This document shows, in pieces, positions 1-64,000 of a stretch of DNA of 64,000 bases. Numbering within the stretch: the stretch's first letter is position 1; each line of letters opens with the position of its first letter. This stretch comes from Candidatus Methanomethylophilaceae archaeon. GTDB taxonomy: Archaea; Thermoplasmatota; Thermoplasmata; Methanomassiliicoccales; Methanomethylophilaceae. The notes below the pieces were generated by a model, which saw only the letters and a program-made list of their open reading frames with translations, did no database searches and was not told the origin of the DNA. The stretch spans positions 62,001-126,000 of the forward strand of contig CALUOK010000004.1 of NCBI GenBank assembly GCA_944322255.1, written 5' to 3'. Made by a program: the position numbers and the translations under genes.

Positions 1-1
1 C

Positions 2-541
2 ACGGAGACGATGTGCCAGACGGCCGCGGACGCCATAAGGTCCCGTGGGCAGGACGCCATGGTCGTCTTCCCGTCGGAGATGAGGATCGAGCACTGCCGC
101 GGTTGCGATTCCTGCAGCAACGGGCCCTGCGTCATAGACGACGACATGCACAGGCTGTACCGCCTCTTCGCGGAGTCGGACTTCCTGATGCTGGCCACCC
201 CGCTGCACTTCAGCGGGCCCTCGTCGCTGGCCAAGACCGTCATGGACAGGTTCCAGACCTACTGGCACGGGAAGGACCTCCCGCACCCCATCGCAATGGC
301 AGGGATGATCTGCGCCGGCAGCGAGCATCCCAACTTCGAGCCCACGGTGGCGATAATGAAGGCGTTCGCCATAACCACGAAGATGAAGTGGATGGGTCAT
401 CTGGAGTTCCCCGGCACGGACGTACGCGGGGACCAGGGGGTCGGGGAGGAGATCGACGGTTTCCTCGACCGGCTGTACGCCATCAGAGAGACGATACCCA
501 CATCCCGGATATGGCCTCCGAACTCGGCGGGCGGCGAGTGA
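2..541 (+). CDS. Iron-sulfur flavoprotein-like / NADPH-dependent FMN reductase family protein (5' partial)
   Basis: The reading frame is already open at the first bases (T-E-T before the first Met at 11), so the N-terminus with the FMN-binding GSPR-type loop lies outside the window. The visible 179 residues show a compact cysteine cluster C-x2-C-x2-C-x4-C (CRGCDSCSNGPC) followed by IDDDM, a pattern typical of flavodoxin-fold iron-sulfur flavoproteins, then a flavodoxin-like core with TPLHFSGPSS. The likely role is low-potential electron transfer or oxidant reduction with FMN and perhaps a 4Fe-4S cluster. Its 3' end overlaps the convergent downstream gene by about 59 nt. The substrate cannot be told from sequence. 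Confidence 0.8.
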   Translation, partial: TETMCQTAADAIRSRGQDAMVVFPSEMRIEHCRGCDSCSNGPCVIDDDMHRLYRLFAESDFLMLATPLHFSGPSSLAKTVMDRFQTYWHGKDLPHPIAMAGMICAGSEHPNFEPTVAIMKAFAITTKMKWMGHLEFPGTDVRGDQGVGEEIDGFLDRLYAIRETIPTSRIWPPNSAGGE

Positions 542-1106
542 AGGGTACGACGGAGGGATGCTCGTCCAGGACGGCCCTCCAGTTCTCCTCCGTCAGCGAA
601 CCGTCGGTGTCCAGCAGGCACACCCTGTAGAACCCCATCTCCGAGAGGTCCGACAGCGTCCTGGCCGGATCACCCATCTTCCCTTTTCCGATCACGGCCC
701 TCCCGCCGACGACGAACACCGTGGGCACGAAGCTGTCCGAGACCGAGTGGATGTCCTCCAGCTCCGCATCGGACTCCACGCAGTGGTACGGGCCCATGAC
801 CATGTCGGCGGTGGTGTTGAAGGAGTCGAACAGGTCGTCCACGGTCTCCACGCAGGTCATGAACCAGATGTCGCACCCGCGGACCTTCATGTCCTTGACG
901 ACGCCGGCGGTGAAGGTCCCGCGGGCCAGGCTGTCCATGTCCACGACCACCGCGGGGGACCTCTCGTCCGAGCGGGGGATGCGGCCGGCGGCTTCTGAGA
1001 ACGACTCCGACCTCCCGGAGGCGGTCGGGCGGGTGCCCTGGAACCATGCGTCGAGGGCGACGAGCCCGTCGCCGGTCTTCGCCGCGAACAGTGCCGGGAT
1101 TTGCAT
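483..1106 (-). CDS. Hypothetical protein, possibly HisA/HisF-like TIM-barrel family
   Basis: A 207-residue frame with ordinary codon use for this genome, convergent with and overlapping the flavoprotein gene. The middle part (AVVVDMDSLARGTF, then DIWFMTCVETVDDLFDSF, then VPTVFVVGGRAVIGKG) alternates hydrophobic strands with polar loops as in (beta/alpha) barrels and faintly recalls HisA-like proteins of archaea. I see no HisA catalytic Asp pair that I can place with confidence. No signal peptide or membrane segment is visible. The function is unassigned; the barrel suggestion is weak. Confidence 0.6.
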   Translation of the reverse strand: MQIPALFAAKTGDGLVALDAWFQGTRPTASGRSESFSEAAGRIPRSDERSPAVVVDMDSLARGTFTAGVVKDMKVRGCDIWFMTCVETVDDLFDSFNTTADMVMGPYHCVESDAELEDIHSVSDSFVPTVFVVGGRAVIGKGKMGDPARTLSDLSEMGFYRVCLLDTDGSLTEENWRAVLDEHPSVVPFTRRPPSSEAISGMWVSSL

Positions 1107-1189
1107 GCCGGTCGCATGGAGGGGGTCGGATATTGCCTTTGCGGGGCCCCGACTATTCGGGGCTTAAAATTGTAAACGGCGTTAAGCAA

Positions 1190-1228
1190 AGTATAAATCC
1201 TGCGAAGGCCCAGTGCTCTCCAGAGGTT
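1190..1228 (+). promoter_or_regulatory. TATA box and Shine-Dalgarno of the desulfoferrodoxin gene
   Basis: AGTATAAAT at about 1190-1198 is an archaeal TATA box and predicts a transcript start near 1220. GAGGTT at 1223-1228 lies 4 nt before the ATG at 1233 and can pair with the 16S 3' end. The same GAGGT-type site recurs before several genes in this window. Confidence 0.6.
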
Positions 1229-1232
1229 TCAC

Positions 1233-1607
1233 ATGACACAGAAATACGTCTGCGCCAAATGCGGCACCGCTGTCGAGCTCATCTACAAAGGCGGATGCAC
1301 GCCCTCCTGCTGCGGCGAGCCCATGCAGCTCATGGAGCCCAAGACCGAGGACTTCGTGAAGGAGAAGCACGTCCCCTACATCGAGAAGCAGGACGGAGGC
1401 TTCCTCGTCAAGGTCGGGAAGGAGACCGCCCACCCCATGGCCGAGGACCACTACATCGTGTACATCGAGATCCTCGCCGACGGAGTCTACATGAGGAAGT
1501 ACCTCCAGCCCGGCGACGCACCCGAGGCGTTCTTCAAGACCGACGCCGCCGAGGTCCAGGCCTGGGAGTACTGCAACAAGCACGGACTCTGGAAGTCCAA
1601 CCAGTGA
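1233..1607 (+). CDS. dfx: Desulfoferrodoxin (2Fe superoxide reductase)
   Basis: A 124-residue protein of usual family length. The N-terminal desulforedoxin domain has the rubredoxin-like iron site C7-x2-C10 and C26-C27. The neelaredoxin domain supplies the superoxide-reducing iron site: HVPYIE, HPMAEDH and the closing Cys-x2-His in WEYCNKHGLW. It reduces superoxide to peroxide without making oxygen, in the cytoplasm, with electrons usually from rubredoxin. It is a standard protection gene of strict anaerobes. It stands alone behind its own TATA box at about 1190 and a GAGGTT ribosome-binding site, which fixes the start at 1233. Confidence 0.97.
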   Translation: MTQKYVCAKCGTAVELIYKGGCTPSCCGEPMQLMEPKTEDFVKEKHVPYIEKQDGGFLVKVGKETAHPMAEDHYIVYIEILADGVYMRKYLQPGDAPEAFFKTDAAEVQAWEYCNKHGLWKSNQ

Positions 1608-1712
1608 GGCCATCCCGCTGGAAACCCCTTACCAAACCCTTTTTCGAACCGTTCCGTGTCTTCTTTTTAATATTCAATCGGGATAACCGTGCAGTCAAGA
1701 GAGGTTCACACC

Positions 1713-2240
1713 ATGGCAAAGATCGTAGAGTCCACGGGTGACGATGCCAAAGCGAAGGCGAGGCACGCCAAGATCGCCAGGGAGAAGAAGGACGCCGAGA
1801 TCAAGGCGAAGGAGAAGGTCTCCGACGAGAAGTGGAAGGCCATCCGCGCCGAGGAGAAGCGCAAGGAGGAGATCAAGAAGCTCCCCAGGGAGGAGCGCGC
1901 CGCGGCCAGGAAGGAGCTGAAGGAGCAGATCAGGCACCGCAAGGACGTGGAGAAGCAGCAGAAGAGGGAGCGCAGGGAGGCCGAGAGGGCCAAGCGCGAG
2001 GCCGAGAAGAGGGAGGCCCAGGCCAAGGCCGCCGGAGCCGTCGCCCACGAGAAGCAGGAGGTCGAGGAGGCCATCCAGGCATCCGAGAGGTCCGAGTCCG
2101 TCGAGGACCAGAGGGTCGAGGAGATCGCCGAGCAGGTCCAGGAGGCCGTGGGGCCCACCGAGCACCAGGAGGGCGTCCCCGGGGAGATCCCCGCCGAGAA
2201 CGTCGAGGCTCCCGAGGAGCCCGAGCAGAAGAAGGACTGA
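1713..2240 (+). CDS. Highly charged coiled-coil protein
   Basis: 175 residues, almost entirely Lys/Glu/Arg/Ala, with long heptad-like stretches (for example KKDAEIKAKEKVSDEKWKAI) predicted to form one extended alpha-helical coiled coil, and an acidic Glu/Pro-rich tail. The start at 1713 is chosen because GAGGTT at 1701-1706 lies 6 nt before this ATG; a GTG at 1689 in frame is less likely. A TATA-like TTTTTAATAT precedes it near 1664. There is no signal peptide or membrane segment. Low-complexity proteins of this type are hard to assign; a structural or nucleic-acid-binding role is possible, but the function is unknown. Confidence 0.75.
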   Translation: MAKIVESTGDDAKAKARHAKIAREKKDAEIKAKEKVSDEKWKAIRAEEKRKEEIKKLPREERAAARKELKEQIRHRKDVEKQQKRERREAERAKREAEKREAQAKAAGAVAHEKQEVEEAIQASERSESVEDQRVEEIAEQVQEAVGPTEHQEGVPGEIPAENVEAPEEPEQKKD

Positions 2241-2416
2241 GTCCGCCCTTAGCAAAACACCCCGGTCCCCCGTGGCCAGCACCGTCCGCGGGGGCCGGGA
2301 CTTCGGCATCCCTAATGTCTCTCACGGAACATCGGGGGTGCCGTTCTGTCCCCCAGGGACCAAACGACCCCTGGGGAGGTATGCCCTCTTAAATACTGAA
2401 AGGCCGTCCACTCTTC

Positions 2417-5185
2417 GTGGTAAATGGTTCGACGACACCGGAAGAAAGAATGCTCTATGCGGCGTCCACGGATGTCGATAGCGTCATCAAAGAGTTTAAC
2501 AGCAGAGAGGAGGGGCACTACAACGAGGAGGTGACCACGTCCCGTATCCAGTACGGGAAGAACGAGGTCACCAACCACAACAAGTACGTGGTCCTGAAGA
2601 GGCTCGCCAGGTCCTTCGGAAACATATTCATCATAACGCTCGCGATCATCGACATCCTGTGGATGGTCCTGGAGCCGGACATAATCTACTTCGTAATTCT
2701 CACGACGCTGATCCTTGTCAGCGGTACCGTCACGTTCATCCAGGAGACCCGCAGCTCGAAGGCGGCGGCCCAACTGGTCAGCATGGTGACGACCATAATC
2801 ACCGTCCGCCGCGAGGGGGTCGAGATAGAGATCGACTCCAAGGAGCTCGTGGTTGGTGACATCATCATCCTGGACACGGGGGACATGGTCCCCGCGGACG
2901 TCAGGATCATCAAGTCCAACCATCTCAAGGTCGACCAGTCCGCCCTGACGGGGGAGTCGGGCGGGGTCACCAAGTATTCCGACATCTCCAACGAGGACGA
3001 CATCCTCGCATGCAACAACATGGCCTTCATGGGAACCAACGTCGTCGGCGGGTCCGCCGAGGCGATCGTCGTGGCCGTCGGGGACGACACGATCTTCGGT
3101 TCCATGGCCGAGAAGCTCACCCGCAAGAAGCCCTCCACGACGTACGACAAGGGGACCAAGTCCATCGTCAACGTCCTCCTGAGGATCATGTACTGCATGG
3201 TCCCGCCGGTGTTTGTGATCATGCTGGTCAAGAACTACATGACATACGGATTCGAGGATTGGGGGCAGTTCTTCCACGACTGTGTTCTAGGACCTGTGAT
3301 TTTTGCCCTCACACTCGCCATCGGTCTTATGCCGGAGATGCTCGCCACCATTGTCTCCGCCAATCTGGCCAAGGGATCCATCGACATGTCGAAGAAGAAG
3401 GTCATCGTCAAGGACGTGACCGCCATCCAGAACTTCGGCGCCATGGACGTCCTGTGCTCGGACAAGACCGGGACGCTCACCCAGAACCGCATCTCCGTGG
3501 AGTCCTGCAATGACATATATGGCAATCCCAGTCACTCCGTGGAGCTGCTGTCCTGCCTCAACGCCCACAACCTGAAATCGGCCACCAACCAGATCGACTG
3601 GGCCCTCGACGAGTACGCCGAGGAGGAGGACGGTCTGCTGGACGAGGTCGAGCAGTACGAGTATGTGGGCGACGTGCCCTTCGACTTTGTCAGGAGGAGG
3701 GCCACCGTCATCGTCAAGCAGGACGAGGACGTCAACATCATGATCTCCAAGGGTGCCATGCCCGAGATCCTCTCCATCTCCACCGGATATCTCGACCAGG
3801 ACAGGCACATCCAGCCCCTGGATGAGAAGACCGTCAACGATATGATGGGTCTGGTCGAGTGGTACAGCATGAAGGGGATGCGCGTGCTGGGAATCACCCA
3901 CAAGTACCTCCCCTCCGGGAAGACCGAGTTCTCCGACGCCGACGAGTGCGACCTGATCATCGCCGGTTTCCTGGTGTTCACCGACCCTGTCAAGCCCACC
4001 GCCAGGCAGGCCATCGAGGACATGAAGGAGTACGGAATCGCAGTGAAGGTCCTCACCGGGGACAACGAGTACGTCTCCCGCCACGTCTGCGAGCAGATCG
4101 GCATCCCCGCCGAGAACATCATGGTCGGTCCGCAGATCGACGACATGAGCGACGAGGAACTCAGCGAGGCCGTGGAGACCACCAACATCTTCGCCCGCCT
4201 GAGCCCCGACGACAAGTCCAGGGTCGTGCAGGCCCTGAGGGCCAACGGACACACCGTCGGAGTCATGGGAGACGGGATCAACGACGTCGTAGCCATGAAG
4301 AACGCCGACGTGAGCATCTCCGTCGACACCGGAACGGACATCGCCAAGGAAACCGCCAGCATGATCCTCCTGGAGAAGGACCTGGGGGTCCTCAAGAGCG
4401 GAGCGATCGAGGGCAGGAAGGTCTACGTCAACTCCATCAAGTACGTGAAGATGATCGGTTCGATCAACTTCGGATACATGTTCTCCCTGATCCTCGGTTC
4501 CCTGTTCTTCAACTTCGAGCCGATGGGCGGGATCATGATCCTGATCTTCAACCTGATCAACGACTTCGCCTGCATCTTCATCATCTGGGACAAGGTCGAC
4601 GACGAGTTCGTCAAAGAACCGCGGAAGTGGGATGCTAAGAACCTCACCACGGTCATGTACCGGTACGGACCGATGTGCGTGGTTACCGATCTGATCTCAT
4701 GGGTCTTCTTCATATGGGTGGTTCTACCCACCGTTGGCCTCAGTCTGCCGGACTCAGCCATAGTGGGTAACACGACATATGATCTGACGGGGATAACCAA
4801 CGCTTCCGAGGCCGTTCTCAGTGGGTTGCCTCTTGGCGATATAGATGCGCTGATTCCAGTGATGATATTGTTCCAGTCCCTCTGGTGCATAGAGCAGTAC
4901 TGGATGCAGGTCTGGGCGATCCACATCGTCAGGACCAACAAGCTCCCGTTCTTCCAGGCCTGGTCCGCCAAGCCGCTGGTCATCACGACAATCGTGGCGC
5001 TCATCGTCGGAACGACCCTACCGTTCACCGGACCCCTCTGGGAGGCCATCTCCGGATGCGCAGACCTGATCCCGGTGCCGCTGTGGGCGCTGATCTTCAT
5101 GCCCATCATCGGAGCGGTCTACTTCTTCGGAGCCCACGCCATCAAGAGGCACGTGCTGAAGAAGTACGGGTTCTTCGCCTGTTGA
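2417..5185 (+). CDS. mgtA: MgtA/MgtB-like P-type ATPase (P3B, Mg2+ import type)
   Basis: A 922-residue P-type ATPase. Visible in order: N-terminal actuator helices, paired membrane helices, the TGES loop (SALTGESGG), the phosphorylation motif CSDKTGTLTQ with Asp near residue 349, the nucleotide domain, TGDN, GDGIND, then C-terminal membrane helices. The pairing of FDFVRRRATV with the hinge text VKVLTGDN and LLEKDLGVLKSGAIEGRK matches the magnesium-transporting MgtA/MgtB branch. It would move Mg2+ inward across the cell membrane. After GDGIND the usual Ala-Pro is Val-Val. The start may be GTG 2417 or ATG 2450; a TATA-like TTAAATAC at 2392-2399 would make the GTG nearly leaderless. Confidence 0.93.
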   Translation: MVNGSTTPEERMLYAASTDVDSVIKEFNSREEGHYNEEVTTSRIQYGKNEVTNHNKYVVLKRLARSFGNIFIITLAIIDILWMVLEPDIIYFVILTTLILVSGTVTFIQETRSSKAAAQLVSMVTTIITVRREGVEIEIDSKELVVGDIIILDTGDMVPADVRIIKSNHLKVDQSALTGESGGVTKYSDISNEDDILACNNMAFMGTNVVGGSAEAIVVAVGDDTIFGSMAEKLTRKKPSTTYDKGTKSIVNVLLRIMYCMVPPVFVIMLVKNYMTYGFEDWGQFFHDCVLGPVIFALTLAIGLMPEMLATIVSANLAKGSIDMSKKKVIVKDVTAIQNFGAMDVLCSDKTGTLTQNRISVESCNDIYGNPSHSVELLSCLNAHNLKSATNQIDWALDEYAEEEDGLLDEVEQYEYVGDVPFDFVRRRATVIVKQDEDVNIMISKGAMPEILSISTGYLDQDRHIQPLDEKTVNDMMGLVEWYSMKGMRVLGITHKYLPSGKTEFSDADECDLIIAGFLVFTDPVKPTARQAIEDMKEYGIAVKVLTGDNEYVSRHVCEQIGIPAENIMVGPQIDDMSDEELSEAVETTNIFARLSPDDKSRVVQALRANGHTVGVMGDGINDVVAMKNADVSISVDTGTDIAKETASMILLEKDLGVLKSGAIEGRKVYVNSIKYVKMIGSINFGYMFSLILGSLFFNFEPMGGIMILIFNLINDFACIFIIWDKVDDEFVKEPRKWDAKNLTTVMYRYGPMCVVTDLISWVFFIWVVLPTVGLSLPDSAIVGNTTYDLTGITNASEAVLSGLPLGDIDALIPVMILFQSLWCIEQYWMQVWAIHIVRTNKLPFFQAWSAKPLVITTIVALIVGTTLPFTGPLWEAISGCADLIPVPLWALIFMPIIGAVYFFGAHAIKRHVLKKYGFFAC

Positions 5186-5194
5186 AATCACTTA

Positions 5195-5213
5195 CCCGGG
5201 GGAGACCCCGGGG
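5195..5213 (+). terminator. GC hairpin after the Mg2+ ATPase gene
   Basis: CCCGGGG (5195-5201) and CCCCGGG (5206-5212) form a 7-bp stem with a GAGA tetraloop 10 nt after the stop codon. It is a probable 3'-end processing or termination structure, although a U-tract is lacking. Confidence 0.5.
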
Positions 5214-5260
5214 CAAAATACCATCTTGTTCTTTCGTAGTCCACAGATGATATGTTGATT

Positions 5261-5349
5261 TTATTGCATATTATAACATTCAAAAATATGCAATAATGCG
5301 ATATGGAATGAATTTATTGCATATTGAATAATTAAAATATATGCAATAA
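5261..5349 (+). promoter_or_regulatory. Two identical-geometry inverted repeats (four half-sites) overlapping the fic promoter
   Basis: The half-site TTATTGCATATT occurs at 5261-5272 and 5314-5325. Its reverse complement AATATGCAATAA occurs at 5285-5296, and with one mismatch at 5338-5349. Each pair is separated by the same 12-nt gap, and the second pair lies exactly 53 bp after the first. The second pair overlaps the TATA-like TTAAAATATA (about 5333-5342) of the fic gene, whose ATG is 12 nt further on. This is the geometry of a cooperative repressor operator. The region 5220-5361 is also sharply AT-rich relative to its surroundings. Confidence 0.75.
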
Positions 5350-5361
5350 CATACAGTCAAC

Positions 5362-6420
5362 ATGCACAGGTTCGACTACTCGTTCCTCAAGACCGCATCG
5401 TTCCCCGCGGACATCGTGTCGAAGGCATCCCGCATAGAGTCCATGAGGGGCCGGGGGGAGTTCGTCATCAGGAGCCACCCGGCGGTGGTCTCGGACATGG
5501 AGGCCGCGGCGAGGGTCATGTCTATGAGGGAGTCGAACGCCATCGAGGGGATCGTCACCTCCGACGACCGTCTTGTGGGCATCGCCACGGGTTCGACCGC
5601 GCCGAGGGGGCACTCCGAGTCGGAGATCGCCGGCTACCGCGACGTGCTCGACATCATCCACAGTCGTCACGATGCGCTGTCAGTCGACGAGAGGACGATC
5701 CTGAGGCTCTTCTCCGTGATGGGGGCACAGTCCGACGGACCCACGGGGTACAAGATCCGTGACAACGCGATAGTGGATGTCCATGAGGACGGCACCCGTT
5801 CCGTGAGGTTCAGGCCGGTCACCGCGGCGGAGACGCCCATGGCGATGGAGCAGCTCGTCCTCGCCTACGGGGAGGCGCGCGACGACATGGGGATCAACAA
5901 TCTTCTGCTGATCCCGTGCTTCATCCTGGATTTCCTGTGCATCCATCCGTTCATCGACGGGAACGAGAGGATGTCCAGGCTACTCACGCTCCTGCTGCTC
6001 TACCAGGAGGGCTACGATGTCGGGAAGTACGTCTCGGTGGAGGCGCGCATAAGCGCCACGAGGGACAGGTACTACGAGGCGCTGTCAGCTTCCTCGAAGG
6101 GATGGCACGAGAACGGATCGGACTACATCCCGTTCATTTCGTACATGCTCGGGGTCCTGATGATGTGCTACAGGGAGTTCGACAGCAGGTTCCGGGCGAT
6201 CGAGGGGTCGAGGATGGGCAAGATGGACAGGGTGAGGGAGATGGTGCTCAACTCCGTCCTGCCCGTGTCCAAAACCGACCTGTCGTCCATGATGCCCGAC
6301 GTCTCCGTGACCACCATCGAGGCCGTGCTCGGGGAGATGGTCCGCGAGGGGGTCGTAAGGAAGGTGGGCGGCAACAGGAACGCCAGGTACATCAGGGCCT
6401 CGGACGAGGTCTGGCCCTGA
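5362..6420 (+). CDS. Fic family protein with C-terminal winged-helix domain
   Basis: 352 residues. The Fic core carries HPFIDGNERMSR starting at residue 195, the catalytic His of AMP- or nucleotide-transferring Fic enzymes, with GNER in place of the commonest GNGR. An N-terminal inhibitory helix motif S-x3-E-G (SNAIEG, Ser58/Glu62) marks a class II, self-inhibited enzyme. The last 75 residues (MDRVREMVLNSVL to ARYIR) look like a winged helix-turn-helix. The target protein is unknown. The TATA position predicts a leaderless transcript. The DNA-binding tail and the fourfold half-site just upstream suggest it regulates its own promoter (inference). Confidence 0.93.
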   Translation: MHRFDYSFLKTASFPADIVSKASRIESMRGRGEFVIRSHPAVVSDMEAAARVMSMRESNAIEGIVTSDDRLVGIATGSTAPRGHSESEIAGYRDVLDIIHSRHDALSVDERTILRLFSVMGAQSDGPTGYKIRDNAIVDVHEDGTRSVRFRPVTAAETPMAMEQLVLAYGEARDDMGINNLLLIPCFILDFLCIHPFIDGNERMSRLLTLLLLYQEGYDVGKYVSVEARISATRDRYYEALSASSKGWHENGSDYIPFISYMLGVLMMCYREFDSRFRAIEGSRMGKMDRVREMVLNSVLPVSKTDLSSMMPDVSVTTIEAVLGEMVREGVVRKVGGNRNARYIRASDEVWP

Positions 6421-6468
6421 GAGGAAGGACTGTGGAGGCCCCGTCCGAGACCTCCGGTCCGGAAAGGT

Positions 6469-6963
6469 TCAGAACTTCAGCTTGGATCCGCAGTTCACGC
6501 AGACCTTCGTCTTCCTGTTGATGTAGCCGCACCTGGGGCAGTGGGGCATGCCCGTGACGTCCACAAGCCCTGTGCCGTCGGCCCATCCCTCCCTGGAGAC
6601 GGTGGAGGAGATCTTCTCGGGGTCGGTGGGAACCTCGCCGTTGTTGTCCTCGATCATGTTCCTGTTGAAGTGCAGGATGGCCTGGTCCCTCTCCTCAGCG
6701 ATGGCGCCCCTGTCCCCGGAGAGCGACTCCAGCTTGGCGACCTTCTTCTCGTTCTTCACCCTGACCTTCTCCACGGGCTGGGTCTTGAGGGTCCTGTTGA
6801 GCTCCTTGACCTTCTTCTCGATGGCCGCCTGGATCTCCTCGTCCGAGTAATCGGTGAAGGGGCTCATGCGGATCATCCAGTACAGGTTGTACTGCCTCTC
6901 GGACTGCTCGGGCATCTTGTTCTCGACCGGCTTCTCCTCTTTCTTACCAAAGAACCATGCCAT
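6469..6963 (-). CDS. Zinc-ribbon protein of unknown function
   Basis: 164 residues. The C-terminus is a clear zinc ribbon: CPRCGYINRK followed by CVNCG. The middle (EEIQAAIEKKVKELNR and following) is helical and charged, and the N-terminus (MAWFFGKKEEKP) is short and basic. There is no transmembrane segment. It lies convergent with the Fic gene and divergent from the leucine operon. Zinc ribbons of this kind are common in archaeal nucleic-acid or complex-assembly proteins, but nothing here tells the partner. Function unknown. Confidence 0.75.
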   Translation of the reverse strand: MAWFFGKKEEKPVENKMPEQSERQYNLYWMIRMSPFTDYSDEEIQAAIEKKVKELNRTLKTQPVEKVRVKNEKKVAKLESLSGDRGAIAEERDQAILHFNRNMIEDNNGEVPTDPEKISSTVSREGWADGTGLVDVTGMPHCPRCGYINRKTKVCVNCGSKLKF

Positions 6964-7091
6964 GGGCTGGTAATCGGGGTGATAGTAGATAACGGGTTTC
7001 AGGAAAGCGGGACGGTCGGAGGGTGTGCATCCGGTCAGGATTCCCGGCCCCTGTTGTGATTATGATGCGCACAGACGTTTGTAATCTTTTA

Positions 7092-7153
7092 AATGTCTAA
7101 TGGAAGTGCCTTTAGACATTCAATCATAGGGTGTCAGGTAGACTTTTTATATA
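7092..7153 (+). promoter_or_regulatory. Leucine operon promoter with upstream dyad operator
   Basis: A perfect 9-bp inverted repeat AATGTCTAA (7092-7100) / TTAGACATT (7112-7120) with an 11-nt spacer puts the two half-sites about two helical turns apart. The archaeal TATA box TTTTTATATA follows at about 7144-7153 and predicts a transcript start near 7175, so the leuA ATG at 7272 sits behind a leader of roughly 97 nt. That is long compared with the leaderless genes nearby. The dyad is placed to bind an activator or repressor upstream of the TATA element. Confidence 0.65.
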
Positions 7154-7191
7154 ATCAGAGGATAGGGGAGTCCACCGTCAGAGGTCATGAT

Positions 7192-7236
7192 ATGATCTGC
7201 AACGCTTTCATCGGACTACTCCTTCTTCTTGAGTAA
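7192..7236 (+). CDS. leuL: Leucine leader peptide (14 aa, five consecutive Leu codons)
   Basis: The short frame ATG to TAA encodes MICNAFIGLLLLLE. Five Leu codons run in succession, CTA CTC CTT CTT CTT (7216-7230), directly followed by Glu and stop. GAGGT at 7181-7185 gives a Shine-Dalgarno sequence 6 nt before the ATG. It lies inside the predicted leader transcript, 35 nt upstream of leuA. CTT and CTA appear uncommon next to CTG and CTC in the neighbouring genes. This is the layout of bacterial leu leader peptides (LeuL), in which ribosome stalling at Leu codons reports charged tRNA-Leu. I cannot demonstrate the attenuating RNA structure. A possible pairing is ACCGTC (7174-7179) with GACGGT (7253-7258). 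Confidence 0.75.
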   Translation: MICNAFIGLLLLLE

Positions 7237-7271
7237 ATCCAGTGAGAGCTAGGACGGTTTGAGGTGTTTAT

Positions 7272-8858
7272 ATGGAAGCTACCCAAACCAGTGAGAACGC
7301 TAGGCTGAGAGAGATGTTGGCTGTGAGCCCCTACAACCAGCTTGCGCTCGAGCCCCTACCCCACAGGGACCGGATCCAGATCTTTGACACGACTCTGAGG
7401 GACGGGGAGCAGGCCCCAGGCATCGCCCTGAGCTCGGACGACAAGGTCCGCATAGCCATGGCCCTGGACGACCTCGGCGTGGACATCATGGAGGCCGGGT
7501 TCGCCGTCTCCTCCGAGACCGAGAGGGAGACGCTGAAGAGGATCGTGGACGCCGGGACGAGATGCACCGTGTGCAGCCTCTCCAGGTCCGTGAAGGGCGA
7601 CGTGGACGCCGTCATGCAGACCGGCGTGGACTACGTGCACACGTTCATCGCCACCAGCGACCTCCACATGAAGTACAAGCTGAAGATGACCCCCGACCAG
7701 GTCGTGGAGAAGGCGGTGTCTACAATCGAGTACGCCAGGGACCATGGCCTGAGGGTCATGTTCTCCTGCGAGGACGCCACCAGGACCGACCTCGAGTTCA
7801 TGAAGAGGATCTGCCTGGCCGCGCAGGACGCCGGCGCAGAGGCCATCAACCTGCCCGACACCGTGGGCGTGATCATTCCGCAGGGCATGGCGCACATCGT
7901 TTCCGAGATGCACAAGGTCCTGAAGGTGCCGATATCCATGCACTGCCACAACGACATGGGCCTGGCCGTGGCCAACACCCTGGCCGGCGTCGAGGCCGGC
8001 GCGGAGATCTGCCAGGTCACCATCAACGGCATCGGCGAGAGGACCGGGAACGCGGCCCTGGAGGAGGTGGCGGTCAACCTGTTCGCCAACTACGGCGCCG
8101 AGACCGTGGACCTCACCAAGCTGGGCCCGACATCGAAGATGGTCGAGAGGATCACCGGGTTCCCGATCGCGTACAACAAGCCCGTGGTGGGCAGGAACGC
8201 CTTCGCCCACGAGTCCGGCATCCATGTGCACGGGGTCATGGCCAACACCCTGACCTACGAGCCCTTCAAGCCCGAGCTCGTCGGCGTGGAGAGGCACATC
8301 GTCATCGGCAAGCACTCCGGGGAGCACTCCGTCAGGGGCAGGCTGGACGCCCTGGGCGTCAGGTTCCCGGAGGAGCACATGTCCGAGCTGATGGCCGCGA
8401 TCAAGGAGATCGCCGTCGGCGGCAAGGAGATCGACGACGCCGAGCTGGTCGCCATCGCCGACAACGTGCTGTGGAAGAAGGAGACCAAGGTCCAGACAGC
8501 GGTCCTCGAGGGGATCGCCGTCATCACCGGAAAGAGCGTGACCTCCACCGCCACAGTGACGATAACGATCAACGGCGAGAAGAGGGTCAAGTCCGAGATC
8601 GGGGTCGGACCCGTGGACGCCGCCCTCAAGGCGATCAGCGAGGCTGTCAACGACAACATCACGCTGGAGGAGTACAAGCTCGCGGCAGTGACCGGGGGAA
8701 GCGACTCCATATGCGAGGCCACGGTGATGGTCAAGAACGTTCAGAACGACGGCAACCTGTCCGTCGGCAAGGCCGTGGGCCTGGATGTCGTGCAGACGTC
8801 CGTGGACGCCATGATGGCCGCCATAAACAGGGATTTCGCCAGACAGAGGAGTGAGTGA
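7272..8858 (+). CDS. leuA: 2-isopropylmalate synthase
   Basis: 528 residues, first committed step of leucine synthesis: acetyl-CoA plus 2-oxoisovalerate to 2-isopropylmalate. The catalytic TIM barrel begins with FDTTLRDGEQAPG, has the metal-binding HCHND (SMHCHNDMGLA) and the GIGERTGNAALEE signature. The last ~130 residues (from about TKVQTAVLEGIAV) form the LeuA regulatory domain that binds leucine for feedback inhibition. Citramalate synthase is the main alternative, but the leuCDB neighbours and the Leu leader favour LeuA. GAGGTG at 7261-7266 is its ribosome-binding site. Its stop is followed 1 nt later by the leuC start. Confidence 0.93.
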   Translation: MEATQTSENARLREMLAVSPYNQLALEPLPHRDRIQIFDTTLRDGEQAPGIALSSDDKVRIAMALDDLGVDIMEAGFAVSSETERETLKRIVDAGTRCTVCSLSRSVKGDVDAVMQTGVDYVHTFIATSDLHMKYKLKMTPDQVVEKAVSTIEYARDHGLRVMFSCEDATRTDLEFMKRICLAAQDAGAEAINLPDTVGVIIPQGMAHIVSEMHKVLKVPISMHCHNDMGLAVANTLAGVEAGAEICQVTINGIGERTGNAALEEVAVNLFANYGAETVDLTKLGPTSKMVERITGFPIAYNKPVVGRNAFAHESGIHVHGVMANTLTYEPFKPELVGVERHIVIGKHSGEHSVRGRLDALGVRFPEEHMSELMAAIKEIAVGGKEIDDAELVAIADNVLWKKETKVQTAVLEGIAVITGKSVTSTATVTITINGEKRVKSEIGVGPVDAALKAISEAVNDNITLEEYKLAAVTGGSDSICEATVMVKNVQNDGNLSVGKAVGLDVVQTSVDAMMAAINRDFARQRSE

Positions 8859-8859
8859 G

Positions 8860-10116
8860 ATGGGCAAGACGATAGCAGAGAAGATCCTCTCGGAGAAGTC
8901 CGGGACCGACGCGCGCGCCGGACAGATCGTGATGGCCGACGTGGACTACGTGATGGTCAACGACGTCACCGGGCCGATCGCGTTCCGCGAGTACGCCAAG
9001 CTGGGGACCGGCAGCATGTACAAGGACCGCATGGTCCTGATCCCCGACCACTACGTCCCAGCGAAGGACGTGGCCTCGGCAGAGCAGGCCAAGGAGATGA
9101 GGGAGTTCGCCCACGAGCACCAGCTCCCCAACTACTTCGAGATCGGGAAGAGCGGGGTCTGCCACCAGCTGATGGTGGAGGAGGGCTTCGCCGCTCCCGG
9201 AAGGCTCATAGTGGGCGCGGACTCCCACACCTGCACCTACGGGGGGATCAACGCCTTCTCCACAGGCATCGGCTCCACCGAGGCCGCGGCGGCGTTTGCC
9301 ACCGGGAAGCTGTGGTTCAAGGTCCCCGAGACCATCAAGGTCGTCGTGAGGGGCAAGTTCAGGAGGAACGTCGGCGGGAAGGACCTGATCCTGAAGATCA
9401 TCACCGACATCGGCGTGGACGGGGCCAACTACAAGGCCCTGGAGTTCCACGGGGACATCCAGAACATCCCCGTCGCCGACAGGCTGGCCGTCTCCAACAT
9501 GGCCATCGAGGCCGGGGGCAAGGCCGGCATATTCCCCTGCGACGACCTGACCCGCGAGTACATAAGGGACACGGTCCGCGGGGAGTACACCCCGGTGGAC
9601 GCCGACCCCGACGCGGAGTACTGCAGGGTCCTGGAGTACGACCTGGACCAGCTGGAGCCCATGGTCTCCTACCCCCACCTGCCCAGCAACGGCCGCCCCG
9701 TGAGGGAGGCCGACGTGAGGATCGACCAGGCCTACCTGGGGAGCTGCACAAACGGCAGGATCGAGGACATGAGGATCGGTGCCGAGGTCGTGAAGGGCAG
9801 GAAGGTCGCCCCGGGAGTAAGGTTCCTGGTGGTCCCGGCGTCCCAGAAGGTCTACAGGCAGATGGTGGAGGAGGGTCTGATGCAGATCTTCCTCGACGCG
9901 GGCGCGTTCATATCCGGACCCACCTGCGGCGCCTGCCTCGGAGGGTACATGGGCATCCTCGCAGCAGGCGAGAGGGCCGTGTCCTCCACGAACAGGAACT
10001 TCATCGGGAGGATGGGCGACAAGGCCTCCGAGGTGTACCTCGCCGGACCCGCCACCGTGGCGGCATCGGCCATCGCGGGCAGGATCGTCACCCCCGACCA
10101 GCTGGAGGGGAACTGA
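8860..10116 (+). CDS. leuC: 3-isopropylmalate dehydratase large subunit
   Basis: 418 residues of the aconitase-like large subunit that, with LeuD, isomerises 2- to 3-isopropylmalate. The 4Fe-4S cysteines are visible in LGSCTNGR and CGACLGG. Other hallmarks are GADSHTCTYGG and AAAFATGKLWFKVPE. The ATG at 8860 follows GGAG of the leuA tail; an in-frame GTG at 8851 overlapping leuA is possible but less likely. It is translationally packed between leuA and leuD, whose ATG directly follows its stop codon. Homoaconitase-type paralogues are similar in sequence, so the assignment leans on context. Confidence 0.94.
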   Translation: MGKTIAEKILSEKSGTDARAGQIVMADVDYVMVNDVTGPIAFREYAKLGTGSMYKDRMVLIPDHYVPAKDVASAEQAKEMREFAHEHQLPNYFEIGKSGVCHQLMVEEGFAAPGRLIVGADSHTCTYGGINAFSTGIGSTEAAAAFATGKLWFKVPETIKVVVRGKFRRNVGGKDLILKIITDIGVDGANYKALEFHGDIQNIPVADRLAVSNMAIEAGGKAGIFPCDDLTREYIRDTVRGEYTPVDADPDAEYCRVLEYDLDQLEPMVSYPHLPSNGRPVREADVRIDQAYLGSCTNGRIEDMRIGAEVVKGRKVAPGVRFLVVPASQKVYRQMVEEGLMQIFLDAGAFISGPTCGACLGGYMGILAAGERAVSSTNRNFIGRMGDKASEVYLAGPATVAASAIAGRIVTPDQLEGN

Positions 10117-10596
10117 ATGGACAGCATCAAGGGAAGGGTGTGGGTGTTCGGCGACAACGTCGACACCGACCAGATCATACCGGCCGAGAGGCTGGTGGCC
10201 GCGAACCTCGACCACCTGAACGACTACATCTTCGAGAAGGTCAGGCCGGGATTCGCGCAGCAGGTTCAGAAGGGCGACATCCTCGTCGCCGGCAGGAACT
10301 TCGGATGCGGCTCCTCCAGGGAGCACGCCCCGCTGTCGCTGATCGAGGCAGGGTTCTCGTGCATCATCGCCGAGTCCTTCGCACGCATCTTCTACAGGAA
10401 CTCCATGAACATCGGCCTGCTCCTGGTGGAGTGCAAGGTGGATGTCAAGGAGGGGGAGACCGTGGAGGTCGACCCCGATGAGGGGAAGATGTACGCGGAG
10501 GGCAGGGAGTACTCGTTCCCCGAGTACCCGCCGTTCATCACCGAGCTCGTCAAGGCGGGCGGGCTCATGAACCTCATCAGGGAGGGGAGATTCTGA
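10117..10596 (+). CDS. leuD: 3-isopropylmalate dehydratase small subunit
   Basis: 159 residues, the small swivelling subunit of isopropylmalate isomerase. It shows DTDQIIPAERL near the N-terminus and the substrate loop GRNFGCGSSREHAP. The start immediately follows the leuC TGA with no gap, and the last codons overlap the start of leuB. Length and sequence are as expected for archaeal/bacterial LeuD, with no sign of damage. Confidence 0.95.
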   Translation: MDSIKGRVWVFGDNVDTDQIIPAERLVAANLDHLNDYIFEKVRPGFAQQVQKGDILVAGRNFGCGSSREHAPLSLIEAGFSCIIAESFARIFYRNSMNIGLLLVECKVDVKEGETVEVDPDEGKMYAEGREYSFPEYPPFITELVKAGGLMNLIREGRF

Positions 10597-11717
10597 AGCA
10601 CCTGGCCATCATACCCGGCGACGGCATCGGCAAGGAGGTCATCGCCGCGGGCATGGAGGTCCTGGACGCCGTGTCCGAGATCTCCTCGTTCCAGTACGAT
10701 CCGGAGTTCTTCGACATCGGGTCCGACAGGTACCTCAGGACCGGGGAGCTCCTCACCGACGATGACGTATCCGCCCTGAAGAGGAAGGACGCCATCTACT
10801 TCGGCGCCATCGGCGACCCCAGGGTGGCCCCGGGGGTCCTGGAGCAGGGCATCCTCCTGAAGATGAGGGCGGTGTTCGACCAGTACATCAACCTCCGCCC
10901 CGTCACGTCGTGGTTCCCGCTGGTCCCCCTGAAGAGGGAGGTCCCCTTCGACATCCACTTCCTCAGGGAGAACACCGAGGACTTCTACATGGGCGCCAAC
11001 GGGTTCTTCGGACCGAGCCACGGAGGCTCCAGGGCCCACGTCCACGTGGACAGGGAGCTCTACGGGCTGGACATCGACATAGACGCCAGGTCCACCAACG
11101 ACGATGACTTCGCCTTCGAGATCGGGCTGCTCTCCAGGAGGGCTGTCACAAGGTTCGCGGACTACGCCTGCAGGTACGCGCTCAACAGGGGCGACACCAA
11201 GGTCACCCTGGTGGACAAGGCCAACGTCATCACCAAGAACTACGGCATGCAGAGGCAGATATTCCAGGAGAAGACCGCGGAGTACGGCCTCGACCTGGAG
11301 TTCATGTTCGTCGACGCCATGGCCATGGCGATGATCGTCAGGCCGGAGACCTTCGGCACCGTCGCCGTGCCCAACCTGTTCGGGGACATCCTCACCGACC
11401 TGGGCGCGCAGCTCCAGGGAGGCTTGGGCATGGGCGGAAGCGGGAACATCAACCCCGAGGGGGTCAGCATGTTCGAGCCCATCCACGGGTCCGCGCCGGA
11501 CATCGCCGGGAGGGGCATAGCCAACCCGATCGCCGCCGTCCTCGCCGCCCAGATGCTCCTGGAGGAGCAGGGCTACCAGGCCGAGGGCCGGATGCTCCAC
11601 GACGCCGTCAGGAGCAGCCTGGACACCGGTAGGACCACGCCGGACCTGGGCGGGAACCTCTCCACGTCCGAGGTGGGGAAGGCCATCGCGGACTACGTTC
11701 GCTCCCAGAAACGCTGA
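10593..11717 (+). CDS. leuB: 3-isopropylmalate dehydrogenase, probable CTG start
   Basis: NAD-dependent oxidative decarboxylation of 3-isopropylmalate. The first ATG in frame (10653) would cut off the conserved N-terminus KHLAIIPGDGIGKEV, which is encoded upstream in the same frame. No ATG, GTG or TTG precedes it. CTG at 10593-10595 overlaps the leuD stop and lies 7 nt after the strong Shine-Dalgarno GGAGG (10581-10585), so I take CTG as the start (374 aa); ATT at 10590 is an alternative. The family signature around NLFGDILTDLGAQLQGG and the metal-binding Asp residues are present. A GC hairpin follows at 11725-11757. Confidence 0.9.
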   Translation: MKHLAIIPGDGIGKEVIAAGMEVLDAVSEISSFQYDPEFFDIGSDRYLRTGELLTDDDVSALKRKDAIYFGAIGDPRVAPGVLEQGILLKMRAVFDQYINLRPVTSWFPLVPLKREVPFDIHFLRENTEDFYMGANGFFGPSHGGSRAHVHVDRELYGLDIDIDARSTNDDDFAFEIGLLSRRAVTRFADYACRYALNRGDTKVTLVDKANVITKNYGMQRQIFQEKTAEYGLDLEFMFVDAMAMAMIVRPETFGTVAVPNLFGDILTDLGAQLQGGLGMGGSGNINPEGVSMFEPIHGSAPDIAGRGIANPIAAVLAAQMLLEEQGYQAEGRMLHDAVRSSLDTGRTTPDLGGNLSTSEVGKAIADYVRSQKR

Positions 11718-11724
11718 AACCATC

Positions 11725-11757
11725 GGTCCCGGGTCCGATCAACAGGGCTCCGGGACC
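11725..11757. terminator. Inverted repeat between convergent leuB and hypothetical gene
   Basis: GGTCCCGG (11725-11732) and CCGGGACC (11750-11757) are perfect 8-bp arms around a 17-nt loop, in a 60-nt gap between two convergent genes. It is a plausible shared terminator or RNA 3'-end structure. Confidence 0.5.
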
Positions 11758-11777
11758 TGAAACCGGTAATAATTTGT

Positions 11778-12527
11778 TCAGAAGTTCAGGATCACCGGGA
11801 CGTCGTGCTCCTCGGAGAACCTCACCGCCCGGTGGAGGATGGAGAACGTGACCTTCGCCAGCTCCTCCGTGTCGCTCTCTCCCGACGTCATCCTGGCGAC
11901 CATCCAGTCGTCGGACAGGCTCTCGGGCGAGCCCCATCCGAGGATGGTCTCCTCGTCAGCGTCCCAGACGTTCCTGTTGATCTCCCTGAGCTCGCCCTTG
12001 AGTCCGGCCACGGTTCCGAGTCTCACATCCTCACCGTAGGGTTTGGAGGCGTCCATGATGAACCTGAGGGGCAGGGGGAGCCACCAGGTCACGCCGCTCA
12101 GCAGCGTCATGTTCTCCCCGTAGTCCTCGTACAGCATGTCTATCGCCGGCTCCTCGTGGTACTTCCAGCCCTTCGCCACCTTCGGGGGCATCGGTTCGTC
12201 GTAGAGGTTGCACGCGGTCACCATCAGCAGGGCGCCGAAGCCGTCCCAGTCGGGCCAGCCCGTGTAGTACGGGCATCCGTCATCGTCGTTCCATCTGTCG
12301 TGGGTCCCGCCGCCGTCCCTCTCGAGGGATCCCAGGATGTAGTCCATCCACTGTCCGATGTCCTCCTTGTAATGTTCCGGGTTCGTGGGTTCGAGGTCGT
12401 ACTCGTTTCCGTCCGGGTCCACTCTGGAGTACCCCTTGCCGTGGTCCTCCGCGAACCTCTGGATGCTCGTCTTCCAGTCTCTGGAATAGTATCTGGTCAG
12501 TGTTCCCGTGTAGATGTCCAGTCCCAT
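11778..12527 (-). CDS. Conserved-looking hypothetical protein
   Basis: 249 residues beginning MGLDIYTGTLTRYYSRDWKT. It is rich in Trp, Tyr and acidic residues, without membrane segment, signal peptide or a catalytic motif that I can name. The opening MGLDIYTGTL resembles a family of uncharacterised cytoplasmic proteins I recall from scattered bacteria, but I cannot place it. It is convergent with leuB, sharing the hairpin at 11725-11757, and divergent from the Pcc1 gene. Function unknown. Confidence 0.65.
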   Translation of the reverse strand: MGLDIYTGTLTRYYSRDWKTSIQRFAEDHGKGYSRVDPDGNEYDLEPTNPEHYKEDIGQWMDYILGSLERDGGGTHDRWNDDDGCPYYTGWPDWDGFGALLMVTACNLYDEPMPPKVAKGWKYHEEPAIDMLYEDYGENMTLLSGVTWWLPLPLRFIMDASKPYGEDVRLGTVAGLKGELREINRNVWDADEETILGWGSPESLSDDWMVARMTSGESDTEELAKVTFSILHRAVRFSEEHDVPVILNF

Positions 12528-12713
12528 GCCGATCAGTCACCGTCAGGAACGTATCATTCCTCTCCTAATATCCGTATGGGCCATGTCAGTCATTTGCCCG
12601 AACGACACGACACTATTTTATCGGGGTATCCCAGTCGAGTCCAAGGACAGGATGACCGCCTCCCAGCAAGGGGTGCGAATCCAGGATCTCATCAGGAACA
12701 GGAGACCGAACCG

Positions 12714-12968
12714 ATGATAACTCTGGAACTGGAGACGACATACCCCGATAGTAGAGTGGCCGAAGCCGTGATGAACGCCCTGGACCCCGACAACAAGGGC
12801 TACGTCTCCTCCGAGCTGCACGGATCCACCATAGTCTTCAGGATGGAGGCCAGGTCGGCCGGCACCATGAGGAACGCCGCGGACGACCTCCTCGCCTGCA
12901 TCAAGGTGGCCGAGGAGTCCGTCGGCATGACCTGCGAGGACAGCTGTCCAGACTCCGACGAGGAATGA
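12714..12968 (+). CDS. KEOPS complex subunit Pcc1-like
   Basis: 84 residues. The pattern LELETTYPDSRVAEAVMNALDPDNK, then a strand with STIVFRMEARSAGTMRNAADDLLACIKVAEE, is the small alpha/beta fold of Pcc1, the dimerising subunit of KEOPS, which makes the t6A modification of ANN-decoding tRNAs. A short acidic tail with two cysteines follows. GGAGA near 12701 supports the ATG at 12714. A TATA-like TATTTTATCG at about 12612 suggests a leader near 70 nt. The rest of the 12528-12713 gap shows nothing I can name. The terminator at 12972-13011 follows. Confidence 0.75.
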   Translation: MITLELETTYPDSRVAEAVMNALDPDNKGYVSSELHGSTIVFRMEARSAGTMRNAADDLLACIKVAEESVGMTCEDSCPDSDEE

Positions 12969-12971
12969 AAT

Positions 12972-13010
12972 AAAAAAGGGACGGGACGGATCCCGCCCCT
13001 TGGGGTTTTT
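12972..13010. terminator. Bidirectional terminator between pcc1 and vorC
   Basis: A run of six A (12972-12977), a short GC-rich dyad (CGGGA 12982-12986 / TCCCG 12991-12995) and a run of T up to about 13010 lie between the convergent genes. On either strand the transcript ends in a U-tract, as archaeal termination requires. Confidence 0.65.
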
Positions 13011-13544
13011 TCAACTCTCGATTCCGAGGGCGATGGCCTTCCTGTTGCTCTCCAGCAGGTTGGCCTTCCTGGCGGGGATGCTCTTCTGGAGTCCCAGGTC
13101 CAGGTTCTCCGCGGAGCAGAAGCCGGTCTCCTTGAACAGCCTTCCGAGCATGACCATGTTGGCAGCTCCCTTGAGGCCGTTCTCCTCGGCGATCCTGGAG
13201 GCGTCGACGTAGACGACCCTGACATCGGTCCTGGCGACCTCCTTGTGGACGATGGAGCTGTCGATGATGATGATCCCGCCGGGGACCACGTCGTTCTCGA
13301 ACTTCTCCAGGGACGGGAGGTTCATCACCACGAGCACGTCGGGGTTCACCACGAGGGGGGACCCGATGGCCTTGTCGGAGATGCAGACGCTGCACGAGGC
13401 GGTTCCGCCGCGCATCTCGGGGCCGTAGGACGGGAGCCAGGAGAGCTCCTTGCCCTCCATCATGGCGGCGTAGGCCATGACCTTCCCGGAGAACAGGATA
13501 CCCTGTCCGCCGAAGCCGGCGAAGAGCACGTTGAGGTCGCTCAC
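13011..13544 (-). CDS. vorC: 2-oxoacid:ferredoxin oxidoreductase gamma subunit (VOR type)
   Basis: 177 residues. The N-terminus SDLNVLFAGFGGQGILFSGK is the typical gamma-subunit start, followed by SYGPEMRGGTASCSVCIS, both diagnostic of the POR/KOR/VOR gamma family. The GTG at 13544 overlaps the vorA stop by 4 nt (GTGA), so it is translationally coupled as last gene of the operon. An upstream in-frame Met would add 23 residues out of character for the family. With the other three subunits it forms the oxidoreductase for branched-chain 2-oxo acids. Confidence 0.93.
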   Translation of the reverse strand: MSDLNVLFAGFGGQGILFSGKVMAYAAMMEGKELSWLPSYGPEMRGGTASCSVCISDKAIGSPLVVNPDVLVVMNLPSLEKFENDVVPGGIIIIDSSIVHKEVARTDVRVVYVDASRIAEENGLKGAANMVMLGRLFKETGFCSAENLDLGLQKSIPARKANLLESNRKAIALGIES

Positions 13545-14290
13545 TGCTCTCCCTCCCCGACATCCTTGTAGACACCTAGAGGGTAGTACGGCAGCATGTT
13601 GTCCCTCAGCCACTGGATGGCGTCGGCGGGCGACATCCCCCAGTTGGTGGGGCAGGTGGAGACGACCTCCACGATGCAGTATCCCTTTCCGGCCATCTGG
13701 TACTCGAAGGCCTTCTTGATGGCCCTCTTGGCGGCCTTCACGTTCTTGACGCAGTCCACGGTCACACGCTCGGCCAGGGCGACTCCGTCCAGGGAGGACA
13801 GCAGCTCGCAGACCCTGATGGGGTTGCCGGCGGTCTTGACGTCCCTTCCGTAGGGGGTGGTCTGGGTGACCTGCCCGGGGAGGGTGGTGGGGGCCATCTG
13901 GCCTCCGGTCATGCCGTAGATGGCGTTGTTGATGAAGATGGCCACGATGTTCTCGCCCCTGGCGGCGGCGTGGACGGTCTCGCCCATTCCGATGGCGGCG
14001 AGGTCCCCGTCACCCTGGTAGGTGAAGACTACGTTCTCGGGCCTGGCCCTCTTGACGCCGGTGGCCACGGCGGGTGCGCGGCCGTGGGGCGCCTGGACCA
14101 TGTCGCAGTTGAAGTAGTTGTACGTGAAGACCGAGCATCCAACGGACGCCACTCCGACGGTCTTGCCCTCGATGCCGAGCTCGTCGATGACCTCGGCCAC
14201 GAGCCTGTGGACGATCCCGTGCGTGCATCCGGGGCAGTAGTGGAAGGGTGCGTCCGTCAGCGCGTGGGGTCTCTGTCCTTTCACTGTCAT
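13541..14290 (-). CDS. vorA: 2-oxoisovalerate:ferredoxin oxidoreductase beta subunit (thiamine diphosphate binding)
   Basis: 249 residues. The thiamine diphosphate and Mg2+ motif is GDGDLAAIGMGE followed by NNAIYGMTGGQMAPTT. CPGCTHGI near the N-terminus and the other conserved cysteines are as in beta subunits with a proximal iron-sulfur site. It decarboxylates the 2-oxo acid and passes electrons to the ferredoxin-like subunit. The ATG at 14290 overlaps the stop of vorB (ATGA). KOR-type 2-oxoglutarate enzymes are similar; the alpha subunit next door decides for VOR. Thiamine for it could come from the thi genes at 29.7-47 kb. Confidence 0.92.
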   Translation of the reverse strand: MTVKGQRPHALTDAPFHYCPGCTHGIVHRLVAEVIDELGIEGKTVGVASVGCSVFTYNYFNCDMVQAPHGRAPAVATGVKRARPENVVFTYQGDGDLAAIGMGETVHAAARGENIVAIFINNAIYGMTGGQMAPTTLPGQVTQTTPYGRDVKTAGNPIRVCELLSSLDGVALAERVTVDCVKNVKAAKRAIKKAFEYQMAGKGYCIVEVVSTCPTNWGMSPADAIQWLRDNMLPYYPLGVYKDVGEGEQ

Positions 14291-15354
14291 CACTGAACAC
14301 CTCCGTTGATCCTGACGATCTGCTCCAGGACCTCGTTGGGGGTCGGGATCACACCTCCGGTGCGTCCGTAGAACTCCACGGGGGCCCTGCCGTTGACCAC
14401 GAGCCTGACGTCCTCGACCATCTGTCCCATGGACATCTCCACGGACAGGAAGGCCTTGGCGTGGCCCACGTGCTTCTCGATGGCCTTCTCGGGGAAGGGC
14501 CAGAGGGTGATGGGCCTGATCATGCCGACCTTGATGCCCTGCTTCCTGGCCGCGTCGATGGCGGACCTGGAGACCCTGGACGAGGACCCGTAGGCCACGA
14601 TGATGATGTCGGCGTCGTCGGCGAGGTACTCCTCGGCGATCTGGTGGTTCTCCTTGATCTCGGCGTACTTCTCGAACCTGGCCTTGACAAGGGTCTCGAG
14701 CTCCTGGGGGTTGATGTACAGGGAGTTCACCACGTTGTGCTCCCTCTTGCCCTTGTGCCCGCTGATGGCCCAGTCCTTGGAGTCGTTGTCGGGCTCCCTG
14801 GGCTCGGGCAGGACCACGGGCTCCATCATCTGGCCGAGCATTCCGTCGGACAGGACCATGGTGGGCATCCTGTACTTGTCGCCCAGGTCGAAGGCCATGG
14901 CGATCATGTCGACGGTCTCCTGGACGGTCGAGGGTGCGAACACCAGCATGTGGAAGTCCCCGTGGGCGGTGGACTTGGTGGCCTGGAAGTAGTCGGCCTG
15001 GGAGGGCTGGATGCCTCCGAGTCCGGGGCCTCCGCGCTGGACGTTGACGATGAGGCAGGGCACGTCGGACCCGGCGATGTAGGAGATCCCCTCTGCCATG
15101 AGGCTGATACCGGGGGATGATGTGGACGTCATGACCCTTACGCCGGCCGCTCCGGCGCCGAGGACCATGTTGATGGACGCGACCTCGGACTCCGCCTGCA
15201 GATAGACTCCGCCGATCTTGGGCATCCTCTTGGACATGTATGCCGCCACCTCGGTCTGCGGGGTGATGGGGTATCCGAAGAAGTGCCTGCATCCGGCGGC
15301 GATTGCCGCCTCGGCGATGGCCTCGTTTCCCTTCATGAGTACTTTCTCGTTCAT
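14290..15354 (-). CDS. vorB: 2-oxoisovalerate:ferredoxin oxidoreductase alpha subunit (VorB)
   Basis: 354 residues. KVLMKGNEAIAEAAIAAGCR, FGYPITPQTEV, MTSTSSPGISLMAEG and GGPGLGGIQPSQADYFQATK closely follow the VorB pattern of archaea and clostridia, distinguishing it from pyruvate and 2-oxoglutarate enzymes. The enzyme converts 2-oxoisovalerate and related 2-oxo acids to branched acyl-CoA plus CO2 and reduced ferredoxin, or the reverse. Start chosen at 15354, where ATG follows the ferredoxin stop by 2 nt; a longer frame upstream overlaps the ferredoxin gene and is non-homologous. Confidence 0.94.
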   Translation of the reverse strand: MNEKVLMKGNEAIAEAAIAAGCRHFFGYPITPQTEVAAYMSKRMPKIGGVYLQAESEVASINMVLGAGAAGVRVMTSTSSPGISLMAEGISYIAGSDVPCLIVNVQRGGPGLGGIQPSQADYFQATKSTAHGDFHMLVFAPSTVQETVDMIAMAFDLGDKYRMPTMVLSDGMLGQMMEPVVLPEPREPDNDSKDWAISGHKGKREHNVVNSLYINPQELETLVKARFEKYAEIKENHQIAEEYLADDADIIIVAYGSSSRVSRSAIDAARKQGIKVGMIRPITLWPFPEKAIEKHVGHAKAFLSVEMSMGQMVEDVRLVVNGRAPVEFYGRTGGVIPTPNEVLEQIVRINGGVQ

Positions 15355-15356
15355 GT

Positions 15357-15563
15357 TCACATCTCGATTAGGATTGCCACATCGGGGCACATCGTCGCGC
15401 AGGACCCGCAGCCGGTGCATGCGTCCTGGTCGGTGACATGGGCGGGATGGTACCCCTTGTTGTTCGTAATGCTCTTGTCAAGCGCTATGATGTGCTTCGG
15501 ACACGCGATCACGCACATCTCGCAGCCCTTGCAGATGTTGTTGTCGACTGTTACTTTGGGCAT
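15357..15563 (-). CDS. vorD: VOR delta subunit, 2x[4Fe-4S] ferredoxin
   Basis: 68 residues with two ferredoxin motifs: CKGCEMCVIACP and CTGCGSCATMCP, each C-x2-C-x2-C-x3-C-P. It is the electron-transferring subunit that accepts electrons from the VorA/VorB core and hands them to free ferredoxin. It lies 9 nt after the P-loop ATPase gene and 2 nt before vorB in the same operon. Confidence 0.95.
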   Translation of the reverse strand: MPKVTVDNNICKGCEMCVIACPKHIIALDKSITNNKGYHPAHVTDQDACTGCGSCATMCPDVAILIEM

Positions 15564-15572
15564 TCTACCACA

Positions 15573-16241
15573 TCACTCCCACGGCGCCCTCACGAGGACG
15601 TCGACCGGGTATATGTCAGGGATTTTATTTAATTGGCTGAAATCGAGGCCGCGGGGCGCGGTCGTGAACCTGAGGGGCAGTCCGGTGGCGGACGCGACCT
15701 CCTCGGCGAACCCCATGGAGTCCAGGATGGTGGCCTCGGTGGTCTCCCGTTTGAGATGGGAGTTGTTCGCCACGCAAGTGGCCTTCAGGTGCGACATGGC
15801 CTCTATCTCGGCCAGGATCTGCACGGCCTCGTCGGCGTGCGTGGTCATGGACCTGTAGCGGTTGACCACGTAGACCACGTCCGGCTCCGCCTCCGTCAGG
15901 GTCCTGTAGTACACCCCGAGCGCCGTGGCGCCCGCGTCGTCGCCCCCGACGTCGACGATGACCCTCGACCCCTCGGCTATGGTGCTCCTGACCGCCGCCG
16001 GCAGGGACGGGGTGTCCAGGTTGGTGTTGGCGAAGTTGGGCCCCACCACCCTGACGTCGTTCTCAGTGAGCACGTCGGCGTAGTCCGCGGACCTGAAGTA
16101 GGGGTTGACGACGTCGAGGTCCACCAGGGACACGTCCTCCCCGCGCCTGGCGCAGTCCAGTGCCAGGTTGATGGAAAGGTTCGTCTTTCCGGTGCCGTAG
16201 TGACCGCAGACGACGGTCACCCTTCTCTCCAGCGGGAACAT
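15573..16241 (-). CDS. MinD/CobB-like P-loop ATPase heading the vor operon
   Basis: 222 residues with a Walker A of the form GHYGTGKTN (residues about 13-21), the switch text LVDLDVVNPYFRSAD and VIVDVGGDDAG, features of the MinD/ParA/CobQ branch of SIMIBI P-loop NTPases. Comparable ATPases sit beside vor genes in clostridia and archaea as far as I recall; their role, perhaps in cofactor insertion or assembly, is not established. The TATA-like ATATAACT around 16266 (minus strand) predicts a leaderless mRNA, making this the first gene of a five-gene operon. Confidence 0.85.
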   Translation of the reverse strand: MFPLERRVTVVCGHYGTGKTNLSINLALDCARRGEDVSLVDLDVVNPYFRSADYADVLTENDVRVVGPNFANTNLDTPSLPAAVRSTIAEGSRVIVDVGGDDAGATALGVYYRTLTEAEPDVVYVVNRYRSMTTHADEAVQILAEIEAMSHLKATCVANNSHLKRETTEATILDSMGFAEEVASATGLPLRFTTAPRGLDFSQLNKIPDIYPVDVLVRAPWE

Positions 16242-16396
16242 CGGACCGACATCGCGGACTCCATATAACTATGTATAGACAGGGATCGGGAGGGTCCTGC
16301 GGGCGTGACGGCGTCGTGGACAATCATCTCCTGGTTCACGTGGGAAGCACCCATTCAACCGCTCACCGCAGGAACGACTGGCGATTTGTCTACGGA

Positions 16397-16460
16397 TGCT
16401 CGGAAACGCGCGAAAACTCCGAGCACAAGGGCGGGGGTCGGGGGACGAGGTTTATATTAA
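16397..16460 (+). promoter_or_regulatory. Dyad and TATA box before the first XRE-cupin gene
   Basis: TGCTCGGA (16397-16404) and TCCGAGCA (16418-16425) form a perfect 8-bp inverted repeat with a 13-nt spacer, ending 25 bp before the TATA box TTTATATTAAA (16451-16461). The predicted start of transcription is about 8 nt before the ATG at 16489. The rest of the 16242-16488 gap carries the divergent promoter of the P-loop ATPase and nothing else I recognise. The dyad is a candidate operator. Confidence 0.55.
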
Positions 16461-16488
16461 ATGCCCCCTATCGAACCTCCGAGAGACA

Positions 16489-17055
16489 ATGGAGCCGAAC
16501 ATCGCAGAGATAGCTGAGCGCATCAAGGCAATGCGCGAACTGTGTGAGATACCCGTAGAGGAGATGGCCGAGATCGTCGGCAAGACGCCGGAGGAGTACG
16601 TGGAGTACGAGAGCGGAAGGCTCGACTTCTCGTTCACATTCCTCCACAAGTGCGCCGAGAGGTTCGGCATCGACATCGTGGAGCTGCTCACCGGAGAGAA
16701 CCCCCACCTGTCCGGGTGCACCCTCGTCAGGAAGGGCAAGGGGCTCCCCATCAAGAGGCGCATCGGCTTCGAGTACGAGCACCTGGCCTACAACTTCAAG
16801 GACAAGCTCTCGGAGACCTTCCTGGTCACCGCCCCCTACATCCAGGAGGACCAGGACGCCCCGATCCGCGTGTCCACCCACGAGGGGCAGGAGTTCGACT
16901 ACATCCTCGAGGGCAACCTGAGGTTCAGCCACAACGGTCACGTCATGGACCTGGGTCCCGGTGACTCGGTGTACTACGATTCGGGCAAGCCCCACGGCAT
17001 GTACGCCACGTCCAAAGAGGGATGCAGGTTCATCGCAGTAGTCATGAAGGGTTGA
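16489..17055 (+). CDS. XRE-family transcriptional regulator with C-terminal cupin sensor
   Basis: 188 residues. The first ~65 form a helix-turn-helix of the XRE type (IKAMRELCEIPVEEMAEIVG, then SGRLDFSFTFLHKCAERFGI). The last ~75 form a cupin barrel with HEGQEFDYILEGNLRF and GDSVYYDSGKPHGMYA, suited to bind a small acid or metal. One-component regulators of this design control neighbouring catabolic or assimilatory genes. The acyl-CoA synthetase gene begins 2 nt after its stop, so the pair is one operon. The likely inducer is an organic acid or acyl-CoA (inference). Confidence 0.88.
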   Translation: MEPNIAEIAERIKAMRELCEIPVEEMAEIVGKTPEEYVEYESGRLDFSFTFLHKCAERFGIDIVELLTGENPHLSGCTLVRKGKGLPIKRRIGFEYEHLAYNFKDKLSETFLVTAPYIQEDQDAPIRVSTHEGQEFDYILEGNLRFSHNGHVMDLGPGDSVYYDSGKPHGMYATSKEGCRFIAVVMKG

Positions 17056-17057
17056 AG

Positions 17058-18707
17058 ATGAGGAACATCAACCTGAGGTACGTCGACGAGACCTACGACG
17101 AGAACGGTCTCCTGGAGACGTACAGGCTCAAATGCCCTGACAACTTCAACTTCGGCTACGACATCGTGGACGACATCGCCGCCGCCGAGCCCGACAGGGT
17201 CGCCCTGGTCTGGGACAGCCAGTCCGGCGAGCAGCACACGTTCACCTTCGCCGACATCAGCAGGATGAGCAACAAGGTCGCCAACTACCTCCTCTCCCAG
17301 GGGATCGGCAAGGGCGACGTGGTCATGCTGATCCTGAAGCAGAGGTACCAGTTCTGGTTCTGCATGGTGGCCCTCCACAAGATCGGGGCCATCGCCGCAC
17401 CGGCGACCCACATGCTGACCAGGCACGACATCGAGTACAGGATCAACGCCGCCAGCGTGAAGGCGGTCATCTGCACCAACCAGTCCAACATCAGCGGCTC
17501 CGTGGAGAGCGCCCAGAACATCCCCTCCCTGCAGCTCAGGGCCCTCGTGGGCGAGAAGAGGGACGGATGGGTGGACTTCGATGAGGAGGTGGAGAAGGCC
17601 TCCGACGTCCTGGAGAGGATCGACACCAGGGTCACCGACCCCATGCTGATGTACTTCACGTCCGGGACCTCCGACAACCCGAAGATGGTCCTTCACAGCC
17701 ACCGCTACGCCCTCGGGCACCTCATGACGGCCAAGCACTGGCACCAGGTGGACCCGGAGGGGATCCACTACACCGTCAGCGACACCGGATGGGGTAAGTC
17801 CGTCTGGGGGGCGCTCTACGGCCAGTGGATCATGGAATCCGCGGTGTTCGTGTACGAGTACGACAAGTTCGAGCCCCACGAGATCATGGACATGATCGAG
17901 AAGCACAGGATCACCACCTTCTGCTGCCCCCCGACCATGTTCAGGCTGTATCTCAACGCGGGGCTGGAGGGACACGACCTCTCCTCGCTGAAGAACTGCT
18001 GCATCGCCGGGGAGGCCCTCAACCCCGACACGTTCCAGACCTGGTACGACGCCACCGGCCTCAAGCTGATGGAGGGATACGGCCAGACCGAGACCACCAT
18101 GGTGGTCGGGACCCTCAGGGGCATGGAGCCCAAGCCCGGGTCCATGGGCAAGCCGTCGCCGCAGTTCGAGGTGGACATCGTGGACGAGGAGGGCAACTCC
18201 TGTCCGCCTGGAGTCAACGGTGAGATCGTGGTCAAGGCCGACGCCTTCGGCATCATGATCGGCTACTACAGGGACGAGGAGAAGACCGCCCAGACCCTCA
18301 GGGGAGGATGGCACCACACCGGCGACGTCGCCTGGAAGGACGAGGACGGCTACTACTGGTTCGTCGGCAGGAACGACGACATCATCAAGTCCTCCGGGTA
18401 CAGGATCAGTCCCTTCGAGATCGAGAGCGCCCTCATGCTGCACCCCGGCGTGCTGGAGTGCGCCGTCACCGGTGTCCCCGACCCGGTCAGGGGCCAGCTG
18501 GTCAAGGCGACGATCATCCTCAGGGCGGGCTTCGAGCCCACGGAGGAGCTCAAGAAGGAGATCCAGAACTTCACCAAGAAGGAGACCGCGCCGTACAAGT
18601 ACCCCCGCGTGGTCGAGTTCGTGGAGACGATGCCCAAGACCATCAGCGGAAAGGTCCGCAGGGTGGAGATCCGCAACAAGGACATCGAGAAGTACAACTC
18701 CGAGTGA
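17058..18707 (+). CDS. Acyl-CoA synthetase (AMP-forming), medium/branched short-chain type
   Basis: 549 residues of the ANL superfamily. ATP-binding loop YFTSGTSDNPKM, adenylate motif GYGQTE, hinge GRNDDIIKSSGYRISPFEIE and C-terminal KTISGKVRRVEIR with the catalytic Lys are intact. The NTD text and 550-residue length fit the ACSM-like group, which activates C3-C8 or branched acids with ATP and CoA, releasing AMP and PPi. It is co-transcribed with the XRE-cupin regulator in front and very similar to the next gene. Together with VOR it could feed branched acids into 2-oxo acid synthesis. Substrate not determinable by eye. Confidence 0.88.
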   Translation: MRNINLRYVDETYDENGLLETYRLKCPDNFNFGYDIVDDIAAAEPDRVALVWDSQSGEQHTFTFADISRMSNKVANYLLSQGIGKGDVVMLILKQRYQFWFCMVALHKIGAIAAPATHMLTRHDIEYRINAASVKAVICTNQSNISGSVESAQNIPSLQLRALVGEKRDGWVDFDEEVEKASDVLERIDTRVTDPMLMYFTSGTSDNPKMVLHSHRYALGHLMTAKHWHQVDPEGIHYTVSDTGWGKSVWGALYGQWIMESAVFVYEYDKFEPHEIMDMIEKHRITTFCCPPTMFRLYLNAGLEGHDLSSLKNCCIAGEALNPDTFQTWYDATGLKLMEGYGQTETTMVVGTLRGMEPKPGSMGKPSPQFEVDIVDEEGNSCPPGVNGEIVVKADAFGIMIGYYRDEEKTAQTLRGGWHHTGDVAWKDEDGYYWFVGRNDDIIKSSGYRISPFEIESALMLHPGVLECAVTGVPDPVRGQLVKATIILRAGFEPTEELKKEIQNFTKKETAPYKYPRVVEFVETMPKTISGKVRRVEIRNKDIEKYNSE

Positions 18708-18751
18708 TACGAATCCCGTCGATTCGGAACCTGAGTATATAAAACTGAATG

Positions 18752-18792
18752 CGGATTCCGTAGTTCGTATTTATACTGAACTACGGAATCCG
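18752..18792 (+). repeat. Perfect 15-bp inverted repeat between the two acyl-CoA synthetase genes
   Basis: CGGATTCCGTAGTTC (18752-18766) and GAACTACGGAATCCG (18778-18792) pair perfectly around an 11-nt loop that itself contains GTAT/ATAC, extending the dyad to about 19 bp with one bulge. A TATA-like GTATATAAAA lies just upstream (18735-18744) and ATTAAATAAT (18809-18818) downstream as the likely promoter of the second synthetase. A weaker dyad CGAATC/GATTCG is at 18711-18727. It may act as terminator of the first operon, operator of the second, or both. Confidence 0.7.
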
Positions 18793-18856
18793 AAACCTTC
18801 TACGATTCCATTAAATAATCGGTCTTTTCTGTTCCTGAGCATACGCGTGAGTGGCC

Positions 18857-20527
18857 ATGAGGAACATCAACCTGAGGTACGTGAGGGAGACATACGACGA
18901 GAACGGTCTCCTCAAGCATCTTGACATCGACTGCCCCGACGACTTCAACTTCGGTTACGACATCGTGGATGACATCGCCGTGAACGATCCTCAGAGGCTC
19001 GCGATGGTATGGGAGCACGAGAACGGCGAATGCAGGAGGTTCACCTTCGCCGACATCAAGATGCTCAGCGACAAGACTTGCAACTACCTCGCCTCCAAGG
19101 GCATAGGGAAGGGCGACTTCGTCATGCTGGTCCTCAAGCACAGCTACCAGTTCTGGTTCATCTGCGTGGCCCTCCACAAGATGGGCGCCATCGCCGTGCC
19201 GGCCACCTTCATGCTCAAGCCCCACGACATAGAGTACAGGATCGACGCCGCGGGACTCAAGGCGGCCATCATCACCGACGACGATGACATCGCCGAGTCC
19301 TTCGAGGGCGCCGGCAATCTGGACAAGCTCTCGTGCAGGTTCACTGTCAACGGCTACAGGGACGGATGGCTCGACTTCGACAGGGAGATGGAGGAGTGCT
19401 CCGAGGTCTGGGAGAGGGTGCCCACCAAGAGCACCGACAGGTTCCTCATGTACTTCACATCCGGGACCTCCGGGAACCCCAAGATGGCCGTCCACGACTA
19501 CACCTACCCGCTGGGGCACATCCTGCTGGCCAAGCACTGGCAGCAGGTGGAGCCCGACGGACTCCACTGGACCGTGGCGGACACCGGCTGGGCCAAGAAC
19601 GCCTGGGGGAAGTTCTACGGCCAGTGGATCATGGAGGCGGCCGTCTTCGTGTACGAGTACGACAGGTTCGAGCCCCACCACATCATGAACATGATCGAGA
19701 AGCACAGGATCAGCACATTCTGCTGCCCTCCCACCATGTTCAGGCTGTACCTCAACGCCGGAATCGAGGGCCACGACCTCTCCTCGCTGAAGAACTGCTG
19801 CATCGCGGGCGAGCCGCTCAGCCCGGACACGTTCAACACATGGTACAAGGCCACCGGCCTCAAGCTCATGGAGGCCTTCGGTCAGACCGAGTCCTCCGTC
19901 ATCGTCGGGACCCTGAGGGGCATGACGCCCAAGCCCGGGTCCATGGGGAAGCCGTCGCCGCAGTTCCGCGTCGAGCTCCTGGACAAGGATGGCAACCCGG
20001 TCCGCCCCGGAGAGGAGGGGGAGATCTGCGTCTCCATCTCTCCGAGGGTCCCCGGGATCTTCGTGGAGTACTACAGGGACGAGGTCAAGACCAACGAGAC
20101 CCTGAGGGACGGATGGCACCACACCGGCGACGTGGCCTGGAGGGACGAGGACGGCTACTTCTGGTACCTGGGGAGGAACGACGACATCATCAAGTCCTCC
20201 GGGTACAGGATCAGCCCCTTCGAGATCGAGAGCGTGCTCGTCGAGCACCCAGCGGTCCTGGAGGTCGCCGTCACAGGCGTGCCCGACCCGATCAGGGGAC
20301 AGCTGGTGAAGGCCACCATCATCCTCAGGGAGGCGTACAAGCCGACGGACGAGCTCAAGAGGGAGCTCCAGGACTTCACCAAGCACAGGACGGCGCCCTA
20401 CAAGTACCCCCGTGTGATCGAGTTCGTCGACGCCATCCCCAAGTCCATCAGCGGCAAGGTCCGCAGGGTGGTCATCCGCAACAGGGACATCAAGGACCTG
20501 ATCCCGGAGCCCGAGGACAAGGCCTGA
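18857..20527 (+). CDS. Acyl-CoA synthetase (AMP-forming), paralogue of the preceding gene
   Basis: 556 residues, same layout as the gene at 17058: MRNINLRYVRETYDENGLL opening, YFTSGTSGNPKM, AFGQTE, GRNDDIIKSSGYRISPFEIE and ISGKVRRVVIR. The two share very long identical runs, indicating tandem duplication followed by divergence, most visibly in the substrate half (residues ~130-190) and in the AFGQTE/GYGQTE motif. ATG 18857 is preferred over GTG 18851. It has its own promoter region with the 15-bp dyad, so it may answer to a different acid. It ends before a classic hairpin terminator. Confidence 0.88.
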   Translation: MRNINLRYVRETYDENGLLKHLDIDCPDDFNFGYDIVDDIAVNDPQRLAMVWEHENGECRRFTFADIKMLSDKTCNYLASKGIGKGDFVMLVLKHSYQFWFICVALHKMGAIAVPATFMLKPHDIEYRIDAAGLKAAIITDDDDIAESFEGAGNLDKLSCRFTVNGYRDGWLDFDREMEECSEVWERVPTKSTDRFLMYFTSGTSGNPKMAVHDYTYPLGHILLAKHWQQVEPDGLHWTVADTGWAKNAWGKFYGQWIMEAAVFVYEYDRFEPHHIMNMIEKHRISTFCCPPTMFRLYLNAGIEGHDLSSLKNCCIAGEPLSPDTFNTWYKATGLKLMEAFGQTESSVIVGTLRGMTPKPGSMGKPSPQFRVELLDKDGNPVRPGEEGEICVSISPRVPGIFVEYYRDEVKTNETLRDGWHHTGDVAWRDEDGYFWYLGRNDDIIKSSGYRISPFEIESVLVEHPAVLEVAVTGVPDPIRGQLVKATIILREAYKPTDELKRELQDFTKHRTAPYKYPRVIEFVDAIPKSISGKVRRVVIRNRDIKDLIPEPEDKA

Positions 20528-20561
20528 GGCCTCTTCTCGAAGGAAACAAAAAAGTAAAGAA

Positions 20562-20584
20562 GGTGCCCGCAAGGGCACCGTTTT
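20562..20584 (+). terminator. Hairpin plus T-tract terminator
   Basis: GGTGCCC (20562-20568), loop GCAA, GGGCACC (20573-20579) followed by GTTTT. It looks like a bacterial intrinsic terminator, located between two convergent acyl-CoA synthetase genes; on the other strand the A-rich stretch at 20546-20560 gives a U-tract too. Confidence 0.65.
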
Positions 20585-22245
20585 CATGCGTCGGGCCAGA
20601 GCCTCTCGGCTTCCTGCCTGAGCTCGTACTTCAGGATCTTCCCCGCCGCGTTCATGGGGAACTCGTCGATGAAGTGGATGTACTTCGGGGTCTTGTACCA
20701 GGCGATCCCCTTCTTGCAGTAGTCGATGATGTCCTGCTCGATGAGGTCGGAGCCGGGCTCCCTGATCACGAAGGCGCCCACCTGCTCGCCGTACTTCTTG
20801 CTCTTGACCCCCACGACCTGGACGTCCCTGACGCCGGGGCAGTTGTAGATGTAGTCCTCGACCTCCTTGGGGTAGACGTTCTCGCCCCCGCGGATGATCA
20901 TGTCCTTGATCCTGCCGGTGACGTAGAAGTACCCGTCGGCGTCCCTGTAGCCCAGGTCCCCGGAGTGCAGGTACCCGTTGGAGTCGATGATCTTGGCGGT
21001 CTCCTCGGGCATCTTGTAGTAGCCCTTCATGACGTTGTATCCCTTGCAGCAGAACTCGCCGATGGTGCCGTCGGGGCAGGGCTCGTTGGTGTCCGGGTCC
21101 AGGATGACCGTGTCCACGCCCTGCAGCCTCTTGCCCACCGAGGAGCACTTCTTCTCGATGGAGGGCTCGTCGTAGGTGGTCTGGGTCATTCCGGGGGACG
21201 CCTCCGTGAGGCCGTAGACGATGGTGATCTCCTTCATGTTCATCTTGTCGACGACCTCCTCCATGGTCTTGATCGGACAGGGGGATCCGGCCATGATGCC
21301 GGTCCTCAGGGAGGAGAAGTCGAACTTGGGGAACAGCTTGTGGTTGAGGATGCTGATGAACATGGTCGGCACGCCGTAGACGGCGGTGCACCTCTCGGTC
21401 TCGATGGTGGTCATGACCTTCACGGGGTCGAAGACCTCGACGAAGCACATGGTGACGCCGTGGTTGATGCACGCCATCACGCCGAGAACGCATCCGAAGC
21501 AGTGGAACAGCGGCACGTTGAGGCACAGGCGGTCGGTGGGGCCGTAGTTCATGTTCGCCCCGAGCCAGTAGCCGTCGTTGGCGATGTTGAAGTGGGTGAG
21601 CATGACGCCCTTGGGGAACCCGGTGGTCCCGGAGGTGTACTGCATCATGGTGACGTCGTGGACGTCCACCGAGTCCTTCCTCTCCTGGTACTCCTCGTCG
21701 GAGATCTGGCAGGCGAGGGACTTGACCTCGTTCATTGAGTACATCCCGCGGTGCTTCTCCGGACCGAGGTGGACCACCCTCTTGAGGTGGGGGTACTTCT
21801 CGCTGTGGAAGTTGTCCCTGGGCTGGGTCTTCAGCTCGGGAATCAGGTCGTAGACGGTCTGGACGTAGTCCACGTCCCTGACGCCGTCTATGAGGTACAG
21901 GTTCTCCATGTCGGACTGCCTGAGCACGTAGTCCAGCTCGGCGCTCCTGTAGTTGGTGTTGATGGTGAGCATGATCGCGCCGATCTTGGCGGTGGCGAAC
22001 ATGATGGTGATCCAGTCGGGGACGTTGGTGGCCCATACGGCGACCTTCTCGCCCTTCTGGACGCCCATGGCCATCATGCCCTTGGCGACGCGGTCGACCT
22101 CGACGCCCCACTCCCTCCAGGACAGGCGGATGTCCCTGTCCACGTAGACGATGGCGTCGTTGTCGGGGTGGTTCCTGATGCACTTGTCCAGCAGGTCGCC
22201 GAGCCTCTCGTCACTGGTGATGTTCTCCCTGGGTACGCACACCAT
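20584..22245 (-). CDS. Fatty acid/acyl-CoA synthetase (FadD/ACSF2-like)
   Basis: 553 residues of the ANL superfamily but from another branch than the two synthetases upstream. P-loop YTSGTTGFPKGVMLTH, adenylation motif YGLTEASPG, hinge GRIKDMIIRGGENVYPKEVE and C-terminal MNAAGKILKYELR. This pattern matches ACSF2/FadD-like ligases for medium or longer chain acids. The XRE-cupin gene lies only 9 nt upstream on the same strand, so regulator and enzyme form an operon as in the cluster at 16.5 kb. The true substrate is unknown. Confidence 0.88.
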   Translation of the reverse strand: MVCVPRENITSDERLGDLLDKCIRNHPDNDAIVYVDRDIRLSWREWGVEVDRVAKGMMAMGVQKGEKVAVWATNVPDWITIMFATAKIGAIMLTINTNYRSAELDYVLRQSDMENLYLIDGVRDVDYVQTVYDLIPELKTQPRDNFHSEKYPHLKRVVHLGPEKHRGMYSMNEVKSLACQISDEEYQERKDSVDVHDVTMMQYTSGTTGFPKGVMLTHFNIANDGYWLGANMNYGPTDRLCLNVPLFHCFGCVLGVMACINHGVTMCFVEVFDPVKVMTTIETERCTAVYGVPTMFISILNHKLFPKFDFSSLRTGIMAGSPCPIKTMEEVVDKMNMKEITIVYGLTEASPGMTQTTYDEPSIEKKCSSVGKRLQGVDTVILDPDTNEPCPDGTIGEFCCKGYNVMKGYYKMPEETAKIIDSNGYLHSGDLGYRDADGYFYVTGRIKDMIIRGGENVYPKEVEDYIYNCPGVRDVQVVGVKSKKYGEQVGAFVIREPGSDLIEQDIIDYCKKGIAWYKTPKYIHFIDEFPMNAAGKILKYELRQEAERLWPDA

Positions 22246-22254
22246 GGTGTCACC

Positions 22255-22809
22255 TCAGAACGGGGTGTACAGGACCGCGAAGATCTCCGCGGGCCCGTCG
22301 ACGGCGCCGATGTAGTGGGGGACGACGGAGTTGTAGTAGACGGTGTCGCCCTCCTCGATGATGGTCTCCTCCCTGCCGTACTTGACCAGGATCTTGCCGG
22401 AGACCACGATGATGAACTCCTCTCCCTCGTGGGAGGAGATCTTGTGCTCGGTGTCGGGCTCGATCCTGATGAACATGGGCTCCATGTGCCTGTCGGTCTT
22501 GCCCTTCCCCAGCGGGAAGTAGTGGTAGTGTCCGTCGGCTGCCCTGGAGGAGGTCTCCTCGATCCTGTCCTTCCTCTTGACCACGATGGGGTCGGGCTGG
22601 AACTGGTCGTCCATGAAGGTGCCCACCCTCTGTCCGAGGGCGCGGGACAGCTTGATGATGGTTCCGATCGGGGGGTAGATGTTGCCCGCCTCAACGTCGT
22701 TCAGGTATCCCACGTCGAGGCCCGAGTTGGTGGCCAGCTGCTCCTGGGTGAGTCCCAGCTCCTCCCTGTACTTCGCTACCCTCTTGCCGAGTTTGTTCGT
22801 GTCTGCCAT
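22255..22809 (-). CDS. XRE-family regulator with cupin domain
   Basis: 184 residues. A clean XRE helix-turn-helix (KYREELGLTQEQLATNSGLD, VEAGNIYPPIGTIIKLSRAL) is followed by a cupin (HKISSHEGEEFIIVVSGKIL, EEGDTVYYNSVVPHYIGA). It is organised like the regulator at 16489 but the two differ strongly in sequence. It is probably the local regulator of the FadD-like gene 9 nt downstream and perhaps of the hydrolase 52 nt upstream. Ligand unknown. Confidence 0.9.
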   Translation of the reverse strand: MADTNKLGKRVAKYREELGLTQEQLATNSGLDVGYLNDVEAGNIYPPIGTIIKLSRALGQRVGTFMDDQFQPDPIVVKRKDRIEETSSRAADGHYHYFPLGKGKTDRHMEPMFIRIEPDTEHKISSHEGEEFIIVVSGKILVKYGREETIIEEGDTVYYNSVVPHYIGAVDGPAEIFAVLYTPF

Positions 22810-22861
22810 TTGTTTTCCCTCCTTTCTCTCTCGATTTGAAACGTGATGTGCGATGCGCCAT

Positions 22862-23644
22862 TCAGCAGTCGTTCGCCCTGATGTGCTCCATGAACTCCCT
22901 GGAGTACAGGTCGGTCCTTATGATGTGGCCGACGTCGGGGATCCTCAGGACCTTGCATCCGGGGATCCTGTCGGAGATGTAGTCGCCGAGCTTGGGCTCC
23001 ACCATGATGTCGCTGAGCCCGTGGATGGACAGCGTGGGGACGCTGATGTTGCACACGGTCTCGCGGGTGTCGAACTCGTCCAGGGCCGCCATCTGCTGCT
23101 TGAGCCCCTTGGGGTCCAGGTTCTTCAGCGACCTGACCGGCTTGCCCCTGGCCTCATGGTCCGAGAAGAAGCCCTCGGTGAAGCAGAAGGCGTTGGTCAT
23201 CATGCTGATGTACTCGGGGTCTCCGCCGCGCAGGGCGCAGTCCACGATGCCGTTCATGAAGTAGCTGGACCTGGCCGGCCTGTACGGGTACGCGGAGACC
23301 AGGGTCAGCGACCTGAGCCTGTCGGGGTGCTGGAGCGCGAACTCCTGGGCGATGTGCCCTCCCATGGACCATCCGAGCATATGGGCCTTGAACACGTGAA
23401 GGTAGTCCATCAGCGCCAAGACGTCATCCACGAAATCCTGGCTCCTGATCCCCTCGCCGGGGTACCTGGTGAGTCCGGCGCCCCTGTTGTCGAAGGTAAT
23501 GACCCTGTACTTGGAGGCGAGCTCCGGTATCATCTGTTTGAAGAAGTTGGTGTCCCCGGAGAACCCGTTGATGAGGACGACGGGGTTCCCCTCTCCCTCC
23601 TCATGGTAATGCATCTCGATTCCGTTGATGTTTGCGAATGGCAT
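22862..23644 (-). CDS. Alpha/beta hydrolase
   Basis: 260 residues. Nucleophile elbow GWSMGG with the catalytic Ser, oxyanion region NGFSGDTNFFKQM, acid region near GLSDIMVEPK and the closing His in PDVGHIIRTD, all in canonical order. No signal peptide, so it is cytoplasmic. Such proteins hydrolyse esters, thioesters or lactones. Its place before the XRE-cupin and FadD-like genes suggests release or activation of an acyl group in the same pathway (inference). Confidence 0.88.
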   Translation of the reverse strand: MPFANINGIEMHYHEEGEGNPVVLINGFSGDTNFFKQMIPELASKYRVITFDNRGAGLTRYPGEGIRSQDFVDDVLALMDYLHVFKAHMLGWSMGGHIAQEFALQHPDRLRSLTLVSAYPYRPARSSYFMNGIVDCALRGGDPEYISMMTNAFCFTEGFFSDHEARGKPVRSLKNLDPKGLKQQMAALDEFDTRETVCNISVPTLSIHGLSDIMVEPKLGDYISDRIPGCKVLRIPDVGHIIRTDLYSREFMEHIRANDC

Positions 23645-23764
23645 TTGTTGGTCCTTATTTTAACGGGATAGATAAACGTTGCTTCCGTGGTTTCAGGAAC
23701 TGTTCCGTGACCGATGCAACACCGTGTGCACTGGCTCTGTGGTCGGAAGCCGGCACCGTCGTAT

Positions 23765-23815
23765 GATATACTGTCGTCACAGGAACCAGTATATCGTTGT
23801 ATACCATAGTATATC
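23765..23815 (+). promoter_or_regulatory. GATATACTG/CAGTATATC repeats in the divergent promoter region
   Basis: GATATACTG (23765-23773) and CAGTATATC (23787-23795) make a perfect 9-bp inverted repeat with a 13-nt spacer. A further AGTATATC follows at 23808-23815. They lie between the hydrolase gene and the AlbA-domain gene, whose protein carries a helix-turn-helix, and could be its binding sites. The rest of the 23645-23898 gap is otherwise unremarkable. Confidence 0.55.
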
Positions 23816-23898
23816 ATAGTGTCAACATCGGCGTTGCCACGTGCGTGCACGGATGCCCCTTCATCACCCGGGAAGGGCAGCGTGTCCGCGATGATACC

Positions 23899-25266
23899 AT
23901 GAGGTGCACCAGCATGCTTCCGGAGATGATCGCAGGCGGAGAGGGGAAGACCGTGGAGTTCAAACAGGACGTGCCGAAGGACATCATGAAGTACGTGCCC
24001 ACGGCCGTGGCCTTCGCGAACACCACGGGAGGGACGATGGTGTTCGGCGTCTCCGACACCGGGGAGATCGTGGGTATAGAGGAGGGTCTCGTGAAGTCCC
24101 GCATGGAGGAGGTGTCCTGCGAGATCGGCGGCAGGACGGAGCCGACCGTGAGCTTCGAGGTGGACAGCTACTGCCTGGAGGGGAGGCACCTAATCGTGGT
24201 CGAGGTGCACAGGGGATCGCTGACCCCGTACAGGATGAAGGGCAGGGGAGTGTTCATCAGGCAGGGTCGCAACACGTTCCAGGCCTGCGAGGAGAAGATC
24301 AGGGAGCTGGAGCTCGAGAGGGTCAACCGCACCTTCGACTCCCTCCCGTTCCTAGACGGCTCCGGGAGCAGGGACGTCGCCGGGTCCGACGTGGAGGGTC
24401 TGCTGTCCCTGATGAGGGAGCACGGTCACGAGGGGTGCACCGTTGAGACTCTGGTGTCCATGGGCGTGCTCGACCTGGTCGACGGGAGGTTGGCATCGAC
24501 CGTGGCCTTCGACCTGCTCACCGCCAACCGCGGAAGGTACGAGACCAGCTGCGCCCTGTTCAGGGGTCTGAGCAAGATAGACTTCGAGGACAGGACGGAA
24601 TGCTCCGGGAACATCATGGAGCAGATCGAGACCGCGGTGTCCTTCGTGAGACGCAACATGCGCCGCAGGGCCGTGATCAAGGGGCTCTACCGCGAGGACG
24701 TCTACGATGTGCCCATCACCGCGCTGAGGGAGGCGATCGTGAACGCGCTGGTCCACCGCAGCTACGTCAACAGGGACACCGTCACGGTGACCATACTCGA
24801 CGACAGGATCGAGGTCGAGTCTCCGGGGACGCTCCTGATGCGCGCCGAGCAGCTCGGCACCGGGATGTACCGCACCCGCAACGAGGTGGTCGCCCGCTTC
24901 CTCCGCGAGGTGGGTGTCTGCGAGGTGAGGGGCACTGGTGTGCAGAGGATGCGCGAGGCCTGCCGCGCACAGGGGCTGAGGGAGCCGATCATAGAGGAGG
25001 TGGAGGACCATGTGCGCGTCACGTTCTTCAAGGAGTCCGGACAGGACAGGATACCCGCCCTCGGGATGCAGGAGCGCAGGATGCTGGAGATCATGTCCAG
25101 GGACCCGGACGTGACCCAGGACAGGCTGGCGGAGGAGCTGGGGATATCGAAGGCGTACGTGGCGAAGCTGGTGCGCCATTCCAAGGACAGGGGGCTGCTG
25201 GTCCGCGACGCGACCGTGAGGAAGGGCGGATGGGCCGTGGACCTGGAGCGTCTCGAGAGGATGTGA
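23899..25266 (+). CDS. AlbA_2 (Schlafen-type) domain protein with helix-turn-helix tail
   Basis: 455 residues if started at ATG 23899, which directly precedes the conserved domain; the frame is open upstream to 23797. The N-terminal AlbA_2 domain shows EGKTVEFKQDVPKD, NTTGGTMVFGVSDTGEIVG and the nucleic-acid-binding HLIVVEVHRGSLTPYRMKG. A RecG-like/HATPase-related C-terminal region follows (ALREAIVNALVHRSYV, IEVESPGTLL), then a winged helix (QDRLAEELGISKAYVAKLVR). This family is usually annotated as a transcriptional regulator or ATP-binding protein; some relatives act in stress or defence. It probably binds the repeats at 23765-23815. Confidence 0.87.
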   Translation: MRCTSMLPEMIAGGEGKTVEFKQDVPKDIMKYVPTAVAFANTTGGTMVFGVSDTGEIVGIEEGLVKSRMEEVSCEIGGRTEPTVSFEVDSYCLEGRHLIVVEVHRGSLTPYRMKGRGVFIRQGRNTFQACEEKIRELELERVNRTFDSLPFLDGSGSRDVAGSDVEGLLSLMREHGHEGCTVETLVSMGVLDLVDGRLASTVAFDLLTANRGRYETSCALFRGLSKIDFEDRTECSGNIMEQIETAVSFVRRNMRRRAVIKGLYREDVYDVPITALREAIVNALVHRSYVNRDTVTVTILDDRIEVESPGTLLMRAEQLGTGMYRTRNEVVARFLREVGVCEVRGTGVQRMREACRAQGLREPIIEEVEDHVRVTFFKESGQDRIPALGMQERRMLEIMSRDPDVTQDRLAEELGISKAYVAKLVRHSKDRGLLVRDATVRKGGWAVDLERLERM

Positions 25267-25279
25267 GAAGGGGGAAGGG

Positions 25280-25299
25280 TCCCGGGACGTCGCCCGGGA
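25280..25299. terminator. GC hairpin between convergent genes
   Basis: TCCCGGG (25280-25286) and CCCGGGA (25293-25299) with a 6-nt loop between the AlbA-domain gene and the archaeosine TGT gene. Confidence 0.45.
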
Positions 25300-25313
25300 T
25301 TGAAGGAAGGGGA

Positions 25314-27245
25314 TCACTCGTCGTCCGAGCCGGACCTGACCTTCACGGCCATGCCCTTCCTCATCTGCCTCATCTCGGACTCAACCAGGAACGCGCGGCC
25401 GGTGGCGATGGGCCTGTCGTCCTTGTCGGTGACGATGACCTCCTCCATGGGCCTGACCTCGGGGTCGCAGGAGAGGACGAACTGGCAGAACACGTTCTTG
25501 CCCTCGGACACGAAGGGCACGGCGTCGTCGGATACGGCGACCCTCATGTGGGGCGCGGGGACGGCGGCGACGATCCTCTTGGCGCCCTCCATCCTCAGGG
25601 TGTACATCCCGTCTCCGGCGCGCATGGAGAGCACGTGCTCCCCGTCGGATATGACGTTCCTGATCTTGCCTGTCTTCCTGCTGGTCACCAGCTCCACGGG
25701 CTCCCTGAACAGGGCGTCCGCGGCCTCGATTCCGAACTGGTACCTGGCGACGGCCTTGGCCCTGATCTTGTCGGCATCGAACTCCTCGGTGCCGTCGTCG
25801 GGGACCTTGCTGCCCTCGATGGCGGTCTCGAACCCGGCCATGCTGAGGAACTGGAAGGTGAGCCTCTCGGACTCTGTCTCGGTCTCGGCGTCGGGTATGG
25901 AGGGGAAGAGCGACTGCGCCAGGGGGTACAGCTCGTCCAGCTCGGCGGGCACGGGACCCCAGGGGGACACCACGATGGGGGTGTACCCGGCGCGCCTGGC
26001 CCTGGCGAACTGCTCCGCGTAGGGGCGGCTGTACGGCTTCCCCTGAGTGTCCTCGAAAAGGGCCGCCTTCTTCGTGGGCGGGACGTACCTGGTGTCGAGC
26101 CTGTCCAGGTAGCGCCTGTAGACGGGGCGGCTGCGGGACTCGGGACCGGTGTAGAACACCGCCCCCTCCCTGCTGATGGGGTCGTAGAGCTCCATCTGCG
26201 CCTGGTACTCCCTCAGCCTCCTGAGGCCGTCCAGCAGCGCGGGGTGGGCCCTGCACCTGATCTCGGCCAGCTCCCAGAGCCTGCCCTCCCTGATGTACCT
26301 CCTCACGGTGGCCAGCTCCTGGGTGATCTGGTACAGGTTGTGTTCGGCGATGAGCTTGGAGCGCTTGGACTTGTCCATCCTCCTGAGCTCCTCGATGGTG
26401 ATGCCGCGGCAGGCGGGGCAGTTGCAGTCCAGGGACTGCATGTCCTGCAGGCGGTGAGTGCCGGTGACGTCCATGAGGCGGTCGTCGCGGGCGTAGAGTG
26501 CGTAGGACGCGGAGTCGAAGAGGTCGCATCCCATGAGCGTGGCGAGGGCCAGGAGCATGGGGTGGCCGCATCCGAACAGGTGGACGGGGCGGCTGGGGTT
26601 GAGGCCCTTCTTGGAGGACATGACAACGTCGACCAGCTCCGCGTAGCGGTACTGCTCCATCAGGGGCACGACGCCGCCGATGGGGTGGACGTCCACGTCC
26701 ATGGAGGCCATGGCCGAGGCGCTGTACTCCCTGAGGTCGGTGTATATGGAGCCCTGGACCACTCCGTTGATCATCATGTCGCCCTTCATCCCGCAGGCCT
26801 GCTGGGTGCGCTCGAGGGTGGTCTCCAGGGACCTCCTGGTCTTCTCGTGGGACCAGTCGGGCTCGGTGAAGATGTCGAGGACGGTTCCGATGTCGGTGCC
26901 GATGGACTTCTGGAACTCGACGATCTCCTCGTTGGTGACCTCCACCTCGCCGTACATGTGGCTCTGGAAGGTGCCGGAGTCGGTCATGATGACGCCGGGG
27001 AAGTCGAGGAGCTCGTGGAGCCCCTTCTGCTGGGCCTCCTCCTTGAGCTTGGGCGTGTTGCGTATGATGTACGAGTTGGTGATGAGCGCGCGGAAACCGA
27101 ACCTGTCGTAGAGCTCCCTCGGCTCGACCGTGCGTATCTTGGGGTTGACGACGGGCAGGAGCGCGGGTGTCTCCATGGTCTTGCCCGACTTCGTTGTGAA
27201 TTTGCCTATCCTGGCGAGTCCGTCCCTTCTGACAATCTCGAACAT
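25314..27245 (-). CDS. tgtA: Archaeosine tRNA-guanine transglycosylase
   Basis: 643 residues, full-length archaeal enzyme that swaps guanine-15 of tRNA for preQ0 on the way to archaeosine. Catalytic region MTDSGTFQSHMYG carries the active-site Asp; VQGSIYTDLREYSA and VHPIGGVVPLMEQYRY follow; the zinc site is C-x-C-x2-C (DCNCPACRG) with a downstream His. Middle adaptor domains and a C-terminal PUA domain (NVFCQFVLSCDPEVRPMEEV to the end) are present, so it is the undivided form. The TATA box TTATATAA at 27267-27274 predicts a leaderless transcript from 27245. It is one of the clearest archaeal markers in the window. Confidence 0.96.
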   Translation of the reverse strand: MFEIVRRDGLARIGKFTTKSGKTMETPALLPVVNPKIRTVEPRELYDRFGFRALITNSYIIRNTPKLKEEAQQKGLHELLDFPGVIMTDSGTFQSHMYGEVEVTNEEIVEFQKSIGTDIGTVLDIFTEPDWSHEKTRRSLETTLERTQQACGMKGDMMINGVVQGSIYTDLREYSASAMASMDVDVHPIGGVVPLMEQYRYAELVDVVMSSKKGLNPSRPVHLFGCGHPMLLALATLMGCDLFDSASYALYARDDRLMDVTGTHRLQDMQSLDCNCPACRGITIEELRRMDKSKRSKLIAEHNLYQITQELATVRRYIREGRLWELAEIRCRAHPALLDGLRRLREYQAQMELYDPISREGAVFYTGPESRSRPVYRRYLDRLDTRYVPPTKKAALFEDTQGKPYSRPYAEQFARARRAGYTPIVVSPWGPVPAELDELYPLAQSLFPSIPDAETETESERLTFQFLSMAGFETAIEGSKVPDDGTEEFDADKIRAKAVARYQFGIEAADALFREPVELVTSRKTGKIRNVISDGEHVLSMRAGDGMYTLRMEGAKRIVAAVPAPHMRVAVSDDAVPFVSEGKNVFCQFVLSCDPEVRPMEEVIVTDKDDRPIATGRAFLVESEMRQMRKGMAVKVRSGSDDE

Positions 27246-27282
27246 CGGGGATGGGATAAAAGGGGGTTATATAAAAGGGGGC

Positions 27283-27297
27283 GGGGGACGGTCCCCC
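27283..27297 (-). terminator. Short GC hairpin after the 27302-27709 gene
   Basis: GGGGG (27283-27287) and CCCCC (27293-27297) flank ACGGT just past the stop of the gene on the minus strand and just before the TATA box of tgtA. It could end the upstream transcript. Confidence 0.4.
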
Positions 27298-27301
27298 GGG
27301 A

Positions 27302-27709
27302 TCACTCGATGATGTCGATCCTGTTCCTGTTGCAGTCGGCGTACACCTTGGCGATTGCGTTCTTCATGATCGTGTCGGGGACGTCCTCCACGTGCTCCCT
27401 CTTCCAGTCCAGGGTGGGCCTGCCGAACTTCACCATGCTGGGCTTGCCGAGGTCGCAGGACTCCTCCGCGTCCAGCATCTTGATCTCCAGCCCCTCGATG
27501 ATCTCGGGGATGGTCCTGCCGTTGATGTACACCTCGCTCTTGCCCTCGTCGATGACGGTGTCGGTGAACTTGCAGGAGATGTCGGCCATCTGCATCTCGA
27601 AGATCAGGTCCTTGATGTAGGAAGCCATGGCGGCGTTGGTCCTCCTGCGGATGGTGGGGTCCTCCGGGTCCTTGGAGGTGTGCCTGTACTCGATGTCGAT
27701 CATAGCCAT
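27302..27709 (-). CDS. Hypothetical protein, possibly DUF2703-like
   Basis: 135 residues starting MAMIDIEYRHTSKDPEDPTIRRR. It has an alternating alpha/beta pattern with EVYINGRTIPEIIEGLEIKM and one cysteine after a DAEES segment (EESCDLGK). The order strand, helix, INGR strand, Cys region recalls DUF2703 thioredoxin-like proteins, but the CxxC expected near the N-terminus is missing. No membrane segment. It lies upstream of tgtA on the same strand, yet tgtA has its own TATA box. Function unknown. Confidence 0.6.
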   Translation of the reverse strand: MAMIDIEYRHTSKDPEDPTIRRRTNAAMASYIKDLIFEMQMADISCKFTDTVIDEGKSEVYINGRTIPEIIEGLEIKMLDAEESCDLGKPSMVKFGRPTLDWKREHVEDVPDTIMKNAIAKVYADCNRNRIDIIE

Positions 27710-27809
27710 GGTGGAGGGGAATGTAACGTCGTTAATAACCTTGGTGCCGACGACGGCCGGGGTTTCCGAGGTGTTAAGGTTTTGATAGTCCCGAGTCGTT
27801 CACGGTGCC

Positions 27810-29726
27810 ATGGCAAGGCCGGCAGCCCTCATCGTCATTATCGCCGTGGTCATCGCGGTCGCGGGCGTCGTTCTCATGACGGATGACGACGCGAAATCGT
27901 GGTCCATAACGTACGAGACCGGAGGGGGACAGCTGCCGGACGGCTCGCCGACCGGCTACACCGAGGGGGACAGCCTCCCCCTTCCAGAGCCGGTGATGGA
28001 CGGCCATGTGTTCATGGGGTGGTTCTCCGACCCGGAGCTCACGGACCCGGTGCAGTCGATAGCCCCGGGCATGTCCGGGGACCTGGTCCTCCACGCGTAC
28101 TGGATCCCGGCGGTAGAGCACACGGTCACCTACGTCCTGGACGGCGGGCGGCTGCCGGATGACGCCTCCCGCACCTTTGTCGGAGGCGTCGGGATGACGC
28201 TCCCCGTCCCGGAGCGCGACGGGTACAGGTTCGCCGGCTGGTTCGAGGACGAGGACCTCACCACGCCGGTCGTGGTCCTCGGCAGGGACGTCCTCTCCGA
28301 CATCACCGTCTACGCCTGCTGGGACCCGGACGACCGCGTCGGCACAGGCCTGACATGGGATGTCTCCGGGGAGTACTACAACGGCAGCATCAGGCACACC
28401 ATGTCCGGGACCGTCTCCCAGGAGTGCCTGGCGGAGAGGGGCGGCCTCTACTACATCCAGACCCGCTACGACGTCACGTACAGCTGGCCCGGAGGGTCCT
28501 CGCTCAACGACAGCGTCACCGGCGGATGGGTCGGCACGGGCACGGCCGGCCTGACATACGTCAGCGTGGAGGAGGTAAACGGCTACACCTGCACGGTGTG
28601 GGATGACGGCGAAGGGCAGAGGTACTGGCTTTACCACCTGGACCTACAGGTCAGGATCGCCGTGGAGGACGGTTCCACGGACATAGTCTACGATCTGATC
28701 GAGACATACGGTTTCGTTCCGGAGACGGAGTTCGTCCCCCGGGTGTCGGTCGAGTATCCCCTGAGGGTCTCCGGCGTCGGCGCCATCGGGATCGGGGACA
28801 GGCTGGTGCTGACAGCCTCCGGGGACGGGTTCACCGGATGGTACTCCGGGGACGAGCTGCTGACCGAGGACAGGACCCTGGTGGTGGAGCGCGCCGATCC
28901 GACTGGGACGTACGAGGCCCGCGCCGCCGATGGGTATATGGTCCTGGATTCCGGGACGGAGACCCTGGACTCGTACGGATTCGGCACCGGGACCAGGGTC
29001 ACCGGCTCCCATGGAGGCGAGGTGTCGGGAGACCTGTCGGAGCTATCCCCAGGGTACTACATGGCGGAGGTCCGCGACGGGGATGTCACGCGCTACATGG
29101 AGTTCTTCGTGGACGAGGTCCGCGACCTGTCCTGGACCTGGTCGCTCGGCGGCACGGGGTACACGGTGTCCCTCGAGGTACGTCTCAGCGACGTGTACAG
29201 GTACACGTACGACGACCCCTACGGCAACGTCCGCATCGTCATCTCCGACCCGGAGTACGTGGCCACCTTCCACACATCCTCGGACCGGTACATCATGGAC
29301 ATCGCGGGGCAGCTGTCCGCGCAGGCCCCTTCCATGGACCGCGCCGGGTTCGCCCGCCTGATCCTGTCCTTCGCGCAGTGCGTCGACTACGTCACGGACA
29401 TGGACTCGACGGGGAGGAACGAGTACTGGAAGTACCCCCTGGAGACCCTGTGGGACGGCGGCGGGGACTGCGAGGACAAGGCCATCCTCTGCGGGGCGCT
29501 GATGATAGCCTGCGGGTACGACGTGGCGTTCGTACTGTTCGACGACCACGCGATGACGGCCGTGGATGTGGACGTGGAGAACCCAGAGCACTGGGTGGAG
29601 CAGGACGGTCACAGGTACGTCCTCTGCGAGACCACCAGCGACTGGGACATTGGCAGGACGTCGCCAGGCCATGCGGAGTCTGACATCCTCTACTGGTGCC
29701 CCGTGAAGCCTGAGGACACAGTATAA
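27810..29726 (+). CDS. Membrane-anchored surface protein: two InlB-type repeats and a transglutaminase-like domain
   Basis: 638 residues. An N-terminal hydrophobic helix (residues ~5-23) anchors or exports it. Two Listeria/Bacteroides-type InlB B-repeats follow (ITYETGGGQLPDG...FMGWFSDPEL; VTYVLDGGRLPDD...FAGWFEDEDL). Beta-rich modules come next, then a transglutaminase-like cysteine protease fold with Cys554 in GGDCEDKAIL and His580 in FDDHAMTAVDV. It is likely outside the cell, as peptidase, cross-linking or binding protein. Such repeats are widespread in gut microbes. The minus-strand protein at 31498-32778 is a paralogue lacking the catalytic Cys. Confidence 0.85.
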   Translation: MARPAALIVIIAVVIAVAGVVLMTDDDAKSWSITYETGGGQLPDGSPTGYTEGDSLPLPEPVMDGHVFMGWFSDPELTDPVQSIAPGMSGDLVLHAYWIPAVEHTVTYVLDGGRLPDDASRTFVGGVGMTLPVPERDGYRFAGWFEDEDLTTPVVVLGRDVLSDITVYACWDPDDRVGTGLTWDVSGEYYNGSIRHTMSGTVSQECLAERGGLYYIQTRYDVTYSWPGGSSLNDSVTGGWVGTGTAGLTYVSVEEVNGYTCTVWDDGEGQRYWLYHLDLQVRIAVEDGSTDIVYDLIETYGFVPETEFVPRVSVEYPLRVSGVGAIGIGDRLVLTASGDGFTGWYSGDELLTEDRTLVVERADPTGTYEARAADGYMVLDSGTETLDSYGFGTGTRVTGSHGGEVSGDLSELSPGYYMAEVRDGDVTRYMEFFVDEVRDLSWTWSLGGTGYTVSLEVRLSDVYRYTYDDPYGNVRIVISDPEYVATFHTSSDRYIMDIAGQLSAQAPSMDRAGFARLILSFAQCVDYVTDMDSTGRNEYWKYPLETLWDGGGDCEDKAILCGALMIACGYDVAFVLFDDHAMTAVDVDVENPEHWVEQDGHRYVLCETTSDWDIGRTSPGHAESDILYWCPVKPEDTV

Positions 29727-29751
29727 GAACGTGGGAGGGGGTGAGGGGCGC

Positions 29752-30540
29752 ATGGAAACCCCGTTCTCCCAGTACATGGAACGCGTCCGCGGCTCCAGGC
29801 CGCTGGTGCACCATATAACCAACTACGTCACAGTGAACGACTGCGCGAACATCTGCATCTGCGCGGGAGGGTCCCCCGTCATGACCGACGGCGAGGACGT
29901 GGCGGAGATGGTGTCGATCTCATCCTCATCGGTCCTCAACATAGGCACACTCAACTCCAGGACCGTCGCGTCCATGGAGGTGGCCGCGGAGACCGCCGAA
30001 TCGAAGGCTGTGCCGTTCCTCCTGGATCCCGTCGGGGCCGGGGCGACGGGGTACCGCACAGAGGTCTCCGAGAGGCTAATGTCCATGGGTCCGGCCGTGA
30101 TCAAGGGGAACGCCGGGGAGATCGGCGTGCTGGCCGGGACCGGAGGGGACGTCAAGGGAGTGGACTCCCGCGGGGCGACCGACGCCGCGGCCTCCACGGA
30201 GGCTCTCGCCCGGAGGACAGGGGCGATCGTCGTGGCCTCCGGCGAGGTGGACTACATCTCGGACGGGAAGGTCACCCTTAGACTCTCCAACGGCACCGGG
30301 ATGCTGGAGAACGTGTCCGGGACGGGGTGCATGCTCTCCTCCGTGGTCGGATGCTACATCGGGGCCTGCGGGGCCGACATCATGGCTGTGGCCGCGGCCG
30401 TCACCGTGTTCAACGTGGCCGCGGAGCTGGCTGTCGGGAACTGCAGGGGTCCGGGAACGTTCAAGCCCGCGCTGATGGACGCGCTGCACTCCCTGGACGG
30501 GGACACCCTGGACGCCAGGGCCAGGTGGGAGAGGGCATGA
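29752..30540 (+). CDS. thiM: Hydroxyethylthiazole kinase
   Basis: 262 residues from ATG 29752, which follows the purine-rich GGGAGGGGGTGAGGGG; a longer frame starts at 29731. ThiM hallmarks: PLVHHITNYVTVNDCAN, GGSPVMTD, LDPVGAGATGYR, the kinase loop ENVSGTGCMLSS. It phosphorylates the thiazole moiety of thiamine with ATP, a salvage reaction. It stands apart from the thi operon at 35-39 kb and is coupled to the carbonic anhydrase gene by an ATGA overlap. Confidence 0.96.
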   Translation: METPFSQYMERVRGSRPLVHHITNYVTVNDCANICICAGGSPVMTDGEDVAEMVSISSSSVLNIGTLNSRTVASMEVAAETAESKAVPFLLDPVGAGATGYRTEVSERLMSMGPAVIKGNAGEIGVLAGTGGDVKGVDSRGATDAAASTEALARRTGAIVVASGEVDYISDGKVTLRLSNGTGMLENVSGTGCMLSSVVGCYIGACGADIMAVAAAVTVFNVAAELAVGNCRGPGTFKPALMDALHSLDGDTLDARARWERA

Positions 30541-31076
30541 TCGACGACATCCTGGAGTTCAACAGGCGCTTCGTCGCCGAGAGGGGGTACGAGAGGTACG
30601 TCACCGACAAGTACCCGGACAAGAAGGTCGCGGTGGTCACGTGCATGGACACAAGGCTCACCGAGCTCCTGCCGGCCGCTCTCGGCCTCAGGAACGGGGA
30701 CGCGAAGATTATCAAGAACGCCGGAGGGACGGTGCTGAAGCCGTTCTCCACCGAGGTCAGGAGCCTCCTGGTCGGCATCTACGAACTGGGTGTCGAGGAC
30801 ATCATGGTCATAGGGCACACGGACTGCGGCGCCCAGCATATCAGCGGCCCGGACATGATCGAGGCCATGAAGGCCCGCGGCATACCCGAGGAGAGGATCG
30901 AGGCCTGCAGGTACTTCGACGTGGACTTCGACAGCTGGCTCTGCGGCTTCGACTCCGTGGAGGAGTCGGTCAGGTCGTCCGTGGACATGCTCAGGCGTCA
31001 TCCCCTGATCCCGGAGGACGTCCGCGTCTGGGGTTTCATAATCGATTCGGTCACGGGCGAGCTGAGGGCGGTCTGA
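30537..31076 (+). CDS. Beta-class carbonic anhydrase
   Basis: 179 residues. Zinc ligands and dyad in CMDTR and GHTDCG, the Cys-(Asp-x-Arg)...His-x2-Cys arrangement of beta carbonic anhydrases, with KIIKNAGGTVL between. It hydrates CO2 to bicarbonate in the cytoplasm, useful for carboxylation reactions. The ATG overlaps the thiM stop by 4 nt (ATGA). Confidence 0.94.
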   Translation: MIDDILEFNRRFVAERGYERYVTDKYPDKKVAVVTCMDTRLTELLPAALGLRNGDAKIIKNAGGTVLKPFSTEVRSLLVGIYELGVEDIMVIGHTDCGAQHISGPDMIEAMKARGIPEERIEACRYFDVDFDSWLCGFDSVEESVRSSVDMLRRHPLIPEDVRVWGFIIDSVTGELRAV

Positions 31077-31078
31077 GA

Positions 31079-31465
31079 TCACATCATCTTCAGGCTGCCG
31101 GTGACCTTGTCGATCTCGCTCTCGGGGGCGGGGCCGATGCCGACGCACGTCTGGCTCCCGGGCTCGACCTGGGTCCTGCCGGCGTCGGTTATCATGCAGG
31201 TGTAGAGGCCGCTGCTGCGGGCCTCGTTCATGTACCTGATCATCTCGTCCTTGTTGGCCACCTTGAGGACGACCTTCTTCTGGCCGCCGGACATCCAGGC
31301 GTCGAAGGACTTCCTGTCCATCTTCTGGGCCCTGAGCGCCAGCTCGACCGATGCGTGTCCCACCTGGGCGGCCATCTTGCCCTTGCCCATGTCCAGGTCC
31401 GTCCTGACCAGGACGACGACTTTGTATTCCTCATCAGACCTGACGACTTTGAATCCGAAGCCCAT
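31079..31465 (-). CDS. pth2: Peptidyl-tRNA hydrolase, archaeal/eukaryal type
   Basis: 128 residues. VVVLVRTDLDMGKGKMAAQV followed by GHASVELAL is the Pth2 core; YTCMITDAGRTQVEPGS and the final TCVGIGPAPE complete the fold. It releases peptides from peptidyl-tRNA after abortive translation. I choose ATG 31465: the TATA box (TATAAAT, about 31487-31494) predicts transcription to begin right there. ATG 31477 in frame is possible. It ends 2 nt from the convergent carbonic anhydrase stop. Confidence 0.95.
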   Translation of the reverse strand: MGFGFKVVRSDEEYKVVVLVRTDLDMGKGKMAAQVGHASVELALRAQKMDRKSFDAWMSGGQKKVVLKVANKDEMIRYMNEARSSGLYTCMITDAGRTQVEPGSQTCVGIGPAPESEIDKVTGSLKMM

Positions 31466-31497
31466 GGGCCGCGCCATCCTGTCGCGATTTATATCGA

Positions 31498-32778
31498 TTA
31501 CGGAAGCGCCACGCCACTGTCCGCGGAGGCGTCCTGCCCGTAGTAGGTGAACCTGCCGTTGGAGTACCCGTAGCCCTCGCCGACGCATCCCAGCGGCACG
31601 CGGCCTCCGGAGACGTCGGTCAGCGCTGTCGACACGTTGCCGGTCCTGACGACCAGGACGTGGTACCCATAGGGCGCCTCCGGCTCAGCGAAGCCGTCGA
31701 CGGTCAGGGTCATGAACGCGTGGTTGTGGATGACCGCTATGCCCGCGTCGTACCCGCACGCGCGCAGCAGGGACGCCGCCAGGACTGACAGGTCCCCGGA
31801 GTCGCCGGCGCCGGTGTACAGCGTCTCGGATGGGAACGCCCAGTACGTGGACGTGGAGTTGTAGAACGTGTCCGATCCCGACACCATGCAGCTCTGCACG
31901 AAGCACAGGATGTAGTCGGCGAACCTCTGGTCGGTCACCGACGCGGACGGGTCGGCGTCCAGATATTCGGAAGTGAGCCTCTGTGCCAGCACGCCCACCG
32001 CGCCTTCGGTGGTGATGAAGCGGCATCCGGACTCGGCCGTCCTTCCGGTCCTGTCGGAGGCGTAGGCCGCGTCGTCTGACGAGTAGTGCCTGTACTCGGC
32101 GTACGGGACGTCCACGTAGACGGTGTAGCTCTCGCCTTCGAAGGAGAAGCTGTACTGCGTGCGGACGTCCCCGCGGTACTCTATGGTCCCGGTGTACACG
32201 GACGACTCCCCGGTCTCGGACGAGGTGCAGCTCACGGTCACGGTGTACACCCCGATGTACGGGCTCACCCATGTGAGGTCGGGGGCGGTCTTGGTGATGG
32301 TCTGGGTCCTGTTCAGGAACTCGTCCCTCAGGATCCACGTGAAGCCGTCGAACCCGCTCGATGCGCTGTCGGAGAGCCTTATGACCAGTCTCCCGCCGTC
32401 CAGGGACGCGCTCATGTCGCCGTCGTCGAAGCATCCGCCGAGCTCGATGTAGTCGGTGTCGGAGATGATGATGGCGTCGTCCGAGGGGCCTATGTTCCCC
32501 TCCCCGGCGTCATCCGACCACGGCGTGCCCATGGCGAGGAGTACGGCTATGACCGCCACGATCACCACCGCTATGACGGCCGCCGACGCCAGGTGCCTGA
32601 AGCGCCTGTCGTCCTGGACGTCCATCAGGATGAACCTGAGCTTGCGGTGGCTCCTGCGGGAGATGTTCTGGCCGCAGCTGGGGCAGAAAAGGGCGTCCCG
32701 ACCCACCTCGTTGCCGCAGTTAGGGCATCTCGTGGTGCGGTCAGTATATTCCGACGTGCCTGTACTTGATGACGACAT
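31498..32778 (-). CDS. Zinc-ribbon membrane protein with degenerate transglutaminase-like domain
   Basis: 426 residues. A cytoplasmic N-terminal zinc ribbon (CPNCGNEVGRDALFCPSCGQ, residues ~18-37), one membrane helix (~62-85, AVIAVVIVAVIAVLLAM), a beta-rich outer part, then a transglutaminase-like fold. The alignment point GDSGDLS replaces the catalytic GDCEDKA of the protein at 27810, so Cys is Ser327; the downstream His (VIHNHAF) remains. It therefore probably binds rather than cleaves. Its first 38 nt overlap the end of the large regulator gene upstream, suggesting co-expression and a joint sensor role. Confidence 0.82.
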   Translation of the reverse strand: MSSSSTGTSEYTDRTTRCPNCGNEVGRDALFCPSCGQNISRRSHRKLRFILMDVQDDRRFRHLASAAVIAVVIVAVIAVLLAMGTPWSDDAGEGNIGPSDDAIIISDTDYIELGGCFDDGDMSASLDGGRLVIRLSDSASSGFDGFTWILRDEFLNRTQTITKTAPDLTWVSPYIGVYTVTVSCTSSETGESSVYTGTIEYRGDVRTQYSFSFEGESYTVYVDVPYAEYRHYSSDDAAYASDRTGRTAESGCRFITTEGAVGVLAQRLTSEYLDADPSASVTDQRFADYILCFVQSCMVSGSDTFYNSTSTYWAFPSETLYTGAGDSGDLSVLAASLLRACGYDAGIAVIHNHAFMTLTVDGFAEPEAPYGYHVLVVRTGNVSTALTDVSGGRVPLGCVGEGYGYSNGRFTYYGQDASADSGVALP

Positions 32779-35248
32779 CCTCTGAGTCCACTTCGAAGGT
32801 GACCGTGCGGTCCATCGGGTCGAGGACGAGGCTGTCCTCCTCTCCGCCCATGGTGACGAGGCTTATGCTCACGGGCCCGTTGGTGCTGACGAACCTGAGG
32901 GAGACCGTGGAGTCCTCGGCGACCCTGAGGACGCCGGACACGAACCTCCCGTCCGCCTCGAAGTTGCCCTCCAGGTGGACCTTCACGTAGTTCCTCGGGA
33001 GGTCGGCGGAGGAGAGTCCGGAGACGTCGGACGCGCCGCAGACGATCCTGTCGTAGAGGAACTCGGGGTCCTCGTCGCCGGTGGAGATGTAGCTCCCCTC
33101 GTCGGCGGTGACGGACACGACCGTTCCGGATGTGACCCACAGGCCGCCCGCCATCTCGGCGTACTCGTCGGCCGGGATGTACCCGGAGTAGGTGTAGGCG
33201 TAGGACTCGGACACGGCGGAGCTGAAGCAGTACAGGGAGTACCGGAGGGACTGGCCCTCGGGGATCTCCAGGAGCGTGATGGGCTGGAAGGTGATGTCCT
33301 GGTCGACGGTCATCGTGAAGACGCCCTCCTCGCCCTGCAGGTACATGTCCAGCGGGTACGCGACCCCGTTCTCCACCACGCCTATGTTGGACGTGTCGCC
33401 GGAGAACGAGACGGTGAACTCCACGGTCTCGTTGGGGTCGACGGTCATGGGCATCTGGATCTCGGCGCCGGTGTCGTCGTAGAACAGGACGCCGTTGCAG
33501 CCGGGTGCGAGGTTGACGGACATCTGGTCCGCGTCCGCCCCCTGGTCGTTGAGCGCCCCGACCCCGAAGATCAGGATCGCGGCGACGAAGGCCATCATCA
33601 CCATGCCGGTGATGTACCTGACCGTCCTCACGGGCCTCCCGCCCTCCTTGACGCTGCGGTTCAGCAGCGCGGTCTTCACGGAGGATGTCCTCTTCTTCTT
33701 GGATTTGGACGCCTCCGCGTCCGCCAGGCCCTCCACGGAGATGCCCTCCAGGGGGGTCATGCTGAGCGCGGGGTAGATCTCCTTGAAGGAGACCTTCCTG
33801 TCGGCCGGGGTGTCCTCGGACACCCTGACGAAGATACCGTTGCTGGCCATCTCCAGTCCCTGGTGGGCCATTCCCTTCACGAAGGTCATGGCGGGGGACA
33901 TCTCGGACTCGGGGTCGTCGCTGGTGATGCCGATGGTCAGCGGGTACACGGATACGACGTTCAGGGACAGCCCGATCGCCTTGGCGATGTCGGACATCTT
34001 CCCGAAGAACACGTCGAAGTTGCGGGGGCCGTCGTTGCCGGCGACCCTCATGAACTTGGCACCCAGGACGACCATCATGTAGTCGGTGTCGAAGCCGAGG
34101 CCCTTCAGCGAGGACAGCAGGTAGAGCAGGTAGCCCTCCATGAACGCGCCGTCCTTCTTCCTGGTGGAGGAGAGGATCTCGCGTATCTCGCCGTTGTCCC
34201 TGTTCAGGCCGCGGGACTTCTTCATGAGGATGGAGCACGACATGCCGTAGTAGGCGGTGCCGGACTCGGAGTAGAAGACGGAGATGACCCCGTCTTCGAC
34301 CATCCTGAGGATGTTGGACGTCACGGTGGACCTGGGCGCCTCCACCTTGTTGACTATGTCCGTGATGCAGAGCGGTCTCTCGTAGACCGCGTCCACTATG
34401 TCCATCTGGACCGGGCTGGTGATGAGACCCACGGAGCCGTCCAGCTCCACCATGAGGAACCTGGACATCTCCCCGGTCTGGTGAAGTGACATGTTGATGT
34501 AGGGTTCGGGCTTCTTCTCGACCCTCTCGTAGACTACCTTGAACCTGGCGGTCTCGTCGGACCCGAAGTCCTCGGACGAGACGACGGCGTAGGTCCTGCC
34601 GGTGGCGTTGCCCACGGCGCGGCAGACGAACTCGGACAGCATGTCCATCTTGGAGGCCATCACCCTGTCGCCCTCGAAGACGAGGGTCAGGGGGTTGAGG
34701 GCGAACACGCTGAACCTGAACCCGGTGATGCGTGCGAACCTCTCCTTGATCTCGAGGATGGAGTCCTCCAGGCTCCCGGAGCCGATCTCGATCTTCATGG
34801 AGTCCGCCAGCTCGTCGGCGTACTTGACGCGCAGCTGGTCCAGGCTCAGGCCGATCTCGGCGGAGTACTGGTCGAGCATGTTGGCCACGGAGGACATGCC
34901 GCTGTAGTAGCGGGAGGGGTCCCTGAACGTGTCCTCGCACTCGGCCTCTGCGCCCTCGCGGGGCTGCTCGGATCCCGCGATCTTCAGGGCGAGGTTGGAG
35001 TAGTAGACGGACTTCTTGTCCGCGTCCGGCTTGTACCTGACGATGACGCCGGAGTCGGTCATCTTGTCCAGAACGAAATGGAGGGATGACGAGGGTATGC
35101 CGAGGGAGGCGGAGATGTCGCTGGGCCTCTTGCTCCCGCTGCACAGCTCGTCGTAGACTGCGATCTGCATCGGGTCCGTAAGCGGGACCACACCCTTCTC
35201 GGTGAGCAGCACCGTGAAGTTGCGCAGATACTCATCCTGATTGCCCAT
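32741..35248 (-). CDS. Large membrane-anchored regulator with two winged-helix domains
   Basis: 835 residues. ArsR-like winged helix 1 near residues 15-75 (MQIAVYDELCSGSKRPSDIS, LGIPSSSLHFVLDKMTDSG), winged helix 2 near 273-335 (MDIVDAVYERPLCITDIV, APRSTVTSNILRMVEDG), each followed by an unfamiliar alpha/beta module. A single membrane helix near 543-565 (GMVMMAFVAAILIFGVGAL) separates about 270 beta-rich residues outside. It looks like a one-component signal receptor that reads the cell surface and binds DNA directly. The start at 35248 matches a TATA box centred at 35275 (leaderless). Target genes unknown. Confidence 0.8.
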   Translation of the reverse strand: MGNQDEYLRNFTVLLTEKGVVPLTDPMQIAVYDELCSGSKRPSDISASLGIPSSSLHFVLDKMTDSGVIVRYKPDADKKSVYYSNLALKIAGSEQPREGAEAECEDTFRDPSRYYSGMSSVANMLDQYSAEIGLSLDQLRVKYADELADSMKIEIGSGSLEDSILEIKERFARITGFRFSVFALNPLTLVFEGDRVMASKMDMLSEFVCRAVGNATGRTYAVVSSEDFGSDETARFKVVYERVEKKPEPYINMSLHQTGEMSRFLMVELDGSVGLITSPVQMDIVDAVYERPLCITDIVNKVEAPRSTVTSNILRMVEDGVISVFYSESGTAYYGMSCSILMKKSRGLNRDNGEIREILSSTRKKDGAFMEGYLLYLLSSLKGLGFDTDYMMVVLGAKFMRVAGNDGPRNFDVFFGKMSDIAKAIGLSLNVVSVYPLTIGITSDDPESEMSPAMTFVKGMAHQGLEMASNGIFVRVSEDTPADRKVSFKEIYPALSMTPLEGISVEGLADAEASKSKKKRTSSVKTALLNRSVKEGGRPVRTVRYITGMVMMAFVAAILIFGVGALNDQGADADQMSVNLAPGCNGVLFYDDTGAEIQMPMTVDPNETVEFTVSFSGDTSNIGVVENGVAYPLDMYLQGEEGVFTMTVDQDITFQPITLLEIPEGQSLRYSLYCFSSAVSESYAYTYSGYIPADEYAEMAGGLWVTSGTVVSVTADEGSYISTGDEDPEFLYDRIVCGASDVSGLSSADLPRNYVKVHLEGNFEADGRFVSGVLRVAEDSTVSLRFVSTNGPVSISLVTMGGEEDSLVLDPMDRTVTFEVDSEDVVIKYRHVGIY

Positions 35249-35364
35249 ACCGCGTGAATCGGGTTGTATGATATTATAATTGACGAGGGACGCTCGGAGG
35301 ATGTGGAAGGGGAGAACTAAGGTGACCCGCCCCCGGGAGGGGAGGGTCGTTTCGCCGGATGAGC

Positions 35365-35949
35365 TCACTCGATCCTGCGGGAGAGCCTCTGCACCAGCTC
35401 GGCCGGCTCCTGCTCGGTCATGGCCGAGGACATCACCGCCGCCCCGGCGGCTCCCGCGCGCATGACGTCCGGGTAGGTCTCGGGCGTTATCCCGCCGACC
35501 CCGTACACGGGGATGTCGACGGCGTCGCAGATGGCCTCCAGGAACGGTATCCCGCGGGGGTCGCTGTCCTTGCAGGCGGTGTGGAACACATGTCCCGCCA
35601 GGACGTAGTCCGCACCGAGGTCCTCGGCCTCGCGGGCCTGGTCCACGGAGTGCACGGAGGCGCCCACCAGGGAGAAGTCGCTGAAGTCCTCGGTCTCGCG
35701 CATGAGCTGCATCGGGAGATGGATCCTGCAGATGTTGAGCTCCCTGGCCACGTCCATGTCGGAGTTGATCGCCAGGGGGACGTTGTGCCTCTCGCAGATC
35801 TCGAGGCACTGGGCTGCCAGCACGAGCAGCTCGTCGTAGCAGAGGTCCTTCTCACGGAGTATTATCATCTCTGGATGAGCCGCTGCAAGCAGTCCGATCT
35901 GCTCTAGGAACGGCCTTGCGCAGAGATTCCTCGCTGTTATAGCTATCAT
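35365..35949 (-). CDS. tenI: ThiE/TenI-like thiamine phosphate synthase superfamily protein
   Basis: 194 residues. REKDLCYDELL, NSDMDVARELNICRIHLPM, GASVHSVDQAREAEDLGADYVLAGHVF and PVYGVGGITPETY follow the ThiE/TenI barrel. Because a second, more typical ThiE starts this operon, this copy is probably the thiazole tautomerase TenI, which aromatises the ThiG product. The ThiE pyrophosphate residues seem altered (NSDMD instead of NDRVD). It overlaps the thiH stop by 4 nt and is the last gene of the six-gene thi operon. Confidence 0.82.
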   Translation of the reverse strand: MIAITARNLCARPFLEQIGLLAAAHPEMIILREKDLCYDELLVLAAQCLEICERHNVPLAINSDMDVARELNICRIHLPMQLMRETEDFSDFSLVGASVHSVDQAREAEDLGADYVLAGHVFHTACKDSDPRGIPFLEAICDAVDIPVYGVGGITPETYPDVMRAGAAGAAVMSSAMTEQEPAELVQRLSRRIE

Positions 35950-37094
35950 GTTCTCACGTAGTCCGTCATCACAGGCTGTAGCCCCTTGCGGTGGAGCGCC
36001 TCGGTTATCTCGGCCAGGCTCCTCGGATCGGAGATCACGAACTGGCCGTCGCCGTGGGCCTCCCCGCTGTGCTCGCCTATACCGACACTGACTCCTGCGG
36101 ATATCTTAGTTGCGCTCAGCCCCACGATCCCGTCGCGGAAGCCCGGACGCTCGCGGGTGGATATGGTCTGACCCGCGAACGGCAGGAATATGCGGTACGC
36201 CAGGGACACCTGCAGGAGCTGCGACTCCGTGACGGCGATGCGGTTGTCCACCCCGCCCGCTGGCCTGAGCCTTGGCAGGGACATGGAGATCTCCGCGTGG
36301 GGGTAGCGCCTCTGCAGGGTGGCGGCGTGCAGGCCGCAGGCGAGGGCGTCCTTCCTGAAGTCGTCGCGGAGCCCGAGGAGCGTGCCGAAGGCGACCCCCC
36401 TCATGCCGCCCCTCAGCGCCCTCTCCTGGGCGTCGAACCTGTAGGAGAACACCCTCTTGGGTCCAGCCAGGTGGAGCTCGGCGTACCTAGAGGGGTCGTA
36501 GGTCTCCTGGAAGACGGTGACGTAGTCCGCACCGCATCTCTGGACGTGTGCGTACTCGTCTGTGTTCATGGGGTACACCTCGATGCCCACGGTGGAGAAC
36601 CTCTCCGAGGCCAGCCTTACGCACTCCCCGATGTACTCCACGTCGGACCAGGTCCTGGACTCCCCGGTGAGTATGAGCACCTCCTGGAGCCCGGTGGCGG
36701 CGATGGCGTCCAGCTCCCTCTCCACCCCGTCCAGGTCCAGCTTGGCGCGGTTGATCCTGTTGCTGCGGTTGAACCCGCAGTAGACGCACTCGTTGGTGCA
36801 GTAGTTGGAGACGTACAGCGGGGTGAACAGGCACACGGAGTTCCCGAAGTGCCTGCGGGTCTCGTCCCGGGCCCTCTCCGCCATCCTCTCCAGGTACGGC
36901 TCGGCGGCCGGCGACAGCAGCGCGGCGAAGCCGTCGGCGTCGCAGTCCCCGTCCAGGGCCCTTCTCACGTCCGCGGCCGTGTAGGACGACGGGTCGCGGC
37001 GCTCGGTCTCCGAGAGGACGTGGTCCATGATGTCCGAGTCCAGGACCTCCATGTCGTCCAGGTAGTCCATGGCGTCGGTGTGCTTGCGGGTCAC
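35946..37094 (-). CDS. thiH: 2-iminoacetate synthase (radical SAM, thiazole synthesis)
   Basis: 382 residues. The radical SAM cluster is C-x3-C-x2-C in YCTNECVYCGFNRSN; TGESRTWSDVEYI and MSLPRLRPAGG are characteristic of ThiH. It cleaves tyrosine to dehydroglycine (2-iminoacetate) and p-cresol without oxygen, the anaerobic alternative to ThiO. It follows thiG by 4 nt. The presence of ThiH rather than the archaeal/eukaryal Thi4 route marks a bacterial-type thiazole pathway. Confidence 0.96.
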   Translation of the reverse strand: MTRKHTDAMDYLDDMEVLDSDIMDHVLSETERRDPSSYTAADVRRALDGDCDADGFAALLSPAAEPYLERMAERARDETRRHFGNSVCLFTPLYVSNYCTNECVYCGFNRSNRINRAKLDLDGVERELDAIAATGLQEVLILTGESRTWSDVEYIGECVRLASERFSTVGIEVYPMNTDEYAHVQRCGADYVTVFQETYDPSRYAELHLAGPKRVFSYRFDAQERALRGGMRGVAFGTLLGLRDDFRKDALACGLHAATLQRRYPHAEISMSLPRLRPAGGVDNRIAVTESQLLQVSLAYRIFLPFAGQTISTRERPGFRDGIVGLSATKISAGVSVGIGEHSGEAHGDGQFVISDPRSLAEITEALHRKGLQPVMTDYVRT

Positions 37095-37098
37095 GGGA

Positions 37099-37884
37099 TC
37101 ACTCCCTGAGGAAGCCGGTCAGCGGGCTGGAGGCTTCGGCCCTGTCCTCCAGGACCCTCCCGAGCCCGGACAGGTAGGCGAGCCTCCCGGCCTCGATGGC
37201 CATCCTGAACGCCCTGGCCATCCCCGGGATGTCCCTGGCGGTGGCGACGGCGGTGTTGGCCATCACGGCGGCGCAGCCCATCTCCATGGCCTCGCACGCC
37301 TGGGACGGCCTGCCGATCCCGGCGTCGACGATGACGGGGAGGTCGACTTCCTCGACGATCATCCTCACGAAGTCCCTTGTCAGGAGGCCCCTGTTGGATC
37401 CGATGGGCGATCCCAGGGGCATGATCGCGGCCGCCCCCGCATCCGCCATGGACCTGGCGGCGGTGAGGTCCGGCATCATGTACGGCATGGGGATGAAGCC
37501 CTCGTCGGCAAGCATCCTCACGGCCCTGATGGTCTCGCAGTTGTCCGGGAGCAGGTACTTGGAGTCGCGGATGATTTCGATCTTGACGAAGTTGCCGCAC
37601 CCCAGCTCCCTGGCGAGCCTGGCTATGCGCACGGCCTCCTCGGCGTTCCTGGCTCCGGAGGTGTTGGGCAGGAGCGTGATGCCCTCCGGCATGCTGTCCA
37701 GGATGTTGCCCTCCCCGGGGGAGTTGGCTCTGCGGACGGCCAGCGTGGCCATCTCCACGCCGCCGTTCTCGATCACGGCGCGGGTGATGTCCAATGAGAA
37801 TTTACCGGATCCCAGGATGAACCTGGAACCGAACCTGTGTCCCCCGATGATGAGATCGTCCGACATTTCTATCGGATGGTGCAT
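37099..37884 (-). CDS. thiG: Thiazole synthase
   Basis: 261 residues. The barrel shows [31 protein letters not shown], the Schiff-base Lys in [23 protein letters not shown] and [19 protein letters not shown]. It joins 1-deoxyxylulose 5-phosphate, 2-iminoacetate and ThiS-thiocarboxylate sulfur to make the thiazole phosphate. The start is either 37884 or the Met at 37866 (MSDDLIIGG), the latter matching the usual family start. It lies between thiF (13 nt) and thiH (4 nt). Confidence 0.96.
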
Positions 37885-37897
37885 CGTGGAGCCGGAT

Positions 37898-38500
37898 TTA
37901 CGGTTTGTCGTATCCGAGGAGGAGCCTGACGGCCATGTTGGCCGCGTGGCCGGCGCACACCATCACGCGCGCCGCGGTCAGGCCGGGGCCGTCTGACGAG
38001 TCCGACTTCCCGTCGCCGCAGACGTACAGCCTCGACATGCGTCTCTCCGTGACTATGGGGTTGGAGCTGCCGAAACCTGCCATGCCGGAGCAGGAGACCA
38101 CGGGGACGTCCGTCCCAGAGAGGATGGACTCGACGAGCATCGCCTTCGCCTCCGGGCGGTCGAAGCACTCGCACACCACGTCGCACCCGCCGAACAGGGG
38201 GCAGGCGTTGGACGGATCCACGGTCACGTCGTGGATCTCGATGGAAAGGTCCGGCTCGATCTCCAGAAGGTGGTCGCGCAGCGCCTCCACCTTCGGTCTT
38301 CCGACGTCCGTCGGCAGGTAGCACTGGCGGAACAGGTTGGATCCGTCCACCCTGTCGAAGTCGGCCACGACCACCGATCCAACGCCGGAACGGACGAGGG
38401 CGGTGGCCACGTGCGACCCCATGCCGCCGGCTCCCGCTATGCCCACCCTGGCATGTGCCAGACGTTCCGACACGTCGTCCGGGAGCGGGGACTGCCTCAT
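37898..38500 (-). CDS. thiF: ThiS adenylyltransferase
   Basis: 200 residues of the E1/MoeB/ThiF fold. Nucleotide-binding [20 protein letters not shown], then [16 protein letters not shown] with the adenylation Arg and Asp, and a Cys in VVSCSGMAG. It activates the ThiS C-terminus as acyl adenylate for sulfur transfer. It is shorter than MoeB-type proteins (no rhodanese domain, no obvious CxxC zinc pair), as in the small ThiF group of anaerobes. Neighbours thiS and thiG settle the assignment. Confidence 0.93.
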
Positions 38501-38501
38501 G

Positions 38502-38702
38502 TCATCCCCCGCCCACGAAGCTCACGACCTCGACGGTCTGCCCCTCTCTCAGAACGGAATCCGCGCGCCTCGCGCGGGGGCATATCTCGCCGTCGACCTC
38601 CACGGCGACCCTGTCTGACGGATGTCCCAGGATGCGGACGAGGTCCGACACGGTGGCCCCCTCGGGGATGTCCATGCTGTTCCCGTTGACGGTGAGGATC
38701 AT
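38502..38702 (-). CDS. thiS: Sulfur carrier protein ThiS
   Basis: 66 residues with the ubiquitin-like fold (LTVNGNSMDIPEGATVSDLV, DRVAVEVDGEICPR, GQTVEVVSFVGGG). The C-terminal Gly-Gly needed for adenylation and thiocarboxylation is present, here as Gly-Gly-Gly. It lies 1 nt from thiE and 1 nt from thiF within the operon. Confidence 0.94.
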   Translation of the reverse strand: MILTVNGNSMDIPEGATVSDLVRILGHPSDRVAVEVDGEICPRARRADSVLREGQTVEVVSFVGGG

Positions 38703-38703
38703 G

Positions 38704-39348
38704 TCAGAGGTTCTCCGGCGGGATGTGCGGTCTCACCTTCAGGATCAGGTCCCTGAGCTCGTGCGCCGCCGCCCTGACGTCGTCCTGGGCGACAACCGCG
38801 GACACGACGGCCGCGGCGTCCGCTCCCGCCCTTATGACGTCCTGGATGTTGCCGCGGTTGATGCCCCCGATCGCCACGACGGGGATGTCCACGGCCTCCC
38901 TGACCTGGTAGATCGCCCCGAGTCCGAGGCCCTGGGCCGCGTCCGGCTTGGTGGCGGTCTTGAAAATCGCTCCGACGCCCACGTAGTCGGCCCCGCCCTC
39001 CGCCGCGGCTACGGCCTGCTCGGCGTTGTCCACGGAGACCCCGATGATGGCGTCGTCCCCCATGATCCTCCTGGCGTCCTCGACGGGCATGTCGGTCTGG
39101 CCGAGGTGCACCCCGTCCGCCCCGGAGGCCATGGCGATGTCGACCCTGTCGTTGACGATGAAGAGCTTGCACATCTCGTCAGCGTACCCGCGGATGAGCC
39201 TGGCCTGCTCCAGCATCTCCCTACCGTCGGCGTTCTTCATCCTGAGCTGGACCACGTCGGCCCCGCCCTCGAATGCCAGCCTGGCGACCTCCGCGTCGGA
39301 GCGTCCCCTCGACAGCTGGCTGTCGGTGACGACATACAGATCGAACAT
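38704..39348 (-). CDS. thiE: Thiamine phosphate synthase
   Basis: 214 residues. DVVQLRMKNADGREMLEQ, the pyrophosphate-binding NDRVDIAMASGADGVHLGQ, GVGAIFKTATKP and VVAIGGINRGNIQD are canonical ThiE. It couples HMP pyrophosphate to thiazole phosphate. Start 39348 is chosen because the TATA box GTTTAAATC (about 39371-39379) predicts a leaderless mRNA from that ATG; an open frame extends upstream without homology. It heads the thi operon. No TPP riboswitch fits in front of it. A ThiN domain with the same activity is encoded at 45934-47220. Confidence 0.95.
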   Translation of the reverse strand: MFDLYVVTDSQLSRGRSDAEVARLAFEGGADVVQLRMKNADGREMLEQARLIRGYADEMCKLFIVNDRVDIAMASGADGVHLGQTDMPVEDARRIMGDDAIIGVSVDNAEQAVAAAEGGADYVGVGAIFKTATKPDAAQGLGLGAIYQVREAVDIPVVAIGGINRGNIQDVIRAGADAAAVVSAVVAQDDVRAAAHELRDLILKVRPHIPPENL

Positions 39349-39465
39349 GAGCCCGTCTAGCCGCGCTCCCGATTTAAACGTAGCCATCGTCGGTTCGGGG
39401 GTGCCGTGCGCTGGCATGTCAGGCTCGCGTAATATACTGGGAAGAGGATTCCAGAAGGCGATAGG

Positions 39466-40152
39466 ATGGGAGCGCCAGACAGGTACACGCCGGTTACGCA
39501 GAGGCCCACGTTCAGGAAGGACCTCCTGGAGATGGTGGTCTCGGTGCTGGTCATGTCCTTCGGCGTGGTGCTCACAGTCAAAGCGTCCATGGGGGCGTCG
39601 CCGATCGTGTCGCTCCCAAACGTCCTCAGCAGCGTGTTCGGTCTGTCCCTGGGGACCATGATCTTCATCGTCTACAGCATCTTCATAGTCATGGAGTGGG
39701 CCATCATCAGGGACCGCGGCAGGATCCTGCTGACCCTGAGCCAGCTCCCCTTCTCGATGCTGTTCAGCGTGTTCGTGGACCTCATCGTCTGGTGCCTGGG
39801 GTCCTGGGAGGTCTCCGGCCCGCTGGAGCAGTGGGCGCTGATCGTTATAGGCACGGCCATCATCGGGTTCGGCTGCGTGCTGGAGATAGACGCGGACATC
39901 TCCATGCTGGCGGACGACGGGCTGGTCCTGACCATCAGCCGTGCCACCAGGGTCAGGCTGGACAAGGTCATGATAATCTTCGACATCGTGTTCGTCGCCT
40001 CCGCCTTCATCGTCTCCTACGCGGTGTTCCAGGACTTCGTGGGCGTTGGGTGGGGGACCATCTTCGCCGGCCTGACGCTGGGGCTGTTCGTGCGGTTCTT
40101 CACGAAGATCGTGAAGACGTACATCCGCAGGGACGGGAACATCTCGGTGTGA
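39466..40152 (+). CDS. YczE/DUF6198-like integral membrane protein
   Basis: 228 residues with about five membrane helices (VVSVLVMSFGVVLTVKASMG; GTMIFIVYSIFIVMEWAII; PFSMLFSVFVDLIVWCLG; ALIVIGTAIIGFGCVLEI; IIFDIVFVASAFIVSYAVF). The pattern MGASPIVSLPNVLSSVFGLS followed by GTM resembles the YczE/YitT-like families, thought to be transporters of unknown substrate. A TATA-like GTAATATAC at about 39429 gives a very short leader. It is divergent from the thi operon, so a link to thiamine precursors is possible but unproven. Confidence 0.78.
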   Translation: MGAPDRYTPVTQRPTFRKDLLEMVVSVLVMSFGVVLTVKASMGASPIVSLPNVLSSVFGLSLGTMIFIVYSIFIVMEWAIIRDRGRILLTLSQLPFSMLFSVFVDLIVWCLGSWEVSGPLEQWALIVIGTAIIGFGCVLEIDADISMLADDGLVLTISRATRVRLDKVMIIFDIVFVASAFIVSYAVFQDFVGVGWGTIFAGLTLGLFVRFFTKIVKTYIRRDGNISV

Positions 40153-40198
40153 GCGTCGGGGCGACAGGTATAACGATGTGTTCGGGGTTCACCGGTGC

Positions 40199-40789
40199 AT
40201 GAGCATCCTCTACCGCTACGGAAGCACCTACTACATCAACATGACCAACAGGTGCCCCTGCAGCTGCGTCTTCTGCGTCAGGGACTCCACGCCCAGGCTG
40301 GGCGACGCCGACTCCCTCTGGCTGGACCGCGAGCCCACCGTGGACGAGGTCATCGGAGAGCTGAGGAAGGTGGACCTCTCGAAGTCGAGGGAGGTGGTGT
40401 TCTGCGGGTACGGCGAACCCACGGAGAGGTTCGACGACGTGCTGGAGTGCGCCAGGAGGATCAAGGCCGAGTTCGGGAAGCCGGTGCGTTTGGACACCAA
40501 CGGCCTGGGGAGCCTGATCAACGGCAGGGACATCGTGCCGGAGATGGAGGGCGTGATCGATTCGGTCTCCATCAGCCTCAACGCCCCCAACTCGGAGGAG
40601 TATCAGGAGATCTGCAGGCCGTCGTTCGGCGACGACGCGTACCCCGCCATACTGGAGTTCATCAGGGAGTGCAGGGAGAGGATCTCCGGCGTCACCGTGT
40701 CGGTGGTCGGGGGGACGATCCCCCAGGAGTCCGAGGACGAGTGCGCCCGTATGGCCCTGGACATGAACGTCAGGTTCAGGGTCAGGTGA
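40199..40789 (+). CDS. TatD-associated-type radical SAM protein
   Basis: 196 residues. The radical SAM cluster is CPCSCVFCVRDSTP (C-x3-C-x2-C when counted from the second Cys), with VVFCGYGEPTERFDDVLE and RLDTNGLGSLINGRDIVPE matching a small family often found beside TatD nucleases. No TatD gene is next to it here. The reaction is unknown. ATG 40199 is preferred over an upstream in-frame start at 40178. Confidence 0.85.
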   Translation: MSILYRYGSTYYINMTNRCPCSCVFCVRDSTPRLGDADSLWLDREPTVDEVIGELRKVDLSKSREVVFCGYGEPTERFDDVLECARRIKAEFGKPVRLDTNGLGSLINGRDIVPEMEGVIDSVSISLNAPNSEEYQEICRPSFGDDAYPAILEFIRECRERISGVTVSVVGGTIPQESEDECARMALDMNVRFRVR

Positions 40790-40819
40790 CTTCGAATCGG
40801 TCTTCGTTCAGGTTCAGAC

Positions 40820-40850
40820 TACCGTTGTCTATTTCACAACGGTAATATAC
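40820..40850 (+). promoter_or_regulatory. 9-bp dyad overlapping a TATA-like element
   Basis: TACCGTTGT (40820-40828) and ACAACGGTA (40836-40844) are perfect inverted arms with a 7-nt spacer; the right arm runs into GGTAATATACGG, a TATA-like element. It is a candidate autoregulatory operator for the small coupled genes that follow. Confidence 0.55.
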
Positions 40851-40910
40851 GGCCGCGGTCATCCACCACGGGTCGCGGGATCACGGTAAACGGCGAGGTT
40901 CTCTACTGTG

Positions 40911-41024
40911 ATGAGTCAACGGCATGCCCTGTCGCGTCAGACGATCATGTCGGTCCGGAATCCGAAGTGGGAGCCATCGTTCGGAGCCGGGGATTCCGCA
41001 TCGCGAGAGCGAGGGTTAGCATGA
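40911..41024 (+). CDS. Small ORF (37 aa) overlapping the antitoxin-like gene
   Basis: ATG to TGA, encoding a basic peptide beginning MSQRHALSRQTIMSVRNPKW. Its stop codon overlaps the next ATG as ATGA, the usual sign of translational coupling. GAGGTT (40895-40900) lies 10 nt upstream, somewhat far. It shows no known motif. It may be a real small protein, a translated leader, or chance. Confidence 0.35.
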   Translation: MSQRHALSRQTIMSVRNPKWEPSFGAGDSASRERGLA

Positions 41025-41356
41025 GAGCCAGCGGTATCCTGTCGTTATTCGATTCTCCGGACGAGTCCGGAAACACGATCACAGTCACGGTCTCGGAACT
41101 GAGACGGAGCTACGGAAGGGTGCACGACCTCAGTCTCGAGTCCGGCGAACCTGTATTCATCACGAGAGACGGTGAGGTGGACGGCGTCTTCTTCAGCATG
41201 GAGGCCTTCAAAACGCTTCAGAACGACCTTCTTCTGATGTTGGAGGATGTGGTCATGAAGGGCAGATACCTCGAGGACATCATCTCGATGCATAACGGCA
41301 GAGGCTGTACCCCTCAGGAGGCGGCGGATCAGATCAGGGCGGAACTGGAACTCTGA
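41021..41356 (+). CDS. Phd/YefM-like antitoxin family protein
   Basis: 111 residues from ATG 41021. The segment ITVTVSELRRSYGRVHDLSL followed by ESGEPVFITRDGEVDGVFFS is the Phd/YefM fold pattern (a SELR stretch, then a beta-hairpin with I-T-R-D/N-G). The C-terminal half is helical and ends EEAADQIRAELEL. No toxin gene of recognisable type (RelE, Doc, YoeB) is adjacent, so it is either an orphan antitoxin or a plain regulator. Confidence 0.7.
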   Translation: MRASGILSLFDSPDESGNTITVTVSELRRSYGRVHDLSLESGEPVFITRDGEVDGVFFSMEAFKTLQNDLLLMLEDVVMKGRYLEDIISMHNGRGCTPQEAADQIRAELEL

Positions 41357-41437
41357 CCGGTTGCAGAGCCGGGCCGATGCTGTTGTGTGATGTCGGATTG
41401 GCGTCGCCACACGCTCGGAAGTTGGAATAGAAACTTT

Positions 41438-42031
41438 TCAAAGGTCCAGTGCGGAGAACCTGGATTGCGATGCGATGTACGCACATGCCAGGGCGACGGT
41501 CCCCAGCGCGACGCACGCTCCGGCGCTGACAAGGGGCCAGCCGCCGTCCGCCGGCAACATAACGTTCGTGACGACGATCACCACCACACCGCAGGCGAGG
41601 TACACGAACTGCCCGAGCATCCCGTGTAGCAGGGACACGTCATCCCCGGTCGAGAAGTTGGCACAGCATGCGTAACCTGTCCCGGCGAGATACGTCCCGA
41701 CTCCCAGGCCGGCGAGGGCGATGCCGGCACCGCCGTCCGCGGTGGCCATACCGCACAGCGCTGGGACCACCGCCAGGGGGATTGCATAGATCAGCAGGGC
41801 CAGGAACCTGTCCCTCACGATGCTCCTCCTGGAGATCCCGGAGGTGAGGACGAATGCCGGCCATCCGCATGCCTTGTCTCCGGCGAACAGGCCGTAGGAT
41901 GCGAAGGCCGTGCCGATCATGGGGAAGATTATAGACACCTCCCCGATGCCGGTCAGGGAGACCGCCGCGGCCAGCACGGGCAGGACCAGGTAGGCCACGA
42001 GTCTTCTCAGGTCGAACGCGAGCAGTGACAT
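41438..42031 (-). CDS. ABC-2 type membrane permease, last gene of the GntR cassette
   Basis: 197 residues from ATG 42031, preceded by GAGGTG with 5 nt spacing on the minus strand. About six hydrophobic helices; the motif TSGISRRSIVRDRFLAL matches the STGIPRNRIVLSKYLSS of the intact permease at 42651-43268, so the two are paralogues. The frame is open a further 81 codons upstream (to 42274), encoding what looks like the C-terminal half of another permease fused in frame because its stop is lost. I take the internal start as the real one. Confidence 0.75.
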   Translation of the reverse strand: MSLLAFDLRRLVAYLVLPVLAAAVSLTGIGEVSIIFPMIGTAFASYGLFAGDKACGWPAFVLTSGISRRSIVRDRFLALLIYAIPLAVVPALCGMATADGGAGIALAGLGVGTYLAGTGYACCANFSTGDDVSLLHGMLGQFVYLACGVVVIVVTNVMLPADGGWPLVSAGACVALGTVALACAYIASQSRFSALDL

Positions 42032-42654
42032 CGTTCCACCTCGGAGGTCCTTTCCTGCGAAACCGCGGAGTGAAGTGACGTAGTCGGCGACGAACATGAT
42101 CGCAGCCAGGACCATCGAAACCGACAGAAGCATGTGGTCGCATGTATCGACACGGTTGTATCCCATGAGGATGAGCACGAACCCGATGAGTGTGAGTGTG
42201 TAGCAGGCCATCGCCACAGACCTCAGGCCGGGGCCAGAGGCGAAATGGGACAACGCTGACGCCGAGGACAGCATCAGGCTGGCCGCAAACGGGGTCAGGA
42301 CCTCATGGGCAGGTCAGTCGAATCCGACACCGCGAATACGAGGAGGGACGCGATCCCCACGATGACCGAGGGGAGGAGCACCGTCCCGAGGAACCTGGCG
42401 TTGACGATGTCCCCCCGCCCGTAACCCGTGGAGACCGCGAACGTCCACCAGTCGCAGGGGATCTCAGGTGTGCGGACGGCCAGGGGGACCAGCCATCCTG
42501 CGGGTACGACGACCAGCAACATCAGGCCGATGTACACGATCGAAGCATCGATGCCCGTGGCGCCGACCGCAATGGACACCAGCGTCCCGATGATCATGAA
42601 CGGTGCCAGATGACTCAGGCACCGTCTGACCTCCACCGCCACGTACCCGTTCAT
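42032..42654 (-). pseudogene. ABC-2 permease with frameshift and lost stop
   Basis: The N-terminal half (42654 down to 42295, 119 codons, MNGYVAVEVRRCLSHLAPFM start coupled by ATGA to the upstream permease) has VSTGYGRGDIVNARFLG as its paralogues do, then stops at MRS. The next frame continues with LTPFAASLMLSSASALSHFA and ends in FAGKDL, matching the FAKRDL C-terminus of the intact permease. A one-nucleotide frameshift near 42300 reunites the halves. At the expected stop after KDL stands CGA, one transition from TGA, so the frame runs on into the next gene. Sequencing error or programmed frameshifting are alternatives. Confidence 0.6.
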
Positions 42655-43268
42655 AGGTCCCTCTTGGCGAACCTGGCGCAGGAGAGCCTGTATGTGCCCG
42701 CGAACATCAGGGCCGCGATCACCAGCAGGATCCCGGTGACCAGCAGCATGTTCCCGCCGACCAGGTCCGAGGCGATGATGGTGGCCGACACCAGGAACGC
42801 GATGCTGGCCATGAGCACCACGATGGACACGTACTGGGCCTTGACGCTGCTGCCGGTCCAGTAGTTCACCAGTATGGATATGCTCACGACGATGGCCGAG
42901 AGCACCCATCCGGTCACCGACACGATGGCCGCCGACGCGGGGTCGGTGTCGGCCCCGGTGACATACGGCATGGCGACGGACACCGCCAGGCCTATGGCGA
43001 ACCCTATGGTGATGAAGACGATGGATGACAGGTACTTGCTCAGGACGATCCTGTTCCTGGGGATCCCGGTGGATACGGCGTACACGTCCCACTTGCACTG
43101 GTCGTCCCAGGCGAAGGAGCTGGCGACGAGCGATGAGAACAGCATCGGGCAGACGATGCCCATGACGTTGCTCTCGCTGAACAGCAGTGAGAACACCACG
43201 CCGAACACGGCCACGTAGATCAGGCCGTTCCTCAGCAGGGTGGTGTCCTTCCACACCAGCCCGTTCAT
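42651..43268 (-). CDS. ABC-2 type permease
   Basis: 205 residues with six hydrophobic helices. It begins MNGLVWKDTTLLRNGLIYVA and has a conserved cytosolic motif STGIPRNRIVLSKYLSSIVF between helices 2 and 3. It pairs with the ATPase encoded just upstream (ATGA overlap) to form an exporter, in the style of YtrABCDEF-like antimicrobial-response transporters. Confidence 0.83.
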   Translation of the reverse strand: MNGLVWKDTTLLRNGLIYVAVFGVVFSLLFSESNVMGIVCPMLFSSLVASSFAWDDQCKWDVYAVSTGIPRNRIVLSKYLSSIVFITIGFAIGLAVSVAMPYVTGADTDPASAAIVSVTGWVLSAIVVSISILVNYWTGSSVKAQYVSIVVLMASIAFLVSATIIASDLVGGNMLLVTGILLVIAALMFAGTYRLSCARFAKRDL

Positions 43269-44125
43269 TCCGCATCGCCCCTGATCACCATGACCATGAT
43301 GTCGTCCAGCGAGGCGGGGTCAACCACCAGTTCCGGGTAGGCCTCGGCCACGCCACGCCTGTCCCTGACCAGCGCCGACGTGGAGAACTGGTCGCGCTTG
43401 ACGCTGACGATGTTCTCCCTGCCGACGGCCAGGACCGCGGACTCGCCGCCCTTGACGATCCCGTAGCTCTCCAGGATCTCGTCCTTGGGGCCGTTCATGA
43501 CGATCCTCCCCTGGTGGATGAACACGATGTAGTCCGCGATCCTCTCCAGGTCGCTGGTAATGTGGGAGGACATGAGCACCGTGTGGCCCTCGTCCTGCAT
43601 GTACTCCATCACCAGGTCCAGGAACTCGTCCCTGGCCGCGGGGTCCATCCCAGCGGTGGCCTCGTCCATTATGACGAGGTCGGGGCTGTGGGACAGCGCC
43701 ACGGCCACCTGGATCCTCATCCTCATGCCGCGGGAGTAGTCCTTGATCCTCTTGTCCAGGGGGATCCCGAAGTCGTTCATGAGGGTCCTGTACCTGGCGT
43801 CGTCCCAGTTGGCGAACAGGGACGACATCAGCTTCCCGATCTGCTCCCCGTTCATCTGCTGGAAGAAGTGGCACTCGTCGAACACCACTCCTAGCCTCCC
43901 CTCGGAACCGTCACGTTCCTGCGAGCCGAACAGCCTGACCTCCCCGGAGTCGGGGATGTTGGCGCCCGTGATGCACTTTATGAGCGTGGTCTTGCCCGCG
44001 CCGTTCTCGCCTATCAGGCCGACCACGTAACCTCTGGGTATGTCCAGGTCCAGGTCCCTTATGCCGAAGGAACCGAAGGACTTGCACAGCCCCCTAATCT
44101 CCACCGCGTTGTCCAATTCAATCAC
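43265..44125 (-). CDS. ABC transporter ATP-binding protein
   Basis: 286 residues. Walker A GENGAGKTT, Q-loop region, signature YSRGMRMRIQ, Walker B LVIMDEATAGMDP and switch His in LMSSHIT are all present, in the CcmA/YtrB style. A C-terminal extension of about 70 residues follows the ATPase core. It overlaps the end of the GntR gene by 8 nt and the first permease by 4 nt. Confidence 0.93.
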   Translation of the reverse strand: MIELDNAVEIRGLCKSFGSFGIRDLDLDIPRGYVVGLIGENGAGKTTLIKCITGANIPDSGEVRLFGSQERDGSEGRLGVVFDECHFFQQMNGEQIGKLMSSLFANWDDARYRTLMNDFGIPLDKRIKDYSRGMRMRIQVAVALSHSPDLVIMDEATAGMDPAARDEFLDLVMEYMQDEGHTVLMSSHITSDLERIADYIVFIHQGRIVMNGPKDEILESYGIVKGGESAVLAVGRENIVSVKRDQFSTSALVRDRRGVAEAYPELVVDPASLDDIMVMVIRGDAE

Positions 44126-44492
44126 TCTCGTACAGGATGTCGACCATCTCCGTCAGCTCCTCCTTGGTGATGCCGCCGCGCCTGGCGACCTCCACCGCCC
44201 TGCGGATGCTCTCCTCGGCCAGCCTGAGGTTGGCCTCCCTGAGCAACTGCGGGTCCTGGGCGGCCACGAAGCTGCCCTTGCCGGCCACCGTCTCTATGAA
44301 GCCCTCCGCCTCCAGGTCGTTGTAGGCCCTCTTGGTGGTGATCAGGCTGATCCTCAGGCTCTGGGCCAGGGCGCGCATGCTGGGCAGGGCGTCGCCCGCC
44401 TTGAGCTGCCCGCTCATGATCTGGCTCTTCACCTGGTCGGTGATCTGCTCGTAGATCGGCTTTCCGCTGGAGTTGCTGATGACGATCTCCAT
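44118..44492 (-). CDS. GntR family regulator, YtrA type
   Basis: 124 residues. PIYEQITDQVKSQIMSGQLK, then GDALPSMRALAQSLRISLIT and TKRAYNDLEAEGFIETVAGK is the GntR winged helix; the short C-terminal helix pair without a ligand domain is YtrA-like. Such regulators repress their own ABC-transporter operon until a cell-envelope stress or antibiotic is sensed. Operator-like repeats lie just upstream at 44519-44549. Confidence 0.92.
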   Translation of the reverse strand: MEIVISNSSGKPIYEQITDQVKSQIMSGQLKAGDALPSMRALAQSLRISLITTKRAYNDLEAEGFIETVAGKGSFVAAQDPQLLREANLRLAEESIRRAVEVARRGGITKEELTEMVDILYESD

Positions 44493-44518
44493 CTTCCTCT
44501 GACATCCTGTACGCCGTC

Positions 44519-44549
44519 GGTGTATATAACTGTATATGTACGATATACA
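44519..44549 (-). promoter_or_regulatory. GntR-cassette promoter with TGTATAT/ATATACA palindrome
   Basis: TGTATAT (44531-44537) GTACG ATATACA (44543-44549) is a 19-bp palindrome; another TGTATATA at 44521-44528 serves as TATA box for the minus-strand operon and predicts a start about 6 nt before the GntR ATG. The further GATATACAC near 44572 may be an extra half-site. Confidence 0.6.
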
Positions 44550-44679
44550 CAGTATTCACGGGATATACACGGACATCCAAGTGGGGCACTTGAATCTTTT
44601 CCCGTTCCCTCCTCTCCCTATAATAAAGGAACAGGAACGAACGCTTTTATAATAAGTCCATAATCGCACGCACGGTAAA

Positions 44680-45519
44680 ATGACTGGCGATGAGAAAAAG
44701 AAGAGAGACCCTATTTTCACGGTCTGCTTCGTGGTATTCATCCTGGCCGCCGTGTCGGTGGTCGTAGTCTACGTCAACGAGCATTACCTGACAGAAGACA
44801 ACACCCGTGTCGCCTACGGAGACAGCGTCTCCGTGAACTACGTGGGCACGTTCTACGACTTCGACGGAAGCGAGATCGCGGTCGAGTTCGACTCCGGCGA
44901 CCTCGAGTTCGACGCCGAGTCCGGCAGCAGCGTCCTGCAGAAGTTCTGGGAGGCCTGCATCGGGCACAAGGTCGACGACAGGATCGAGGTCATCATCAAC
45001 CCAGAGGATGGATACATCGCACCCGTCACCGGTCATAAGGACGTCTCCAAGAACGGCCTGACCATGGACGTGGTCGAGGTCATGAGCAAGGAGCAGTTCG
45101 AGAGCATCTACGACATCAGCCTGAGCGCAGGTTCCATGGCGTCGTTCACCACCGCCTACGGATGGAACGCCACCGCCGTCCTGGACTCCGCCACGCAGAA
45201 GGTCGTCGTGTACAACATGCCCGTCGCGGGAGAGAAGTATACCTACACCGACGGAGAGGACTCCGAGGACTCCGAGGACGAGGTCACCGTCACCTTCGAG
45301 GTCGTCAGCGTCAACAACGGCGTCATCACCTACAACATCGGTTTCGAGGGACAGACCAGCACCGGCAACGGCGACGAGGTCCAGATGATCGAGCTCCAGT
45401 TCGGTAACGAGACCTGGCAGGTCACCAACATCGGCGACTCCACATTCTCGTACAAGACCTCCCCCAACACAACCAACCAGACCCTCTATTTCGTCATAGA
45501 GATCACGGCAATCAACTAA
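44680..45519 (+). CDS. Membrane-anchored FKBP-like peptidyl-prolyl isomerase
   Basis: 279 residues. One N-terminal membrane helix (FTVCFVVFILAAVSVVVVYV) after a short charged head. Outside, an FKBP pattern VAYGDSVSVNYVGTF, then VLQKFWEACIGHKVDDRIEV and NPEDGY, as in SlyD-like FKBPs with an inserted flap. Beta-rich residues and an acidic spacer (EDSEDSEDE) fill the C-terminus. It may help fold exported proteins at the cell surface. Some active-site aromatic residues differ from textbook FKBP, so activity is not assured. Confidence 0.78.
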   Translation: MTGDEKKKRDPIFTVCFVVFILAAVSVVVVYVNEHYLTEDNTRVAYGDSVSVNYVGTFYDFDGSEIAVEFDSGDLEFDAESGSSVLQKFWEACIGHKVDDRIEVIINPEDGYIAPVTGHKDVSKNGLTMDVVEVMSKEQFESIYDISLSAGSMASFTTAYGWNATAVLDSATQKVVVYNMPVAGEKYTYTDGEDSEDSEDEVTVTFEVVSVNNGVITYNIGFEGQTSTGNGDEVQMIELQFGNETWQVTNIGDSTFSYKTSPNTTNQTLYFVIEITAIN

Positions 45520-45535
45520 ACCCACCATTTTACCT

Positions 45536-45555
45536 CCCCGGGAGCGATCCCGGGG
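45536..45555 (+). terminator. Strong GC hairpin after the FKBP gene
   Basis: CCCCGGGA (45536-45543), loop GCGA, TCCCGGGG (45548-45555): 8 perfect pairs with a GNRA tetraloop, 17 nt after the stop and before the next gene. Confidence 0.55.
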
Positions 45556-45594
45556 ATCCGCAATCCTTCTACACCTCTGTGACGATCCACCCTC

Positions 45595-45930
45595 ATGGCA
45601 TTCGTCCACACCACCATCCACGTGACCGACATCGACCGCAGCATCGCCTTCTACTCCAGGCTGGGCATTGACGTGTCCAGGAGGTTCAAAGCAGGCGACC
45701 GCGAGATCGCGTTCCTGGGGGATGGGGAGACGAAGCTGGAGCTCGTGGCCGACGGGACATCACGCGTGGACTATCCCGGGATTTCGATCGGTTTCACGAG
45801 CGGGGATGCCGAGGCTCTGGCGAGGAGCCTCGATGAGAAGTTCGTCGGCCCGATATGCCCCGGGCCGGGGGTGAGGTTCTACATGGTGAAGGACCCGGAC
45901 GGGTTCGCCGTCCAGATCCTCCAGGGTTGA
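45595..45930 (+). CDS. VOC (glyoxalase/bleomycin resistance) family protein
   Basis: 111 residues, one VOC module: MAFVHTTIHVTDIDRSIAFY, LELVADG with a metal-ligand Glu, and FYMVKDPDGFAVQILQ. Members include lactoylglutathione lyase, epimerases and resistance proteins; the type cannot be told. It is convergent with the ThiD-ThiN gene, 3 nt apart. Confidence 0.88.
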   Translation: MAFVHTTIHVTDIDRSIAFYSRLGIDVSRRFKAGDREIAFLGDGETKLELVADGTSRVDYPGISIGFTSGDAEALARSLDEKFVGPICPGPGVRFYMVKDPDGFAVQILQG

Positions 45931-45933
45931 GTT

Positions 45934-47220
45934 TCAGAGGATCTCGTCGAGCTTGTCGAGCATGTCCTTGGTGTCCTTGGCAAGGAGCCAGATGGTCCTC
46001 TCCTTCTTGGGGCCCTTGTCCACGATGGCATCGGGGATCCTCTTGCTCTTCTTCAGGGCCTTCTCGGTGGCCTCGGAGAATTTGTCCTTGCCCATCTCGG
46101 CGGTGACGGTGGTCATGCCGACCTCCTCCATCACGTCCATGATGTCGTCGCCGTAGGCGATGCTCATGATGCAGCGGTGGGACGGGTCGTGCTTCATGAC
46201 CGTGAGGAGTATGTAGGACAGCCCCTCGGCGGTGCCGAACTTGGACGGGCCGTTCTTCCTGAGGAGGCCGTTGTGCACGGTCATCCTCCTCTCGATGGCG
46301 GCAATCTCCTCCGGTCCGGCGGCGTCCTTCAGGGCCATGGCGATGTTCATGCCTCCCTTGGGCACCATCTCGTCCGGGACGGTGTCGACGATCTTGGCCG
46401 CCGCGGCGTCCAGGGCGTCCAGCACCTGGAACTTGTCCGTGTCGCCCTTGAGCTTGACCATGGTGTTCACCACCACGTCGCCCTTCCCGATGGCGTACTG
46501 GGTGGCGATGGACTCCTGGATGAGCTCCCTGGATTTCAGGACGGCGTTGACGATGTCCAGCCCCTTGGCCATGTTGGCGGTTATGAACGACGACAGGACG
46601 CATCCGCTGCCGTGGCCAGATTTCCTGAGACGGGGGTACTCCATCTTGGTGAACTCGGATGACAGGTACAGGTAGTCTGTGACGACGGGGGTGTTGAAGT
46701 GGCCGCCCTTCATGAGGACGGACGAACCTTGCTTCCCTATGAGCTCGCAGGCCAGCATCAGGTCGTCCCTGGTCTTGATCTTCATCTTGGCCAGCACCTC
46801 GGCCTCGTGCTTGTTGGGCGTCACCAGCTCGCAGATGGGCAGGAGCTTCTTCTTCAGGGCCGATGCGAACCCGTCCTCGGTCAGGGAGGCTCCCGTCCCG
46901 GAGATCATCACCGGGTCGACGATCAGCGGCATCTCGTGGTCCTCGAGTATGTCGGCGACCGTCCCCACGATCTCCGCGCTGTAGAGCATACCTGTCTTGA
47001 CAGCCTTGATGTCGCAGTCCCTGAGCACAGCCTCCAGCTGTGTCTTGATGAACTCCTCCGGTATGGGGAGGATGCCGTCCACACCGCACGTGTTCTGGGC
47101 GGTGACGGCTGTGATTACTGAAGCGGCGTGGACCCCGACGACGGACATGGCCTTGACGTCTGCCTGGATGCCCGCGCCTCCTATGGAGTCAGAGCCCGCC
47201 ACTGTGAGTGCGGTTCTCAT
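45934..47220 (-). CDS. thiDN: Bifunctional HMP/HMP-P kinase - ThiN thiamine phosphate synthase
   Basis: 428 residues. ThiD half (1 to ~265): VAGSDSIGGAGIQADVKA, DPVMISGTGASL, the anion loop in SGHGSGCVLSS. ThiN half (~270-428): MVPKGGMNIAMALKDA, KFGTAEGLSYILLTVM, DKGPKKERTIWLL. ThiD phosphorylates hydroxymethylpyrimidine twice; ThiN couples HMP-PP with thiazole phosphate, the route normal for archaea. Because ThiE is also present at 38704, the last step is encoded twice. The gene is free-standing with a TATA-like TATTAAATG region near 47243-47251. Confidence 0.95.
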   Translation of the reverse strand: MRTALTVAGSDSIGGAGIQADVKAMSVVGVHAASVITAVTAQNTCGVDGILPIPEEFIKTQLEAVLRDCDIKAVKTGMLYSAEIVGTVADILEDHEMPLIVDPVMISGTGASLTEDGFASALKKKLLPICELVTPNKHEAEVLAKMKIKTRDDLMLACELIGKQGSSVLMKGGHFNTPVVTDYLYLSSEFTKMEYPRLRKSGHGSGCVLSSFITANMAKGLDIVNAVLKSRELIQESIATQYAIGKGDVVVNTMVKLKGDTDKFQVLDALDAAAAKIVDTVPDEMVPKGGMNIAMALKDAAGPEEIAAIERRMTVHNGLLRKNGPSKFGTAEGLSYILLTVMKHDPSHRCIMSIAYGDDIMDVMEEVGMTTVTAEMGKDKFSEATEKALKKSKRIPDAIVDKGPKKERTIWLLAKDTKDMLDKLDEIL

Positions 47221-47305
47221 GGTTCTGGTGCATGCTCTATAACTATTAAATGAATCTTAGTGCGCACCTAAGTCTTAAATAACGAGCCGTTAATCAGCGG
47301 GGTCG

Positions 47306-47671
47306 ATGAAGGTCTACAGCACTCACTTCATTCTCAAAGGCAAATCCGACTACAAGGACCTGGCTCCAGTGTTCCCGGACATCCTCAAGATGTTCCTGGA
47401 GGAGATCGGACAGACGCCCGAGGAGGAGGAGATTCTCCAGATGCTGATAGAGCTCAACATGATCGACCTCGAGAGGAACCGCAAGCCCGAGGGCTACAAC
47501 CGCAAGGGCAAGGTCCGCCTCGTGTTCCCCATGGACAGGAAGGAGTTCTACATCAAGACCTACACCAAGAGCACCGACATGTCCCACATCGCCGACAACA
47601 TCAGCAACATGCTGACCGCAGCCGGCATCAGCTTCACGGTGAAGCAGAACGACAACATCGAGTTCGACTGA
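47306..47671 (+). CDS. Conserved-looking small protein of unknown function
   Basis: 121 residues, MKVYSTHFILKGKSDYKDLAPV start, an acidic helix (EEIGQTPEEEEILQMLIEL), then strands with EFYIKTYTKS and a final FTVKQNDNIEFD. No Cys, no membrane helix, no motif I can name. The TATA box TCTTAAATA near 47278 predicts a leaderless mRNA, so it is expressed as its own unit. Function unknown. Confidence 0.7.
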   Translation: MKVYSTHFILKGKSDYKDLAPVFPDILKMFLEEIGQTPEEEEILQMLIELNMIDLERNRKPEGYNRKGKVRLVFPMDRKEFYIKTYTKSTDMSHIADNISNMLTAAGISFTVKQNDNIEFD

Positions 47672-47792
47672 AGTTCAGCGGTTCAGTATACGATAGTATA
47701 TCTGTCGTGTGTTTCACATCCGCAATTCTTATCTACCGATAGTGCGTATCAGCAATGGCGGCTTCAGTGGTCTCCGGTTCCTGACTTACGGG

Positions 47793-47820
47793 AGATGTAA
47801 CTGGACATCTGGCCATCTGG
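47793..47820 (+). repeat. Small hairpin and direct repeat before the DUF4365 gene
   Basis: AGATGT (47793-47798)/ACATCT (47805-47810) with a 6-nt loop, followed by a CATCTGG-CATCTGG near-tandem repeat ending at 47820. A TATAC GATA GTATA dyad (47687-47700) lies further upstream. The 174-nt gap is AT-richer than average. Possible regulation of the two-gene island. Confidence 0.35.
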
Positions 47821-47845
47821 TGTAGCCGTAGGAGGTGCACATCGG

Positions 47846-48430
47846 ATGACAAATGCCATATGCGGATGTTATGATGAGAAGTACAGTCATGATGACTATC
47901 GCTATAACCGCATCAAGGAGCAGCTCAGCATAAGCTATCTCAACGCCATTGCTTCGTATCTCGGATCCGAGTTGCAGGTTCACGGCCCGTTGATCGATGA
48001 CGACGGGATAGATGTGACCATCCGGCCTCCGCAGAGTCGTTTTCTGGATTGCACCAACACCAAGCCATCGATAGATGTCCAGATGAAGTGTACATCCAGT
48101 CCGAGGTATGATTCATCCGGCGACAGCATGCTCTTCAACCTTGACAGGAGGATCTTCACCAAGATGCAGATCGAAAGTCTCTCTCCGACACTTCTGATGG
48201 TGTTGATCCTACCCGAAGAAGTCGATGAGTGGATCTCATGTAACGACTCGGGGTTGTTGATGCAACGTGAGATGCTCTGGTACAGTGCCAACGGTTGTGG
48301 CCGTACAGTGTCGGACAATCAGAAAACTGTTAACATCAGTATTCCCTGCAGCAACAAAGTGACGAAGGAATCGGTAGGGCAGATGCTGCACAAGGTGGCT
48401 CGTATGGAGGCGATTGTGAATGAGGTATGA
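47846..48430 (+). CDS. DUF4365-like putative PD-(D/E)xK nuclease
   Basis: 194 residues. EQLSISYLNAIASYLGSELQ, then DDDGIDVTIRP and SIDVQMKCTSSPR reproduce the E-...-D-G-I-D-...-(D/V)-Q-x-K core of DUF4365 proteins, a PD-(D/E)xK nuclease-like family; FNLDRRIFTKMQ and LMVLILPEEVDEWI are the usual next blocks. The catalytic Lys is in VQMKC. Codons are markedly AT-richer than in neighbouring genes, implying recent transfer. GGAGGTG at 47831-47837 precedes the ATG. It overlaps the next gene by 11 nt, so the pair forms one unit, possibly defensive (inference). Confidence 0.75.
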   Translation: MTNAICGCYDEKYSHDDYRYNRIKEQLSISYLNAIASYLGSELQVHGPLIDDDGIDVTIRPPQSRFLDCTNTKPSIDVQMKCTSSPRYDSSGDSMLFNLDRRIFTKMQIESLSPTLLMVLILPEEVDEWISCNDSGLLMQREMLWYSANGCGRTVSDNQKTVNISIPCSNKVTKESVGQMLHKVARMEAIVNEV

Positions 48431-49535
48431 CATTCCGCCGATGGACGTGCTGTCCAACATCAATCCTCAGAACATACGCATGTATCTCATCTCACGCGGG
48501 TGGGAGAGCAAGCGTCAGGAACAGAAGTTCGATGTGTTCATGAACCCGGTAACAGGGGAAAGCCTGGTTGTTCCCAACGACAGGTCTCTTCGTGATTATG
48601 CTTACAGGGTGGAAGACATAATCGATGCGCTGTCCAAGATGGACGGTGAATCCCCACAGTCCATTTTCATGGGCATGACATTGTCATCTTCCACGGATGT
48701 GATCTCATACCACTACGAACCAGACTCCAGAGAGGTCGGTCTGATTCCGATTATCGATCTGGAGTCGATTCTGAAGGCAGGTCGCAACATCAACCACTAC
48801 GCTTTCCGCGACATGTGCGATTTCAAGCCAAAGTACTCATCTTCGAAATGGGAGAGGAAACACGAGCTGGATGGAATCAGGGTCGGACCGACGTTGCCGG
48901 GCAGTTACGTTGTGCAGTTCGTATACCCATCTCTTGCGATCGATGGCGGTATTCAGACCACGATTGACGGGGGCATCTCCATAGAGGACGAGAGTCTGCG
49001 TCGTCTCTGCGACAAGATCGAATCCTCTCTCAAGGAGATCATCGAGACCGCAGAGCGTGGGAGAACAAGCCTCAATCCGGAGGCGGAGATCTCCTACAAC
49101 TTTGTCTCATCTCTCAGAGATCTGAGTTTCGACAATGCTGAGGTGGAAGTGCGCAGGACCAGGACAATCGGAGTCCCAGGAGGGTCCTCCCGGCCCTTGG
49201 CTCTGACCCATGGGGTGATGAGGAACATTGCGTCCATCGAGCGGAACATGAGGCCGGATGACATGAACAGCGAGGTCACGCTCATAGGAAGACTCGTTCA
49301 GGTCAATGATCTCCGTGAGGAGGTCGGGGACGATCCGGTCACGATGAAGATCAAGTACATGGATGACAGGAACGAACAGATCCGTACGGCCAAGTTCGTG
49401 GTTAGTGGGGAGGATGCCGATCTGGCCTACGATGCGGCCAAAGGCCGTCGCACCGTATCCATAACAGGCATACTGACAGGGCCTCCAAGGGCCAGATGCC
49501 TGGAGGAGATCTCGGATTTCAGGATCCTGAACTGA
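48420..49535 (+). CDS. Unknown partner protein of the DUF4365 gene
   Basis: 371 residues, start overlapping the nuclease-like gene. N-terminal part: MYLISRGWESKRQEQKFDVF, FMNPVTGESLVVPNDRSLRD, YAYRVEDIIDALSKM, a small alpha/beta unit. The last ~80 residues (EVTLIGRLVQVNDLREEVGD, VTMKIKYMDD, RRTVSITGILTGPPRARCLE) look like an OB-fold-like beta barrel, which could bind nucleic acid or nucleotide. No membrane helix. Base composition matches its partner and not the genome. I do not recognise the family. Confidence 0.7.
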   Translation: MRYDIPPMDVLSNINPQNIRMYLISRGWESKRQEQKFDVFMNPVTGESLVVPNDRSLRDYAYRVEDIIDALSKMDGESPQSIFMGMTLSSSTDVISYHYEPDSREVGLIPIIDLESILKAGRNINHYAFRDMCDFKPKYSSSKWERKHELDGIRVGPTLPGSYVVQFVYPSLAIDGGIQTTIDGGISIEDESLRRLCDKIESSLKEIIETAERGRTSLNPEAEISYNFVSSLRDLSFDNAEVEVRRTRTIGVPGGSSRPLALTHGVMRNIASIERNMRPDDMNSEVTLIGRLVQVNDLREEVGDDPVTMKIKYMDDRNEQIRTAKFVVSGEDADLAYDAAKGRRTVSITGILTGPPRARCLEEISDFRILN

Positions 49536-49583
49536 CGAAGTTTGTAAGTAAAAAGGGAGTAAGGGTCGGGAGAGCCCCGAGTT

Positions 49584-51035
49584 TCATTCCCTGAGAGCCT
49601 TCCAGCAGTTCTGGATGAGCTGGTTCTCCTGCCTGATGACCTCGTCCCTCAGCATGATCTGCTCGATGGCCTTGGAGATCTGGACATCGGTTGACTGCGG
49701 GGAGGTCCCGCCGTAGGAGTTCCTGCGCTCCACGCACCTGACAACGGGGAGGATGTCGAACACGTCCTCCTCGATCCTGTCGGAGAACTGCCTGAGCTCC
49801 TCGAGGCTCATGTCCTCGAGGTTCCTGCCGGAGTCGATGCTGTGCCTGACCGCCGCTCCGACGATGCCGTGGGCCTCGCGGAAGGGAACGCCCTTGGTGA
49901 CCAGGTAGTCAGCCAGGTCGGTGGCGTTGATCTGGCCCCTGCTTGTGACCTCCAGCATCCTGTCCCTGTGGAACGTCGTCGTGGAGACCACCTTCGACAT
50001 CATCTGGGCGCTGGCGATGACCGTGGCCATGGACTCCATCACGGGGCGCTTGTCCTCCTGGAGGTCGCGGTTGTAGGTCAGCGGCAGCCCCTTGGTCATG
50101 GTGATCATGGTCATGAGCGCGCCGACCACGGCCCCGGTCTTCCCGCGGACGAGCTCCGCGATGTCGGGGTTCTTCTTCTGGGGCATGATGGAGGACCCGG
50201 TGGTGTACCTGTCGTCCATCTCGATGAAGCCGAACTCCTGGGACGACCACAGCACGAGCTCCTCGCACAGGCTGGAGAGGTGGATGGCGGTCTGAGCCGC
50301 GCAGTAGGCCAGCTCGGTGACGAAGTCCCTGTCGCTGACGGAGTCCATGGAGTTCTCCGTGGGCTCCCTGAAGGCCAGGGCTTCGGCGGTCATCCTCCTG
50401 TCGATGGGGTAGGTGGTCCCGGCCAGCGCCGCGGAGCCCAGGGGGCACTTGTCCATCCTCCTGAACGCGTCCAGGAACCTGTCCGCGTCGCGGGAGAACT
50501 TGAAGGCGTGGGCCAGCATGTGCTGGGCCAGGGTCACGGGCTGGGCGTGCTGCATGTGGGTGAAGCCGGGCATGACGGCGTCGCCGTTGTCCTCGGCCAC
50601 CTTGACCAGGGCCATCATCAGCCCGTTGGCCGCCTCGGCGGCCCTCAGGGCGTCGTCCCTCAGGTACATCCTGAAGTCGGTGGCGACCTGGTCGTTCCTG
50701 CTCCTGCCGGTGTGCAGCTTCCCTCCCGCGGGGCCGATGGCCTGGGTGAGGCTGAACTCGATGCAGGTGTGCACGTCCTCCAGCGAATGGTCGAACTCGA
50801 AGGTGCCCTCCTCGACCTTTACGAGGATGTCCTTCAGTCCGGCGATGATCTTGTCCGCGTCCTCCGCGGGGATGACCCCGCACTTCTTCAGCATCCTCAC
50901 GTGGGCGAGGGACCCCATGACGTCGTAGAACGCCAGGTGGGAGTCCACGTCCAGGGAGGAGGTGAAGGCCAGGGTGGAGTCGTCCATCCCGGCCGAGAAC
51001 CTTCCGGACCACAGGGCCTGCTGCAAGGCGATCAC
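49584..51035 (-). CDS. argH: Argininosuccinate lyase
   Basis: 483 residues. ALWSGRFSAGMDDSTLAFTS, HTGRSRNDQVATDFRMYLRD and the superfamily signature GSSIMPQKKNPD with its catalytic Ser are intact. It splits argininosuccinate into arginine and fumarate. The GTG at 51035 overlaps the argG stop by 4 nt (GTGA), so the two are coupled. Confidence 0.96.
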   Translation of the reverse strand: MIALQQALWSGRFSAGMDDSTLAFTSSLDVDSHLAFYDVMGSLAHVRMLKKCGVIPAEDADKIIAGLKDILVKVEEGTFEFDHSLEDVHTCIEFSLTQAIGPAGGKLHTGRSRNDQVATDFRMYLRDDALRAAEAANGLMMALVKVAEDNGDAVMPGFTHMQHAQPVTLAQHMLAHAFKFSRDADRFLDAFRRMDKCPLGSAALAGTTYPIDRRMTAEALAFREPTENSMDSVSDRDFVTELAYCAAQTAIHLSSLCEELVLWSSQEFGFIEMDDRYTTGSSIMPQKKNPDIAELVRGKTGAVVGALMTMITMTKGLPLTYNRDLQEDKRPVMESMATVIASAQMMSKVVSTTTFHRDRMLEVTSRGQINATDLADYLVTKGVPFREAHGIVGAAVRHSIDSGRNLEDMSLEELRQFSDRIEEDVFDILPVVRCVERRNSYGGTSPQSTDVQISKAIEQIMLRDEVIRQENQLIQNCWKALRE

Positions 51036-52279
51036 ATCTTCTTGTCGGCGTGGCTCTTCGCGGCGGTCCTGCCGGGGAGTCCCCAGACGTAGATGAACCC
51101 GGTCGCGGAGTTGTGGTCGAAGACGTCTCCCTCGGCGTAGGTGCTGAGTCCCTCGTCGTACATGGAGTAGGGGGACTTCCTTCCGACGACCATGGCGCTG
51201 CCCTTGTACAGCTTGACGCGGACGGTTCCAGTGACGAACTCCTGGGTCTTGTCGACGAAGGCCTGGATGGGCTCCATCAGGCCACCGAACCAGAGTCCGT
51301 CGTAGGCCAGCTGGCAGAACTTCTGCTCGATCCCGCGCTTGAACTCGATGGTGTCCCTGGGCAGGGTCATGGCCTCCAGGGCCTGGTGGGCCTTGATGAG
51401 GGTGACGGCGGCGGGGCACTCGTAGGTCTCGCGGCTCTTGATTCCCATCAGGCGGTCCTCGACGTGGTCGATCCTTCCGACGCCGTGGACGCCGGCGACC
51501 TTGTCCAGCTTCTCGATGAGCTCCACTCCGCCCATCTTCTCGCCGTTGAGGGCCACGGGGACTCCCTGGACGAACTCGATCTCGATGTACTCGGGGGTGT
51601 CGGGTGCCTTCTCGGGGTCCACGGTGTTCTCCCACACGTCGGCGGGGGGCTCGGCCCAGGGGTCCTCGAGGATGCCGCACTCGCAGGAGCTTCCCCAGAG
51701 GTTCTCGTCCCTGGAGTAGGGGCTCTCCTTCTTCACGATGATCTCGATGCCGTTCTCCTTGGCGTACTCGATCTCGGCCTCTCTGGTGGTGACCCACTCG
51801 CGCATGGGGGCGATGATCTTTATGTCGGGGTCCTGGGAGACGATGCCGACGTCGAACCTGACCTGGTCGTTGCCCTTGGCGGTGCATCCGTGGGCGATGT
51901 ACTTGGCGCCCTCGGCCTTGGCGACCTCCACCAGCTTCTTGGCGATGAGGGGCCTGGCGATGGCGGTGCTCAGGGGGTAGATGTTCTGGTACAGGGCGTT
52001 GGCCTTCAGGGAGGGCCAGACGTAGTCGGAGACGAACTCGTCGGTGACGTCGATGTAGTCGGCCTTGATGGCGCCGTTCCTCAGGGCGCGGGCGACGATG
52101 TCGTCGCTGCTGGGGGGCTGTCCGACGTTGATGGCGATGGCGATGACGTCGACGTCGTACTTCTCCTGGAGCCAGTGGATGGCGACGGAGGTGTCCAGTC
52201 CGCCGGAGTAGGCGAGGACGACCTTGTCCCTTCCGGCCTTGTTCTCTGCATCGTTGGATTTGGTGTTGCAGGCTGCCAT
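51032..52279 (-). CDS. argG: Argininosuccinate synthase
   Basis: 415 residues. The ATP pyrophosphatase loop AYSGGLDTSVAIHWL, CTAKGNDQVRFDVG and ENLWGSSCECG-type segments identify ArgG, which joins citrulline and aspartate using ATP. Its N-terminus has a short extension (MAACNTKSNDAENKAGRD) before the core. The TATA box AATTAATAAG (minus strand, centred near 52307) predicts a leaderless transcript from 52279. Confidence 0.96.
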   Translation of the reverse strand: MAACNTKSNDAENKAGRDKVVLAYSGGLDTSVAIHWLQEKYDVDVIAIAINVGQPPSSDDIVARALRNGAIKADYIDVTDEFVSDYVWPSLKANALYQNIYPLSTAIARPLIAKKLVEVAKAEGAKYIAHGCTAKGNDQVRFDVGIVSQDPDIKIIAPMREWVTTREAEIEYAKENGIEIIVKKESPYSRDENLWGSSCECGILEDPWAEPPADVWENTVDPEKAPDTPEYIEIEFVQGVPVALNGEKMGGVELIEKLDKVAGVHGVGRIDHVEDRLMGIKSRETYECPAAVTLIKAHQALEAMTLPRDTIEFKRGIEQKFCQLAYDGLWFGGLMEPIQAFVDKTQEFVTGTVRVKLYKGSAMVVGRKSPYSMYDEGLSTYAEGDVFDHNSATGFIYVWGLPGRTAAKSHADKKM

Positions 52280-52576
52280 TGTGATCGCGGCCCGAATCGC
52301 CTTATTAATTATATCTTTGCCTTGATGCGCGTGCGACGGCGGACAACCCCGGACACCGGGTGTACGATATGGTACACATCTGTGTTCAGACTCATTCGGG
52401 GACCGGTTTCCGGCCGGGATTCCGCCGGGATTCCGGCCTGTTCCTAGGGCCACAGCGGGGTACGGATGACGCCAAACAGTCCATGCGGAAACTCGGAGCG
52501 GTCGATGTGTCTGAAATTGAACAATACCTTTTTCTACGTTCCATCGGTGGTCTTGGCATCATACCGAGTGGTAAAA
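52280..52576. promoter_or_regulatory. Divergent argG / argC control region
   Basis: This 297-nt gap holds the argG TATA box (about 52303-52312), an 18-bp dyad GTGTAC-N6-GTACAC (52360-52377), a tandem 11-bp direct repeat CCGGGATTCCG (52414-52424, 52425-52435) framed by GGCC, and an AT-rich stretch near 52513-52532 that may be the argC promoter. No gene is evident in it. The dyad is a candidate operator for both arginine transcription units. Confidence 0.5.
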
Positions 52577-53593
52577 ATGACCAGAATAGGGATAATCGGA
52601 GGCACGGGGTACACGGGCAGCGAGCTGGCGCGCATCCTGTGCAGGCACCCGGACGTCGAGATCGCAGCAATGACCTCCCGCCAGAACGCCGGTTCCATGG
52701 TGGCCGACGTCCATCCGTTCCTCGGCGGGTACGTGGACATCCCGTTCACCGAGAGGATCTCCGACACCCCGGATCTGGACCTGGTCTTCGTCGCCACCCC
52801 CCACGGGGTCGCCATGAACGAGGTCCCGAAGCTCCTGGAGCAGGGGATCAAGGCGGTCGACCTGTCGGGGGACTACAGGCTCCACGACGTGGCGGTGTAC
52901 GAGAAGTGGTACGGCCACACCCACACCGACACGGAGAATCTGCAGAGGGCCGTGTACGGCCTCCCGGAGTTCTTCCGCGACGAGATCCGCGGCGCCGACC
53001 TGGTCGCCAACCCCGGATGCTACGCCACATCCATCATCCTCGCCTGCGCCCCGCTGCTGAAGTCCGGGCTGGTGGAGGAGGATGTCATCGTGGACGCCAA
53101 GTCCGGGACGTCGGGGGCGGGGATGGTCCCGAGCCCGCGCACGCACCACTCGACATGCGGGGAGTCGATCATACCGTACAGCGTCGGGACCCACCGCCAC
53201 ACCCCCGAGGTGGAGATGGCCGTGGACCGCGTCGCCGGCTCCCACATGGACGTGACTTTCGTGCCGCAGCTGCTCCCCATAGTGCGCGGCATCCTGTCAT
53301 CCTGCTACTTCCGCCTCAGAGCGGACGCGACCCAGGAGGACATAGACGAGGTGTACCGCGCCCAGTACGGCGGCAAGCGCTTCGTCCACTACGTGAAGGA
53401 GCCGTCCATCCGCGCGGTGGTGGGCTCCAACCACGCCCAGGTCTCCTCGCGTCTGATAGGCGACAAGGTGGTCGCCTTCGGCGTGGTGGATAACCTGGTG
53501 AAAGGGGCCGCCGGACAGGCGGTCCAGTGCATGAACCTCATGCTCAACCTCGATGAGAAGGCCGGGCTGGACATGCCCGGGCTGGGGGTGTGA
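52577..53593 (+). CDS. argC: N-acetyl-gamma-glutamyl-phosphate reductase
   Basis: 338 residues. MTRIGIIGGTGYTGSELARI is the NADP-binding start and sets the ATG at 52577, despite an open frame reaching up to 52466. Active-site Cys in VANPGCYATS; also KSGTSGAGMVPSPRTHHST. It reduces N-acetylglutamyl phosphate to the semialdehyde. First gene of argC-argJ-argB-argD. Confidence 0.96.
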   Translation: MTRIGIIGGTGYTGSELARILCRHPDVEIAAMTSRQNAGSMVADVHPFLGGYVDIPFTERISDTPDLDLVFVATPHGVAMNEVPKLLEQGIKAVDLSGDYRLHDVAVYEKWYGHTHTDTENLQRAVYGLPEFFRDEIRGADLVANPGCYATSIILACAPLLKSGLVEEDVIVDAKSGTSGAGMVPSPRTHHSTCGESIIPYSVGTHRHTPEVEMAVDRVAGSHMDVTFVPQLLPIVRGILSSCYFRLRADATQEDIDEVYRAQYGGKRFVHYVKEPSIRAVVGSNHAQVSSRLIGDKVVAFGVVDNLVKGAAGQAVQCMNLMLNLDEKAGLDMPGLGV

Positions 53594-53596
53594 CCC

Positions 53597-54823
53597 ATGG
53601 TAGACATAATAGACGGAGGGATAACGACGCCCCAGGGGTTCAAGGCCGCGGGCGTCCACAGCGGCGTCAAGTACCGCTCGCTCGACCTCGGGCTCCTGTA
53701 CTCCGAGGTACCGGCGAAGGCGTACTGCGCCTTCACAAGCAACAACGTCAAGGCCGCGCCGGTGCAGGTGATGATGGAGGAGAACTCCTCCACCCTGTCG
53801 GCGGTGGTCGTGAACAGCGGGAACGCCAACGCCCTGACCGGGCGCCGCGGCATAGAGGATGCCTACGCGATGAAGCAGGCGGTGGCTGCGGAGCTGAACC
53901 TGGACCCCAAGGAGGTGGGCGTGATGTCCACCGGCCTGATCGGGCGCTTCCTGGACATGCACAAGATCCGCTACGGGATATCCCGCGCCTCCCGCGAGCT
54001 GGACGCCGGCCGCGAGTCCGACAAGAGGATCTGCGAGGCCATCATGACCACTGACACAATCAAGAAGGAGTGCGCGGTCCGCACCAGGCTCAGCGACGGG
54101 ACGCTGGTGTACATCGCGGCCATCTCCAAGGGCAGCGGGATGATCTCCCCGCACATGAAGGTCCTCCACGGAACGACGCTCTCGCTGATCACCACCGACG
54201 CCACCCTGGGCCCGGACTTCGCGGAGGTGTGGCAGTCCGTCCTGGACGACACCATGAACATGGTCACAGTGGACGGCGACCAGTCCACCAACGACACCTG
54301 CATCCTCCTGGCCAACGGCATGTCCAACTCCGCGCCGGCGGACCACGACCCCGAGTTCGAGGCCGCCCTGCGCACTGTCATGACCAAGATCGCCCGCACC
54401 ATCGCCATGGACGGCGAGGGTGCCAGCAAGCTGATCGAGGTCCAGGTCACCGGGGCGGAGACACACGAGGACGCGGTCAAGGTCGTGAGGGCCATCACCA
54501 ACTCCCCGCTGGTCAAGACCGCCATCTTCGGCGCGGACCCCAACTACGGCCGTCTCATGATGGCGGTGGGCAACAGCGGCTGCAAGTTCGACCTGAACGA
54601 GGTGCGCCTGACCATCAAGGGAGGGGACATGGAGGTGCCGATCCTGGACTCCGGGGCTCCGATCTTCCAGGACGAGCGCGCCGTGGAGGTCGTGCGCATG
54701 GCCATGGACAACAAGGAGGTCAGCATCATCGTGGACCTGGGCATCGGCAGCGAGTCCGCCACCGGATGGGGCTGCGACCTGACCTACGACTACGTCCGCA
54801 TCAACGCGGAGTACGCCACATGA
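53597..54823 (+). CDS. argJ: Ornithine acetyltransferase / N-acetylglutamate synthase
   Basis: 408 residues. Self-cleavage site with nucleophile Thr is expected in the ArgJ region GATLLGFIATDA-like text, here TTLSLITTDATLGPDFAEV, and VDGDQSTNDTCILLANG follows. It transfers the acetyl group from acetylornithine to glutamate, closing the acetyl cycle. It begins 3 nt after the argC stop. Whether it also uses acetyl-CoA cannot be read from sequence. Confidence 0.95.
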   Translation: MVDIIDGGITTPQGFKAAGVHSGVKYRSLDLGLLYSEVPAKAYCAFTSNNVKAAPVQVMMEENSSTLSAVVVNSGNANALTGRRGIEDAYAMKQAVAAELNLDPKEVGVMSTGLIGRFLDMHKIRYGISRASRELDAGRESDKRICEAIMTTDTIKKECAVRTRLSDGTLVYIAAISKGSGMISPHMKVLHGTTLSLITTDATLGPDFAEVWQSVLDDTMNMVTVDGDQSTNDTCILLANGMSNSAPADHDPEFEAALRTVMTKIARTIAMDGEGASKLIEVQVTGAETHEDAVKVVRAITNSPLVKTAIFGADPNYGRLMMAVGNSGCKFDLNEVRLTIKGGDMEVPILDSGAPIFQDERAVEVVRMAMDNKEVSIIVDLGIGSESATGWGCDLTYDYVRINAEYAT

Positions 54824-54833
54824 GGTGCCGGGC

Positions 54834-55649
54834 ATGGGCGACCTCTACGTTCTGAAGTTCGGCGGCAACGCCATACGCGGGCGCGACGACCTGATGCGCC
54901 TGTCCGGCGAGATCGCGGAGATGCTCCGCGGTGGGGACAGGATCGTGCTGGTCCACGGCGGCGGGCCCGAGATCTCCGAGGAGATGGAGAGGCGTGGCAT
55001 GACCCCCCGCAAGGTCTGCGGGGTCAGGGTCACCGACGCGGACTCCCTGGATGTGGCCGAGACCGTCCTCAGGAGGCTGAACTCCGAGGTGGTCGGATGT
55101 CTGCAGGAGTGCGGCGTCCAGGCCCTGGGCATCCCCGGGTACTTCTGCACCGTCTGTACCAGGAAGCCGCCCATGAAAGCGGTGGAGGACGGCATGGAGG
55201 TCGAGGTGGACCTGGGCCTCGTGGGAGAGGTCTCCGGAACCGACCCCCAGTGCCTGTACGACCTGCTGGACCAGGGCATCACACCGGTCATCTATCCAAT
55301 AGGCAAGGACGCCGACGGCCGGAAGCTGAACGTCAACGCCGACACCATGGTGGCCGGCATCGCCTCGGGCGTGGACTGCCGCGAGATGGTGGCCATCACC
55401 GACGTGCCGGGGATACTGAGGGACGTCTCGGACCCCGGGTCCAGGATCGACTCTCTCACACTGGACGAGGTGGACGCGCTGATCGCCGACGGCACCATAT
55501 CCGGAGGCATGATCCCCAAGGTGGAGGCCTGCAGGAGCGCCCTGCTGGCCGGCGTCGGCACGGTCAGGATGGTCAACGGCAAGGACCCCCAGAGCATAAT
55601 CACGGACATCAGGAAGGGCGTCCCCCATGGGACCGTAATCACGAGATGA
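54834..55649 (+). CDS. argB: N-acetylglutamate kinase
   Basis: 271 residues. VLKFGGNAIRGRDDLMR, VLVHGGGPEISEEMERRG and NVNADTMVAGIASGV are typical ArgB text of the amino acid kinase family. It phosphorylates N-acetylglutamate. The ATG at 54834 follows GAGGTG 5-6 nt upstream; an in-frame GTG (54825) is less likely. There is no obvious N-terminal arginine-sensing helix, so feedback control may lie elsewhere. Confidence 0.95.
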   Translation: MGDLYVLKFGGNAIRGRDDLMRLSGEIAEMLRGGDRIVLVHGGGPEISEEMERRGMTPRKVCGVRVTDADSLDVAETVLRRLNSEVVGCLQECGVQALGIPGYFCTVCTRKPPMKAVEDGMEVEVDLGLVGEVSGTDPQCLYDLLDQGITPVIYPIGKDADGRKLNVNADTMVAGIASGVDCREMVAITDVPGILRDVSDPGSRIDSLTLDEVDALIADGTISGGMIPKVEACRSALLAGVGTVRMVNGKDPQSIITDIRKGVPHGTVITR

Positions 55650-55653
55650 TATC

Positions 55654-56829
55654 ATGGATTTCGACGAAGTGAAGCAGAAGAGCGACCGCTATCTCTTCCA
55701 GAACTACGGGCGCATACCCCTGTCGTTCACACACGGCAGCGGATGCTACCTGTACGGCAGCGACGGCAGGGAGTACCTGGACCTGGTGGCCGGGATCGCC
55801 GTCAACTCCCTGGGCTACGCCCACCCGGACGTGACCAGGGCCATACAGGAGCAGGCGGCCAGGATGACCCACGTCTCCAACCTGTACTACATAGAGCAGC
55901 AGGCCGAGCTGGCCGAGAGGATAGCGTCCATCGCCCCCGGGGACCTGTGCAGGTCCCTGTTCTGCAACAGCGGGGCGGAGGCCAACGAGGGGGCCCTGAA
56001 GCTGGCGGTCCGCTACACCGGCCGCGGCAGGATCATGTCCGCGTACGACGGCTTCCACGGCAGGACCTCGGCGTCCATGGGCGCCACCGCCCAGAAGGCC
56101 ATCCAGGCGTCATTCGAGCCTCTCATAGCCCACTCCTTCGACTACTTCGCCTTCGGGGACCTGGAGGCCTTCAAGGAGACCCTGACCAGGGACACGGCCG
56201 CGGTCATCCTGGAGCCGATCCAGGGGGAGAGCGGCGTGCACACCGCGTCCGCCGAGTTCTTCAGGGGGGTCCGCGACCTGTGCACCGACAACGGCACCCT
56301 CATGATAGCCGACGAGGTGCAGACTGGAATCGGGCGCACCGGCGAGTGGTACGGCATCCAGAACCACGGTGTCGTGCCGGACATCATCACCATGGCCAAG
56401 GCCCTGGGAGGGGGCACGCCCATCGGGGCGGTCTGCTCCACGGACGAGATCGCCAAGGTGATGACCTCCGGTACCCACGGGACCACCTTCGGCGGGAACC
56501 CGCTGGTGTGCGCCGCGGGATGCGCCGTGATCGATGTGATGAGGAGGGACGGCATCGTCGCCCATGCCAAGGAGATCGGAGCCAGGTGGATGGAAGATTT
56601 GAAGGCAATCGACTCCCCGAGGATCGCGGAGGTCCGCGGATGCGGCCTCATCATCGGCGTCCAGATGGACTTCCCCGAGACGGCGTCCATGGTCCAGAGG
56701 CACTGCCGCGAGAACGGCGTTCTGGTGAACGTGGCCCACGGCGGGACCATACGCCTGATCCCTCCGCTCATCATCACAGACGGGCAGAAGGACGTGTTCA
56801 CGGGGCTCCTGAGGGAAGCCCTGGAGTGA
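55654..56829 (+). CDS. argD: Acetylornithine aminotransferase
   Basis: 391 residues, class III PLP aminotransferase. FCNSGAEANEGALKLAVRYT, IADEVQTGIGRTGEWYGIQ and the PLP-Lys in ITMAKALGGGTPIGAV are present. It makes N-acetylornithine and may also serve in lysine synthesis. Last gene of the operon, 4 nt after argB. Confidence 0.94.
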   Translation: MDFDEVKQKSDRYLFQNYGRIPLSFTHGSGCYLYGSDGREYLDLVAGIAVNSLGYAHPDVTRAIQEQAARMTHVSNLYYIEQQAELAERIASIAPGDLCRSLFCNSGAEANEGALKLAVRYTGRGRIMSAYDGFHGRTSASMGATAQKAIQASFEPLIAHSFDYFAFGDLEAFKETLTRDTAAVILEPIQGESGVHTASAEFFRGVRDLCTDNGTLMIADEVQTGIGRTGEWYGIQNHGVVPDIITMAKALGGGTPIGAVCSTDEIAKVMTSGTHGTTFGGNPLVCAAGCAVIDVMRRDGIVAHAKEIGARWMEDLKAIDSPRIAEVRGCGLIIGVQMDFPETASMVQRHCRENGVLVNVAHGGTIRLIPPLIITDGQKDVFTGLLREALE

Positions 56830-56915
56830 GTACACGGCTGTCCCATTTCCAAACCTTTTCCTTTTTTTCTGTCCATTTTAAAACATTCATATAGTTGGAC
56901 CGGGATGTATCCGAC

Positions 56916-57602
56916 ATGTCCAAAAGCGTCATCAAGGAGAGTCTCGCCGAGAAGACCAGGATGTACATAGACGCCCACCCCAGCATCAAGGACTGTGTCG
57001 CAAAGGGTCTCATCAACTACTCGTCGCTCGCCAGGATGATCATGAAGGACATCGGCGTGGACAACGAGGAGGCGGTGATGATCGCATGCCGCCGCTACGC
57101 GTCCAAGCTGTCCGTGACCACCGACCACGAGATGAGCATCCTCAGGATCCTGAAGGACAGCAGGCTGGAGATGAGGACCAAGACCTGCATCGTCACCGCC
57201 AAGAACGACTGGTCCGTCCTCCACAAGATGGACAACCTCTTCAAGGACCTCTGGAACGAGAACAGCATCATGCAGTGCGTCCAGTCCGCGTCCGCCGTGA
57301 CCATCATCGCGGACACCCTCCTCAAGGAGAGGATTATCGACACCGTCGGCAGGTTCAACCTCATCAAGGTCAGGGAGAACCTGGTGGAGATCGCCGTCAA
57401 GTCCCCGGAGAAGATCGTGGACACCAGCGGCGTCATCGCCTACCTGATCACCAACCTCTCCGACGCCGGCATCAACATCGAGGAGACCGTCAGCTGCCAC
57501 ACCGACACCATCTTCATCGTCGGCGAGTCGGACATGATCAACGCCTACTCCGTGCTGACCAAGTGCATCCAGTCCGCCGAGGACACCATCAGGGGCGAGT
57601 GA
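56916..57602 (+). CDS. ACT-domain protein with N-terminal helical domain
   Basis: 228 residues from ATG 56916, chosen since the TATA-like TTTTAAAACA (about 56876-56885) predicts transcription from ~56908; an in-frame TTG at 56895 is less likely. The N-terminus (KDCVAKGLINYSSLARMIMK, then EAVMIACRRYASKL) resembles a small helical domain. The C-terminal ~70 residues (IAYLITNLSDAGINIEETVS, TIFIVGESDMINAYSVL) form an ACT-like domain with sequence close to aspartokinase-type ACT modules. It probably binds an amino acid. It follows the arg operon but has its own promoter. Confidence 0.8.
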   Translation: MSKSVIKESLAEKTRMYIDAHPSIKDCVAKGLINYSSLARMIMKDIGVDNEEAVMIACRRYASKLSVTTDHEMSILRILKDSRLEMRTKTCIVTAKNDWSVLHKMDNLFKDLWNENSIMQCVQSASAVTIIADTLLKERIIDTVGRFNLIKVRENLVEIAVKSPEKIVDTSGVIAYLITNLSDAGINIEETVSCHTDTIFIVGESDMINAYSVLTKCIQSAEDTIRGE

Positions 57603-57733
57603 GCCCCGCACTTTCATCCCGGTCGGGCGGATGACTCTGCCCGGCCGACACCTTTTCGTTCTCCATACGCACGCTCGTTGCCGTATCGATTCCACTGCCA
57701 TCCTTTATCAGCCCGTTCCGCGACACCGTCGCC

Positions 57734-59476
57734 ATGACACCGGAATCCGGACATGGCAGGTTCGCCGAGGCGGTGGACGAGTACATAGGGGAGTACGCCC
57801 ACGTCTACGCCGAGTCCACGGTCAAGGACCGCAGGAGGGAGTTCGCCAGGATCGGCGCGACCGTCCAGGGACTGCACGAACGCGGGATGCTGTCCACAGA
57901 CGACCCCGCGCTCATGACCGTGGCGGACATCGCCGCCGTGGCGGCGGAGATAAGGGACGGGGGATGCTCGCTGAACACCAGGGTCCACATGATGGGCCGC
58001 CTGGGCATGCTGTGCAGGTTCTGCGGCAACATGGCCGCGGACCAGGCCAAGGCCCGCTACCCCGCCCTGTTCCCGTCGAAGAGGGAGACCAGGCTCGGCA
58101 TCCTCACGGGGGAGGAGGTGGAGTCGCTGTACCGCCATGCGGAATGTGCCAGAGGGTTCAGGGAGCTGAGGGCGGCGGTCTCCGTGGTCCTGCCACTGGC
58201 GTCGGGAATTAGACCCCAGGAGACCCGCTTCGTGCGGGACCGTGACCTGTCCGACGACCTAGCGGAGCTTACGGTGTCCCATCCCAAGGGAATGGGCACC
58301 TACGGGGAGGTCCGCACCGTCCCGGTGCATCCCCGCGCGGTCCCCGTTCTGGAGAGGTACCTGGAGGAGTTCCACGGCAGGGGGCTGCGCGGGTACCTGT
58401 TCCAGGGCCCCGGAGGGGAGCCCGTCGCGGGGAACACCCAGAGGATGTGGAGGTGCTCGGTGTCCGAGGCCTCCGGCGTGGTCTTCGACCACAGGGTGCT
58501 GCGCCGCACCTGGGGCCAGGGCCTCCTCGATGCCGGGGTGTCTGAGCAGGAGGTCAGCGTCCTGCTGGGTCATGCCAGCACGGTCACCACTGCCAAGTAC
58601 TACGCCAGGACCCGCCAGGACGGGGCCAGGGACGCCGCCCGCAGGGCCTGGGGGCGTCTGCGAGGTCTCGAGAACGTGTGCGGAAGTGGTTTGGGGGAAT
58701 GGGAGGGGCGGTGCCCCGTCCCGGTTTCAGAGGACCTTGGACAGGAAGTCCCTGAGACGCTCGTTCTGGGGGTTCCCGAAGAGCTCCTCGGGGACGTTCT
58801 CCTCGGCGATGGTGCCGTCGTTGATGAACAGCACCCTGTCGGAGATCTCCCTGGCGAATCCCATCTCGTGGGTGACGACCAGCATGGTCATGCCGGAGTC
58901 GGCCAGGTCCTTGATGATCTTCAGGACCTCCCCGACCATCTCCGGGTCCAGGGCGGACGTGGGCTCGTCGAAGAGCATCACGTCGGGGTTCATCGCCAGA
59001 GCCCTGGCGATGGCCACACGCTGCTGCTGTCCGCCGGAGAGCCTGGACGGGTACTGGTCGGCCTTGTCGCTGAGCCCGATCTTGGCCAGGAGCTCGTCCG
59101 CCTTGGCGGACGCCTCGCCCTCGGTCATGACCTGCAGCTTCACCGGGGCCATCATGATGTTCTCCTTCACCGTCTTGTGGGGGAAGAGGTTGAAGCTCTG
59201 GAACACCATTCCGATCCTGCGGCGGAGCAGGTCCACGTCGGTCTTCGGGTCGAGGATGTCGATGCCCTCGAACACGATGCTGCCGTGGGTCGGGACCTCC
59301 AGCAGGTTGATCGACCTCAGGAAGGTGGACTTCCCGCATCCGGACGGTCCGATGATGGAGATGACCTCCCCCTTGTGGACGTCCAGGTCTATGCTCCTCA
59401 GGACCTCGTGGTCCCCGAAGGACTTGCCGAGGTCCCTGATCTCAATCAGCACTTCGCTGTCAGTAGGCACTGTTAA
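57734..59476 (+). CDS. Tyrosine recombinase; reading frame runs without stop through the antisense of the next gene
   Basis: Residues 1 to ~310 form a tyrosine recombinase: an N-terminal SAM-like core-binding domain, then catalytic Arg in [10 protein letters not shown], His-x2-Arg in [21 protein letters not shown] and the nucleophile Tyr in TAKYYART. Homology ends near 58670. The frame then has no stop codon until 59476, crossing the whole complementary strand of the ABC ATPase gene; this tail looks like shadow translation. Either the protein really carries a tail, or a stop has been lost. It may be an archaeal Xer-type recombinase or an integrase remnant. A TATA-like CTTTATCA at 57703-57710 predicts a leaderless start. 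Confidence 0.7.
58727..59470 (-). CDS. Amino acid ABC transporter ATP-binding protein
   Basis: 247 residues of the GlnQ/ArtP type: Walker [22 protein letters not shown], signature [17 protein letters not shown], Walker [15 protein letters not shown] and [13 protein letters not shown]-like switch region ([14 protein letters not shown]). It energises polar amino acid uptake with the fused permease encoded directly upstream, which it overlaps by 11 nt. Confidence 0.95.
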
Positions 59477-61706
59477 GCCTCCTCTCGAGTCTTCTTATGA
59501 AGAATGTCAGCACCAGGACTATGGCCAGGTAGATCGCCGCGGCCACCAGGATCGGCAGCAGGGCGTCGTAGGTCTGTCCCCTGATGATGTCCGCTCCCCT
59601 GGTCAGGTCCATGATTCCGATGTAACCGGCCACGGAGGTCTCCTTCAGCAGGGAGATTCCCTCGTTACCGATGGCGGGCATGATGTTCCTGAACGCCTGC
59701 GGCAGGATGACGTTGGTCATGGCCATCCTGTTGCTCATACCCAGGCTCCTGCACGCCTCCATCTGTCCCTTGGGCACCGCGGTGATTCCGGAACGGATCA
59801 CCTCGGCCACGTAGGCTCCGGAGTTGATTCCGAACGCCACCGACGCTATCAGGATGCCGTTGTCAGAGGACACGAACACCACGTAGTAGATCAGCAGCAG
59901 CTGGACCATCACAGGGGTTCCGCGTATGACCGTGATGTACAGGTGGCATATCGCGTTGATGATCTTCAGCTTCCCCGTCATGTCGTGGGTGCTCCTGACC
60001 ATGGCCACGATGGAACCCAGCACCAGACCGATGACCAGGGCCACGGCGGTGATGATCAGGGTGTTCTTCAGACCGTCGAAGATGTACATGTAACGGTCGT
60101 TCTTCAGGAAGTCGTTGTGGAAGCGGTCCTTGAGCTCCTGCCACCACCCGACCGCCGCGGCATCGTCGTCATCGTCATCGTCGTCTCCGCCGGTGTCCTC
60201 CCTGGCGGCGTCGCCGCTGTAGTAGGATGCGATGTCCTCGCCGATGTGGGATGTGTAGTACTCGATGATCCTGTCCACGGTGCCGTCGGCGATGAGCTTC
60301 TCCAGGGCGTCGTTGACCAGGTTGTACATCTCGGTGTTGCCCTTCTTGATGATGAGCCCGTAGTACTCCACCTCGGCGTCGTCCAGGATGTCCAGGATCT
60401 TCAGGCCGTCGTTGGCGGCCACCTGGGCCTCGGCCACGGTGTTGTCCACGACCTCGGCCACGGCCTTGCCGCTGATGACGTCCAGCAGCGCAATGTTGTA
60501 GTCCTTCTGCTGGATCAGGTTGCTGTCCTTGAGATGGTCGGTGGCGTAGTCGGCACCGCTGCTGCTCAGCTGGGACGTGATGGTCTTGCCCCTCAGGTCC
60601 TCCTTGGTCTGGATGTTGGAGTCCTCCTTGACCACCAGGACCTGGTGGATCTCCGCGTAGGGGGTGGTGAAGTCGACCTTCTCCCTCCTCTCGTCGTTGA
60701 TGGTGAACCCGGAGGCCCCCACGTCGCACTTGCCCTGCTGGACGGAGACGATGACGGAGTCGAAGGTGTTCTGCCTGAACTCGATGTTGTATCCGGTCAC
60801 GTACCCGATGGCCCTCATGATGTCCATGTCGATCCCGGTGTACTCCTGGCCGTGCATGTTGTCGTACGGCGGGAAGTCGGGACTGGTCTCCACGACGATG
60901 GTCCCCTTGGTGGTGAAGAAGGAGGGGGTCTCCGGAGAGTAGCCGTTCTCCTCGTAGTACTCCATGATCATGTCGTACAGGCCGTTGTCCATGATGTGCT
61001 GGAGCGAGTCGTTGAACTCGTCGCGCAGGGCGGTGTTGTCCTTGGAGAAGATGAATCCGTACTGCTCGACCGGGGAGTCGTCCAGGATGTCCAGGACCTG
61101 GAGGTTGGGGTTGGCAGCGCACTGCGCCAGGGCGACGGTGCTGTCCACGATCTCCGCGTCCGCCTTGCCGGTGTTCAGGTCCAGGAGGACGTCCGAGTAG
61201 GTCTTCTGGAACTTGATGTTGTTCCTGTCGTAGTTCGAGGAGGCGTAGTCCGCTCCCGTGGTCCCGGTCTGGACGGAGATGATCTTGCCGTTAAGGTCCT
61301 CCTTGTCCTGGATGGTGGTGTCCTTGGGGGCGACGACGACCTGGTTGATCTCCGCGTAGGGGATCGAGAAGTCGACGATCTGGGCCCTTTCCTCGCTGAT
61401 GCTGAATCCGGATGCGCCTATGTCGCACTTCCCGGACGGCACGGACATGAGGATGGAGTCGAAGGTGTTGGTCCTGAACTCCACGTTGCATCCCATGTCG
61501 TTGCACACGGCACGGACTATGTCCATGTCGATCCCGGCGTACTCCTTGCCGACCTGGTAGTCGAAGGGAGCGAAGTCCGGGCTGGTCTCGACGACCAGTG
61601 TCCTTCCGTCGGCCGCCTCCACGTCGGTGCTCACGCACAGGGATGTCCCCATGAGGCAAAGCACCGACATGACGGCGACCAACGCTATCAGTTGTTTCCT
61701 CTGCAT
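59460..61706 (-). CDS. Fused amino acid ABC transporter: two solute-binding domains plus permease
   Basis: 748 residues. A signal peptide/anchor ([20 protein letters not shown]), then two tandem family 3 solute-binding domains (~35-255, [20 protein letters not shown]; ~260-495, [20 protein letters not shown]), which are clear internal duplicates. An Asp-rich linker of eight Asp follows, then a HisM/GlnP-type permease (~520-748) with the EAA-like loop [20 protein letters not shown]. The binding protein is thus tethered to the channel. The specificity for polar amino acids is inferred from family. A palindrome CCGATATATCGG (61716-61727) lies 10 nt upstream of the ATG. Confidence 0.93.
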
Positions 61707-61715
61707 TATATCAAA

Positions 61716-61819
61716 CCGATATATCGGGCTCCAATCGCCCGGTTCTCCATATAATACATATCAGACACAATGTGTTGTACGTTGGCACCATATGTCGGGT
61801 TCCAGACATGTTGTGTCTG
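61716..61819 (-). promoter_or_regulatory. Promoter region of the amino acid transporter with palindromes
   Basis: CCGATATATCGG (61716-61727) is a 12-bp perfect palindrome just before the gene. A TATA-like ATATAATACATA is at 61749-61760. CAGACACAA (61762-61770) and TTGTGTCTG (61811-61819) form a 9-bp inverted repeat about 50 bp apart, with a related local palindrome CAGACA-N5-TGTCTG (61803-61819). These could be operator sites for an amino-acid-responsive regulator. Confidence 0.5.
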
Positions 61820-61967
61820 CTCAAACAGATGATGTGCCAGACATCATTCTCGGTCGGGGTGTCGGAGGTATTTAAGGCACGTTTAGTTCGAAGCTATACA
61901 TATGATTACCTTTATCATTTAGAACGCGATGCATGTTGCACAAAATGAGCCGGGGGGGGGGGGTCGA

Positions 61968-63917
61968 ATAGGGACGCTCCCTCACGGGGGCGCCCCCTTC
62001 TAAGAACCGTACGTGCGAGTTTCCCCGCATACGGCTCAAGCCACCATCCACCCTCCTATGAGGGCGGTGGCATCCGAAGCGATGTCAGCTTCTGAGGGTG
62101 GCTCCTTTCCTACGTTTCTCGAAGTAGTCGAGATCGAGGTACGGGTTCATGTCACAGCGCACAAGCCTGTGACGGCGTATCCTCATCTGTTTGGGGGAGA
62201 AGAGCTCGTAGTCGATGCGCTTCCCGTCCCTTTCGACAACACATGAGAACTCCCAGTTCCTCTTTCCCTTCCTGTGCCAGTACCTCCTCAGATACCAAAT
62301 CCTGTGTCTGCGCGAGTGCCTGCGTTGCGCCCAACGCTCCAGAACGTGGTATATGTAATCGTGGAGTGCCTTGAACGTACCGTAAGAGACCACATTGCGG
62401 TAGTAATTGCACCAGCCTCTGACCACTGAGTTCAGTTGCACGATGATGCTTGCTTGGGTCGCGGCTTTGCCGCGACCGAGGACAATCTCTCGGACCTTTT
62501 CCCTGATGTGGTCGAAGGCTTTCTTCGATGGCTTGATAAGCAACTTATCGTTATCGTACCTTCTGAAGTTGAACCCCAGGAAGTCGAATCCGTCGCTGAT
62601 ATGAGTGATGACGGTCTTCTCCTTCGACAGTTCCAGTCCGCGTTCCGCCAGGAACGGGACCAGAACAGCCATGGCTTCCTCTGCGTCATCCCTCGTCTTG
62701 GTAGTGACAACGAAATCGTCCGCGTACCTCACCACAGTGACCTTGGTACGTCCTTCAAAATGCTCCTGAAGGAGTCCGTGCATGCCGTTGAGGGTCATGT
62801 TGGCCAGAGTAGGCGAGATGGCACCGCCTTGCGGGGTGCCATCCTCGGTGGGGAACAGAGCCCCTTCCTGCACGAACCCAGCCTTCAGGAACTGCTTCAG
62901 CACACGTTTGTTCATCGGGATGTTCTCCATCAGCCACTCGTGGCTGATGTTGTCGAAGCATCCCCTGATGTCCCCTTCGAGGGCCCAGTCATCCCTGTGA
63001 CTGCCAGTGAACGCCTTGAAGAGGCGTTCGCAGGCGTCATGGGCGGACCTTCCCTTGCGGAATCCGTAGGAGAACGGGTCGGACTGGGCCTCGCATATCG
63101 GGTCGAGGGCCAGCAGGTGCAGGGTCTGCATCGCGCGGTCCTGCATCGTCGGTATGCCCAAGGGCCTCATCTTACCGTTCTTCTTCGGAATCTCCACTCT
63201 TCTGAGAGGTTTCGATTTGTAGGTCTTGGAGTCGAGCGACTTGACCGCCCTCATCTTCTGCGCGTCTGTCGTCCAGATCACGCCGTCGACGCCTGGGGTC
63301 ATGGCGCCCTTGTTCTCGCTCACTGTCTTCACGGCCAACGCCTTGGCCGAGAAACTCAATGTCAACAGGTGCGAGAACCTCATAGCATCATTCATCCTTC
63401 CTTCGGATACCGCCTTGGAGATCTTGGCCTGAAGTCTTCCTACCTGCCTCTCGACCTCGTGCCAGTCTATCGACTGCCACTCAGTCGCCAGTTCGGCGTC
63501 TGAACTCTCGCCCTCGGGCGCTTTTGATGTTCCGACTTCGGTTTCCTTCATGCTTTCCCTCCGATGGTGACCCGTGACACGTCTGCACCCTTTCGGGTCG
63601 GTGCACAGGCACCTATCCACCGCATTACACGATGGCGTTGGCTTCTTGTCACATCCTACACCCTCTGGCCCTTCCTCCATAGGGGAGTACCCTCGGGCCG
63701 GCACCGGCCCGAGGGAGACCATAGGGGTTATCACGTTCAGTCTGGCGGATAGTCGTGTGCGGTTTAGGCAACATCTCTGACCCGGGACGTCGTCGTCTGT
63801 TCGTCGCTCGGCTCCCCAGCTCCGCGACCTGCGTCCACCTAGCTCGGGCTTCGGACCCTCTCTTGCTTGGGGGATGACGGGCCTTCCAATGCTTCACATC
63901 TGTTTGCCATGCCGCAC
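61968..63917 (-). mobile_element. Group II intron
   Basis: The 5' boundary is proposed at 63917, where the minus strand reads GTGCG. Domain V is unmistakable at 62004-62037: 34 nt starting GAGCCGTATGCGG and ending CGTACGGTTC with a GAAA-like loop. Domain VI follows with a bulged A about 10 nt before the 3' end, which I place near 61968 (CCCTAT). The maturase lies in domain IV. Total about 1.95 kb, a usual length. The upstream exon side (63918-64000) holds two GC hairpins. A run of 12 G (61952-61963) lies directly beyond the 3' end. Confidence 0.85.
62085..63551 (-). CDS. ltrA: Group II intron reverse transcriptase/maturase
   Basis: 488 residues from ATG 63551, which follows GGAGGG with 6 nt spacing. 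RT blocks: MRPLGIPTMQDRAMQTLHLL, FRKGRSAHDA, GDIRGCFDNISHEWL, GTPQGGAISPTLANM and the catalytic YADD in VVRYADDFVVT. Then the maturase (X) domain (IKPSKKAFDHIREKVREIV, VRGWCNYYRNVVSYGTFKAL). The C-terminus is basic and lacks an HNH endonuclease Cys/His set, so target priming would rely on another DNA end. It splices and mobilises its own intron. No stop or frameshift disrupts it. Confidence 0.95.
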   Translation of the reverse strand: MKETEVGTSKAPEGESSDAELATEWQSIDWHEVERQVGRLQAKISKAVSEGRMNDAMRFSHLLTLSFSAKALAVKTVSENKGAMTPGVDGVIWTTDAQKMRAVKSLDSKTYKSKPLRRVEIPKKNGKMRPLGIPTMQDRAMQTLHLLALDPICEAQSDPFSYGFRKGRSAHDACERLFKAFTGSHRDDWALEGDIRGCFDNISHEWLMENIPMNKRVLKQFLKAGFVQEGALFPTEDGTPQGGAISPTLANMTLNGMHGLLQEHFEGRTKVTVVRYADDFVVTTKTRDDAEEAMAVLVPFLAERGLELSKEKTVITHISDGFDFLGFNFRRYDNDKLLIKPSKKAFDHIREKVREIVLGRGKAATQASIIVQLNSVVRGWCNYYRNVVSYGTFKALHDYIYHVLERWAQRRHSRRHRIWYLRRYWHRKGKRNWEFSCVVERDGKRIDYELFSPKQMRIRRHRLVRCDMNPYLDLDYFEKRRKGATLRS

Positions 63918-63928
63918 TTACCCAGAAT

Positions 63929-63994
63929 CTGGGGGCTCCGAAGACCCCCAGACCTTGTTCCCGAGGGCTTCACACCCGCGGATTGCTCCGCGGG
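63929..63994. repeat. Two GC-rich stem-loops bordering the intron 5' side
   Basis: CTGGGGG (63929-63935)/CCCCCAG (63945-63951), and CCCGCGGA (63975-63982)/TCCGCGGG (63987-63994) with loop TTGC. In intron orientation they lie just upstream of the insertion point, the nearer stem ending 12 nt before it. They may be terminator-like target structures, or part of a gene continuing past the window. Confidence 0.55.
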
Positions 63995-64000
63995 CATGCC

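What the first reader, a model, noticed from the sequence alone, without database searches (positions are those of the whole stretch)
47687..49535. AT-rich two-gene island: DUF4365-like nuclease and unknown OB-fold-like partner
Two overlapping genes with base composition unlike their neighbours, inserted between a housekeeping-type gene and the arginine genes. The first has the PD-(D/E)xK-like core DGID...VQMKC of DUF4365 proteins, a family repeatedly met in mobile and defence-related contexts. The second is a 371-residue protein that I cannot place, with a probable nucleic-acid or nucleotide binding beta barrel at its end. A nuclease effector with a dedicated recognition or regulation partner is a plausible undescribed immune or mobile-element module.
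Basis: partly seen in the sequence, partly recalled or inferred. Interest (0 to 1): 0.7.

Follow-up and report, generated by a model that had tools for sequence, protein, structure and literature searches.

The report
Archaeal copy of candidate defence pair
Two overlapping genes in a gut-type methanogen encode a nuclease and a partner ending in a nucleic-acid-binding-type barrel; the same pair travels on plasmids and phages across bacteria and is already listed, untested, as a candidate antiviral system, so it is a good target for experiments rather than a new discovery.

Summary
Window 47846-48430 (A, 194 aa) is a DUF4365 protein and 48420-49535 (B, 371 aa) overlaps it by 11 nt. Both are GC-poor for this window (A 50%, B 54%, window 62%). 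They sit in a gap that is nearly empty (about 7-160 nt) in 12 congeneric genomes. The pair is not undescribed: A and B match the two halves of PADLOC's candidate system PDC-M02 (1.7e-34 and 1.6e-33). I found no paper that tests it.

New here: A folds like the DREN nuclease domain of SPARDA, and its catalytic Asp/Gln/Lys triad is invariant in 28 of 28 loci. A and B abut in all 28 intact loci, on plasmids, prophages and chromosomes from archaea to actinobacteria, and their divergences track each other (r = 0.81). Cyanobacterial plasmids carry a 'mini-B' without the middle domain.

Most likely an Argonaute-free two-component defence: B senses foreign nucleic acid, probably single-stranded DNA, and licenses a DREN-type nuclease. 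Class probable; sensing step inferred; antiviral activity untested. Main rival: toxin-antitoxin module.

The parts
47672..49581 (.). Segment absent from the thiDN / 121-aa gene / argH locus of 12 congeneric genomes (island)
   Evidence: Empty-site comparison: homology ends at the stop of the 121-aa gene and resumes at about 49582; GC 50-54% against 62%
47830..47837 (+). AGGAGGTG, ribosome-binding-site-like sequence before A
   Evidence: Sequence
47846..48430 (+). Gene A: DUF4365 / PDC-M02A, predicted PD-(D/E)XK nuclease of the DREN type, 194 aa
   Evidence: PF14280 1.1e-12, above the curated cut-off; PDC-M02A 1.7e-34; AlphaFold model pLDDT 80 whose first 11 PDB matches are SPARDA complexes
48011..48088 (+). 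Active-site codons of A: D56 (48011-48013), Q79 (48080-48082), K81 (48086-48088)
   Evidence: Invariant in 28/28 loci; same D...QxK pattern as NbaSPARDA D41/Q60/K62 (PMC12205087) and TmuRE Q62/K64 (PMC10810196)
48420..49535 (+). Gene B: PDC-M02B, 371 aa, partner protein; overlaps A by 11 nt
   Evidence: PDC-M02B 1.6e-33 over the full length; no Pfam, NCBIfam or significant PHROG match; AlphaFold model pLDDT 81.5, pTM 0.65
48420..48695 (+). B N-terminal domain (residues 1-92; conserved W28, P52, D59), kept in mini-B
   Evidence: Alignments, HMM split match in mini-B, conservation
48696..49271 (+). B middle domain (residues 93-284; T158-x-x-G161-S162 invariant in full-length forms), absent from mini-B
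   Evidence: no fold match in the PDB top list
49272..49526 (+). B C-terminal OB fold (residues 285-369; strand-strand-strand-helix-strand-strand)
   Evidence: Secondary structure; Foldseek PDB best matches are OB folds: OBody, SSB, RPA, PriB, LysRS anticodon domain, E 0.01-0.2, probability mostly above 0.9

Best explanation
The locus is a horizontally acquired two-gene module of the candidate family PDC-M02. A is a DREN-type PD-(D/E)XK nuclease effector. B is its obligatory partner and probable sensor: an N-terminal domain that I infer docks A (it is the part kept in every form of B), a middle domain with a T-x-x-G-S motif of unknown role, and a C-terminal OB fold likely to bind single-stranded nucleic acid. 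I propose that A is inactive or weakly active alone, as the isolated DREN domain of SPARDA is. B bound to invader nucleic acid (for instance replication intermediates of a virus or incoming plasmid) would bring A copies together, and the assembled nuclease would degrade nucleic acid, either the invader's or collaterally. Shown by computation: pair, nuclease fold and intact active site, OB topology, joint inheritance, mobility, empty site. Inferred: docking, ssDNA sensing, activation by assembly, antiviral purpose. My estimates: nuclease effector plus dedicated partner 0.9; antiviral or anti-mobile-element role 0.65; OB-based ssDNA or nucleic-acid sensing 0.4; activation by oligomerisation 0.35.
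For: Both proteins match PDC-M02 models over full length, and all 19 A and 20 B relatives tested do so too. A: PF14280; D56, Q79, K81 invariant in 28/28; top structural matches SPARDA, then Hjc, I-Ssp6803I and EcoRV. In SPARDA, D41A and Q60A abolish activity, DREN alone is monomeric with no detectable nuclease activity, and tetramerisation activates it (PMC12205087). B: OB fold. Pairing: 14/14 A-positive plasmid loci have B directly downstream; the phage loci L039 and L040, plasmids L041 and L042 and seven viral-contig loci do too; spacing -14 to +2 nt in 28/28, 16 of them 4-nt overlaps, and mirror-tree r = 0.81 with 0/2000 permutations as high. Mobility: plasmids, M. abscessus prophage genes 1-2, Leptospira phage LE1, recombinases adjacent. 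Defence genes near some bacterial copies: HEC-06-like DUF262 and AbiD (L041), pPIWI-RE (L035), SoFic (L028), type I-E Cas (L031). Patchy: 4/199 relatives, 3/390 of the phylum; in G014 and G030 the pair lies elsewhere and this site is empty.
Against: No experiment is known. The three better-assembled archaeal loci (window, G014, G030) have ordinary neighbours and no defence island. The defence-gene association in bacteria is anecdotal here, not scored against a background. Foldseek E-values for the OB domain are modest (0.01-0.2), and OB folds also bind proteins and tRNA. No evidence shows that A and B touch. PDC-M02 is itself a guilt-by-association prediction.
Confidence: 0.6

Rival explanations
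1. Toxin-antitoxin (addiction) module: A is a toxic nuclease and B its neutralising partner; the pair is kept because losing it kills plasmid- or prophage-cured cells.
For: Two small overlapping genes on plasmids and at a prophage end; in four decayed loci A is broken or missing: L045 frameshifted, L044 mostly deleted and L024 absent, all three with an intact B ORF, and L043 in two frames.
Against: B is large (three domains, OB fold) with no recognisable autoregulatory DNA-binding domain. Azospirillum has an intact A with a B reduced to the N-domain plus unrelated sequence. NCBIfam has no toxin or antitoxin match. Isolated DREN of SPARDA is inactive. The decayed loci with intact B were mostly found by searching with B, which biases the count.
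Confidence: 0.2
2. Self-sparing restriction: B recognises a DNA sequence or modification state and A cleaves directly, a two-subunit restriction enzyme without a methylase.
For: PD-(D/E)XK fold with secondary similarity to EcoRV and homing endonucleases; a dedicated partner could be the specificity subunit; PD-(D/E)XK proteins are frequent in systems giving direct immunity (PMC9519451).
Against: No methylase next to the archaeal pair; no DNA-recognition fold seen in B other than the OB domain.
Confidence: 0.12
3. Host DNA repair or recombination pair (Hjc-like nuclease with an SSB/RPA-like helper).
For: Structural resemblance of A to archaeal Hjc (rank 12 and below) and of B's C-terminus to SSB/RPA.
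Against: Present in only 3 of 31 congeneric genomes, at three different chromosomal sites, with empty sites in relatives; carried by plasmids and phages; foreign composition.
Confidence: 0.04
4. Selfish homing-type element: A is a homing endonuclease that spreads the pair.
For: DREN resembles the tetrameric homing endonuclease I-Ssp6803I.
Against: The pair sits between genes, not in an intron, intein or conserved target; congeners hold it at different sites; no junction signature.
Confidence: 0.03

Closest known systems
PDC-M02 (PADLOC-DB 2.0 candidate system; M02A + M02B)
   Same: Both proteins match the full-length models of their half; same gene order and overlap; all sampled relatives match the same models
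   Different: Nothing that excludes membership. This is an archaeal branch (about 20% identity to bacterial copies). Mini-B of cyanobacterial plasmids lacks the middle domain yet matches the same models in two pieces
SPARDA (short pAgo + DREN-APAZ)
   Same: A shares the DREN fold and the D...QxK active site
   Different: No APAZ domain on A, no Argonaute next to it, no Piwi match in the genome; partner B is not Argonaute-like
SSB / RPA / PriB OB-fold proteins
   Same: C-terminal domain of B has the same topology
   Different: B is three times larger, has two further domains and matches no such family by sequence
DUF6575 proteins (one occurs in a validated E. coli phage-defence system, PMC9519451)
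   Same: A viral DUF6575 protein is the third structural match of B (E 7.7e-7, TM 0.32)
   Different: No sequence match to PF20215 in any of 20 B proteins; none found in the phylum; weak global fit

Membership tests
PDC-M02 | First gene matches an M02A model over full length | tested here: met
   1.7e-34, residues 21-188 to model 4-163/165
PDC-M02 | Second gene matches an M02B model over full length | tested here: met
   1.6e-33, residues 1-370 to model 1-380/383
PDC-M02 | The two genes are adjacent on one strand | tested here: met
   11-nt overlap in the window; 28/28 intact loci within -14 to +2 nt
PDC-M02 | Antiviral activity | not testable with these tools
   No paper naming PDC-M02 in the library; a 2026 archaeal survey calls most PDCs unvalidated
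DUF4365 / DREN nuclease | Pfam PF14280 above the curated cut-off | tested here: met
   48.7 bits against 24.3
DUF4365 / DREN nuclease | PD-(D/E)XK fold with catalytic D...QxK | tested here: met
   Model and Foldseek; D56/Q79/K81 invariant in 28/28
DUF4365 / DREN nuclease | Nuclease activity | not testable with these tools
   Needs purified protein
SPARDA | APAZ domain fused to the nuclease | tested here: not met
   A is 194 aa and ends with the nuclease domain
SPARDA | Short Argonaute in the operon | tested here: not met
   No PF02171 match in the whole genome (control rang in M. jannaschii); B has no Piwi-like fold match
Toxin-antitoxin module | One protein toxic alone and neutralised by the other | not testable with these tools
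   Only indirect: decayed loci tend to lose A and keep B
OB-fold nucleic-acid-binding protein | Five-stranded barrel with helix between strands 3 and 4 | tested here: met
   B residues 285-369
OB-fold nucleic-acid-binding protein | Binds nucleic acid | not testable with these tools
   Fold alone does not show it
DUF6575 | Match to PF20215 | tested here: not met
   No match in 20 B proteins

The most novel reading that the evidence does not exclude
PDC-M02 is an Argonaute-free branch of DREN immunity found in archaea and bacteria: an OB-fold sensor (B) detects invader single-stranded nucleic acid without a guide and switches on a SPARDA-type nuclease. Mini-B on cyanobacterial plasmids would define the minimal two-domain sensor, and the middle domain would be an optional specificity or regulation module.
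Probability: 0.3. Interest if true: 0.65.

Novelty: new member of a known kind. Interest (0 to 1): 0.4.

Why it matters
The pair is one of many catalogued but apparently untested defence candidates. Linking its nuclease to the SPARDA effector by fold and active site, and its partner to an OB fold, turns it into a concrete and cheap hypothesis: a guide-free way to trigger a collateral-type nuclease. It is present in archaea, whose defences beyond CRISPR and restriction are poorly known, and the natural mini-B offers a minimal version to study.

Tried and rejected
Single-protein and narrow-alignment scans of genome contigs found only a Candidatus Methanoplasma genome, and single-protein scans of viral contigs found nothing or near-identical copies; tblastn on plasmids and phages and one group-specific alignment scan gave the breadth. 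Alignments over all relatives were too diverse for pattern scans. Sequence profiles of A and B gave no credible PDB match (best EcoRV at E 0.94, fitting the fold but not significant). Argonaute link rejected. DUF6575 link left as a lead only: one structural match, no sequence support. The weak DruH match of mini-B (6.7e-6) was not pursued. Integration signature: no target-site duplication, tRNA or flanking inverted repeat found. The idea that the insertion site is a defence hotspot was rejected: in other congeners that spot holds EamA-like transporters and other ordinary genes. Promoter and terminator scans were at chance level.

Full report
What is there. Two overlapping ORFs lie on the + strand between a 121-aa gene (47306-47671) and argH (- strand, from 49584): A at 47846-48430 (194 aa) and B at 48420-49535 (371 aa). 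GC is 49.7% for A and 53.6% for B against 62.2% for the window. A reaches the DUF4365 cut-off (PF14280, 1.1e-12); B matches nothing in Pfam or NCBIfam.

It is catalogued. Against PADLOC-DB 2.0, A matches PDC-M02A (1.7e-34) and B matches PDC-M02B (1.6e-33), both along their length. All 19 A relatives and 20 B relatives tested match the same two model sets. No paper in the library names PDC-M02; a 2026 survey of archaeal immunity states that most PDCs lack validation (PMC12988326).

It is an insertion. Searching the 121-aa gene in the genus gave 30 loci. In 12 of them thiDN, the 121-aa gene and argH follow each other with about 7-160 nt between the last two and no pair. These include G014 and G030, which carry their own pair elsewhere. 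The pair was found in 4 of 199 relatives and 3 of 390 genomes sampled from the phylum. One Candidatus Methanoplasma genome has three copies, 29-40% identical to the window in B. No junction signature was found, and the spot is not a defence hotspot.

The pair is a unit. A found 26 plasmid records. All 14 loci fetched have B directly downstream. Reciprocal and phage searches added Entomospira, Phaeobacter, M. abscessus prophage prophi102-2 (genes 1-2) and Leptospira phage LE1 (gp38-gp37). Viral contigs added seven paired loci, one of them LE1 itself. In 28 loci with both genes intact the distance is -14 to +2 nt, 16 of them 4-nt overlaps (some start codons were chosen by homology). Pairwise divergences of A and B correlate at r = 0.81 (0 of 2000 permutations as high; 0.79 within bacterial and viral loci alone). 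This shows joint inheritance, not physical contact.

A is a DREN-type nuclease. The AlphaFold model (11 sequences, pLDDT 80) has the helix-strand-strand-strand-helix-strand core. Its first 11 PDB matches are SPARDA complexes (best E 2.6e-6), followed by archaeal Hjc, I-Ssp6803I and EcoRV. D56, Q79 and K81 are invariant in 28/28. In NbaSPARDA, D41 and Q60 hold the metal, D41A and Q60A abolish and K62A impairs activity, the isolated DREN domain is monomeric with undetectable activity, and filament-driven tetramerisation activates it (PMC12205087). In TmuRE the corresponding residues are Q62 and K64 (PMC10810196). A lacks APAZ, and the genome has no Piwi match, so this is not SPARDA.

B has three parts. 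The model (pLDDT 81.5, pTM 0.65) ends in strand-strand-strand-helix-strand-strand (285-369), and Foldseek returns OB folds (designed OBodies, SSB, RPA, PriB, LysRS) with E 0.01-0.2. The rest has no PDB counterpart in the top list. Nostoc and Tolypothrix plasmids carry a 175-180 aa mini-B that aligns to the N-terminal ~90 residues joined directly to the OB domain, so the middle domain is dispensable. In full-length B, T158, G161 and S162 of the middle domain are invariant. A 101-aa Nodularia phage protein matches the N-domain alone.

Context. Bacterial copies sit beside tyrosine or serine recombinases in several plasmids. Some lie near recognised defence genes: HEC-06-like DUF262 plus AbiD (L041), pPIWI-RE (L035), SoFic (L028), type I-E Cas (L031). 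I did not score this against a background. Archaeal copies have ordinary neighbours.

How it most likely works. I commit to a guide-free sensor-effector pair: B recognises invader nucleic acid through its OB domain, holds A through the N-terminal part common to all forms, and brings A copies together so that the nuclease becomes active. The nuclease and the partnership are well supported; the sensing, docking and activation steps are inferred from folds and from SPARDA. The leading rival is a toxin-antitoxin pair. Decayed loci in which A is broken or missing and B is intact (L024, L044, L045) fit that reading, although they were found mostly by searching with B, and Azospirillum shows the reverse (intact A, B cut to its N-domain).

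Verdict. A real, well-conserved, mobile nuclease-plus-partner module that is already listed as a candidate defence system. It is a new archaeal member of a known kind, with a structural reading that makes its mechanism testable.

Noticed in passing
L025:6198-6740, L027:5953-6480, L035:6483-7025, L036:6486-7022, L044 and L045:6001-6543: Mini-M02B (175-180 aa) on Nostoc and Tolypothrix plasmids: N-domain fused directly to the OB domain, middle domain absent; in four of these loci the next gene is a tyrosine recombinase on the opposite strand (in L027 a site-specific integrase follows on the same strand).
   Followed up: partly
L044, L045, L024, L043: Decayed pairs in which the nuclease gene is deleted, frameshifted or missing; the partner ORF stays intact in L024, L044 and L045.
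   Followed up: partly
UniProt A0A482MK90 (Nodularia phage vB_NspS-kac65v162), found by fold search: A 101-aa phage protein resembles B's N-terminal domain alone (TM 0.70 by target length, 32% identity); it could be a pair remnant or an interfering fragment.
   Followed up: no
window 61963-63734 (-): Group II intron 3' part (Rfam RF00029, 61963-62039) with a reverse transcriptase/maturase-like ORF at 62085-63734, about 13 kb from the island.
   Followed up: no
window 57734 onwards (+): Start of a long ORF that reads like a tyrosine recombinase in its first ~300 residues, then runs on out of frame against an ABC transporter gene; the terminal part looks spurious.
   Followed up: no
L039:398-2160: In M. 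abscessus prophage prophi102-2 the pair is genes 1-2 at the end of the prophage record, just ahead of a WXG polymorphic-toxin cassette.
   Followed up: no
window 47306-47671 (+): A 121-aa protein found in 30 of 31 congeneric genomes, next to thiDN, with no significant Pfam match.
   Followed up: no
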